Shown piece by piece: positions 1 to 35,396 of a stretch of DNA of 35,396 nucleotides. This stretch comes from Oscillospiraceae bacterium (lineage in GTDB: Bacteria; Bacillota; Clostridia; Oscillospirales; Oscillospiraceae): the NCBI GenBank assembly GCA_902778275.1, contig CACYXE010000018.1, positions 1 through 35,396 on the forward strand, written 5' to 3'. The stretch's first letter is position 1, and every line of letters starts with the position of its first letter. Below the pieces are notes generated by a model. It saw only the letters and a program-made list of their open reading frames with translations. It was not told the origin of the DNA and did no database searches. The translations under genes were made by a program, and so were the position numbers.

Positions 1-74
1 TGGTTCGGAATAGTGTAGTGCTGGCGGTCTATCTCTTGTTTTCGGTTGCTTGCTTCCTTACCGTACATGAGCAT
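1..74 (-). CDS. possible start of an ORF running off the left edge
   Basis: From the ATG at 74 the minus strand stays open to the window edge (24 codons, beginning MLMYGKEASNRK). It overlaps the end of the Maff2-like gene in another frame. No Shine-Dalgarno sequence is seen before the ATG, and I do not recognise the product. It may be the start of a real downstream gene, the reading-through part of an inserted sequence such as an intron, or chance. Confidence 0.2.
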   Translation of the reverse strand, partial: MLMYGKEASNRKQEIDRQHYTIPN

Positions 75-198
75 TCGCGCCGGGGTTGTCATTGCCATAG
101 CCTTCCAACAGATTGATGGCTCCCCAGATGCCAAGACCGGCACCGAGAGCGACGACGAGCGTCTGGAGAACGCCGACAGCAGAATTGAAAAATGCCAT
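58..198 (-). CDS. Maff2-family small membrane protein, apparently shortened at the C-terminus
   Basis: This ORF encodes 46 residues beginning MAFFNSAVGVLQTL, with the stretch GIWGAINLLEGYGNDNPG that I recognise from Maff2-family peptides. These are small membrane proteins encoded just after the coupling protein in Tn1549-like conjugative elements, and are thought to be pilin-like or channel parts of the mating machinery. One hydrophobic segment spans about residues 8-31. From memory, family members run to about 70 residues with a second hydrophobic segment. Here the match breaks after residue 41 and a stop follows five residues later, so the gene looks interrupted or deleted at about position 75. 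The start is the ATG after a weak AAGGAT. Family assignment is fairly sure; the cause of the truncation is unknown. Confidence 0.65.
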   Translation of the reverse strand: MAFFNSAVGVLQTLVVALGAGLGIWGAINLLEGYGNDNPGANAHVR

Positions 199-254
199 AA
201 ATGTGTTTGCCGGAATCCTTGGGATGGATTGTTATGAAATCTCGCGGAAATAGC

Positions 255-296
255 AAAAGCCGGAGCGAAAACTGCGATGCAGCTCCCGATTCCGGC
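255..296 (-). terminator. hairpin with T4 tail between coupling protein and Maff2 genes
   Basis: On the minus strand GCCGG...GAGC pairs with GCTCCGGC (arms 259-266 and 282-296, with a bulge) and is followed by TTTT at 258-255. It could end transcripts from the conjugation operon or act as a processing stem before the Maff2-like gene. The stem is interrupted, so confidence is modest. Confidence 0.35.
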
Positions 297-371
297 GTCT
301 CCTTTCATTATTTAGTTATTGAATGATCCGTTCCGACCCTGCCAGCGAGGAGGTATCTTATATCTCTGTCC

Positions 372-405
372 TTATATATAAAGCCGCCGCTTTTACGGCG
401 ACGGA
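372..405 (-). terminator. probable intrinsic terminator after the coupling protein gene
   Basis: On the minus strand a seven-pair GC stem (GTCGCCG with CGGCGGC, one G-T pair, arms within 383-405) is followed by TTTATATATAA. It starts about 10 bases after the stop codon of the VirD4-like gene. The tail is U-rich but not a pure run, so it may be partial. Confidence 0.45.
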
Positions 406-414
406 CTTTTGCGC

Positions 415-2178
415 TCAGACTTGGCCTGCGTCAAATACCTCATAGGCTTCATCTGCTTTCGGCACCAACCTTGTAGAAAGATACTTTTCCATATCGAAGG
501 CGTATTTAGGGTTCGCATCCGAAAGATATTTATAGTTGGGGTGTTTTGTGATGTCGTATTTATCTGAGAGGAAAGGGCGTACACCGCGAAGCTGCAAGAT
601 GCACTTGCCGCCGTCCAGAACAGACAGTTCGTCAATGGTCGCAAGGTCTTTGCCCAGCTTCTGATAGTTCAGTGAGTGTGATACTTCGCGTCCACGGCTC
701 TCGCCGGTGTTGTAGGTGTCTATCGTTTCCTTGCCAAGCGCCTGATTCAGTTCCTTAAGTGTGGTCGGCTCCTTCCCGCCGAGAAAAATGGAGCTGTCAC
801 AGTTGCCGATGATGGTATCCGCGTTGTCCTTATACAGCGCCTTTAGCTGAGACTGCGCCTGCAACACAAGGCAGGCGGAGATCTCTCGGCTTCGTATCGT
901 GGCCATGAGCTTTTCCAGGTTGGGTATCTGCCCGATGTTGGCGCACTCGTCGATGAGGCACCGTACATGAACGGGCAGCCTACCGCCGTACACGTCGTCG
1001 GCTTTCTCGCATAACAAGTTGAATAGCTGACTGTAGATCATAGAGATCAGGAAGTTAAATGTGCTGTCCGTATCAGACATGATAAGAAACAGCACTGTCT
1101 TTCTGTCCCCAATGGTGTCAAGCTCCAGCTCGTCGTACAGGGTAATCTCCCGAAGCTCTTGGATATCAAAAGGTGCGAGGCGAGCGCCGCAGGAAATATT
1201 GATCGACTTCGCGGTTTTGCCCGCCGCCAGCTTATATTTTTTGTACTGCCGCACAGCAAAGTGATTCGGCTCTCTGGATTCCAGCTCCTTGAAGGCTAAA
1301 TCCACGTTGTTTTCGAAGGTCTCGTCGTCTTCGCGTACCTCCATGGCATTGATAAACTCAATGAGCGTTGCGAAGTTCTGTTCCTCCTCGGGCGCTTCGT
1401 AGTGGATGTAACCGATGAGTGCCGTGTAGAGAAGCGTCTCAGCTTTCTGCCAGAAATCGTCGCCGGCTTTGCCGTCGCCCTTGGTATTGGCAATGAGCGT
1501 CGTCACCAGCTTCAGGATGTCTTTTTCCGAATGGATGTACGCAAACGGATTGTAGTGCATGGACTTCTTGAAGTTGATGGAATTGAAGATTTTGACCTTA
1601 TACCCGTTACGAAGCATGAGCTTGCCGCATTCTACTGCGATGCTTCCCTTCGGGTCAGTAACAACATAGGAACTATGGAGCTGCATCAGGTTGGGCTTGA
1701 TGAAAAACCTCGTTTTGCCGCTGCCGGACCCGCCGATCACCAGCACGTTTTTGTTCCGTGCGGTTTTGGGGTCTTTGGGGCGGTTGCTCATCATAAGCCG
1801 TTCCGTCTGCGTAAGAATGATGTTGTTTTCAAACTTGGGATCAATATATGGGGCGATGTCGTCATGCGTGCCCCAGCGAGCGCTGCCATATTCCATGTTT
1901 TTGCGAAATTTCTTGGCATTACGACCTTTGACATACACTACCCCCCGTATAATACCTGCTATCCCGATGCCCACAAGCAAATCAATAGGATGGAAACTCG
2001 GCCATGGAGAAGAAAAGGCAGCGCCAAGACCTTTCGACATAAAGCTGAGCAGCTTCGCGGACATATCTGCGCCGCCCGCCAGCCGCCATGCCAGTCCAAG
2101 CTTTGTTCCCAAAAGGGCAATAAACACATACGGAATATTGGGAAGCACGATCTTCTTGATATTCAATGGCTTCTTCAT
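415..2178 (-). CDS. VirD4/TraG-type type IV coupling protein
   Basis: The product (587 residues) is the membrane ATPase that brings the relaxase-DNA complex to the conjugation channel. Two N-terminal membrane segments lie at about residues 12-32 and 65-83. Walker A is GGSGSGKT at 149-156, and Walker B is CLIDECANIG at about 407-416. Length and layout match the VirD4-like coupling proteins of Tn1549-type elements. The start overlaps the stop of the upstream PcfB-type gene by four bases (ATGA), so the two are translationally coupled. That pairing is typical, because PcfB-like proteins help the coupling protein recruit its cargo. Nothing suggests damage. The family assignment is secure; activity of the element is not known from this window. 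Confidence 0.95.
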   Translation of the reverse strand: MKKPLNIKKIVLPNIPYVFIALLGTKLGLAWRLAGGADMSAKLLSFMSKGLGAAFSSPWPSFHPIDLLVGIGIAGIIRGVVYVKGRNAKKFRKNMEYGSARWGTHDDIAPYIDPKFENNIILTQTERLMMSNRPKDPKTARNKNVLVIGGSGSGKTRFFIKPNLMQLHSSYVVTDPKGSIAVECGKLMLRNGYKVKIFNSINFKKSMHYNPFAYIHSEKDILKLVTTLIANTKGDGKAGDDFWQKAETLLYTALIGYIHYEAPEEEQNFATLIEFINAMEVREDDETFENNVDLAFKELESREPNHFAVRQYKKYKLAAGKTAKSINISCGARLAPFDIQELREITLYDELELDTIGDRKTVLFLIMSDTDSTFNFLISMIYSQLFNLLCEKADDVYGGRLPVHVRCLIDECANIGQIPNLEKLMATIRSREISACLVLQAQSQLKALYKDNADTIIGNCDSSIFLGGKEPTTLKELNQALGKETIDTYNTGESRGREVSHSLNYQKLGKDLATIDELSVLDGGKCILQLRGVRPFLSDKYDITKHPNYKYLSDANPKYAFDMEKYLSTRLVPKADEAYEVFDAGQV

Positions 2179-2660
2179 ATCTCCAGCCCCTTGTCCTTGT
2201 GGCGTACCTTTGTCACGTCCTTTGCAATCTCCGGCGCACGGAGCGATCTGAGCATCTTGATAACTGACGGCCTTTCCTTGTTCTTTTCTTTCTTGCCGGT
2301 GTATTCGGCAAAAGCAGCCGTCAGCGCGTCCGCATCCCGCGCCTTGAAAAAGACCAGGTATTTGGGAATCTCACCGGTCTTGTCCTTTTTGATGGCGTAG
2401 TCCACACCGTACTTCCGGGCAACACGGTCAAAGCCCTTGATGTTGCTTTCTGTGACCTCGATATTGGATACCCCCTGATTCTGGCCAACAAGCTGCTTCA
2501 CCGTCTGTTTTCCGGTCGGCTTGACAGAAGCTTTACCTTGCTGTTTCTGCGCTTTACGGTTGGCAAGATACTTTTCTATCGCTGCTTTCAGCTCTCTCGC
2601 AGTCAGTTTTACTCCGGATATGATAAGTGTAACGGCTCTGTTTTCAACTTCCTCCTGCAT
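2175..2660 (-). CDS. PcfB family (DUF3801) conjugation accessory protein
   Basis: This 161-residue soluble, lysine-rich protein starts MQEEVENRAVTLIISGVKLT. Its core region, from SNIEVTESNIKGFDRVARKY to the acidic and basic stretch near residue 120, resembles PcfB/DUF3801 proteins. In the pheromone plasmid pCF10, PcfB is an accessory factor of the PcfC coupling protein. The gene lies directly upstream of, and overlaps, the VirD4-like gene, which supports the same role here. A ribosome site (GGAGGG) precedes the ATG. The C-terminal tail is strongly basic (RHKDKG), fitting a protein that contacts DNA or the relaxosome. Function is by family analogy. Confidence 0.85.
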   Translation of the reverse strand: MQEEVENRAVTLIISGVKLTARELKAAIEKYLANRKAQKQQGKASVKPTGKQTVKQLVGQNQGVSNIEVTESNIKGFDRVARKYGVDYAIKKDKTGEIPKYLVFFKARDADALTAAFAEYTGKKEKNKERPSVIKMLRSLRAPEIAKDVTKVRHKDKGLEI

Positions 2661-2700
2661 AGGGCAACCCTCCTTTCACGTGTAATAGGGCAAAGCAGTA

Positions 2701-3315
2701 TCATCGCTCTGCTGCCGGTGCCGCCTTGCTTTTGGGTGAGGCTTTGGCAGGGCCAGTGGGAATAGCCATAATTCTGCTGCCCATCTTTAAAAAAGCTTCA
2801 GGCTGACGGAACTTGTCCTCGTACTTCTTTTGCAGCTCCTTCGGAAGAGAAGCAAAGTCTTCTTCGCCCAGGCCGCACACAAAAAACTTGCCGGCAACAA
2901 TATCGTAGATCTCGCCATCTTCGCCACGCAGGGCGCGATTTAAGGGTTTTCCCTCCAGCTTGGCTTCTTCTCCACAAATCAATGCCACAGGGTCGTCATA
3001 AGGGTAGATCGCCTGGATATACCCGTCTACAGCCTTCTGCATAGAAGTAAGGTCAGAGCCGATGGTCTTCATCTGCGGATACTGTCCCGGTTCCACCATG
3101 AGGACTTCAATGGAGTTGTCCGGGGCTCTTTCTGCAACGATCTCTTTTCCTTCGTTGCTTTCAAACTCCACATCCACGAAATTATCCGCGTCCAGCACAT
3201 GATCTCCAGCGCGCCACTGATCGCTTACCATTTGCTCGGCTTCCTCTTTGGAAGAGGCTTCTACCGATACTGTGAGCTTTAGCGTTTCGGTGATGGTCAC
3301 ATCAAATTCTTTCAT
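2701..3315 (-). CDS. DpnD/PcfM-like plus DUF3846 protein of the conjugative element
   Basis: The product (204 residues from the chosen ATG) has two parts. Residues about 1-50, beginning MKEFDVTITETLKLTV, resemble the short DpnD/PcfM family. Residues about 65-170, with IEVLMVEPGQYP and later AGKFFVCGLGEEDF, match DUF3846, common in Tn1549-like elements and of unknown function. The tail is low-complexity (AKASPKSKAAPAAER). An upstream in-frame ATG at 3333 overlaps the previous gene. I prefer 3315 because GAGGCG lies at a good distance and the family domain begins there. The role is unknown, presumably in element maintenance or transfer. Confidence 0.75.
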   Translation of the reverse strand: MKEFDVTITETLKLTVSVEASSKEEAEQMVSDQWRAGDHVLDADNFVDVEFESNEGKEIVAERAPDNSIEVLMVEPGQYPQMKTIGSDLTSMQKAVDGYIQAIYPYDDPVALICGEEAKLEGKPLNRALRGEDGEIYDIVAGKFFVCGLGEEDFASLPKELQKKYEDKFRQPEAFLKMGSRIMAIPTGPAKASPKSKAAPAAER

Positions 3316-3325
3316 GCGCTTCGCC

Positions 3326-3532
3326 TCAAACATCTGTCTCTGCCTGAAGAAGGGGGATAATTACGGCTTTTAAAACGGCCTCAGCTTCTTCAGGGGGCAG
3401 TTCGGAGTCTTCGATTGCATCTTCATCCGGCATTTCGATGTCTTCATTGAAGAAGTCCTCAAATTCATCGCAATCTCCGCAGCAGTTGCAGTGGACATGG
3501 ATGTCGCCATTGATCTTGATCGTTACGTTCAT
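3326..3532 (-). CDS. small acidic Cys-motif protein, unknown function
   Basis: This 68-residue protein starts MNVTIKINGDIHVHCNCCGD. It carries a compact His/Cys cluster (H-x-H-C-x-C-C-x-x-C, about residues 12-20) that could bind a metal, then a very acidic region (DEFEDFFNEDIEMPDEDAIE). The same frame is open upstream, but that part overlaps parB. The ATG at 3532 is preceded by GAAAGGCAG, so the short form is chosen. Its stop lies 10 bases before the next gene's start, which places it inside the operon. I do not recognise the family. Confidence 0.6.
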   Translation of the reverse strand: MNVTIKINGDIHVHCNCCGDCDEFEDFFNEDIEMPDEDAIEDSELPPEEAEAVLKAVIIPLLQAETDV

Positions 3533-3549
3533 GTATATACCTGCCTTTC

Positions 3550-4422
3550 TCAGCGCTCGTTCTGGCGCTGCCTTTTTTTCTGCCACTGTTCCAGCAGCTT
3601 GATTATGGTTTGCTGCATTTGCAGCGGTGTGTAACTCCGGGGGAAATATTTGCGGAGGATATCGCTTTTCAGCGTGATCCGGTCCAGTTCGTCCTTCTTT
3701 TCCTCTGACATAATGGCGAACATGGCCTCCTGGGTGCATTTTCCCTCGCGGCTGAGCTTCTTAAGCCGTTGTGCCTGGGAAAGGGATGGGGTGTTCTGCG
3801 AATAGTCCATTGCCTCAAGAAACTGCTTCTGTTCGTCATGTGTGAGATATGACAGTTCAACGGCGGGACTGAAAGCGATCTCCTTGCTGTCCACCTTTTC
3901 CTGTACCTCCGGTAAGAGTTCTGTGAGACGGATATATCGGCGAACCTGATCCCTGCTTGTGCCTGCTTCTTCTGCAACTTTTTCCACCGATAACTTCTGT
4001 GCAATTTGCGTAGAAGTTGATTTGTCTTCCAAGTCAACACGTTTCCCCTGATGTTTCAGCGCTTCCAGCTTCATCCTGTAAGCCTGCGCTCGTTCCATGG
4101 GCGTTATCGTTTCTCTTTGAAGGTTGCTGTCTACCATAAGGATCACCGCCTCATCATCTGTAAGTTCGCGGACGATTGCCGGGATGGTTTTCAGACCTGC
4201 AAGGTCGGCGGCGTGAAGCCGTCTGTGTCCGGCTACCATTTCATAGCCGCCCTCCGGTGCGGGGCGGATAATGGCGGGGCTGAGGATGCCCACCTGCATG
4301 ATGCTGTCAATCGTTTGCTGCATCAGCTCGTCATCCACCACCTTGAAGGGATGGTTTCTGAACGGACGAATCTCCGACAGCGGTATCTGCTGTACCTGTT
4401 CTTGTGATTCTTGCTTTGGCAT
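3550..4422 (-). CDS. parB: ParB/Spo0J family partition protein
   Basis: The product (290 residues) has a ParB/Srx N-terminal domain from IPLSEIRPFRNHPFK, including the GHRRLHAAD box (CTP-binding box II in the family), then a helix-turn-helix (SVEKVAEEAGTSRDQVRRYI) and a C-terminal coiled or basic tail. ParB proteins bind centromere-like sites and spread as clamps to support segregation. The start is the ATG at 4422, eight bases after a perfect AGGAGG (4436-4431); longer starts at 4428 or a TTG at 4446 lie over or before that site. It directly follows the replication initiator gene, suggesting a plasmid-like maintenance module. No parA is visible in this window. Confidence 0.9.
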   Translation of the reverse strand: MPKQESQEQVQQIPLSEIRPFRNHPFKVVDDELMQQTIDSIMQVGILSPAIIRPAPEGGYEMVAGHRRLHAADLAGLKTIPAIVRELTDDEAVILMVDSNLQRETITPMERAQAYRMKLEALKHQGKRVDLEDKSTSTQIAQKLSVEKVAEEAGTSRDQVRRYIRLTELLPEVQEKVDSKEIAFSPAVELSYLTHDEQKQFLEAMDYSQNTPSLSQAQRLKKLSREGKCTQEAMFAIMSEEKKDELDRITLKSDILRKYFPRSYTPLQMQQTIIKLLEQWQKKRQRQNER

Positions 4423-4446
4423 AGTCATCACCTCCTGAGATGACAA

Positions 4447-4472
4447 AAGCCGCAGGCATCGACCTACGGCTT
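4447..4472 (-). other. intercistronic hairpin between repA and parB
   Basis: A ten-pair stem with one G-U (minus strand AAGCCGTAGG with CCTGCGGCTT, loop of six) overlaps the repA stop codon and is followed by TTTTG. It could partly terminate or protect the upstream message and so set the ratio of RepA to ParB. It ends just before the parB ribosome site. Confidence 0.5.
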
Positions 4473-5382
4473 AGATGAATCCCCTCGACATATCGTGTTT
4501 AACAAGACTGCGATAATAGTTCCCGATTGTGAGAGGGGCATTATATAGGGTTGCCAATAGATATTGGCGCATATTGCGGATACGGGTGGTGTTTTCCTCC
4601 AGTCCATCCATGACGAAGCGAATGTGCTCGCTGTCCAGTTTCAGAAACTGGCTTTTAACTACTTCTGCGGGCTTATCATCTCCGGAGATACGAACAGTGG
4701 ATTTTGTTGTGCAGACCACATCGACCATGAGCTCCAGGATCTCTGAAAGCGTGTCCCGATCATATGGAAAATCCAGCAGGAGAGTTTCATACGAAATGTT
4801 CTCCATAATGAGATTTCTGTATTTATCTCTCTGATCCGCTTCGCTTCTTTTCGGTTCCCGATCATGATTCTCTCTGAACGAAGTGAAGAGAAAAGAATCA
4901 GTATCACTATATTCAGTATTATTATTCTCAGTATTATTAGTGTGTGATATTAATGATTCCTGATCTGTGATTATCACATCTCCAGAATCATGATTTTCAC
5001 ATTTCTTGAATTGTGATTCTGAGGGGAGAACGAAGTTCTTGACATAGATGAGATTGGGCTTTCCAAGTCCCTGCCTCCTGCGCTCGATGAGATGGGAATT
5101 GGTTTCCAGCTCATACAGGAGCTTGCCGGCTTTCTGATTGGCACATCCCATGGAGATCATGATGTCCTCAATGGTAAAGATGATATATACACGGCCTTTT
5201 TCATCCAACCAGCCATTCTTTGCTGAAAGGCTCATGCGGTCAAGGAGCAGACCATAGAGGACTTTTGCTTCCGCTGAAATACTCTTGAAGCGTTCTTCCG
5301 TAAACAGTACCTTGGGGATGCGGTAGAAGGAAAACTGTTCTGCTTCTGCGCCGTAGAAGTAATCATACATGGGGGTTGCCAC
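4471..5382 (-). CDS. repA: replication initiator protein A (RepA_N family)
   Basis: The product (303 residues) opens with MATPMYDYFYGAEAEQFSFY followed by RIPKVLFTEERFKSISAEAK and LYGLLLDRM, the hallmark RepA_N domain (about residues 15-110) of low-GC Gram-positive plasmids and Tn1549-like elements. The C-terminal half (about 190-300) resembles DUF6017. Such proteins can drive autonomous replication of the excised circle. The central part is polar and low-complexity (TNNTENNNTEYSDTD). The start is uncertain: a GTG at 5382 lies one or two bases after AAAGGAG, and an ATG at 5370 about 13 bases after it. The gene overlaps the end of the upstream Cys-rich gene, so coupled translation is likely. 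Confidence 0.88.
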   Translation of the reverse strand: MATPMYDYFYGAEAEQFSFYRIPKVLFTEERFKSISAEAKVLYGLLLDRMSLSAKNGWLDEKGRVYIIFTIEDIMISMGCANQKAGKLLYELETNSHLIERRRQGLGKPNLIYVKNFVLPSESQFKKCENHDSGDVIITDQESLISHTNNTENNNTEYSDTDSFLFTSFRENHDREPKRSEADQRDKYRNLIMENISYETLLLDFPYDRDTLSEILELMVDVVCTTKSTVRISGDDKPAEVVKSQFLKLDSEHIRFVMDGLEENTTRIRNMRQYLLATLYNAPLTIGNYYRSLVKHDMSRGFI

Positions 5383-5662
5383 GCTCCTTTAGAAGTCCTA
5401 CAGCACGCATGACCTCCTTTGTACACCACCCGATGCAGGGAGAAGCGCGACCATAGGGACAGTCTCTGCACTCTGAGACAGGAATTGGCTTCTCTGTATC
5501 TGCATTATGGAACTGATCTGCGCCCATACGTCTATCGGGCCGTTTCGCTGTAAAACAACAACATCCTCTTGAATTGACACAGCCTTTTTCTTTTCCTTTC
5601 CAGTAGAGGCAGTATGGGCAGTCATACATGTTGTAGTTCCGCAATATGCCATATGCTTTCAA
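5363..5662 (-). CDS. Cys-rich small protein at the head of the element's operon
   Basis: The likely start is the TTG at 5662, seven bases after GGAGG (5674-5670), giving 99 residues. There are ten cysteines, in CPYC, GCCCF and CRDCPYGRASPCIGWC, so a zinc-binding or disulfide-rich fold is likely. It may belong to the Cys-rich small proteins often seen beside RepA in Tn1549-like elements, but I cannot name the family with confidence. A longer reading frame to 5725 runs over the leader hairpin and lacks a ribosome site. It is the first gene after the element's promoter and overlaps repA by 20 bases. Confidence 0.65.
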   Translation of the reverse strand: MKAYGILRNYNMYDCPYCLYWKGKEKGCVNSRGCCCFTAKRPDRRMGADQFHNADTEKPIPVSECRDCPYGRASPCIGWCTKEVMRAVGLLKERGNPHV

Positions 5663-5694
5663 ATAAACACCTCCTTCCACCCTCGCCAGGGCGT

Positions 5695-5744
5695 AAAAAA
5701 GCGCGGCTGCCAACCCAAGCGTCACTTTGGGTAAACAGACGCGC
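5695..5744 (-). terminator. leader hairpin with T6, probable attenuator
   Basis: On the minus strand GCGCG...CTG...ACCCAA pairs with TTGGGT...CAG...CGCGC (5744-5701), and TTTTTT follows at 5700-5695. This has the form of an intrinsic terminator. It lies between the predicted promoter (5784-5755) and the first gene's ribosome site (5674-5670), so transcripts from that promoter must pass it. It could be an attenuator, or a barrier against read-through from rpsI. Confidence 0.6.
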
Positions 5745-5754
5745 TATGTAATAA

Positions 5755-5784
5755 ACTATATTCAGATGTGCCAGTTTAGGACAA
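5755..5784 (-). promoter_or_regulatory. predicted promoter of the conjugative element operon
   Basis: On the minus strand TTGTCC (5784-5779) and TATAGT (5760-5755) are separated by 18 bases. Transcription would begin near 5748, right at the leader hairpin. It is the only sigma-A-like pair I found before the operon. Confidence 0.5.
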
Positions 5785-5801
5785 ATTCAGGCAGCTCTGT
5801 C

Positions 5802-5825
5802 ATGCGATTATGCGATTATGCGATT
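5802..5825. repeat. three tandem copies of an 8-bp unit
   Basis: The unit atgcgatt occurs three times without gaps. The last copy runs into the rpsI-like attachment repeat that begins at 5821, so the array sits exactly at the element's boundary. Confidence 0.8.
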
Positions 5826-5865
5826 ATCGCTTCGAGATCTGCGGAGCCCGACGAGCGGCTTTGAG
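5821..5865 (-). repeat. diverged copy of the rpsI 3' end (attachment-site repeat)
   Basis: This segment matches 6102-6146, the true end of rpsI, at 42 of 45 positions, including 20 identical bases (5846-5865). In the same frame it encodes [14 protein letters not shown] and a stop, against [14 protein letters not shown] in rpsI. Weaker similarity continues to about 5900: ATGAAGGAGAGCAAGAAGTT reads MKESKK, like MKERKK of rpsI, but about ten extra bases break the frame. Such repeats are left when an element integrates into the 3' end of a gene. Confidence 0.8.
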
Positions 5866-5910
5866 ACCGCCGAAAAACGAACTTCTTGCTCTCCTTCATT
5901 TTCCGGAAAT

Positions 5911-5972
5911 TCCCCCTTTTTTTAACTCAAAACTAGTTCAAAATTGAGTTTTCCCCCATTTTTAACTCAAAA
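5911..5972. repeat. phased AACTCAA repeats, candidate recombinase arm sites
   Basis: AACTCAA lies at 5924-5930 and 5964-5970, with the inverse TTGAGTT at 5944-5950; starts are exactly 20 bases apart, about two helical turns. Each direct copy is preceded by a C5 run and T-rich tract, making two near-identical blocks of about 21 bases some 40 bases apart. The layout suits sites for an integrase or excisionase, but that is inference. Confidence 0.55.
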
Positions 5973-5979
5973 ATACGGG

Positions 5980-6097
5980 ATCAAAACAGAATAAAGAACG
6001 ACAAACCCAATCAAACCAAAGCAAATTTTTTGAAATAGCAAAACCCCGGAAAACCTTGATTTTCCGGGGTTTTTGACGTGTTTTGATGTGGTTTGAT
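5980..6097. repeat. nested inverted repeats around the rpsI terminator
   Basis: ATCAAAACA (5980-5988) is mirrored by TGTTTTGAT (6079-6087), and ATCAAACC (6010-6017) by GGTTTGAT (6090-6097). They flank the rpsI terminator and stop just before the rpsI attachment repeat. They may be additional recombinase-binding sites; no gene is seen in 5866-6104. Confidence 0.45.
6040..6073. terminator. bidirectional intrinsic terminator after rpsI
   Basis: A perfect 14-base inverted repeat (AAAACCCCGGAAAA and its complement, loop of six) gives T-runs on both strands. It would end rplM-rpsI transcription on the minus strand. Confidence 0.85.
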
Positions 6098-6101
6098 AAG
6101 C

Positions 6102-6146
6102 CGATTATCTCTTCGAGAACTGCGGGGCCCGACGAGCGGCTTTGAG
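6102..6146 (-). repeat. rpsI end, the intact partner of the attachment repeat
   Basis: This is the functional partner of the repeat at 5821-5865. It covers the last 14 codons of rpsI, its stop codon and three further bases. The two copies are in the same orientation, 281 bases apart. Confidence 0.8.
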
Positions 6147-6515
6147 GCCGTACTTTTTACGCTCTTTCATTCTCGGGTCGCGGGTCAGCAGACCGGCGGC
6201 CTTCAGGATGGGGCGATAGCTCTCGTCCACCAGCAGCAGCGCGCGGGCGATGCCATGGCGGATGGCGCCGGCCTGGCCGGAAACGCCGCCGCCGGAAACG
6301 GTGGTCTCGATATCGACCTTGCCCAGGGTGCTGGTGGCGACCAGGGGCTGACGAACGATCAGCTTCAGGGTCTCCAGGCCGAAGTACTCGTCGATGTCAC
6401 GGCCGTTGACGGTGATGACACCGCTGCCGTTGGGGATCAGATGGACGCGGGCGACGGAGGACTTTCTGCGTCCGGTGCCGTACATATAGGGCTTCTTGGT
6501 CTTGTAAGTTGCCAT
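6105..6515 (-). CDS. rpsI: 30S ribosomal protein S9
   Basis: The product (136 residues) starts [20 protein letters not shown] and ends in the conserved basic tail [13 protein letters not shown] that reaches the P-site tRNA on the ribosome. It includes the GGG motif region ([20 protein letters not shown]). Length and ends are normal, so the gene is intact although the neighbouring element targets its 3' end; the tail is either the original or one supplied by an element. The ribosome site GGAGG lies nine bases before the ATG. It follows rplM by 16 bases, the usual bacterial pair. Confidence 0.98.
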
Positions 6516-6531
6516 AGTTCTTTACCTCCTC

Positions 6532-6960
6532 TTAGCGATCCCAAACTTCGGGCTTCTGGGCGGCGTGGTCATGCTCCGCGCCGGCGAAGACGCGCAGCCG
6601 CTTCAGCTGCCACTGGGCGATGGTGTTCTTCTGCAGCATGCCGCGGACAGCCAGTCGCATAGCCAGCTCGGGCTTGTTGGCCATCAGGTGCTTGTACTGG
6701 GTCTCCTTCAGGCCGCCGGGGTAACCGGAGTGGGTACGATAGTACTTCTGCTCCAGCTTCTTGCCGGTGAGGACCGCGTCCTTGGCGTTGATGATGATCA
6801 CATAATCACCGCAGTCGACGTGGGGGGTGTAATCGGTTTTCAGCTTGCCGCGCAACAGGTCGGCAGCCAGTGCAGCGGTCTTGCCCATGGGCTTGCCGGC
6901 TGCGTCAAGGATGTACCATTTGCGATCAACGGTCTCCTTGGTAAGCATGGTAGTGGACAT
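6532..6960 (-). CDS. rplM: 50S ribosomal protein L13
   Basis: The product (142 residues from the chosen start, MSTTMLTKETVDRKWYILDA) is L13, an early-assembling large-subunit protein. Conserved parts are DYTPHVDCGDYVIIINAKD, KYYRTHSGYPGGLKE and AVRGMLQKN. The ATG at 6960 lies eight bases after GGAGG; an upstream in-frame ATG at 7002 lies in the leader hairpin region and is rejected. It is the first gene of the rplM-rpsI operon, with a consensus promoter and a hairpin leader upstream that may carry autoregulation, as is known for L13 leaders in other Firmicutes. Confidence 0.97.
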   Translation of the reverse strand: MSTTMLTKETVDRKWYILDAAGKPMGKTAALAADLLRGKLKTDYTPHVDCGDYVIIINAKDAVLTGKKLEQKYYRTHSGYPGGLKETQYKHLMANKPELAMRLAVRGMLQKNTIAQWQLKRLRVFAGAEHDHAAQKPEVWDR

Positions 6961-7002
6961 AGTTTCTGCCTCCATATAAAATGAAATGATTTGACCATTC
7001 AA

Positions 7003-7034
7003 GGCGCGTGTTACCGTTTGGTAACCAGGCGCGC
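7003..7034 (-). promoter_or_regulatory. rplM leader hairpin, candidate L13 autoregulatory element
   Basis: On the minus strand GCGCG and GTTACC pair with GGTAAC and CGCGC around an AAAC loop. It begins about five bases from the predicted transcription start and lies about 40 bases before rplM. It has no T-run after it, so it is more likely a protein-binding or stabilising stem than a terminator. Confidence 0.5.
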
Positions 7035-7040
7035 TTTATT

Positions 7041-7069
7041 TTTATACCACAGCAGTCGGGCCCTGTCAA
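7041..7069 (-). promoter_or_regulatory. strong sigma-A promoter of rplM-rpsI
   Basis: On the minus strand TTGACA (7069-7064) and TATAAA (7046-7041) are 17 bases apart. Transcription would start near 7035, at the leader hairpin. The near-consensus boxes fit a ribosomal protein operon. Confidence 0.85.
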
Positions 7070-7150
7070 CCGCAATTTTAATTTTGATTTTCAATTCTCT
7101 TAAAATCTCTTAAAATCTCCTGATTTCTCCCGAAATCTAAAATCGATTTT

Positions 7151-7717
7151 TCAATTTTTCTCCGTTTCGATCTTTTGGAGCGTCTCTTCCCGCACCGTCT
7201 GGCGCAGCCTGCGCAGGGTTTCGGAGAAGGCCACCTTGTCTTCCGCATAGTGAAGGTTCAGCTCAAACTCGTTATCCGACCAGGTGTTCAGCGGCGATTC
7301 GTTGTGCTGGATCAGCGCCTCCAGCCCGTCCAAGGCTTTGTAGATCCGGGCCTCCAGGGTCCTGCGTTCCGCCATTTCCCGATAGAGGGCGGCCATCTCT
7401 TCCCGGTAAGGCTGTGGGAGCGAGGCCACCCAGGCCGACAGGAAGCCTTCTTCCCGGTCCTCATCCGCCTTGGTTTTCAGGAAGGTGGGAATATCTCCCG
7501 TAAAGGCCTCCCCCAGATCGTGGATCAGACACATGCGGATCACCTTGTCCATGTCCGCCTCCGGGAATTCATCCCGCAGCCAATAAGCCATCAACGCAAG
7601 CCGCCAGCTGTGCTCCGCCACGCTCTCATGGCGGCCGCCGGAGGTATAGCAGTGCCGGGTGGCGTCTTTCAGCCGCTCCGCCACATGCAGGGCCTTCAAC
7701 AATTCCTGTGCATCCAT
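7151..7717 (-). CDS. HD-domain phosphohydrolase (HDDC2/YfbR-like)
   Basis: The product (188 residues) has the HD signature: ESVAEHSWRLALMAYWL (about residues 31-47) and LIHDLGEAFTGDIPTF (about 65-79), which give metal-binding His and Asp residues. Proteins of this group hydrolyse deoxynucleoside 5'-monophosphates, so a role in nucleotide pool balance is likely, though substrate cannot be read from sequence. The ATG at 7717 lies seven bases after GGAGG; a longer start at 7744 is less likely. It stands alone between lon and rplM on the same strand. A second, more typical YfbR lies at 27751-28341, so the two may differ in substrate. Confidence 0.85.
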   Translation of the reverse strand: MDAQELLKALHVAERLKDATRHCYTSGGRHESVAEHSWRLALMAYWLRDEFPEADMDKVIRMCLIHDLGEAFTGDIPTFLKTKADEDREEGFLSAWVASLPQPYREEMAALYREMAERRTLEARIYKALDGLEALIQHNESPLNTWSDNEFELNLHYAEDKVAFSETLRRLRQTVREETLQKIETEKN

Positions 7718-7817
7718 AGATGTTCCTCCGCTCCGTTTTTCCAAAGTATATCACATTTCTCTCTGGGGCGTAAAGAAGAGGACGCAGGCTCTCTGCGTCC
7801 GCTTCTGTTCTCTGCTG

Positions 7818-10115
7818 TCAGCCCACCTGGACCAGGGTATCCGCCGGGAGGATACCCACCCGGCCCAGCAGCTCCGAGACCTCCTCCACCGGTACGATCT
7901 GCAGCGCCTGGCGGACCTCCTCGGACACGTCGGCCAGGTCCTCCTCGTTCTCCCTGGGGATGAACACCGTGGTGACCCCGGCCCGCTGGGCGGCCATCAG
8001 CTTCTCCGGCAGGCCGCCGATGGCGGTGACGGCGCCCCGCAGGGACACCTCGCCGGTCATGGCGTACTGGGGGCAGATGGGCGTATCCGTCACCAGAGAG
8101 GCGATGGCGGTGGTCATGGTCACGCCCGCGGAGGGGCCGTCCTTGGGTACCGCGCCCTCAGGCACATGGATGTGCAGGTCGTTCTCCGCAAAGAGATTCG
8201 CCTTGTCCGGGTACATGGACTTGACCAGGCTTACGGCGATCTGGGCGGACTCCTTCATCACGTCGCCCAGCTGACCGGTGATGATGATCCGTCCGCTGCC
8301 CTTGGTCAGCAGGGTCTCTATGTAGAGGATCTCGCCGCCCACCTGGGTCCAGGCCAGGCCCGTGACCACGCCGGGCTTCTGCTTCTCCGGCGTGTGAGGA
8401 TGGCGCACCGGGCGCATATCCAGATCGCCCCGGATCTGGTCCGGCGTGATGGTGAACACCTGCTCCGGCTGGGAGGCCACCGCCACGGCCGCGGTGCGGC
8501 ACAGGCTGTCGATCCGCTTGCGCAGGCCGCGCACGCCCGCCTCCCGGGTGTAGTCGGAGATAAGGGTGGTCAGCACTTCGTCGCTGATCTCCATCTGTCC
8601 CGGGGCGATGCCCATGGCCTGCATGGCCGAGGGCAGCAGGTGCTCCCTGGCGATGGACAGCTTTTCGTCGGGGGTGTAGCCCTCAAACTGGATGACCTCC
8701 ATCCGGTCCAGCAGCGGCTGGGGGATGCTGTCCACGGTGTTGGCCGTGCAGATGAACAGCACGTCAGACAGGTCATAGGGCACGTTCATGTAGTGGTCGG
8801 TAAAGGTGTTGTTCTGCTCCGGGTCCAGAACCTCCAGCAGGGCGCTGGCCGGGTCGCCGTTATAAGAGGCATAGAGCTTGTCCACCTCGTCCAGGACCAT
8901 CACCGGGTTGGACACGCCGCTTTTCTGAATGCCGTCCATGATGCGGCCGGGCATGGCGCCGATGTAGGTGCGCCGGTGGCCGCGGATATCCGCCTCGTCC
9001 CGGACGCCGCCCAGGCTGACGCGCACATACTCCCGCTTCAGGGCCCGGGCGATGCTCCGGCCGATGCTGGTCTTGCCGGTGCCCGGCGCGCCCACGAACA
9101 GCAGGATGGAGCCGGACTGTTCCCGCTTGAGATTCATCACGGCGATCTGCTGGATGATGCGCTTCTTCACCTTTTTCAGCCCGTAGTGATCCTGGTCCAG
9201 CACCGCCTGCGCCTCGTCAAGGTCGATGAAGGCGGCCTCCTGCTTCTTCCAGTTGAGAGAGGTGATGAAGTCCAGATAGTCATAGAGCATGCCCGCCTCG
9301 GGGGAGTTCTTCCCCTCCTGGCGCAGGCGGTTGAGGACCTTGTCGGCCTCGGCCCGGGCGGTCTCGTTCATGCCGGACTCCTCGATCTTCATCTCGAATT
9401 TCCGGATGTCGGAGATCTGCTCCGGGTGCATGTCGTCCAGCTCCTTCTGCAGATACTCGATCTGCTTCTTGATGGCGGACTCCCGGTACACGTCCTGGTA
9501 TTCCTTCTGCTGGGCGCTGGCGGCGTCGTTGGTCACCTTTGCCCCCTCCAGGAACTCGTACACGATCTCCTCCATGAGCTCCGTGCGCCTGGCCAGACTG
9601 TCCTCGGCCAGCACCGCGTAGCGCTCCTCGTTGGGGATCTTCAGCCAGATGGACAGCATGGCGCCGATGCTGCCCATGGTCTCGATCCGGTCCACATAGC
9701 CGGCGGTGGCCTTTCCCCAGTCAAAGCCGGAAGCGAAGTCCTTGATGGCCTGCTTCATCCGGGCCAGGCGGTCGGCCGCCTCCAGGGGGCTCAGATCCTC
9801 AATGTCCGCCCGGCGGGAGAGCATCAGGGAGATGCTGTGGTCCCGGTTGACGCTGACCGTGTCGATGTTCACGCGGCCGCCCGTGTGCACTACCACATAG
9901 CCCTCGCTGCTGATCTCGCTGATCACGCCGGACAGCCCGATGGGATAAAAGCTGTCCTCGGTCATGTCCTCCCGGCGCTGCTCCTCTTTGCACACCAGGA
10001 TGACCACCTTTTCCTCCAGCACGGCCCTTCCCGCCAGATAGCGGAACTGGTCCCGGCGGAAATACACGTCCGCGTCCGGGGCCACCAGCTTGTTATATAC
10101 AGGTACTACGATCAT
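7818..10115 (-). CDS. lon: ATP-dependent protease Lon
   Basis: The product (765 residues) is a cytosolic AAA+ serine protease that degrades misfolded and regulatory proteins. It has an N-terminal substrate domain (about 1-190), a coiled region (about 200-270), Walker A GAPGTGKT (342-349), Walker B MVLDEVDKL (about 406-414), and the Ser-Lys dyad at Ser662 (PKDGPSAG) and Lys705 (GGLPEKL), with the same 43-residue spacing as in the E. coli enzyme. The ATG at 10115 follows GGAGG by seven bases. A TetR-family gene lies immediately upstream on the same strand, and a candidate operator for it overlaps the lon start region, so lon may be under local repression and not heat-shock control alone. Confidence 0.96.
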   Translation of the reverse strand: MIVVPVYNKLVAPDADVYFRRDQFRYLAGRAVLEEKVVILVCKEEQRREDMTEDSFYPIGLSGVISEISSEGYVVVHTGGRVNIDTVSVNRDHSISLMLSRRADIEDLSPLEAADRLARMKQAIKDFASGFDWGKATAGYVDRIETMGSIGAMLSIWLKIPNEERYAVLAEDSLARRTELMEEIVYEFLEGAKVTNDAASAQQKEYQDVYRESAIKKQIEYLQKELDDMHPEQISDIRKFEMKIEESGMNETARAEADKVLNRLRQEGKNSPEAGMLYDYLDFITSLNWKKQEAAFIDLDEAQAVLDQDHYGLKKVKKRIIQQIAVMNLKREQSGSILLFVGAPGTGKTSIGRSIARALKREYVRVSLGGVRDEADIRGHRRTYIGAMPGRIMDGIQKSGVSNPVMVLDEVDKLYASYNGDPASALLEVLDPEQNNTFTDHYMNVPYDLSDVLFICTANTVDSIPQPLLDRMEVIQFEGYTPDEKLSIAREHLLPSAMQAMGIAPGQMEISDEVLTTLISDYTREAGVRGLRKRIDSLCRTAAVAVASQPEQVFTITPDQIRGDLDMRPVRHPHTPEKQKPGVVTGLAWTQVGGEILYIETLLTKGSGRIIITGQLGDVMKESAQIAVSLVKSMYPDKANLFAENDLHIHVPEGAVPKDGPSAGVTMTTAIASLVTDTPICPQYAMTGEVSLRGAVTAIGGLPEKLMAAQRAGVTTVFIPRENEEDLADVSEEVRQALQIVPVEEVSELLGRVGILPADTLVQVG

Positions 10116-10128
10116 ATTGTTTCCTCCG

Positions 10129-10152
10129 TTTAATGAACGCTCGTTTATTATA
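10129..10152 (-). promoter_or_regulatory. lon promoter -10 and candidate TetR operator
   Basis: A TATAAT box (minus strand, 10152-10147) is followed by a 20-bp site 10129-10148 with halves TTTAATGA and TCGTTTAT around four bases (plus strand). One half is identical, and the other 6 of 8, to the site in the tetR promoter at 10787-10806. I see no good -35 box. A repressor bound here would cover the transcription start. Confidence 0.6.
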
Positions 10153-10200
10153 TGCCGCAAAAGCACGCGAGACCGTTTCGGCCTCGCCGCTTTGGTTTCC

Positions 10201-10758
10201 TCACAACAATATCGCTTCGGACACGATCTGGATCAGCTCGTCCAGCAGGTCCTCCGCCCGCCGGCCCCCCGCCGGATACTCGGTGGAGATGGCCTTCACC
10301 GGGGAAAAGATGATGGCCGCCAGACTCTCATTGCTGTAGCGCCGGAGCACGCCCCGGTCCTTCATGCAGTCGAAAAAGTCAAAGGCGCAGCACACGTCGT
10401 TGTACTCCTGGGCGGAGAGGGTGGGACAGTGGGAGCACTGCTCCACGAAGCGGTAGATCTCCGAGTTGTCGGTGATGTAGCTGTAATAACCCCGCACCAG
10501 GGAGCTGACCAGCTGCCGCCCGTCCATGTCCGCGCGGATGCGGTCCATCAGGTATTCATAGGTGCTGTTGGCGTATTCCCGGTAGATGCTGGAAAGCATC
10601 TGCTCCTTGTTGTCATAGTAGATATACACCGTGGCAGGCGAGACACCGGCCGCCCGCGCGATCTTGGAAATGGAAGCGCCCTCGAAGCCCTCCTCCAAAA
10701 TCAGCTTGATGACCGCCTCTTTCACCCGCTGTTCTTTTTCAAAATCTTTTTTTCTCAT
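10201..10758 (-). CDS. TetR/AcrR family transcriptional regulator
   Basis: The product (185 residues) has an N-terminal helix-turn-helix at about residues 22-45 (GASISKIARAAGVSPATVYI then YYDNKEQML), the classic TetR DNA-binding domain. The rest is a helical ligand domain with several cysteines (CSHCP, CCAFDFFDC) that could sense redox or thiol stress, which is speculation. The ATG at 10758 follows GGAGGG by seven bases. A perfect consensus promoter containing a palindrome lies just upstream, so autoregulation is likely. The gene ends 86 bases before lon, and the similar palindrome there makes lon its likely target. No efflux gene, the usual TetR partner, is nearby. Confidence 0.92.
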   Translation of the reverse strand: MRKKDFEKEQRVKEAVIKLILEEGFEGASISKIARAAGVSPATVYIYYDNKEQMLSSIYREYANSTYEYLMDRIRADMDGRQLVSSLVRGYYSYITDNSEIYRFVEQCSHCPTLSAQEYNDVCCAFDFFDCMKDRGVLRRYSNESLAAIIFSPVKAISTEYPAGGRRAEDLLDELIQIVSEAILL

Positions 10759-10783
10759 ATCCTGCCCTCCGGTGACGAGCGTC

Positions 10784-10812
10784 ATTATAAACGATCATTC
10801 ATTTATTGTCAA
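10784..10812 (-). promoter_or_regulatory. tetR promoter with embedded palindromic operator
   Basis: On the minus strand TTGACA (10812-10807) and TATAAT (10789-10784), both perfect, are 17 bases apart. The spacer is almost wholly an imperfect palindrome (10787-10806, halves ATAAACGA and TCATTTAT around four bases). A repressor bound there would block RNA polymerase. Confidence 0.8.
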
Positions 10813-10849
10813 GTCCCCGGAATAGAGCCCGCTGCAAAACGGGACGCCC

Positions 10850-10915
10850 CTGTCATTCCCTCTTTCGCCGGGGATCGCGGATTGCCGCGGCCCCTGTGGG
10901 GCCGCGCAATGACAG
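10850..10915. repeat. 66-bp palindromic intergenic element
   Basis: Perfect 8-base terminal inverted repeats CTGTCATT and AATGACAG enclose an internal GC-rich stem (GCGGCCCC with GGGGCCGC). It sits between the convergent-free gap of tetR and pnp. Its form resembles dispersed palindromic repeats of many Clostridia genomes, but only this copy is in the window. Confidence 0.55.
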
Positions 10916-10923
10916 CGCGGATG

Positions 10924-10955
10924 AAAAGCAGCCCCCCGGCCGTGGCCGGAGGGCT
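10924..10955 (-). terminator. intrinsic terminator after pnp
   Basis: A GC-rich stem (minus strand AGCCCTCCGG with CCGGGGGGCT, one G-U pair) is followed by GC and TTTT. It starts about 28 bases after the pnp stop codon. Confidence 0.8.
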
Positions 10956-10982
10956 GTGGTAATCGCGTTATTCGCTGGGGGC

Positions 10983-13103
10983 TCAGGCTTCGCCGCGCTC
11001 GCGCAGGGCTTCCTTGCGGGAAATGTTCCAGCGGCCCTTCTCGTCGATGCCGGTGAACTTGACCCAGGTCTTGTCGCCCACGTTCAGCACGTCTTCCACC
11101 TTCTCGGTGCGCTTGAACTCCAGGTCCTTGATGTGGCACATGGCGTCCTTGCCGGGGGCCAGCTCCACAAAAGCACCCAGGTTGGAAATGACGCGCTTGA
11201 CCTCGCCGTAGTACAGGGCGCCCACCTCGGGGACAAACACGATGTCCTCGATGGTCTTGCGGGCGGCGCGGCAGGCCTCGATATCGGCGCTGGCGATGAA
11301 GATGGTGCCGTCGTCGTTAATGTCGATCTTGCAGCCGGTGTCGGCAGTGATCTTCTGGATGACCTTGCCGCCGGAGCCGATGACCTCGCGGATCTTATCG
11401 GGGTTGATCTTCATCTGGATCATCTTGGGCGCGCTCTTGGCCAGCTCCTTGCGGGGCTCGGGAATGGCCTTGAGCAGGATGGCGTCCAGGATCTGGAAGC
11501 GGGCTTCCTTGGTGATGGCAAAGGCTTCCTTGACGATCTCATGCTTGAGGCCGTCGTTCTTCAGATCCATCTGGATGGCGGTGATACCGGCCTTGGTGCC
11601 GGCCACCTTGAAGTCCATCTCGCCGTGGAAATCTTCCACGCCCTGGATGTCGATAAAGGTGGTGAAGTCGTCGCCGTCCTGGATCAGGCCGCAGGAGATG
11701 CCGGCCACGGGGGCCTTCAGGGGGACGCCCGCGTCCATAAGAGCCAGAGTGGTGCCGCAGATGGAGCCCTGGGAGGTAGAGCCGTTGGAGGACAGGACCT
11801 CAGAGACCACACGGATGGCATAGGGGAAGTCTTCCACGTCGGGGATGACGCTCTCCAGCGCCTTCTCCACCAGAGCGCCGTGGCCCTGCTCGCGGCGGCT
11901 GGTGCTGCGGCTGGCACGGGCCTCACCCGTGGAGTAGGAGGGCATGTTGTAGTGGTGCATGAAGCGCTTCTCGGTGGGCTCCCAGATGGTGTCCAGCTTC
12001 TGGGCGTCGCCCAGGGTGGCCAGGGTGGCGATGGACAGGACCTGGGTCTGACCGCGGGTGAACAGGCCGGAGCCGTGCACCACGGGGATCACGCCCACTT
12101 CGGCGGCCAGAGGCCGGATCTCGTTCATCTGACGGCCGTCCACGCGCTTGCCGGCCAGCAGCCACTTCTTGACGACCTTCTTCTGCAGCTTGTACAGGAT
12201 CTCGTCCATGTACTGCATCAGGTCGGGGTGCTCCTCGCCATACTTTTCCTCGACCATGCTGACCCACTCGTTGACGCGAGCTTCACGGACGTTCTTGTCG
12301 TCGGTGTCCATGCAATGCTCCATGGACTCGAACTCGTTGGCGACCAGCTTCTCGAACAGCTCCTCGTCAAAGGCGGCGTGCTCATAGCTGAACTTGGGCT
12401 TGCCCACCTCGGCGACCATCTTGTCGATCAGGTCCAGGACGGGCTGCAGGTGCTCATGGGCCTGCACGATGCCCTCGTACATGACCTCGTCGGGGACCTG
12501 GTCGGCCTCGGACTCGATCATGACGATCTTCTTGTGGGTGGCGGCGATGGTGGTGGTCATGCGGTTGGTGGCCTGCTCCTCGTGGGTGGGGTTGAAGAGA
12601 TACTTCTCGCCATCCCAGCCCAGGACGATGCCGGCGATGGGGCCGTTGAAGGGCACGTCGGAGATGGACACTGCGGCGGAGGCGCCGATCATGGCGGTGA
12701 TCTCCGGGGAGCAGCTGCGGTCCACGGACAGGACCTCGCAGGCGATGACCACGTCATTGCGCAGGTCGGAGGGGAACAGGGGGCGCATGGGACGGTCGAT
12801 CAGGCGGGAGGCCAGGACCGCGGGCAGGCTGGGCTTGCCCTCACGGCGCATGAAGCTGCCGGGAATGCGGCCCACCGCGTAGAGCTTCTCGTTGAAGTCC
12901 ACGGACAGGGGGAAATAGTCGATGCCGTCCTTGGGGCGGGCGGAGGCGGTGCAGGTGACCAGCACGGTGGTCTCGCCGTAGCGGACCAGGACGGCGGCGT
13001 TGCACAGCTCGGCCATCTTGCCCACCTCCATGCTCAGGGGGCGGCCTTCATAGTCGATCTCATACTTGCGATAGTTGGGGAACTGCTTGTTGGTGATGAT
13101 CAT
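10983..13103 (-). CDS. pnp: polynucleotide phosphorylase (PNPase)
   Basis: The product (706 residues) is the phosphorolytic 3'-5' exoribonuclease of RNA turnover and a part of the degradosome. It shows two RNase PH domains (the first from about residue 10, with FNEKLYAVGRIPGSFMRREG; the second from about 310, with RPLAAEVGVIPVVHGSGLFT and RGQTQVLS), a KH domain near residue 555 (KIREVIGSGGKVIQKI) and a C-terminal S1 domain (about 615-690, GALYYGEVKRVISNLGAFVE). Length is normal. The ATG follows AAAGGAG. It follows rpsO, a widely conserved order, with a terminator and a long hairpin between them. Confidence 0.98.
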   Translation of the reverse strand: MIITNKQFPNYRKYEIDYEGRPLSMEVGKMAELCNAAVLVRYGETTVLVTCTASARPKDGIDYFPLSVDFNEKLYAVGRIPGSFMRREGKPSLPAVLASRLIDRPMRPLFPSDLRNDVVIACEVLSVDRSCSPEITAMIGASAAVSISDVPFNGPIAGIVLGWDGEKYLFNPTHEEQATNRMTTTIAATHKKIVMIESEADQVPDEVMYEGIVQAHEHLQPVLDLIDKMVAEVGKPKFSYEHAAFDEELFEKLVANEFESMEHCMDTDDKNVREARVNEWVSMVEEKYGEEHPDLMQYMDEILYKLQKKVVKKWLLAGKRVDGRQMNEIRPLAAEVGVIPVVHGSGLFTRGQTQVLSIATLATLGDAQKLDTIWEPTEKRFMHHYNMPSYSTGEARASRSTSRREQGHGALVEKALESVIPDVEDFPYAIRVVSEVLSSNGSTSQGSICGTTLALMDAGVPLKAPVAGISCGLIQDGDDFTTFIDIQGVEDFHGEMDFKVAGTKAGITAIQMDLKNDGLKHEIVKEAFAITKEARFQILDAILLKAIPEPRKELAKSAPKMIQMKINPDKIREVIGSGGKVIQKITADTGCKIDINDDGTIFIASADIEACRAARKTIEDIVFVPEVGALYYGEVKRVISNLGAFVELAPGKDAMCHIKDLEFKRTEKVEDVLNVGDKTWVKFTGIDEKGRWNISRKEALRERGEA

Positions 13104-13166
13104 ATGGTTCTCCTTTGTGAAATGTCGGTTTGCTTGCTTTCTATTTTCAGGGGCAGCCGACAGCTT

Positions 13167-13208
13167 AGCACTTGAAACAGCGGCCCGGAAGCCGTTCTTT
13201 CAAATGCT
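13167..13208 (-). promoter_or_regulatory. pnp leader hairpin, candidate processing site
   Basis: On the minus strand AGCATTTGAAA pairs with TTTCAAGTGCT (one G-U), and an inner CGGC pairs with GCCG, giving a long stem in the pnp leader. In E. coli a comparable stem is cut by RNase III for PNPase autocontrol. Equivalence here is inferred from position and shape only. Confidence 0.5.
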
Positions 13209-13244
13209 GATCCATCGGATGCCCCTGGGTTTACGGTCCGGGGC

Positions 13245-13282
13245 AAAAAAGACGCAGGGGACAATATTCAATTATCCCCTGC
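13245..13282 (-). terminator. intrinsic terminator after rpsO
   Basis: On the minus strand GCAGGGGA pairs with TCCCCTGC (arms within 13254-13282, long AT loop); three bases later comes TTTTTT (13250-13245). It separates rpsO from pnp, so pnp transcription may be partial read-through or have its own promoter. Confidence 0.7.
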
Positions 13283-13325
13283 AAAAAACCTTCATACCCC
13301 TCAGTAATGAGAATCCGTAAGCTTC

Positions 13326-13592
13326 TTACTTGCGGATGCCCAGCTTGGCGATGATCGCGCGGTAACGCTCGATATCCTTCTTCGCCAGATAGTCCAGCAG
13401 ACGGCGGCGCTTGCCGACCATCTTGTACATGCCCAGACGGCTGTGGTCGTCGTTGGGATGCTTCTTCAGGTGCTCGGTCAGCTCGCGGATGCGCTGGGTG
13501 AGAATGGCGATCTGGACCTCGGGAGAGCCGGTGTCGCCCTCGTGGGTCGCGTTGTCGGTGATGACCTGGGTCTTGACTTCTTTGGTGATCAT
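13326..13592 (-). CDS. rpsO: 30S ribosomal protein S15
   Basis: The product (88 residues, [20 protein letters not shown]) is S15, which binds 16S rRNA early in small-subunit assembly. The family motif [20 protein letters not shown] and [20 protein letters not shown] is complete, and it ends LGIRK. A GGAG ribosome site lies before the ATG. It has its own promoter and a structured leader, and is followed by a terminator and pnp. A leader stem of this type is a known place for S15 feedback control in other bacteria. Confidence 0.98.
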
Positions 13593-13634
13593 GGTGAAAA
13601 ACTCCTTTCAAATTCTGCTATACCCAACAGCCAG

Positions 13635-13679
13635 GTCACAGGCGGAAAGGAAACCGCATCGGCGGCATGACCCTGTGAC
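13635..13679 (-). promoter_or_regulatory. rpsO leader hairpin, candidate S15 autoregulatory site
   Basis: Perfect 8-base arms GTCACAGG and CCTGTGAC enclose a smaller stem (CCGC with GCGG). It lies between the rpsO promoter and its ribosome site and has no T-run. Protein binding by S15 is inferred from position only. Confidence 0.5.
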
Positions 13680-13704
13680 ATAGTCTGCGGGCGCGTACTT
13701 TGGT

Positions 13705-13733
13705 ATAGTAACATTCCGATTACGGGAAGTCAA
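13705..13733 (-). promoter_or_regulatory. rpsO promoter
   Basis: On the minus strand TTGACT (13733-13728) and TACTAT (13710-13705) are 17 bases apart. Transcription would start near 13698, about 100 bases before rpsO. Confidence 0.75.
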
Positions 13734-13746
13734 GAGGAAAATCATG

Positions 13747-13780
13747 AAAAAGCCCCCAAAGCAGGGCTTTGGGGGCTTTT
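13747..13780. terminator. intrinsic terminator after the DUF3798 transport operon
   Basis: A near-perfect stem (AAAGCCCCCAAAGC with its complement) with A and T runs on both sides, working on either strand. Thirty bases (13747-13776) are identical to the terminator at 19611-19640. Confidence 0.9.
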
Positions 13781-13802
13781 GGCGGTTTGTGCGGCCGGGC
13801 GA

Positions 13803-14270
13803 TCAGAACTCGCCCATTTCAAATTCGTCGCTCTCGGGAATCTCTTCCTCTGCCTCGGGCTCCTCGGGCGCGGTGGAAACAAACTCCGTCAGATACGCTT
13901 CCTCGGGAAGGCCGGCCAAATAGCCGGGGAGATTGATGATCACGCCGTCCATGTTATAGGGCAGTTTGATCTGGTAGGTGGCGACGGTCTCATCGCCGCC
14001 CTTCTCCTGGGTGATCTCCAGGGTCATCTCAAAGTTCTGCCCCACATTGGTGGCGGAGCCGCGTTCCCGGTCATAGAGCTTAGCCACCTGCTCGCCCTTG
14101 ACCAGGACGACCACCTTATAGGGCGTCTTGTACTCCTGGCCCTGGTACTCCAGCTTTTTGTTGTCCAGGTAGACCGTGTGGCCGCGGCCTACGACCATCA
14201 TCACCGCCGCAATTGCGACGAGAATCGCCAGGGTGCCCAGACGAAACAGAAGCATTCTTGTCTTATTCAT
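13803..14270 (-). CDS. DUF6672-like membrane-anchored protein of the transport operon
   Basis: The product (155 residues from the ATG at 14270) has one N-terminal membrane segment (MNKTRMLLFRLGTLAILVAI to about residue 27), then an extracytoplasmic beta-rich part (TVYLDNKKLEYQGQEYKTPY) and a very acidic C-terminus (EEPEAEEEIPESDEFEMGEF). I recall this type as DUF6672, of unknown function, found beside DUF3798 transport genes. It overlaps the end of the second permease gene by eight bases and has GGAGG six bases before the ATG. Co-translation suggests it is a small subunit or assembly factor of the importer. The family name is from memory. Confidence 0.7.
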   Translation of the reverse strand: MNKTRMLLFRLGTLAILVAIAAVMMVVGRGHTVYLDNKKLEYQGQEYKTPYKVVVLVKGEQVAKLYDRERGSATNVGQNFEMTLEITQEKGGDETVATYQIKLPYNMDGVIINLPGYLAGLPEEAYLTEFVSTAPEEPEAEEEIPESDEFEMGEF

Positions 14271-15378
14271 TTTCAGCCTCCTGCTCCTGGGCAAGCTGCT
14301 GAGCCATCTGGCTCTTGACCTTGCGCTTCTTGGTCTCGTACATGATCAGCGCCACCGTGATGACCGCATAGGAGACGAACACGCGGAAGTATTCGCCGAT
14401 CATGGAGTCGCCGGTGATGGCGGCGCCTGCCTTAGGCGCCACGATGAACATGGTGTGGAACAGCACGACGCCCAGGAACACGTTGCCGATGGACGCCTTC
14501 TCAACGGATGCGCCGCCCACCAGCAGCGCCGCGATGCAGAACATCCCGATCTGGGAGTGGGAGCTGTAGGTGGCGATGTTGCCCATATTCTGCAGGTAGA
14601 TCACCATGCCGAAGCCGGCCAGCACCGTGGACATGACGATGGAGATGATGCGGGTCCGCTCCACGTTGATGCCCGCGTCCCGGGCCACGTTCATGTCCTG
14701 GCCCACCGCGCGCATGTCCTGGCCCAGCTTGGTACGCCGGAACCAGACGATGAACAGGCACAGCAGAGCGATGATGAGGAAGGTCAACACCGGGATCTTC
14801 ACGCCGCCCACCTTGATGGCCAGGAGATTGTCCAAGCACTGGCGCATGTTCAACAGAGACACGGTGTTGCGGATCCCGTAACCGCGGGGCAGCTTGATGG
14901 AAAAGTGCTTGATGGGGATGATGGGTCCCATCATATACAGCACCACCAGCTGATACAGGCCGTTGGTGAAGAAGCTGATGATGTAGCTGGTGATCATCTC
15001 ACGACCCTTGGCCATATTCAGGATCTTGCCGCAGAAGGCACCCAGCAGCACGGAGATGGGAATGGACAGGATCATGGCCAGCACCACGCCGGGGATGCCC
15101 CAGATCTGCCAGTCGGAGACGAAGATCAGCGCGATCTCGCCCGCCATGGCCCCCAGGGTCATGCCAAAGTTCAATCCCATGCCGGACATGATGGGGATCA
15201 GCAGCGCCAGGATCAGGAAGATGTTGCGGCCCATGCGGGTGACGATCTCATTGAGCAGATAGCTCACGGACAGACCCGACAGCGGGATACACACCGCGCA
15301 GATCAGCACGAAGGTGACGGGGACGGAATTGGCCTGCAGCAGAGACAGCAGCTTTTTGCCCATGTTTTTTTCTTTCAT
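14263..15378 (-). CDS. ABC importer permease 2 (BPD_transp_2 family)
   Basis: The product (371 residues) is a polytopic membrane protein with about eight to ten hydrophobic segments. It matches the branched-chain/simple-sugar permease fold (for example MGLNFGMTLGAMAGEIALIF, and LLVGGASVEKASIGNVFLGV near the end). Its start overlaps the stop of permease 1 by four bases (ATGA), so the two halves of the pore are made together as a probable heterodimer. The C-terminus is basic then acidic (KKRKVKSQMAQQL, EQEAENE). Substrate is unknown. Confidence 0.88.
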   Translation of the reverse strand: MKEKNMGKKLLSLLQANSVPVTFVLICAVCIPLSGLSVSYLLNEIVTRMGRNIFLILALLIPIMSGMGLNFGMTLGAMAGEIALIFVSDWQIWGIPGVVLAMILSIPISVLLGAFCGKILNMAKGREMITSYIISFFTNGLYQLVVLYMMGPIIPIKHFSIKLPRGYGIRNTVSLLNMRQCLDNLLAIKVGGVKIPVLTFLIIALLCLFIVWFRRTKLGQDMRAVGQDMNVARDAGINVERTRIISIVMSTVLAGFGMVIYLQNMGNIATYSSHSQIGMFCIAALLVGGASVEKASIGNVFLGVVLFHTMFIVAPKAGAAITGDSMIGEYFRVFVSYAVITVALIMYETKKRKVKSQMAQQLAQEQEAENE

Positions 15379-16454
15379 TTCGCCGCCTCCGTTTTCCTTG
15401 TCAGCGCATACAGGATCATGCCCTGCGAAGCGACAACGCGAATGACCTCGCTCATATCCATGTGGATCATGTTGTTCATGACCGTGGGAGTCATGGTCAC
15501 GATGCCTTGGAAGAGGAAGGTGCCGATGATGACGTTGGCGATGGTGGCCTTGTTGACGCTGGCGCCGCCGATCAAAATGGCGGAGACCGCAGGCAGCGCC
15601 ATGTAGAAGGGCGCCATGTACAGCTGGATAAAGCCGAAGCCCTGCTCATATACCAGGATGCCGATGGCGGCAAGCCAGGTGGAGAGCACCACGGACAGCA
15701 GTCTTGTCTTATCCACGTTCACACCCGCAGCTTTGGCGAAAGTGGGGTTGGAGCCCACAGCCGTCATGGCGGTGCCGGTCTTGGTGTGCAGGAAGGCCCA
15801 CATGCCGAAGGCCAGCAGCGCAAAGAACAGCAGGGTTCCGGTGGGGATGGAGAGATTGCCGATGTTAACCTGCAGGAAGTTGGCCAGCACCTTGTCGTAA
15901 AAGCCCTCCAGGGAGATGGTAGTACGCAGGCCCTTGCCCGCAAAGCCCCAGACCATGGTCGGGCTGTGGTATGGCAGCAGCAGCCACATCATGCACATGA
16001 AAGATACGGAGGAGAAGCCCACATAGGTGGCGATCATCATCTCGCCGCCCTTGATCTTGTTGAGCAGCCAGCCGTAGAGCGCGCCCAGCAGGATGGCGAT
16101 GGGGGTGGCGATCGCAACAGCCATCACAAAGCTGATTGGCCCGGTAAAGCCAAACTCGATGGACAAAGTCGCGCCCAGCAGGCCGGAGATGATGCCCAGG
16201 GGCAGGCCGAAGTTCAAGCCGCAGCCGGAGTGGATCATCGGCACCATGGCCAGCACCAGGATGGCGTTCCAGCTGAAACGGTTGATTGTGTTGCTGATCT
16301 GCGTCCAGAAGTCGGCGCCCACAAAGGGGGCCGCGATGAACAGCAGCAGCAGGAAGGCCGCGATGATCAGGCGGGGAAGGCCGAAGCTGGCGGCAAACGC
16401 ACGAAGCCGGTTGCCCAGCGTCAGGTTGTTTTTATCCATTAATATCTCGTTCAT
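15375..16454 (-). CDS. ABC importer permease 1 (BPD_transp_2 family)
   Basis: The product (359 residues) is a polytopic permease with the same layout as its partner: HSGCGLNFGLPLGIISGLLG in the first half and SAILIGGASVNKATIANVII in the second. It is related to the permeases of ribose- or nucleoside-type importers. It follows the ATPase gene after 10 bases. The ATG at 16454 has GAGGAGGGCAGC before it; a second ATG at 16439 is possible. The conserved Asn-Phe-Gly motif shared with permease 2 suggests an ancient duplication. Confidence 0.88.
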   Translation of the reverse strand: MNEILMDKNNLTLGNRLRAFAASFGLPRLIIAAFLLLLFIAAPFVGADFWTQISNTINRFSWNAILVLAMVPMIHSGCGLNFGLPLGIISGLLGATLSIEFGFTGPISFVMAVAIATPIAILLGALYGWLLNKIKGGEMMIATYVGFSSVSFMCMMWLLLPYHSPTMVWGFAGKGLRTTISLEGFYDKVLANFLQVNIGNLSIPTGTLLFFALLAFGMWAFLHTKTGTAMTAVGSNPTFAKAAGVNVDKTRLLSVVLSTWLAAIGILVYEQGFGFIQLYMAPFYMALPAVSAILIGGASVNKATIANVIIGTFLFQGIVTMTPTVMNNMIHMDMSEVIRVVASQGMILYALTRKTEAAK

Positions 16455-16464
16455 GCTGCCCTCC

Positions 16465-18054
16465 TCACTTCACCATGCTTACCATCAGCATACCGAAGTC
16501 TTCTGACGGGTCCGACGCAGGACGGATCCCGGCGATCTTGCCGCCGGATACGATGGCAATGCGGTCACAGATCTGGCGCAGCTCCTCCAGCTCGGAGGAG
16601 ATCATCACCACCGTGACGCCGCTTTCCCGGTTAAATTTCTTCAGTGCCTGGAGCACCAGCGCCTTGGCGCCCACGTCGATGCCGCGGGTCGGCTCAGACA
16701 CGAAAAGGAACTTGGGGGTCAGAGCAAAGGCCTTTGCCAGGCAGATTTTCTGCTGGTTGCCGCCGGACAGTTCCCTGGCCTTCTGCTTGGAACCTGTGCA
16801 CTTGATGGCCAGTTCTTCAATGTACTGCTCGGTCACGCCGCGAATGGCCTTTTCGTCACGCCACTTGATAAGGCCGCCCAGATAGTTTTTCAAAAACTTG
16901 TTCTGTACCTGCATGGCGGGGAAGGCCACGTTCCACTCCAGACTCTCGTCCAGCAGCAGGCCCACGCCGCGCCGATCCTCAGACACGAAAGCCAGAGAGG
17001 CGTCCAGGCACTTGCGGGGGCTGTTGAGGGGGATTTCCTCTCCGTCCAGTTCCACGGTGCCGCCGGCTTGGTACAGGCCCATGATCCCGTTGGGGATGCC
17101 CAGCTTGCCCTGACCGGCCAGACCGCCGATGCCCAGGATCTCGCCTTCTTTGATATCCAGGTTCACGTCCCGGACCGTCTCGCCCGGCATATCCACCCAG
17201 AGACGGCGGATGGACATGATGGTTTTGGCGTCCTTGTTGTCTCTTATATCAAGGCTGGCGGCATTTTCCACGCTTCTGCCGACCATCCACTTTGAAATCT
17301 CACTTACACTGGTATTCGCCGCCGGCACGTCCGACACGACGAAACCATCGCGCATGACCACGACCTTGTCGCAGACGGACAGGATCTCATGCAGCCGGTG
17401 GGTGATGAAAATCACCGCGATGCCCTTTTCCGACATAGACCGGATGGAATCCAGCAGTGCTTCCGCTTCCTTCTCGGTCAGGACGGCGGTAGGCTCGTCG
17501 AGGATCAGCAGCTTCAGCTGGTCCTTGCTCAGTTCGCGGGCGATTTCGGTAAACTGCTTGTGGCCGACGGGCATTTCATTGATGACCATATCTTTGTTGA
17601 TATGGAAGCCCATCTTATCGATCGCGGCCTCGGCGCGGCCGGTCATTTCATTGTAATTCAGGGTGTCGAGCCGCTCTCCGAAAACCTCGGAGACCACGTT
17701 TCTCTTTTTCGGCTCCCGATTAAGCAGGATGTTTTCCGTGGCGGTAAAGCCGGGGATCAGGGAAAACTCCTGGTGCACCATGCCGATGCCGGCAGCCAGC
17801 GCGTCAAAGGGCGTTTCAAACTGCACCTTCTCGCCGTTGATCAGAATATCGCCCTCATAGCCGCCGGTCTCGCGGATCACGTCCATACCGAAGAGGATCT
17901 TCATGAGCGTGCTCTTACCGGCGCCGTTTTCGCCGCAGAGGCCCAGGACCTCACCTGCCTGCAGCGTGAGGTTGATATCCGTCAGCACCTGGTTGCCGAA
18001 GAAGTCCTTTTTGATGCTGCGCATCTCCAAAAGCGGAGCTGTACTGTTTTGCAT
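16465..18054 (-). CDS. double-domain ABC ATPase (RbsA/MglA-like) of the DUF3798 importer
   Basis: The product (529 residues) has two nucleotide-binding domains. The first has Walker A GENGAGKS (41-48), a weak signature MPVGHKQFTEIARELS (161-176) and Walker B LLILDEPT (182-189). The second has the usual degenerate P-loop region (GLAGQGKLGI, about 311-320), a good signature LSGGNQQK (429-436), and FLFVSEPTRGID (449-460), where Ser453 replaces the normal Walker B Asp. It powers import through the two downstream permeases. The gene follows the lipoprotein gene across a stem-loop. Family and operon role are clear; the substrate is not. Confidence 0.92.
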   Translation of the reverse strand: MQNSTAPLLEMRSIKKDFFGNQVLTDINLTLQAGEVLGLCGENGAGKSTLMKILFGMDVIRETGGYEGDILINGEKVQFETPFDALAAGIGMVHQEFSLIPGFTATENILLNREPKKRNVVSEVFGERLDTLNYNEMTGRAEAAIDKMGFHINKDMVINEMPVGHKQFTEIARELSKDQLKLLILDEPTAVLTEKEAEALLDSIRSMSEKGIAVIFITHRLHEILSVCDKVVVMRDGFVVSDVPAANTSVSEISKWMVGRSVENAASLDIRDNKDAKTIMSIRRLWVDMPGETVRDVNLDIKEGEILGIGGLAGQGKLGIPNGIMGLYQAGGTVELDGEEIPLNSPRKCLDASLAFVSEDRRGVGLLLDESLEWNVAFPAMQVQNKFLKNYLGGLIKWRDEKAIRGVTEQYIEELAIKCTGSKQKARELSGGNQQKICLAKAFALTPKFLFVSEPTRGIDVGAKALVLQALKKFNRESGVTVVMISSELEELRQICDRIAIVSGGKIAGIRPASDPSEDFGMLMVSMVK

Positions 18055-18078
18055 ATCTGTACCCTACCTGAAATCAGC

Positions 18079-18100
18079 GGGGAGGAATTGCTCCCTCCCC
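18079..18100 (-). other. intercistronic stem between binding-protein and ATPase genes
   Basis: GGGGAGG and CCTCCCC form a strong seven-pair stem with an eight-base loop. Such stems commonly lie after binding-protein genes, where they protect the upstream message or thin out transcription so that the binding protein is made in excess. Confidence 0.6.
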
Positions 18101-18122
18101 TAATTTGCCTGATTGTTTTGTC

Positions 18123-19394
18123 TTACTTTACAGTGAAGTACTCTTCGGGAACCTCAACAGAGGTGGAACCCATGTAATGGCCGGGATTGCCCATGATGTA
18201 GGTATCCTGGTACACCAGGAAGGTGTTGTCAGCCTTGACGCCGGTCTCGGCATTGGTGTAGTTGGAGCCGTTCCAGGCAGCGCCGGGAGAGAAGACCTCA
18301 TAGGCCTTGGAGATGTCGTCGATGTCCAGCAGCTCGCTCTCGCCGTTGATGACGTTCAGCGCATGCTGAGCAAGGCCGGCGGAAACGGTGTAGCCGTAGG
18401 AGTAGGCCCAGGTACCGAACCTGCCTTCGCCGCCCTTTTCAACGATGGCTTCCTCGACCTTGGCCAGGATCTTGGCGTAGTCGCCGGCCTCAGCGGTCAG
18501 GTCAATGCCCAGAGCGCCGGGATAGCCCATGGTGGGAGAGGGCAGGTCAGCCTCGATGAAGTAGCCGCCGTACTCCAGCAGCTGCTTGAGCAGAGGCTCG
18601 GTGTGCGCGTCGTTGGTGCAGAAGTAAGCGGCGTTCTTGCCGTACTTCTCGACCCACTCGGGAACCTTCTCGAGGATGTAGGCCTGGGCGCCGGCAACAC
18701 CGACGTCAGTGGTGGGGTCGGGAGCGGTCTCCAGGACGAAGGACATGCCGAACTCCTCGCAGGCGGCCTTCATGATGGCCACACGGCGGCTCATGGTCTC
18801 ATAGGACATGTGGCGGGGGAAGGAGATGTGCACAAAGGTGTCGCAGCCCAGCTCGTGAGCGGTGCGGATGATCAGGTAGCCGCGGGCAACGAAGTCGTTG
18901 TTGCAGACCAGATCAGCGGCGCTGCCGATCTCGGGCAGGTCTTCGTGGGACTCACCGGCGATGCAGAGGATGTCGGGACGACGCTCCTTGATCTGACGGA
19001 AAGCCTCGGTAGTGCCGGGGACAGCCTGGTTGACGATGATCGCCTTCATCTGGGGGTCATCAGACATGTTGACGATGGTCTGGATGGTGGTCTCCAGCTC
19101 TTCGGTGAAGTTGTCGGGATAGATGGCCAGCTTGACCATATCCTCGCCATACATCGCCTGGAAGGCCTCGGCGCCGCGGCGGTCATCCTCGCTCTGAGAA
19201 ACAGAGCCGGTGATAATGCCGATGTGGACCTCGTCGCCGGAAGACTCTTCGGCCGGTGCTGCGTCAGCAGGGGCGTCGGCCTTCTCCTCAGCGGCGGGCT
19301 GGCTGCTGGACGCCGCGGGAGCGGCGCTCTGGCCACAGGCCGCCAAAGCGAGCACCATGACCAATGCAAGCAGAACAGAGATTAGCTTTTTCAT
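18123..19394 (-). CDS. DUF3798 lipoprotein, probable substrate-binding protein
   Basis: The product (423 residues) has a lipoprotein signal (MKKLISVLLALVMVLALAAC, acylated Cys20), an Ala/Pro/Ser/Glu linker to about residue 52, and a two-lobed binding-protein-like domain starting VHIGIITGSVSQSEDD. It matches my memory of DUF3798 (for example EAFQAMYGEDMVKLAIYPDN and FPRHMSYETMSRR). It is the first gene of an operon with an RbsA-like ATPase and two permeases, so it is the likely external receptor. The ligand is unknown; the fold suggests a relation to BMP-type or sugar-binding proteins. The ATG is preceded by AAGGAGG. Confidence 0.85.
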   Translation of the reverse strand: MKKLISVLLALVMVLALAACGQSAAPAASSSQPAAEEKADAPADAAPAEESSGDEVHIGIITGSVSQSEDDRRGAEAFQAMYGEDMVKLAIYPDNFTEELETTIQTIVNMSDDPQMKAIIVNQAVPGTTEAFRQIKERRPDILCIAGESHEDLPEIGSAADLVCNNDFVARGYLIIRTAHELGCDTFVHISFPRHMSYETMSRRVAIMKAACEEFGMSFVLETAPDPTTDVGVAGAQAYILEKVPEWVEKYGKNAAYFCTNDAHTEPLLKQLLEYGGYFIEADLPSPTMGYPGALGIDLTAEAGDYAKILAKVEEAIVEKGGEGRFGTWAYSYGYTVSAGLAQHALNVINGESELLDIDDISKAYEVFSPGAAWNGSNYTNAETGVKADNTFLVYQDTYIMGNPGHYMGSTSVEVPEEYFTVK

Positions 19395-19452
19395 TTTTTC
19401 CTCCTTGTTTTTTAGAGAAGATCCTTCAAAAGTCCGCTTCAGAACGCCCCGT

Positions 19453-19489
19453 CATGCTTTCCGGAGAAAAGCATGCGGCAGGGCCCTGC
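19453..19489 (-). promoter_or_regulatory. leader stems of the DUF3798 operon
   Basis: In the leader of about 145 bases, CATGCTTT and AAAGCATG (19453-19475) form an 8-pair stem, next to a 12-base palindrome GCAGGGCCCTGC (19478-19489). No T-run follows, and no known riboswitch core was recognised. Confidence 0.4.
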
Positions 19490-19546
19490 TGCGAATTTTG
19501 ACGCACTTCTCTTTTTCTTTCGATTCAATTTTCGAAAGTGCATATT

Positions 19547-19575
19547 AATATACCATGTTCTCCTGCTGATGACAA
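19547..19575 (-). promoter_or_regulatory. promoter of the DUF3798 transport operon
   Basis: On the minus strand TTGTCA (19575-19570) and TATATT (19552-19547) are 17 bases apart. Transcription would start near 19540, leaving a leader of about 145 bases. Confidence 0.65.
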
Positions 19576-19609
19576 GCCACTTTTTCCGGTTTTGACAAAG
19601 AAAAAGCAC

Positions 19610-19640
19610 AAAAAAGCCCCCAAAGCAGGGCTTTGGGGGC
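19610..19640 (-). terminator. intrinsic terminator after the peptide transporter operon
   Basis: GCCCCCAAAGC pairs with GCTTTGGGGGC, followed on the minus strand by T6 (19615-19610). It starts 18 bases after the oppA stop. Thirty bases are identical to 13747-13776. Confidence 0.9.
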
Positions 19641-19658
19641 CGGGATCGCTTTCTCGGA

Positions 19659-21515
19659 TCAGCCGATGGTGCAGTACATGAAGTACTTGTAGCCAAGCGG
19701 GTTGGAGAAGAAGCCGTCCACGTTCTTATCCAGCATGTAGATGTCGGTGTAGAAGTAGAGCGGGCAGATGCAGCCGGTGGACATGAGCAGGTCCTCGGCG
19801 CGGTGCATGAGCTCATAGCGCACTTCGTTGTCGGTGCAGCTCTTGATGGTCTTGATGAGCACGTCATAGGTGTCAGCCCAGGTGCCGTTCTCAACCTTCA
19901 CTTCATAGCCCAGATCGGTCAGGTCCAGATTGTACATGGCCAGATCCTTGTGGGCGCCCTTGCCGAACTGCACGTCGTTGTTGCCGGAAGCGGTGGTCCA
20001 CATATCCAGGAAGCAGATAGGATCGTTGTAGTCAGCCAGCCAGCCGTTGCGGGCGATGGAATAGTCGCCCTGCTTACGGGTGTTCAGGAAGGTGTTCCAC
20101 TCCTGGTTCTCCAGATTCATGGTGATGCCCACGCCGGCCAGAGCGCTCTGCAGGTACTCGCCGATAGCCTTGTGGCCTTCGGAGGTGTTGTACAGATAGG
20201 TCATGGTCGGGAAGCCGGAGATCTGACCGGTGGTCTCGTCATAGTCGTAGTACTTCTTCAGCACTTCCAGGGCCTGGGTGAAGTTGTCCTCAAAGGCATC
20301 CTCAGACACGTTATAGTAGCCAACGAAGCCGTCGTTGTGGCCGGCGGTCTCATAGAACTGGCTGCCGTCGGGGTTGGTCATGCCCATGGCCACGAAGGAG
20401 GAGGCGGGGACCTGACCGGCCTGGCCGATCTCTTCCACGATGTAGTTGCGGTCGAACAGCAGGCCGATGGCGTTGCGGATCTCGGCCCTGGCGGCCTCGG
20501 CCTCAACGCCGGTGAGGCCGCTGGAGGCGGGCAGGATATCCTCGTTCACGTTCCAGCAGACATAGTAGGTGCCGATCTGGCCGACAACGGTGAACTCGTC
20601 GGGATAGTCGACCTTCAGGGCGGGGATCTCGTTGGTGGGCACGTCGTCGATCAGCTGCCAGGTGCCGTTCTTGAAGTTGGACAGCTGGTTGTTGGCGTCA
20701 TCGGACAGGTAGCACTCGATCTTGTCCATGAGGATCTCGTCGGCGTCCACATAGTCGGGATTCTTTTCCAGGGTGATCAGGCTGTTGTGGTCCCAACCGG
20801 TCATAACGTAGGCACCGTTGCCCACATAGGTAGAGGGATCGGTGGCCCAGCCTTCGTCGGCGACCACGTCCTCACGCACGGGGAAATAGGTCGGGAAGGC
20901 CAGCAGCTCGTTCCAGTAAGCCACGGCGTTGGCCAGGGTGACCTCCAGGGTCTTGTCGTCGATGGCCTTGACGTTCAGCTGAGCGTCCTCGGGAGGCTCG
21001 TCGGCCCAGATGTCCTCATAGCCGTCAATGACCTCGAACATGTAGCCGTAGTCGGCGGCCAGCTCCACGGAGGCGGCGCGCTGCCAGGCAAAGGCGAAGT
21101 CGGCGGCGGTGACGGGCTGGCCGTCGGACCACTTCAGGCCGTCGCGCAGGGTGTAGGTGTAGGTGACGGTGCCGTCCTCGTTCTCAACGCCCTCAACCAG
21201 CTCTTCGGCTGCGTCGGGGACGATGACCAGGGCGCCGTTGGCGTCCTCAGCCCACTTGGCCAAGCCGGAGAACAGGTGGACCAGCATGGTCGCGCCGTCA
21301 ACGGCGGAGTTGAGCGCCGGGTCCAGGGTGTCGGGCTCGGAGGCCAGACACACGGCGATGGAGCTGGGACCGGCTTCAGCAGGGGCCTCAGCAGGGGCGG
21401 CGCTGCTGTTCTCGGCCGCGGGGGCGGCGGTGGCAGCAGGCGCCTGGGTGCTGCCGCAGGCGGCCAGGGCGAACACCATGGCCAGCGCCAGAACCAGTGC
21501 AAGGATCTTTTTCAT
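19659..21515 (-). CDS. oppA: oligopeptide-binding lipoprotein (SBP_bac_5, OppA-like)
   Basis: The product (618 residues) has a lipoprotein signal with acylated Cys20 (MKKILALVLALAMVFALAAC), an Ala-rich linker, and an extracytoplasmic solute-binding family 5 domain (SIAVCLASEPDTLDPALNSA, then GLKWSDGQPVTAADFAFAWQ). It captures peptides for the OppBCDF complex encoded just upstream. It is the last gene of its operon, 73 bases after oppF, an order seen in some Firmicutes. It is somewhat longer than many OppA proteins (about 540). The ATG at 21515 follows AAAGGAAA; an upstream in-frame ATG at 21545 is unlikely. Peptide class cannot be read from sequence. Confidence 0.93.
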   Translation of the reverse strand: MKKILALVLALAMVFALAACGSTQAPAATAAPAAENSSAAPAEAPAEAGPSSIAVCLASEPDTLDPALNSAVDGATMLVHLFSGLAKWAEDANGALVIVPDAAEELVEGVENEDGTVTYTYTLRDGLKWSDGQPVTAADFAFAWQRAASVELAADYGYMFEVIDGYEDIWADEPPEDAQLNVKAIDDKTLEVTLANAVAYWNELLAFPTYFPVREDVVADEGWATDPSTYVGNGAYVMTGWDHNSLITLEKNPDYVDADEILMDKIECYLSDDANNQLSNFKNGTWQLIDDVPTNEIPALKVDYPDEFTVVGQIGTYYVCWNVNEDILPASSGLTGVEAEAARAEIRNAIGLLFDRNYIVEEIGQAGQVPASSFVAMGMTNPDGSQFYETAGHNDGFVGYYNVSEDAFEDNFTQALEVLKKYYDYDETTGQISGFPTMTYLYNTSEGHKAIGEYLQSALAGVGITMNLENQEWNTFLNTRKQGDYSIARNGWLADYNDPICFLDMWTTASGNNDVQFGKGAHKDLAMYNLDLTDLGYEVKVENGTWADTYDVLIKTIKSCTDNEVRYELMHRAEDLLMSTGCICPLYFYTDIYMLDKNVDGFFSNPLGYKYFMYCTIG

Positions 21516-21588
21516 TTTGAGTTTCCTTTCAAAATATATTTTCAAACCGCGCGCACCGCGCGGATTTGAAGCAGATGACTGACGGCGC

Positions 21589-22575
21589 TCAGTTGAGCTC
21601 CGCGATACGGTGGCAGGCGGCGAAATGGCCTGGCGCCGCCTCCTTGAATTCCGGCATGGCCTCCGCGCAGGCCTCCGTGGCGTGGGGGCAGCGGGTACGG
21701 AAGGGGCAGCCGGAGGGCGCGTTCAGGGGGCTGGGAATGTCCCCGGAAAGCACGATGCGCTTGTTGGCCCGGGCGATCCTGGGGTCGGGCTGGGGCACAG
21801 CGGACATGAGGGACTTGGTGTAAGGATGCAGGGGATGCTCGTAGATCTCCTTGGCGTCGGCCAGCTCCACCATCTTGCCCAGATACATGACGGCGATCCG
21901 GTCGCTGATGTGCCGCACCACCAGGATATCGTGGGCGATAAACAGATAGGTCAGTTCCAACTGGTCCTGCAGCTCGTCAAACATGTTGATGACCTGGGCC
22001 TGGATGGACACGTCCAGGGCGGAGACCGGCTCGTCGCAGACGATGAATTCCGGGTCCAGGGCCAAGGCGCGGGCGATGCCGATGCGCTGGCGCTGGCCGC
22101 CGGAAAATTCGTGGGCGTAGCGGGCGGCATGCTCGCTGTTCAGTCCCACTTTGTCCATCAGCTCCAGGATTCGCTCCTGCCGCTCCGCCTTGCTGCCGTA
22201 CATCTTATGGATATCCAGCGGCTCGCCGATGATGTCGGAGACGGTCATACGGGGGTTCAGGGAGGAATAGGGGTCCTGAAAAACCATGGTGGCCTTCTTG
22301 CGGAAGGCGTTGATCTCCTCCCGGGTCTGTACCGGCTGGCCGTTATAGAGGATCTCGCCGCCGGTGGGCTTGTACAGGTGCAGCAGGGTGCGGCCCACCG
22401 TAGTCTTGCCGCAGCCGGATTCGCCGACCAGACCAAGGGTCTCGCCCTTGCGGATGGCAAAGGACACATCGTCCACTGCCTTGAGGGGCTTGGACTTGAA
22501 CATGCCCACATTGATACTGAAATACTGTTTCAGATGCCTGACCTCGATCAGGCTCTTTTCCGTTATCTCAGGCAT
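21589..22575 (-). CDS. oppF: oligopeptide ABC transporter ATPase OppF-like
   Basis: The product (about 328 residues) is one of two ATPases of the peptide importer. It has Walker [10 protein letters not shown], the signature [20 protein letters not shown] with Walker [12 protein letters not shown], and the C-terminal oligopeptide/dipeptide domain ([20 protein letters not shown]). The chosen ATG at 22575 overlaps the oppD stop by eight bases; another in-frame ATG at 22602 has GGAG only one base away. Overlap implies coupled translation with oppD. Confidence 0.94.
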
Positions 22576-23596
22576 CCGCTTCACCGCCTTCCGGGTCTTC
22601 ATGCTCCAACTGGATGCTGCCGTCCTCTGCGCCGGCCTTCACATTCATCCAGCAGGCCGCCATGTGGTCGTCGTTGATCTTCATGCGCTCGCAGCGCCGG
22701 GTCAGACAGATCTTCATGGCGTTGTCGCAGCGGGGCGCGAAGGGGCAGCCCTTGGGCATGTTCAGCAGGTCGATGGGGGTGCCGGTGATGGGCTGCAGCC
22801 GGGTGCCGGCGGTGTCCGCCGTGGGGATGGAGCGCATCAGGCCCTTGGTATACTCGTGCCGGGGATTGTAGAAGATCTCCTCGGCGGTCCCCTGCTCGCA
22901 GATGGAGCCCGCGTACATGACGATCACCTCGTCGCAAAGCTGGGCCACAACGCCCAGATCGTGGGTGATCATGATGATGGCCATGCCCAGCTCCTCCTGG
23001 AGGGATTTCATCAGCTCCAGGATCTGGGCCTGAATGGTCACATCCAGGGCCGTGGTAGGCTCATCGGCGATCAGGATGTCCGGCTCGCAGGCCAGCGCCA
23101 TGGCGATCATGACGCGCTGACGCATGCCGCCGGAAAATTCAAAGGGGTACTGCTTCATGCGCTTTTCCGGCTCGTTCACGTTTACCAGACGCAGCATTTC
23201 CACCGCCCGGTCCCAGGCCTGCTTCTTGCTGCGTTCGGTGTGCAGGGTGATGGCCTCCATCAATTGGTGGCCGATGGTGTAGGTGGGGTTGAGGGAGGTC
23301 ATGGGGTCCTGGAAGATGATGGAGATCTTATTGCCCCGGACCTGCTTCATGACCTTTTCGCCGGCGTTGACCAGCTCCTGGCCGTCCAGCTTGATGGAGC
23401 CCTCCACGATCCTGCCGGTGCTGGCCAGGATCTGCATGATGGAATAGGCGGTGACGGACTTGCCGGAGCCGGACTCGCCCACGATGCCCAGGACCTTGCC
23501 CCGCTCCAGCTGGAAGGATACGCCGTTGACCGCGCGCACCTCGCCGGCGGGGGTGAAAAAGGAGGTGTGCAGATTGTTGACTTCCAAAAGTGCCAT
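22568..23596 (-). CDS. oppD: oligopeptide ABC transporter ATPase OppD-like
   Basis: The product (342 residues) has Walker [10 protein letters not shown], the signature [20 protein letters not shown], Walker [13 protein letters not shown], and the C-terminal peptide-transporter domain with a Cys pattern ([20 protein letters not shown], a further Cys near HMAACW). In some relatives such cysteines hold an iron-sulfur cluster; whether they do here is open. It follows oppC by 16 bases with AAAGGAG before the ATG. It pairs with OppF to energise peptide uptake. Confidence 0.95.
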
Positions 23597-23612
23597 GCTT
23601 CGTTCTCCTTTC

Positions 23613-24668
23613 TCAGGTTCTCAGCTTGGGGTCAAAGGCGTCCCGGAGGCCGTCGCCGAACAGGTTCAGCGACAGGACGATCAGGGAGATGACCACAGCG
23701 GGGATGACCAGACGGGAAGGATAGGAGGACAGGCCGTTGAGCGCGTCCGAAGCCAGAGAGCCCAGAGAGGGCATGGGGGCGTTGACGCCCAGGCCCAGGA
23801 AGGACAGGTAGCTCTCAGTGAAAATGGCATTGGGGATCTGCAGGGCCGTGGAGATGATGACCACGCTGATGCAGTTGGGCAGCAGGTGCTTGCGGATGAC
23901 CCAGCCGCCCCTGGCGCCGGCGGCCCGGGAGGCCAGCACATATTCCTGCTCCCGCAGGGACAGGATCTGGCCGCGGATCAGACGGGACATGGAGACCCAG
24001 TACAGCACGCCGAACACGATGAAAAGGCTGATGATGTTGCTGCCGATCTTCTCCAGAGCCGTCCCCTCCAGGGCGGGCCCCAGGGTGGTTTTCAAAACGC
24101 TGGCCAGCAGGATGACCATGAGCATATCCGGCAGGGAGTAGATGATGTCCACGATGCGCATGATGACCAGGTCCACCTTGCCGCCGCAGTAGCCCGCGAT
24201 GGAGCCCACCGTCATGCCGATGATCAGCACGATGATGCTGGCGAAAAAGCCCACGGCCAGGGAGATGCGGGTGCCGTAGACCACACGGACAAAGTAGTCG
24301 CGCCCGGAGGCGTCGGTACCGAACACATGCGGAAAGACCTTCTCCCCGTTGTCGATCATCTTCAGCTCTGTCTTGCCGTAGGTGAAGGGCGCCAGATTGT
24401 TGTAGGAGGCGTCCACGGGCTTGCCGGGCCGCACGCCCAGCATGCTGTCATAGGAATAGGGCCAGAACATGGGGATGAAGATGGAGGACAGGGTGATCAG
24501 CAGGATGATGATCAGGCTGATGGTGGCCACCCGGTTTTTCAGCAGGCGCTTGACGCCGTCCTTGAAAAAGGTGGACGACGGGCGCATCTGCACCATGTAT
24601 TCTTTTTCTTCCTCTGTGGCCGGGAGGAACGCGTCCACGTCCACATGCATGGTAAATATCTTCTGCAT
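23613..24668 (-). CDS. oppC: oligopeptide ABC transporter permease OppC-like
   Basis: The product (351 residues) has a cytosolic N-terminus of about 45 residues, a first membrane segment ([20 protein letters not shown]), and the inner-membrane transport domain from about residue 145 with the EAA-type loop ([20 protein letters not shown]). It is an OppC/DppC family permease and forms the pore with OppB. GGAGG lies in its leader and oppB ends 11 bases before it. Ends [13 protein letters not shown], typical of the family. Confidence 0.95.
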
Positions 24669-24679
24669 GTCGGCCCTCC

Positions 24680-25615
24680 TCAGTCCAGATTGATCCGGGG
24701 ATCAACGACCTTGTACAGGATATCGCTGACCAGGTTCATCACCACGATCAGCACCGCCAGGATGATGGTGGTGCCCATGACCATAGGATAGTCCCGGTTG
24801 GTGATGCTGCTGACGAAGGCGCGCCCGATGCCCGGCACGGCGAAGATCTGCTCCACCACCAGGGAGCCGGTGACGATGTATGCCAGCATGGGTCCGAAAT
24901 AGGTGATGACCGGGATCAGGGAATTCTTCAGCGCGTGGCCGAAGATGATCTTCACACCGGAGACGCCCTTGGCCTTGGCTGTGCGGATATAGTCCTGCCC
25001 CAGCACGTCCAGCATGGAGGAGCGGGTCAGACGGGTGATATAGGCCATAGGGTACAGGGCCAGGGTAATGATCGGCAGGATGAGGCCCTGGGCCGTGGAG
25101 CCGTTGGCCGGCAGCAGCGCCCAGCGGATGGCAAAAAGCACCAGCAGCAGCGATCCCATGATAAACGAGGGCATGGACACGAAGGCGGTGGTGATCACCA
25201 TGATGACCTTGTCGATCAGCTTGTTGCGCCGCAGCGCCGCCACAGCGCCCAGGGGGATGCCCGCCGCCGCGGCGCCCGCCGCCGCGATGACGCCCAGCTT
25301 GACGGAGGTCCGCATACCGTCCCGGATCACATCGATCACCTGGCGGCCGCGCTGCTTCAGCGAGGGGCCGAAGTCAAACTTCGTCACGATGTCCTTCAGA
25401 TAGGTGAAGTACTGTTCTATCAGGGGCTTGTCCAGGCCGTACTTGGCTTCCAGCGCCGCCTGGGCCGCGGGCGAGACCGCTTTCTCACTCATGAACGGAC
25501 CGCCGGGCACCGCGTGCATCACGAAGAAGGTCACCGTGATGACCACCCAGACCGTCAGGATCGCCAGGCCGATTCGTTTGAGGATGTACACCAGCGTTTT
25601 TGAATTCATTGGCAT
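24680..25615 (-). CDS. oppB: oligopeptide ABC transporter permease OppB-like
   Basis: The product (311 residues) starts with the family's first membrane segment (YILKRIGLAILTVWVVITVT) and the PGGPF motif that follows it, then has five more membrane segments and the EAA-type loop (RTAKAKGVSGVKIIFGHALK). The tail DILYKVVDPRINLD is typical of OppB/DppB. It is the first gene of the oppBCDF-oppA operon. Either ATG at 25615 or 25609 may be used; the upstream site AAGGCGG is weak. A promoter lies about 125 bases upstream with several palindromes in between. Confidence 0.95.
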   Translation of the reverse strand: MPMNSKTLVYILKRIGLAILTVWVVITVTFFVMHAVPGGPFMSEKAVSPAAQAALEAKYGLDKPLIEQYFTYLKDIVTKFDFGPSLKQRGRQVIDVIRDGMRTSVKLGVIAAAGAAAAGIPLGAVAALRRNKLIDKVIMVITTAFVSMPSFIMGSLLLVLFAIRWALLPANGSTAQGLILPIITLALYPMAYITRLTRSSMLDVLGQDYIRTAKAKGVSGVKIIFGHALKNSLIPVITYFGPMLAYIVTGSLVVEQIFAVPGIGRAFVSSITNRDYPMVMGTTIILAVLIVVMNLVSDILYKVVDPRINLD

Positions 25616-25653
25616 GACCGCCTTATCTCTTTCTTTTTCGGGGAAAGGCTCAT

Positions 25654-25718
25654 CATCTTTTCGTCAGAAAAGATACAAGGGGGTACCCCCTTGCGGTGCG
25701 GTTTTTCAAAAAACCGTA
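25654..25718. repeat. cluster of three perfect palindromes in the opp leader
   Basis: ATCTTTTC and GAAAAGAT (25654-25673), the 18-base palindrome CAAGGGGGTACCCCCTTG (25676-25693), and CGGTTTTT with an A-rich mirror ending CCG (about 25700-25718) follow one another. They lie downstream of the predicted opp promoter and also after typA on the same strand. They may be terminators, a dispersed repeat or a control region. Confidence 0.6.
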
Positions 25719-25739
25719 AGTTTTGCCGGTATTTTTTTT

Positions 25740-25768
25740 ATTATACAGCTCGCTTGGCCGATTTGCAA
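25740..25768 (-). promoter_or_regulatory. predicted promoter of the opp operon
   Basis: On the minus strand TTGCAA (25768-25763) and a perfect TATAAT (25745-25740) are 17 bases apart. Transcription would start near 25733, about 120 bases before oppB. Confidence 0.6.
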
Positions 25769-25783
25769 TTCTTTTGGCAGCGA

Positions 25784-27604
<1,821 letters not shown>

Positions 27605-27656
27605 AGGTATTCGCTCCCTCTGTCGAGTTTCCTCGGGTTTTTCAACACAAATTTGG

Positions 27657-27685
27657 ATTTTAACACCCACAGGCGGAAAATGCAA
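27657..27685 (-). promoter_or_regulatory. typA promoter
   Basis: On the minus strand TTGCAT (27685-27680) and TAAAAT (27662-27657) are 17 bases apart. Its -35 box lies only eight bases from the -35 box of the divergent promoter, which uses the same two hexamers. Confidence 0.65.
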
Positions 27686-27693
27686 CTGTAATC

Positions 27694-27722
27694 TTGCATC
27701 AAGCCCTTTTCCGTGATAAAAT
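27694..27722 (+). promoter_or_regulatory. promoter of the yfbR-like operon
   Basis: TTGCAT (27694-27699) and TAAAAT (27717-27722) are 17 bases apart on the plus strand. Transcription would start near 27729, about 20 bases before the first gene. Confidence 0.7.
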
Positions 27723-27750
27723 CGGGCCAGAAACAAACAGGGAGGCACTT

Positions 27751-28341
27751 ATGAGCCACAACTTTTTCGCCTATATTTCCCGCATGCGCTACATCGTCCG
27801 CTGGAGTCTGATGCGCAACGCCCTGCCGGAGAACATCCAGGAGCACAGCCACATGGTGGCGGTGATCGCCCATGCCCTGGGCGTCATCCGCCGGGACGTG
27901 TTCGGCGTGCCCTGCGACCCCAACGAGTGTGCAGCCGTAGCCCTGTATCACGACAGCTCCGAGATCCTGACCGGGGACCTGCCCACGCCCATCAAGTACC
28001 ACAGCGCGGCGATCCGAGGCGCCTACAGCCAGGTCGAGGCCCTGGCCAACGAGAAGCTGCTGGCCACCCTGCCGGCGGAGCTGCGGGGCGCCTATGAGCC
28101 GCTGCTCACCGGGGAGACCCAGGCGCGGCTGCACGACCTGGTCAAGGCGGCGGACAAGCTCTCCGCTTACATCAAGTGCATCGAGGAGCGCAAGGCGGGC
28201 AACAACGAGTTCCTCTCCGCCGAGGCGCAGACCCGCCGCTGGCTGGAGGAAAACCCCCTGCCCGAGGTGGCGTACTATATGGAGCATTTCATCCCCGCCT
28301 TTGAATTGACGCTGGACGAATTGGGGACCATAGAGGAGTGA
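27751..28341 (+). CDS. yfbR: YfbR-type 5'-deoxynucleotidase (HD domain)
   Basis: The product (196 residues) matches YfbR closely: NIQEHSHMVAVIAHALGVI (about 28-46), ALYHDSSEILTGDLPTPIKY (64-83) and a later KAADKLSAYIKC supplying the last Asp. E. coli YfbR removes phosphate from deoxynucleoside 5'-monophosphates in thymidylate and pool control. The ATG at 27751 follows GGGAGG by five bases; a longer frame from 27694 lies across the promoter and is rejected. It heads a four-gene plus-strand operon, its stop just before the DUF896 start. Confidence 0.92.
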   Translation: MSHNFFAYISRMRYIVRWSLMRNALPENIQEHSHMVAVIAHALGVIRRDVFGVPCDPNECAAVALYHDSSEILTGDLPTPIKYHSAAIRGAYSQVEALANEKLLATLPAELRGAYEPLLTGETQARLHDLVKAADKLSAYIKCIEERKAGNNEFLSAEAQTRRWLEENPLPEVAYYMEHFIPAFELTLDELGTIEE

Positions 28342-28343
28342 GC

Positions 28344-28562
28344 ATGGAACAGAAGAAGCTGGACCGGATCAACGAGCTGGCCCATCTGGCCAAGGAGCGG
28401 GCGCTGAGCCCGGAGGAACTGGCCGAGCGGGACGCGCTGCGGAAAGAATATATCGAGGAATGGCGCAGGAGCACCATCGCGGTGCTGGAAAACACCTACA
28501 TCCAGACGCCCGACGGCAAGAAGCACAAGCTGCAGAAAAAAACAGGAGGGACGCCGCAATGA
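28344..28562 (+). CDS. DUF896 (YnzC/UPF0291) family small protein
   Basis: The product (72 residues, MEQKKLDRINELAHLAKERA) has the DUF896 pattern: a helical hairpin with LSPEELAERDALRKEYIEEW, then TYIQTPDGKKHKL. In B. subtilis a member is YnzC, and a paralogue lies in the SOS-linked yneA operon; the exact function is unclear. The ATG at 28344 follows GAGGAG by five bases; a GTG at 28338 overlapping the upstream stop is possible. It ends with a four-base overlap (ATGA) with the P-loop gene. Confidence 0.9.
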   Translation: MEQKKLDRINELAHLAKERALSPEELAERDALRKEYIEEWRRSTIAVLENTYIQTPDGKKHKLQKKTGGTPQ

Positions 28563-29263
28563 AAAAAATGATCGTTCTGGTGGGCAACTACGGCTCCGGC
28601 AAGACGGAGATCGCCGTGAACCTGGCCGTCAACGGCGCGGGCCAGGGTCTGCGCACCCTGGTCATCGACCTGGACAAGGTCAACGACTATTTCCGCATGT
28701 CCGACCGGGTGGCCCTGCTGCAGGAGAAGAAGATCAATCTGGTCTCCCCCACCTTTGCCGGCCAGGGCATCACCCCCAGCAGCATGTCCGCCGCCGTGGC
28801 CTCCGCCTTTACCGACAACTGGGACCTGGTGGTCTTCGACGTGGGCGGCGACTCCGCGGGCGCCCTGTCCCTGGGCCGCTATCACCAGGACTTCGCGGCC
28901 TTTGACGGGGAACTGTGCGTCTACGATATCGTAAACGTCTTCCGCCCCATGTCCGAGAGCCCGGAGAAGATCCTGAAGCTGATGCACGACATCGAGGGCT
29001 TTGCCCGGCAGCAGGTCACCGGCTTTGTGAACAACTCCAACCTGCTGACCTATGCCAGCGCCAACGACATCCGCCAGGGCTACGGCGTCATCAAAGAGGC
29101 CTCGGACATGAGCGGCATTCCCGTGGTGCACACCACCGGGCGGAAGGAATATCTGGAGGAGTTCCTGGCCGACGGCCGGGACCCCAAGTATATCGGCGAG
29201 CCCATCGCCCTGGAGACCTACATGCACCGCAGTTGGGAGGCCTTTACCAAAGAGGGCTTTTAA
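28559..29263 (+). CDS. P-loop NTPase of unknown role
   Basis: The product (234 residues) has Walker A GNYGSGKT (9-16) near its start and a probable Walker B in LVVFDVGGDSAGALSL (90-105), with VIDLDKVNDYF (35-45) resembling the switch region of ParA/CbiA-like ATPases. There is no membrane segment. The late part (NNSNLLTYASANDIRQGYGV) reads like the substrate end of a dethiobiotin-synthase/ParA-type fold. I do not recognise the family. AGGAGGG lies eight bases before the ATG, which overlaps the DUF896 stop, so it is co-translated. It is followed after 18 bases by the YwlG-like gene. Confidence 0.75.
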   Translation: MKKMIVLVGNYGSGKTEIAVNLAVNGAGQGLRTLVIDLDKVNDYFRMSDRVALLQEKKINLVSPTFAGQGITPSSMSAAVASAFTDNWDLVVFDVGGDSAGALSLGRYHQDFAAFDGELCVYDIVNVFRPMSESPEKILKLMHDIEGFARQQVTGFVNNSNLLTYASANDIRQGYGVIKEASDMSGIPVVHTTGRKEYLEEFLADGRDPKYIGEPIALETYMHRSWEAFTKEGF

Positions 29264-29281
29264 GCGGGGAGGCAAGGCATC

Positions 29282-29830
29282 ATGGAAGAAATTCGCAGGC
29301 AGGCGGAGGCCGCCGTCCGGGAACTGTTGGAGATCGCCGGGCTGCGGGCCGGGGACCTGCTGGTCATCGGCTGCTCCTCCAGCGAGATCGTGGGGCAGCG
29401 CATCGGCAAGGGCTCCAGCATGGAGGCCGCCCAGGCGGTCTACGCGGGCATCGCCCCGGCGCTGCGGGAAAAGGGCATATTGCTGGCCGCCCAGTGCTGT
29501 GAGCATTTGAACCGGGCTTTGATCGTGGAGCGCAGCACGGCGGAAAAGTTCGGCTATGAACCGGTGAACGTACAGCCCTGGGCCCACGCGGGCGGCTCCT
29601 TCGCCACCACGGTCTGGGAGAGCATGGAAGCCCCTGTTGCGGTGGAGCATATCCGCGCAGCGGCGGGCATGGACATCGGGGACACGCTGATCGGCATGCA
29701 CCTGAAGGAGGTGGCCGTGCCGGTTCGCCTGTCTGTCAAGCGGATCGGCCAGGCCAATCTGGTCTGTGCCCGTACCCGCCCCAAGTTCATCGGCGGCGAG
29801 CGGGCCCACTACGTGGACGCGCTGAAATAA
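29282..29830 (+). CDS. YwlG/DUF436 (TIGR01440) family protein
   Basis: The product (182 residues) fits the UPF0340/DUF436 family represented by B. subtilis YwlG: GDLLVIGCSSSEIVGQRIGK, LAAQCCEHLNRALIVERSTA and VQPWAHAGGSFATTVWESM. Biochemical function is not established; the conserved Cys-Cys-Glu-His-Leu-Asn-Arg stretch looks like an active site. It is the last gene of the plus-strand operon and is followed by a strong terminator. Confidence 0.9.
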   Translation: MEEIRRQAEAAVRELLEIAGLRAGDLLVIGCSSSEIVGQRIGKGSSMEAAQAVYAGIAPALREKGILLAAQCCEHLNRALIVERSTAEKFGYEPVNVQPWAHAGGSFATTVWESMEAPVAVEHIRAAAGMDIGDTLIGMHLKEVAVPVRLSVKRIGQANLVCARTRPKFIGGERAHYVDALK

Positions 29831-29851
29831 GCTGCATTTATATAGGTAAAA

Positions 29852-29898
29852 GCACCCGGCGGGGCGGTTCAAAAGGAACCGCCCCGCCGGGCTTTTCT
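29852..29898. terminator. bidirectional terminator, first of two identical copies
   Basis: A GC-rich stem of about 17 pairs with an AAAA loop ends the plus-strand operon (T-run 29893-29896) and the minus-strand XRE gene. Bases 29856-29898 are identical to 31413-31455. Confidence 0.92.
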
Positions 29899-29899
29899 A

Positions 29900-30238
29900 T
29901 CATTTATATTTATCCATCGCAACTTTTGTTGCTTTCAGAATTTCGGTGAAAATCTGTTTCTCCTGCGTCGTACAGGTGTCAAACAAGGCTTGCAACTCCG
30001 CATCGACCCGGCCACCTGCCTGCGGTTGGTCAAACAGGAGATCGTCGGTCTGCACTTGTAAGGCCCCCGCAATCTCCACCAACACCGGCAAACTTAACTT
30101 GGTGTTTCCTGTTTCAATATGGCTCATGTGCGGCACGGAGATGCCGACCCGTTCGGCCAGCTGCTCCTGGGACAGCCCTTTTGCCTTACGATACCTCCGA
30201 ACCCTTTGCCCGATCTGATAATAATCCACCCCGGCCAC
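29900..30238 (-). CDS. XRE family transcriptional regulator
   Basis: The product (112 residues) has a Cro/C1-type helix-turn-helix at about residues 9-63 (RVRRYRKAKGLSQEQLAERV, then GISVPHMSHIETGNTKLSLP). The C-terminal part (ELQALFDTCTTQEKQIFTEI) is helical, perhaps for dimer contacts. The start is a GTG at 30238 with only AGGCG before it. It is divergent from the zinc-ribbon gene, and the shared gap holds four TATAC-type half-sites, so it probably controls both genes. Its stop lies two bases from the shared terminator. Confidence 0.92.
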   Translation of the reverse strand: MAGVDYYQIGQRVRRYRKAKGLSQEQLAERVGISVPHMSHIETGNTKLSLPVLVEIAGALQVQTDDLLFDQPQAGGRVDAELQALFDTCTTQEKQIFTEILKATKVAMDKYK

Positions 30239-30240
30239 CG

Positions 30241-30306
30241 CCTATACAGTTAATTTTTACTTGCATTGTATAAGCAGAAATGCTATACTTAAATAAACTG
30301 TATAGG
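30241..30306. promoter_or_regulatory. divergent control region with TATAC operators and a plus-strand promoter
   Basis: CCTATACAGTT (30241-30251) is a perfect inverse of AACTGTATAGG (30296-30306). Between them GTATAAGC (30268-30275) faces GCTATAC (30282-30288). A good plus-strand promoter uses TTGCAT (30261-30266) and TATACT (30284-30289), 17 bases apart, so two half-sites overlap it. The XRE protein is the obvious candidate to bind here. Confidence 0.7.
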
Positions 30307-30351
30307 CTATTATATGTCTATATGCATAAAAACATGAACGGAGGGTGCATC

Positions 30352-31392
30352 ATGAGCAGAATGATTCACTGCAAAACCTGCGGCGCGGAAATCGCAGCGA
30401 ATGCAAAAACCTGTCCGGCGTGCGGGGCAAAAAACAAAAAACCTATATTTAAGCGGTGGTGGTTTATTGCACTTGTCGTTATTATTATCCTCATCGCTAT
30501 AGGAGGCCATGGGGGAGCCAAACCTATGGGAACACAGCAGATTGGTACGGTAGGCAGCACAAAGTCAAATGAACAACCTACGCCAGAGCCAAAATCCATA
30601 TATGGCGTGGGTGATATTCTCCAGGATGGCAATATGCAAATCGTCTACGTTGCCAGCGGCGATTATGTCTCTGACAATGAATTCATCCAGCCTAAAGACG
30701 GGAACAAATATATTTTCCTTGATTTTGCTTTCATCAACACTGGCACGAGTGACACTGCCATATCATTTTACAGCTTTGATGCATATGCGGATGGATATTC
30801 TGTTGACATGTTCTATGGTGCAGATGATGATCTTTCTGCAACACTTTCTGCCGGACGATCCACTACAGGTAAAATCTATTTTGAGGTACCGTCCGACGCG
30901 AAGGAAATCGAAGTAGAATACAGTCCAAATGCATTTCTTGACCGCAAAATCAAGTTCATCTATGAGGGAAACCAGAATTCTGGTTTTGTTTTAGAGCCAA
31001 ACACGACCCGCACAGACGGCGCCATCAGCGTTGGTGGAATCTATGAATCAAGCGCGCTTCGTATTTCTTATCTTTCCTGCGAAAAATATGTGAGTGACAA
31101 TATGTTTGTTCAGGCCAAGCCCGGTTACCACTTTATTTCTCTTGAATTCGAGTTTGAGAACCTCGGCGACTCTGATAAATTAGCAAGCTCGTTTTCCTTT
31201 GACTGCTACGCAGATGGAATGGCCTGTGACTCAACGTTTATCCGTGACGACGATCTGCAAGCAACTATTTCTGCAGGCAGGAAGGCAAAGGGTACTGTCA
31301 CATTTGAAGTCCCTGACGCCGCAGAAGTGATTGAAGCGGAGTTCAATAATAATGTGTGGACCTCAGACCGTGTTGCATTCACAATAAAATAA
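30352..31392 (+). CDS. zinc-ribbon membrane protein with two DUF4352-like repeats
   Basis: The product (346 residues) has an N-terminal zinc ribbon (CKTC at 7-10, CPACG at 21-25), a single membrane segment (about 35-52), a polar linker, and two related extracellular domains (about 84-206 and 226-346). The repeats share YVSDN, F-x-Q-x-K, SFD-x-YADG, DDDL-x-AT-x-SAGR and FEVP. They resemble DUF4352-type immunoglobulin-like domains of lipoproteins and may bind ligand or wall. GGAGGG lies six bases before the ATG. Base composition is clearly more AT-rich than its neighbours, suggesting transfer. Divergent from and probably regulated by the XRE gene. Confidence 0.82.
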   Translation: MSRMIHCKTCGAEIAANAKTCPACGAKNKKPIFKRWWFIALVVIIILIAIGGHGGAKPMGTQQIGTVGSTKSNEQPTPEPKSIYGVGDILQDGNMQIVYVASGDYVSDNEFIQPKDGNKYIFLDFAFINTGTSDTAISFYSFDAYADGYSVDMFYGADDDLSATLSAGRSTTGKIYFEVPSDAKEIEVEYSPNAFLDRKIKFIYEGNQNSGFVLEPNTTRTDGAISVGGIYESSALRISYLSCEKYVSDNMFVQAKPGYHFISLEFEFENLGDSDKLASSFSFDCYADGMACDSTFIRDDDLQATISAGRKAKGTVTFEVPDAAEVIEAEFNNNVWTSDRVAFTIK

Positions 31393-31412
31393 AAACCTAC
31401 AAAAAAACCAAT

Positions 31413-31455
31413 CCGGCGGGGCGGTTCAAAAGGAACCGCCCCGCCGGGCTTTTCT
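31413..31455. terminator. bidirectional terminator, second identical copy
   Basis: This copy is identical over 43 bases to 29856-29898. It ends the zinc-ribbon gene on the plus strand and lies just after the YloV-like gene on the minus strand, though its minus-strand side lacks a good T-run (flank ATCC). Confidence 0.9.
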
Positions 31456-31482
31456 CAAAACTCGATTCTCAAATCTCAAAAC

Positions 31483-33198
31483 TCACTCAACCGAGATCAT
31501 GTAATAGTAGACCGGCTGGCCGCCGTCCACCACGCTGACCTCCGCATCGGGGAAGTTGCCGGTGATGGTCTCCGCCGCGGTGTCGGCCTCTTCCTCGGTC
31601 ACATCCTCGCCGTAATAGACGGTGATGAACTCAGGGCGGAAATCGTCAAAGGCCCAGCTGAGCTCCTTGAACAGGGTCTTGATGTTGGCATAGCTGCCGA
31701 TCAGGCTGCCGTCCAGCAGAGCCAGATACTCGCCCGCGTGGATGGCGTGGCCGTCAAAGTCCGAATCCCGCGCCGCGTAGGTGACCATGGCGGTATGGAC
31801 ATTGCCGATGGCGTCGCCCATGGCGCCGACCAGAGATTCCTCCGGCTCGTCCACCACGAAGTTGAGCATGGCGGAGACGCCCTGGGGGATGGTCTTGGTG
31901 GGCAGGACGATCACCTTTTTCTCGGTCAGGGGCACGCACTGCTCCGCCGCCATGATGATGTTCTTGTTGTTGGGCAGCACGAAGACTGTGGAGGCCGGGG
32001 TGCGGTTCACCGCCTGCAGGATATCGTCGGTGGAGGGGTTCATGGTCTGGCCGCCGGTGACGATCTGGTCCACGCTCAGATCCCGGAACAGATTGGCGAT
32101 GCCCTCACCCGCGCAGACGGCCACCACGCCGTATTCCTTCTCCGCCGGGGCGAAGACGGGCTCCTCCGGCTCCTCGCCGGTTACGGCTGTGGCGCTTTCC
32201 ATACGGCTGAGTTCCCTGTCGATCTCTTCCAGATCGTCTGTAGACTTGGACTTGCGCCCGGCCAGCAGATCCAGGGCCTGCAGGCGCATGTTCTCGATCT
32301 TTGCGATATCCAGCGCGCCGTACTTCTGAGACTCGGTCAGGGCGCTGCCGGGGATGTCGGTGTGTACGTGGACCTTGAAGATCTCATCGTCGTCGCTGAT
32401 GACCAGGGAGTCGCCGATGCTGTCCAGATACAGGCGCAGAGGCGTCAGGTCCACATCGGGGTCGTTCTTGCGCACCACATAGACGGTGTCGAAAATGTTC
32501 TGCTCCGGGACCTCCACCTCATCGGCGCCCCAGGCGGCCTCCGTGGGCTCGTCGACGGTGATCGCCTCGGCGGAGGAAGTGACCTCGCCCCGCAGAGAGG
32601 CCAGGATCGCCTTGAGGATGATCACATAGCCTTTGCCGCCCGCGTCCACCACGCCGGCCTTTTTCAGCACCGGGTTCAGGTTGATGGTGTCCTCCAGGGC
32701 CTCTTCGCCGGCCTGGATGGCGCTGACCAGAGTGTCCTCCAGCGTGGCGCCCGCGGCGGCCGCCTTGACGGCGGCGGCGCTGGCCAGGCGGGATACGGTC
32801 AGAATGGTGCCCTCGGCGGGCTTCATGACCGCCTTGTAGGCGGCCTCCACCCCGTCGGACATGGCGCCGGAAAACTCTGCCGCCCCTGCGGTCTCCGTAC
32901 CCTTCAGCCGGCGGGAGATGCCGCGAAACAGCAGGGACAGGATAACGCCGGAGTTGCCCCGGGCACCCCGGAGCATGGCGCCGGCCACGCAGTCCGCCGC
33001 GGAGGCGACGGTGTCAAAGCTGCGCTTGCGCAGCTCGGACGCGGCATTGTTGATGGTAAGCCCCATGTTGGTGCCGGTGTCGCCGTCGGGCACGGGGAAG
33101 ACGTTGAGCTCGTTGATAGCCTGGACGTTGGCGTGCAGCGCCGCATCCGCGCAGAGGATCATCTCCTTGAAGGCTGCGGCGTCAATATAATCTCTCAT
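31483..33198 (-). CDS. yloV: DAK2-domain protein, FakA/YloV-like fatty acid kinase subunit
   Basis: The product (571 residues) opens with a DAK2 nucleotide-binding domain (NVFPVPDGDTGTNMGLTINN at about 32-51; RGARGNSGVILS further on), then a middle domain and a C-terminal FakA-type domain ending YYYMISVE. In Staphylococcus, FakA with a FakB lipid-binding partner phosphorylates exogenous fatty acids. YloV is the B. subtilis counterpart, and the gene sits downstream of an Asp23-like gene as in many Firmicutes. No FakB/DegV gene is present here. The ATG at 33198 has AGAGGTC before it. Confidence 0.93.
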   Translation of the reverse strand: MRDYIDAAAFKEMILCADAALHANVQAINELNVFPVPDGDTGTNMGLTINNAASELRKRSFDTVASAADCVAGAMLRGARGNSGVILSLLFRGISRRLKGTETAGAAEFSGAMSDGVEAAYKAVMKPAEGTILTVSRLASAAAVKAAAAGATLEDTLVSAIQAGEEALEDTINLNPVLKKAGVVDAGGKGYVIILKAILASLRGEVTSSAEAITVDEPTEAAWGADEVEVPEQNIFDTVYVVRKNDPDVDLTPLRLYLDSIGDSLVISDDDEIFKVHVHTDIPGSALTESQKYGALDIAKIENMRLQALDLLAGRKSKSTDDLEEIDRELSRMESATAVTGEEPEEPVFAPAEKEYGVVAVCAGEGIANLFRDLSVDQIVTGGQTMNPSTDDILQAVNRTPASTVFVLPNNKNIIMAAEQCVPLTEKKVIVLPTKTIPQGVSAMLNFVVDEPEESLVGAMGDAIGNVHTAMVTYAARDSDFDGHAIHAGEYLALLDGSLIGSYANIKTLFKELSWAFDDFRPEFITVYYGEDVTEEEADTAAETITGNFPDAEVSVVDGGQPVYYYMISVE

Positions 33199-33246
33199 AT
33201 GAAAAGACCTCTTTGTCTGTACGTATTGGCAGGAAGCACAGCTGCC

Positions 33247-33594
33247 TCAGATGATCGTATCGATGTATACGTCTACGCTCTTCACCGGCATGCCGGTGGC
33301 CTTGGACAGCTTGTAACTGACCTCATTCATGATGCTGCGGGCCACGGCGGAGATGTTCACGCCCTGATCCACGCCGATATGCAGGTCCAGAGAAATGCTG
33401 TCATCATCGTTGAAGCGCACCTCCACGCCCTTGGACATGGATTCCCGCCGCAGAAGCTGCAGGGGGCCGCCTTCCTTGCTGCGCCCGGCCATACCCTTCA
33501 CGCCAAAGCACTTGGTGGCCGCGTCGCCCGCCAGGTTGGTAAGCACCTCGTTGGTGATGCTGATCGTACCGTTTTCGTTTACAAGATTTACCAT
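33247..33594 (-). CDS. yloU: Asp23/Gls24 family protein (YloU-like)
   Basis: The product (115 residues) matches the Asp23/Gls24 family: GTISITNEVLTNLAGDAATK, CFGVKGMAG near residue 35, and DLHIGVDQGVNISAVARSIM. These proteins act at the membrane in cell envelope stress in some Gram-positives. GGAG lies before the ATG. It is followed after 48 bases by yloV, the standard order. It has its own promoter. Confidence 0.95.
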   Translation of the reverse strand: MVNLVNENGTISITNEVLTNLAGDAATKCFGVKGMAGRSKEGGPLQLLRRESMSKGVEVRFNDDDSISLDLHIGVDQGVNISAVARSIMNEVSYKLSKATGMPVKSVDVYIDTII

Positions 33595-33668
33595 AGATGA
33601 AAATCTCCTTTCCGTAGGATCGTCCTATGGCATCGATCTGCGCTGCAGGCATACAGACCGATTGTAAA

Positions 33669-33697
33669 ATTATATTACAAATAAAAGAAAAGCACAA
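33669..33697 (-). promoter_or_regulatory. promoter of yloU-yloV
   Basis: On the minus strand TTGTGC (33697-33692) and TATAAT (33674-33669) are 17 bases apart. Transcription would start near 33662, about 70 bases before yloU. Confidence 0.6.
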
Positions 33698-33822
33698 GGG
33701 AAATTTAACGGCTTTTTCCCTTGGTTTCCTGACTTTTCCAGTTTCCCGTCCCTCTGGAACGGCCTTTTCCCGTCATTTCGGTCAGATCGCAAAAAAATTC
33801 CCTTTTTTATGATTCTTGTCTG

Positions 33823-33851
33823 TTTACATCTTGCCAAAAGAATGTTAAACT
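33823..33851 (+). promoter_or_regulatory. promoter of nifJ
   Basis: TTTACA (33823-33828) and TAAACT (33846-33851) are 17 bases apart on the plus strand, about 100 bases before the gene. The rest of the 33595-33950 gap holds the yloU promoter and AT-rich sequence; nothing else was recognised. Confidence 0.55.
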
Positions 33852-33866
33852 TAAGCTGTCCAATAG

Positions 33867-35396
<1,530 letters not shown>

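Follow-up and report, generated by a model that had tools for sequence, protein, structure and literature searches.

A probable ICE end at the rpsI gene of an Oscillospiraceae bacterium, with a swapped gene tail and a split spare copy of its target

The rpsI gene is the site of several streptococcal ICEs and IMEs (PMC5090054, PMC5704250, PMC7563491); in Streptococcus salivarius, 16 of the 37 composite elements described are located there (PMC7563491). A relative of the rpsI element of Roseburia hominis, ICE_RhoA2-183_rpsI, has further been reported in Dorea formicigenerans (PMC12904643). Both ICEs at rpsI and accretion at this gene are thus already on record in these accounts, and the initial annotation of the DNA analysed here was right, given the published streptococcal and Roseburia hominis elements, that integration at rpsI is known in Firmicutes.

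The window, by which we mean the whole stretch of 35,396 nucleotides analysed here (contig CACYXE010000018.1 of assembly GCA_902778275.1), is contig C18 of a 59-contig, 84% complete Oscillospiraceae genome. We interpret it, with considerable confidence, as the rpsI-proximal end (attR side) of an ICE with a swapped tail, terminator and arm, inside which lies a vestigial copy of the target, here called copy A. Its features are as follows:

6105..6515, reverse strand: rpsI, 136 codons, intact (open reading frame, compared with relatives)
6148..6154, reverse strand: putative crossover core AGTACGG, in codons Lys121-Tyr122-Gly123 (A-R-TACGG is kept in 67 integrase-side junctions)
6105..6147, reverse strand: copy B, the apparently element-supplied rpsI tail (repeat match, junction alignment)
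6040..6073, reverse strand: intrinsic terminator that would come with the tail (hairpin fold; similar terminators in relatives)
5951..5968, reverse strand: candidate arm site 1, GAGTTAAAAATGGGGGAA (closely similar site at both G046 element ends)
5910..5928, reverse strand: candidate arm site 2, GAGTTAAAAAAAGGGGGAA (comparison with the arms of relatives)
5824..5893, reverse strand: copy A, a spare rpsI end with both target-site halves (alignments, flank test)
5871..5880, reverse strand: 10-bp insertion splitting the crossover sequence of copy A (gapped alignment)
5755..5784, reverse strand: promoter-like site before the element's first genes (a single hit, where chance predicts 1.0)
5690..5745, reverse strand: leader hairpin, then a T run (fold z -3.8; by eye, L018 and L125 have a comparable one)
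5363..5725, reverse strand: Cys-rich 120-aa ORF with no Pfam family (relatives at the same position in G046 and G074)
4471..5382, reverse strand: RepA_N + DUF6017 replication initiator (Pfam)
3550..4446, reverse strand: ParB (Pfam)
2701..3333, reverse strand: DUF3846 / DpnD-PcfM protein (Pfam)
2175..2660, reverse strand: DUF3801 protein (Pfam)
415..2178, reverse strand: VirD4/TraG coupling protein (PF02534, E 2.6e-55)

The proposal that a conjugative element abuts the 3' end of rpsI is borne out by the VirD4/TraG, DUF3801, ParB and RepA_N proteins encoded there. Two marks of an ICE are present: the coupling protein (VirD4/TraG; PF02534, E 2.6e-55), and attachment repeats with a displaced target end, the assembled far end possibly being that of a second element. 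In the incomplete assembly the PF03432 relaxase profile gave no match, and the PF12846 profile, which we take to cover the VirB4-like ATPases, gave a single match, below the cut-off and on a contig other than that of the window. The hairpin at 5690-5745 and its T run precede the Cys-rich and RepA genes and are possibly a leader attenuator.

The last bases of rpsI (6102-6146) recur at 5821-5865 on the same strand with 42 of 45 positions identical and a spacer of 236 bp, a match that had been noted from the letters of the sequence and that our recount reproduces. The fainter similarity and frame break reported beyond it are also real: a gapped alignment to the rpsI end extends over 5824-5893 (about 70 bp), and the frame break, which we take to be a 10-bp insertion, interrupts it. 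Copy A accordingly reads GAGAGCAAGAAGT, the insertion, and GCGGTCTCAAAGCCGC, continuing through the stop codon. It matches copy B at 38 of 41 positions and the tails of L234 and L122 at 37 of 41, and so resembles the tails of other elements about as closely as it does B. A 29-base piece of the repeat, with up to 3 mismatches allowed, occurs in just two places in the window and in none of 100 shuffles. We further aligned rpsI ends locally to their own downstream flanks. The set comprised 97 non-redundant flanks, each no shorter than 250 bp and with the rpsI end complete; for some of them the rpsI gene at their start is truncated by a contig edge, and at least L056 starts from a displaced tail instead. 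The window ranked top with z = 30.4, the next flank reaching 18.3, and it alone among the 97 bears a clean spare copy. On the 29-base search, the shuffles and the flank test, a chance origin of the repeat was rejected. An unrelated chromosomal duplication was rejected as well, since the arm recurs next to elements. Promoter and terminator scans around copy A gave counts near chance, and its predicted RNA fold was not better than that of shuffles (z 0.31).

A scan of genome contigs for the integrase recovered 351 relatives, and we retained the best 80. Among these best 80 of 351, an rpsI tail follows the last integrase in 66 of the 76 loci with at least 170 bp there and is absent from the other 10; the count omits four loci with less than 170 bp, one of which (L180, 167 bp) does carry a tail. 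At least two integrase matches occur in 56 of the same 80 loci by our own count. Two different tandem tyrosine integrases are seen at the integrase end in L073, L076, L081 and many other loci of the scan. Alignment of 67 distinct junctions revealed the consensus A-R-TACGG, with A in 67/67, R in 67/67 (44 G, 23 A), T in 66/67, A in 67/67, C in 66/67 and both G positions in 67/67, while none of the 13 positions displayed before it is more than 75% conserved. The two element ends of G052, like those of G041, cease to be identical directly after this core. The start of the junction consensus and this break in identity together point to a crossover in codons 121-123.

Within the genus, rpsI tail matches were found in 49 of 61 genomes and an extra tail (E up to 0.001) in 18 by our own count, including a weak one in G044; with the exception of G022 and G044, the extra tails begin at residues 8-12 of the 27-residue query. 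Where both element ends lie on one contig or chromosome, they are 67 kb apart in Eubacterium plexicaudatum ASF492 and 93 kb apart in Oscillibacter sp. 1-3. In Hungatella hathewayi (CP102274.1) the rpsI end lies at 5871158 and the displaced tail, with two integrases, at 5804073, again 67 kb away. On these alignments, a family of tyrosine-integrase elements in gut Clostridia uses the 3' end of rpsI as its attachment site.

The opposite, rpsI-proximal flank is equally patterned. A survey of named flanks, drawn from the 34 records with a match among 36 integrase-bearing records, returned 30 rpsI loci. By eye, rpsI is followed in 26 of the 30 by a terminator, by TTTGA-type repeats and by a further repeat, close to GTTA...AAC, that occurs twice; 16 of the 30 have a ParB or RepA match no more than 1.5 kb away. 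The window presents the same order, namely a terminator followed by two arm sites, and the integrase end bears one GTTA...AAC-type arm site. L018 and L125 show this same arm at the left end of the family without a copy A. The 236 bp between the repeats are thus, as read from these comparisons, the element's terminator and arm with its two repeated arm sites. As the initial annotation held, rpsI is intact (6105-6515) and its terminator follows, as a strong hairpin at 6040-6073 (-22.2 kcal/mol, z -5.6). Of the two origins suggested there for the double layout, the better fit is an element end that brings its own rpsI terminator together with a spare end, given the tail, terminator and arm after rpsI in 26 of the 30 loci (by eye). 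Tandem attachment sites find no support at 5821-5865, which lacks A-R-TACGG and has no arm after copy A.

In the mechanism that we propose, a tyrosine integrase would recombine the A-R-TACGG in rpsI codons 121-123 with the identical sequence on the element circle. Integration would keep rpsI whole, its last ~43 bp being replaced by the element's tail, accompanied by the terminator and two arm sites, so that from about Tyr122 on the codons of rpsI in the window are, we infer, element-supplied. The native tail and terminator would be displaced to the far end, beside the integrase genes, and copy A, which lies immediately interior to the second arm site, would be a vestigial target copy carried within the element. 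The layout, the junction consensus and the displaced tails are read directly from the DNA; binding of the integrase and excision are what such a layout would predict. For one relative, G046, comparison of flanks also displays the empty site: its displaced tail with 1.5 kb beyond matches the rpsI tail with 1.5 kb beyond in G067, G094 and G009 at 85-86%.

Copy A is probably not a second usable site. With its crossover split by 10 bp and no arm beyond it, it should be inert for recombination. These same features weigh against the proposal that it is a former attachment site, left by successive insertions and one deletion, with the 281-bp B-to-A unit as a gene-less micro-CIME. Many genomes of the genus have additional displaced tails or several in succession, a terminator-like hairpin (5690-5745) stands ~80 bp beyond copy A, and S. 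salivarius composites at rpsI, rpmG, fda and rplL are described as including microCIMEs of 130-220 bp that carry no genes (PMC7563491), all of which would suit such a history. Against it, that hairpin is also found in L018 and L125, which have no copy A, and the arm between B and A is the family's normal left end, present in the same two flanks. Moreover, in the streptococcal composites, as described, decay is most advanced in the elements at the greatest distance from the target gene, while here the B-A unit is the nearest (PMC7563491). We therefore regard a former site as unlikely. As a micro-CIME, which would have two usable attachment sites, the 281-bp unit was rejected because the A-R-TACGG crossover is absent from copy A.

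It is also conceivable that copy A is a functional integrase-binding site whose half-sites stand about one helical turn out of register, so that it is bound without strand exchange. Exactly 10 bp are inserted both in the window and in Oscillibacter sp. 1-3 (L213). Half-copies occupy the same place in L017 (p 0.003), L089 (p 0.003) and L122 (p 0.007; 300 shuffles, 0.003 being the floor of a test applied to 97 flanks). Further half-copies can be made out by eye in L034 (gap of about 9 bp), L128 (gap of about 11 bp), L037 and L038. On the other side, the copies in L034, L027 and L037 are weak or poorly conserved, and copy A is missing from the closest subfamily (L018, L125). A test of 43 arms chosen by eye (17 from the genus and 26 of the 30 named flanks, omitting L221, L225, L236 and L237) gave no general spare-copy signal in the 26 named arms, the forward orientation being better in 9 and the reverse in 8, and 11 against 6 in the 17 genus arms. 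A binding site of this kind seems to us distinctly improbable, and we would give equally little credence to its extension, that some Oscillospiraceae rpsI-targeting elements keep, interior to their arm sites, a target copy whose crossover is divided by roughly one turn of DNA and which binds integrase, does not recombine and controls excision. An assembly error that duplicated the rpsI end in this metagenome bin might be entertained for a fragmented genome of 59 contigs and 84% completeness; the two copies are not identical, however, with 3 mismatches between A and B in 45 positions, and copy A further shows an insertion of its own and an upstream half resembling that seen in other elements, making such an error very improbable indeed. 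A vestigial target copy within the element end remains our preferred reading.

A third rpsI end with its own terminator, copy C, lies on contig C17 of the same genome (C17:34834-34871). To one side is a frameshifted tyrosine integrase, followed by another integrase of which the contig edge leaves just the C-terminal part; to the other are a gene with a leucine-rich-repeat match (below the Pfam cut-off), copy D and chromosomal genes. Copy D is a degenerate fourth tail and terminator (L012 16767-16867) with a score of 37; the highest score among 300 single-base shuffles was 15.5. Hence, C17 carries at least two displaced tails in a row, as in tandem accretion at rpsI. The third copy that was to be looked for next to an integrase does exist in this genome, beside tyrosine integrases, though this end may belong to another element than that of the window. 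Arm types agree within one element, G046 having GAGTTAAAAAATGGGGCAA and G052 AGTTAACGAGGGGCTAAC with small changes. Among 32 genomes with both ends assembled, an end's own partner ranked in the top three by arm score in 20 and lower in 12, and the own-pair score was at most 28 in 8, including the window's genome, whose own pair scored 22 (rank 10 of 32) and has arms of different types. The best fits were the G052 left arm for the arm on C17 (35) and the G046 right arm for that of the window (47). Likewise, the C17 integrase pieces resemble those of G052 at 92% and 100%, while the window RepA resembles that of G046 at 86% (first 79 residues only, at a contig end) and that of G052 at 49-56%. These arm types and protein likenesses make it probable that C17 represents the distal end of a different element. 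As the arm types differ, two or more elements may sit in a row at rpsI with the middle unassembled, which is the simplest reading and one in which copy A would not be a boundary. A search of the genome for a second element's RepA and VirD4 was negative, the assembly containing one of each, and the window and C17 ends may instead belong to one hybrid element.

The C17 flank showed no DNA match of at least 200 bp to any rpsI flank; a protein encoded next to copy D shares 79% identity with the product of an ORF 8.6 kb downstream of rpsI in G072. The initial annotation would have been contradicted by element-free strains with both repeats and the 236-bp segment. The G059 flank (L038/L057) has an arm and a half spare copy, with none of the searched element proteins within 6.3 kb, and looks like a remnant.

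Other arrangements of the rpsI end were also observed. In L059, L078, L083, L084, L101 and L126, about 1.5-6.5 kb separate rpsI from a displaced tail, with no match to this integrase family; these stretches encode regulators and ABC-transporter-like, hydrolase-like or ParA/ParB proteins (by eye except ParB) and are possibly cis-mobilizable cassettes. Short rpsI-tail duplications, up to ~250 bp from rpsI and beside small stem-loops, occur in L021, L036, L039, L043, L096 and L123, and by eye the five flanks following the window in the z ranking (L123, L043, L096, L021, L036) are of this different kind. In G022 (L055 2599-2766, 5427-5834) a full rpsI is followed 2.7 kb downstream by a 56-codon rpsI end that starts upstream of the crossover; two genes lie between them, the first presumably encoding an MBOAT-like acyltransferase. 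In L128 (G078:C85) and L086 (G037:C86) the rpsI match stops at codons 123 and 129-130, respectively, rather than 136, and in G078 the core seems to run directly into the second half of a terminator.

Taken together, these observations provide a base-level attachment-site model for a widespread rpsI-targeting family of gut Clostridia: an A-R-TACGG core, a swapped tail and terminator, and arms tending to match at both ends. In fragmented genomes, matching of arm sites may make it easier to assign element ends to each other.

A literature search at the level of titles and abstract openings named no crossover-broken spare copy inside an rpsI element, which does not prove its absence. ICE_RhoA2-183_rpsI of Roseburia hominis is likewise a putative ICE in the rpsI of a gut clostridium; the published description, the sole basis of our comparison, mentions no attachment-site anatomy, arms or spare copy in the parts available (PMC12904643). 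The S. salivarius composites share the rpsI 3' target and form tandem ICE/IME/CIME arrays, but they are streptococcal, their CIMEs lie distal to the gene, and the account, as far as accessible, describes no crossover-broken copy inside an ICE end (PMC7563491). IMESag-rpsI of Streptococcus agalactiae also combines a PF00589 integrase, the 3' end of rpsI and a RepA_N protein; unlike an ICE, it is a 9.5-kb mobilizable element that is not self-conjugative (PMC5090054). Set beside these systems, the main arrangement in the window is of a known kind and its spare copy is a minor oddity.
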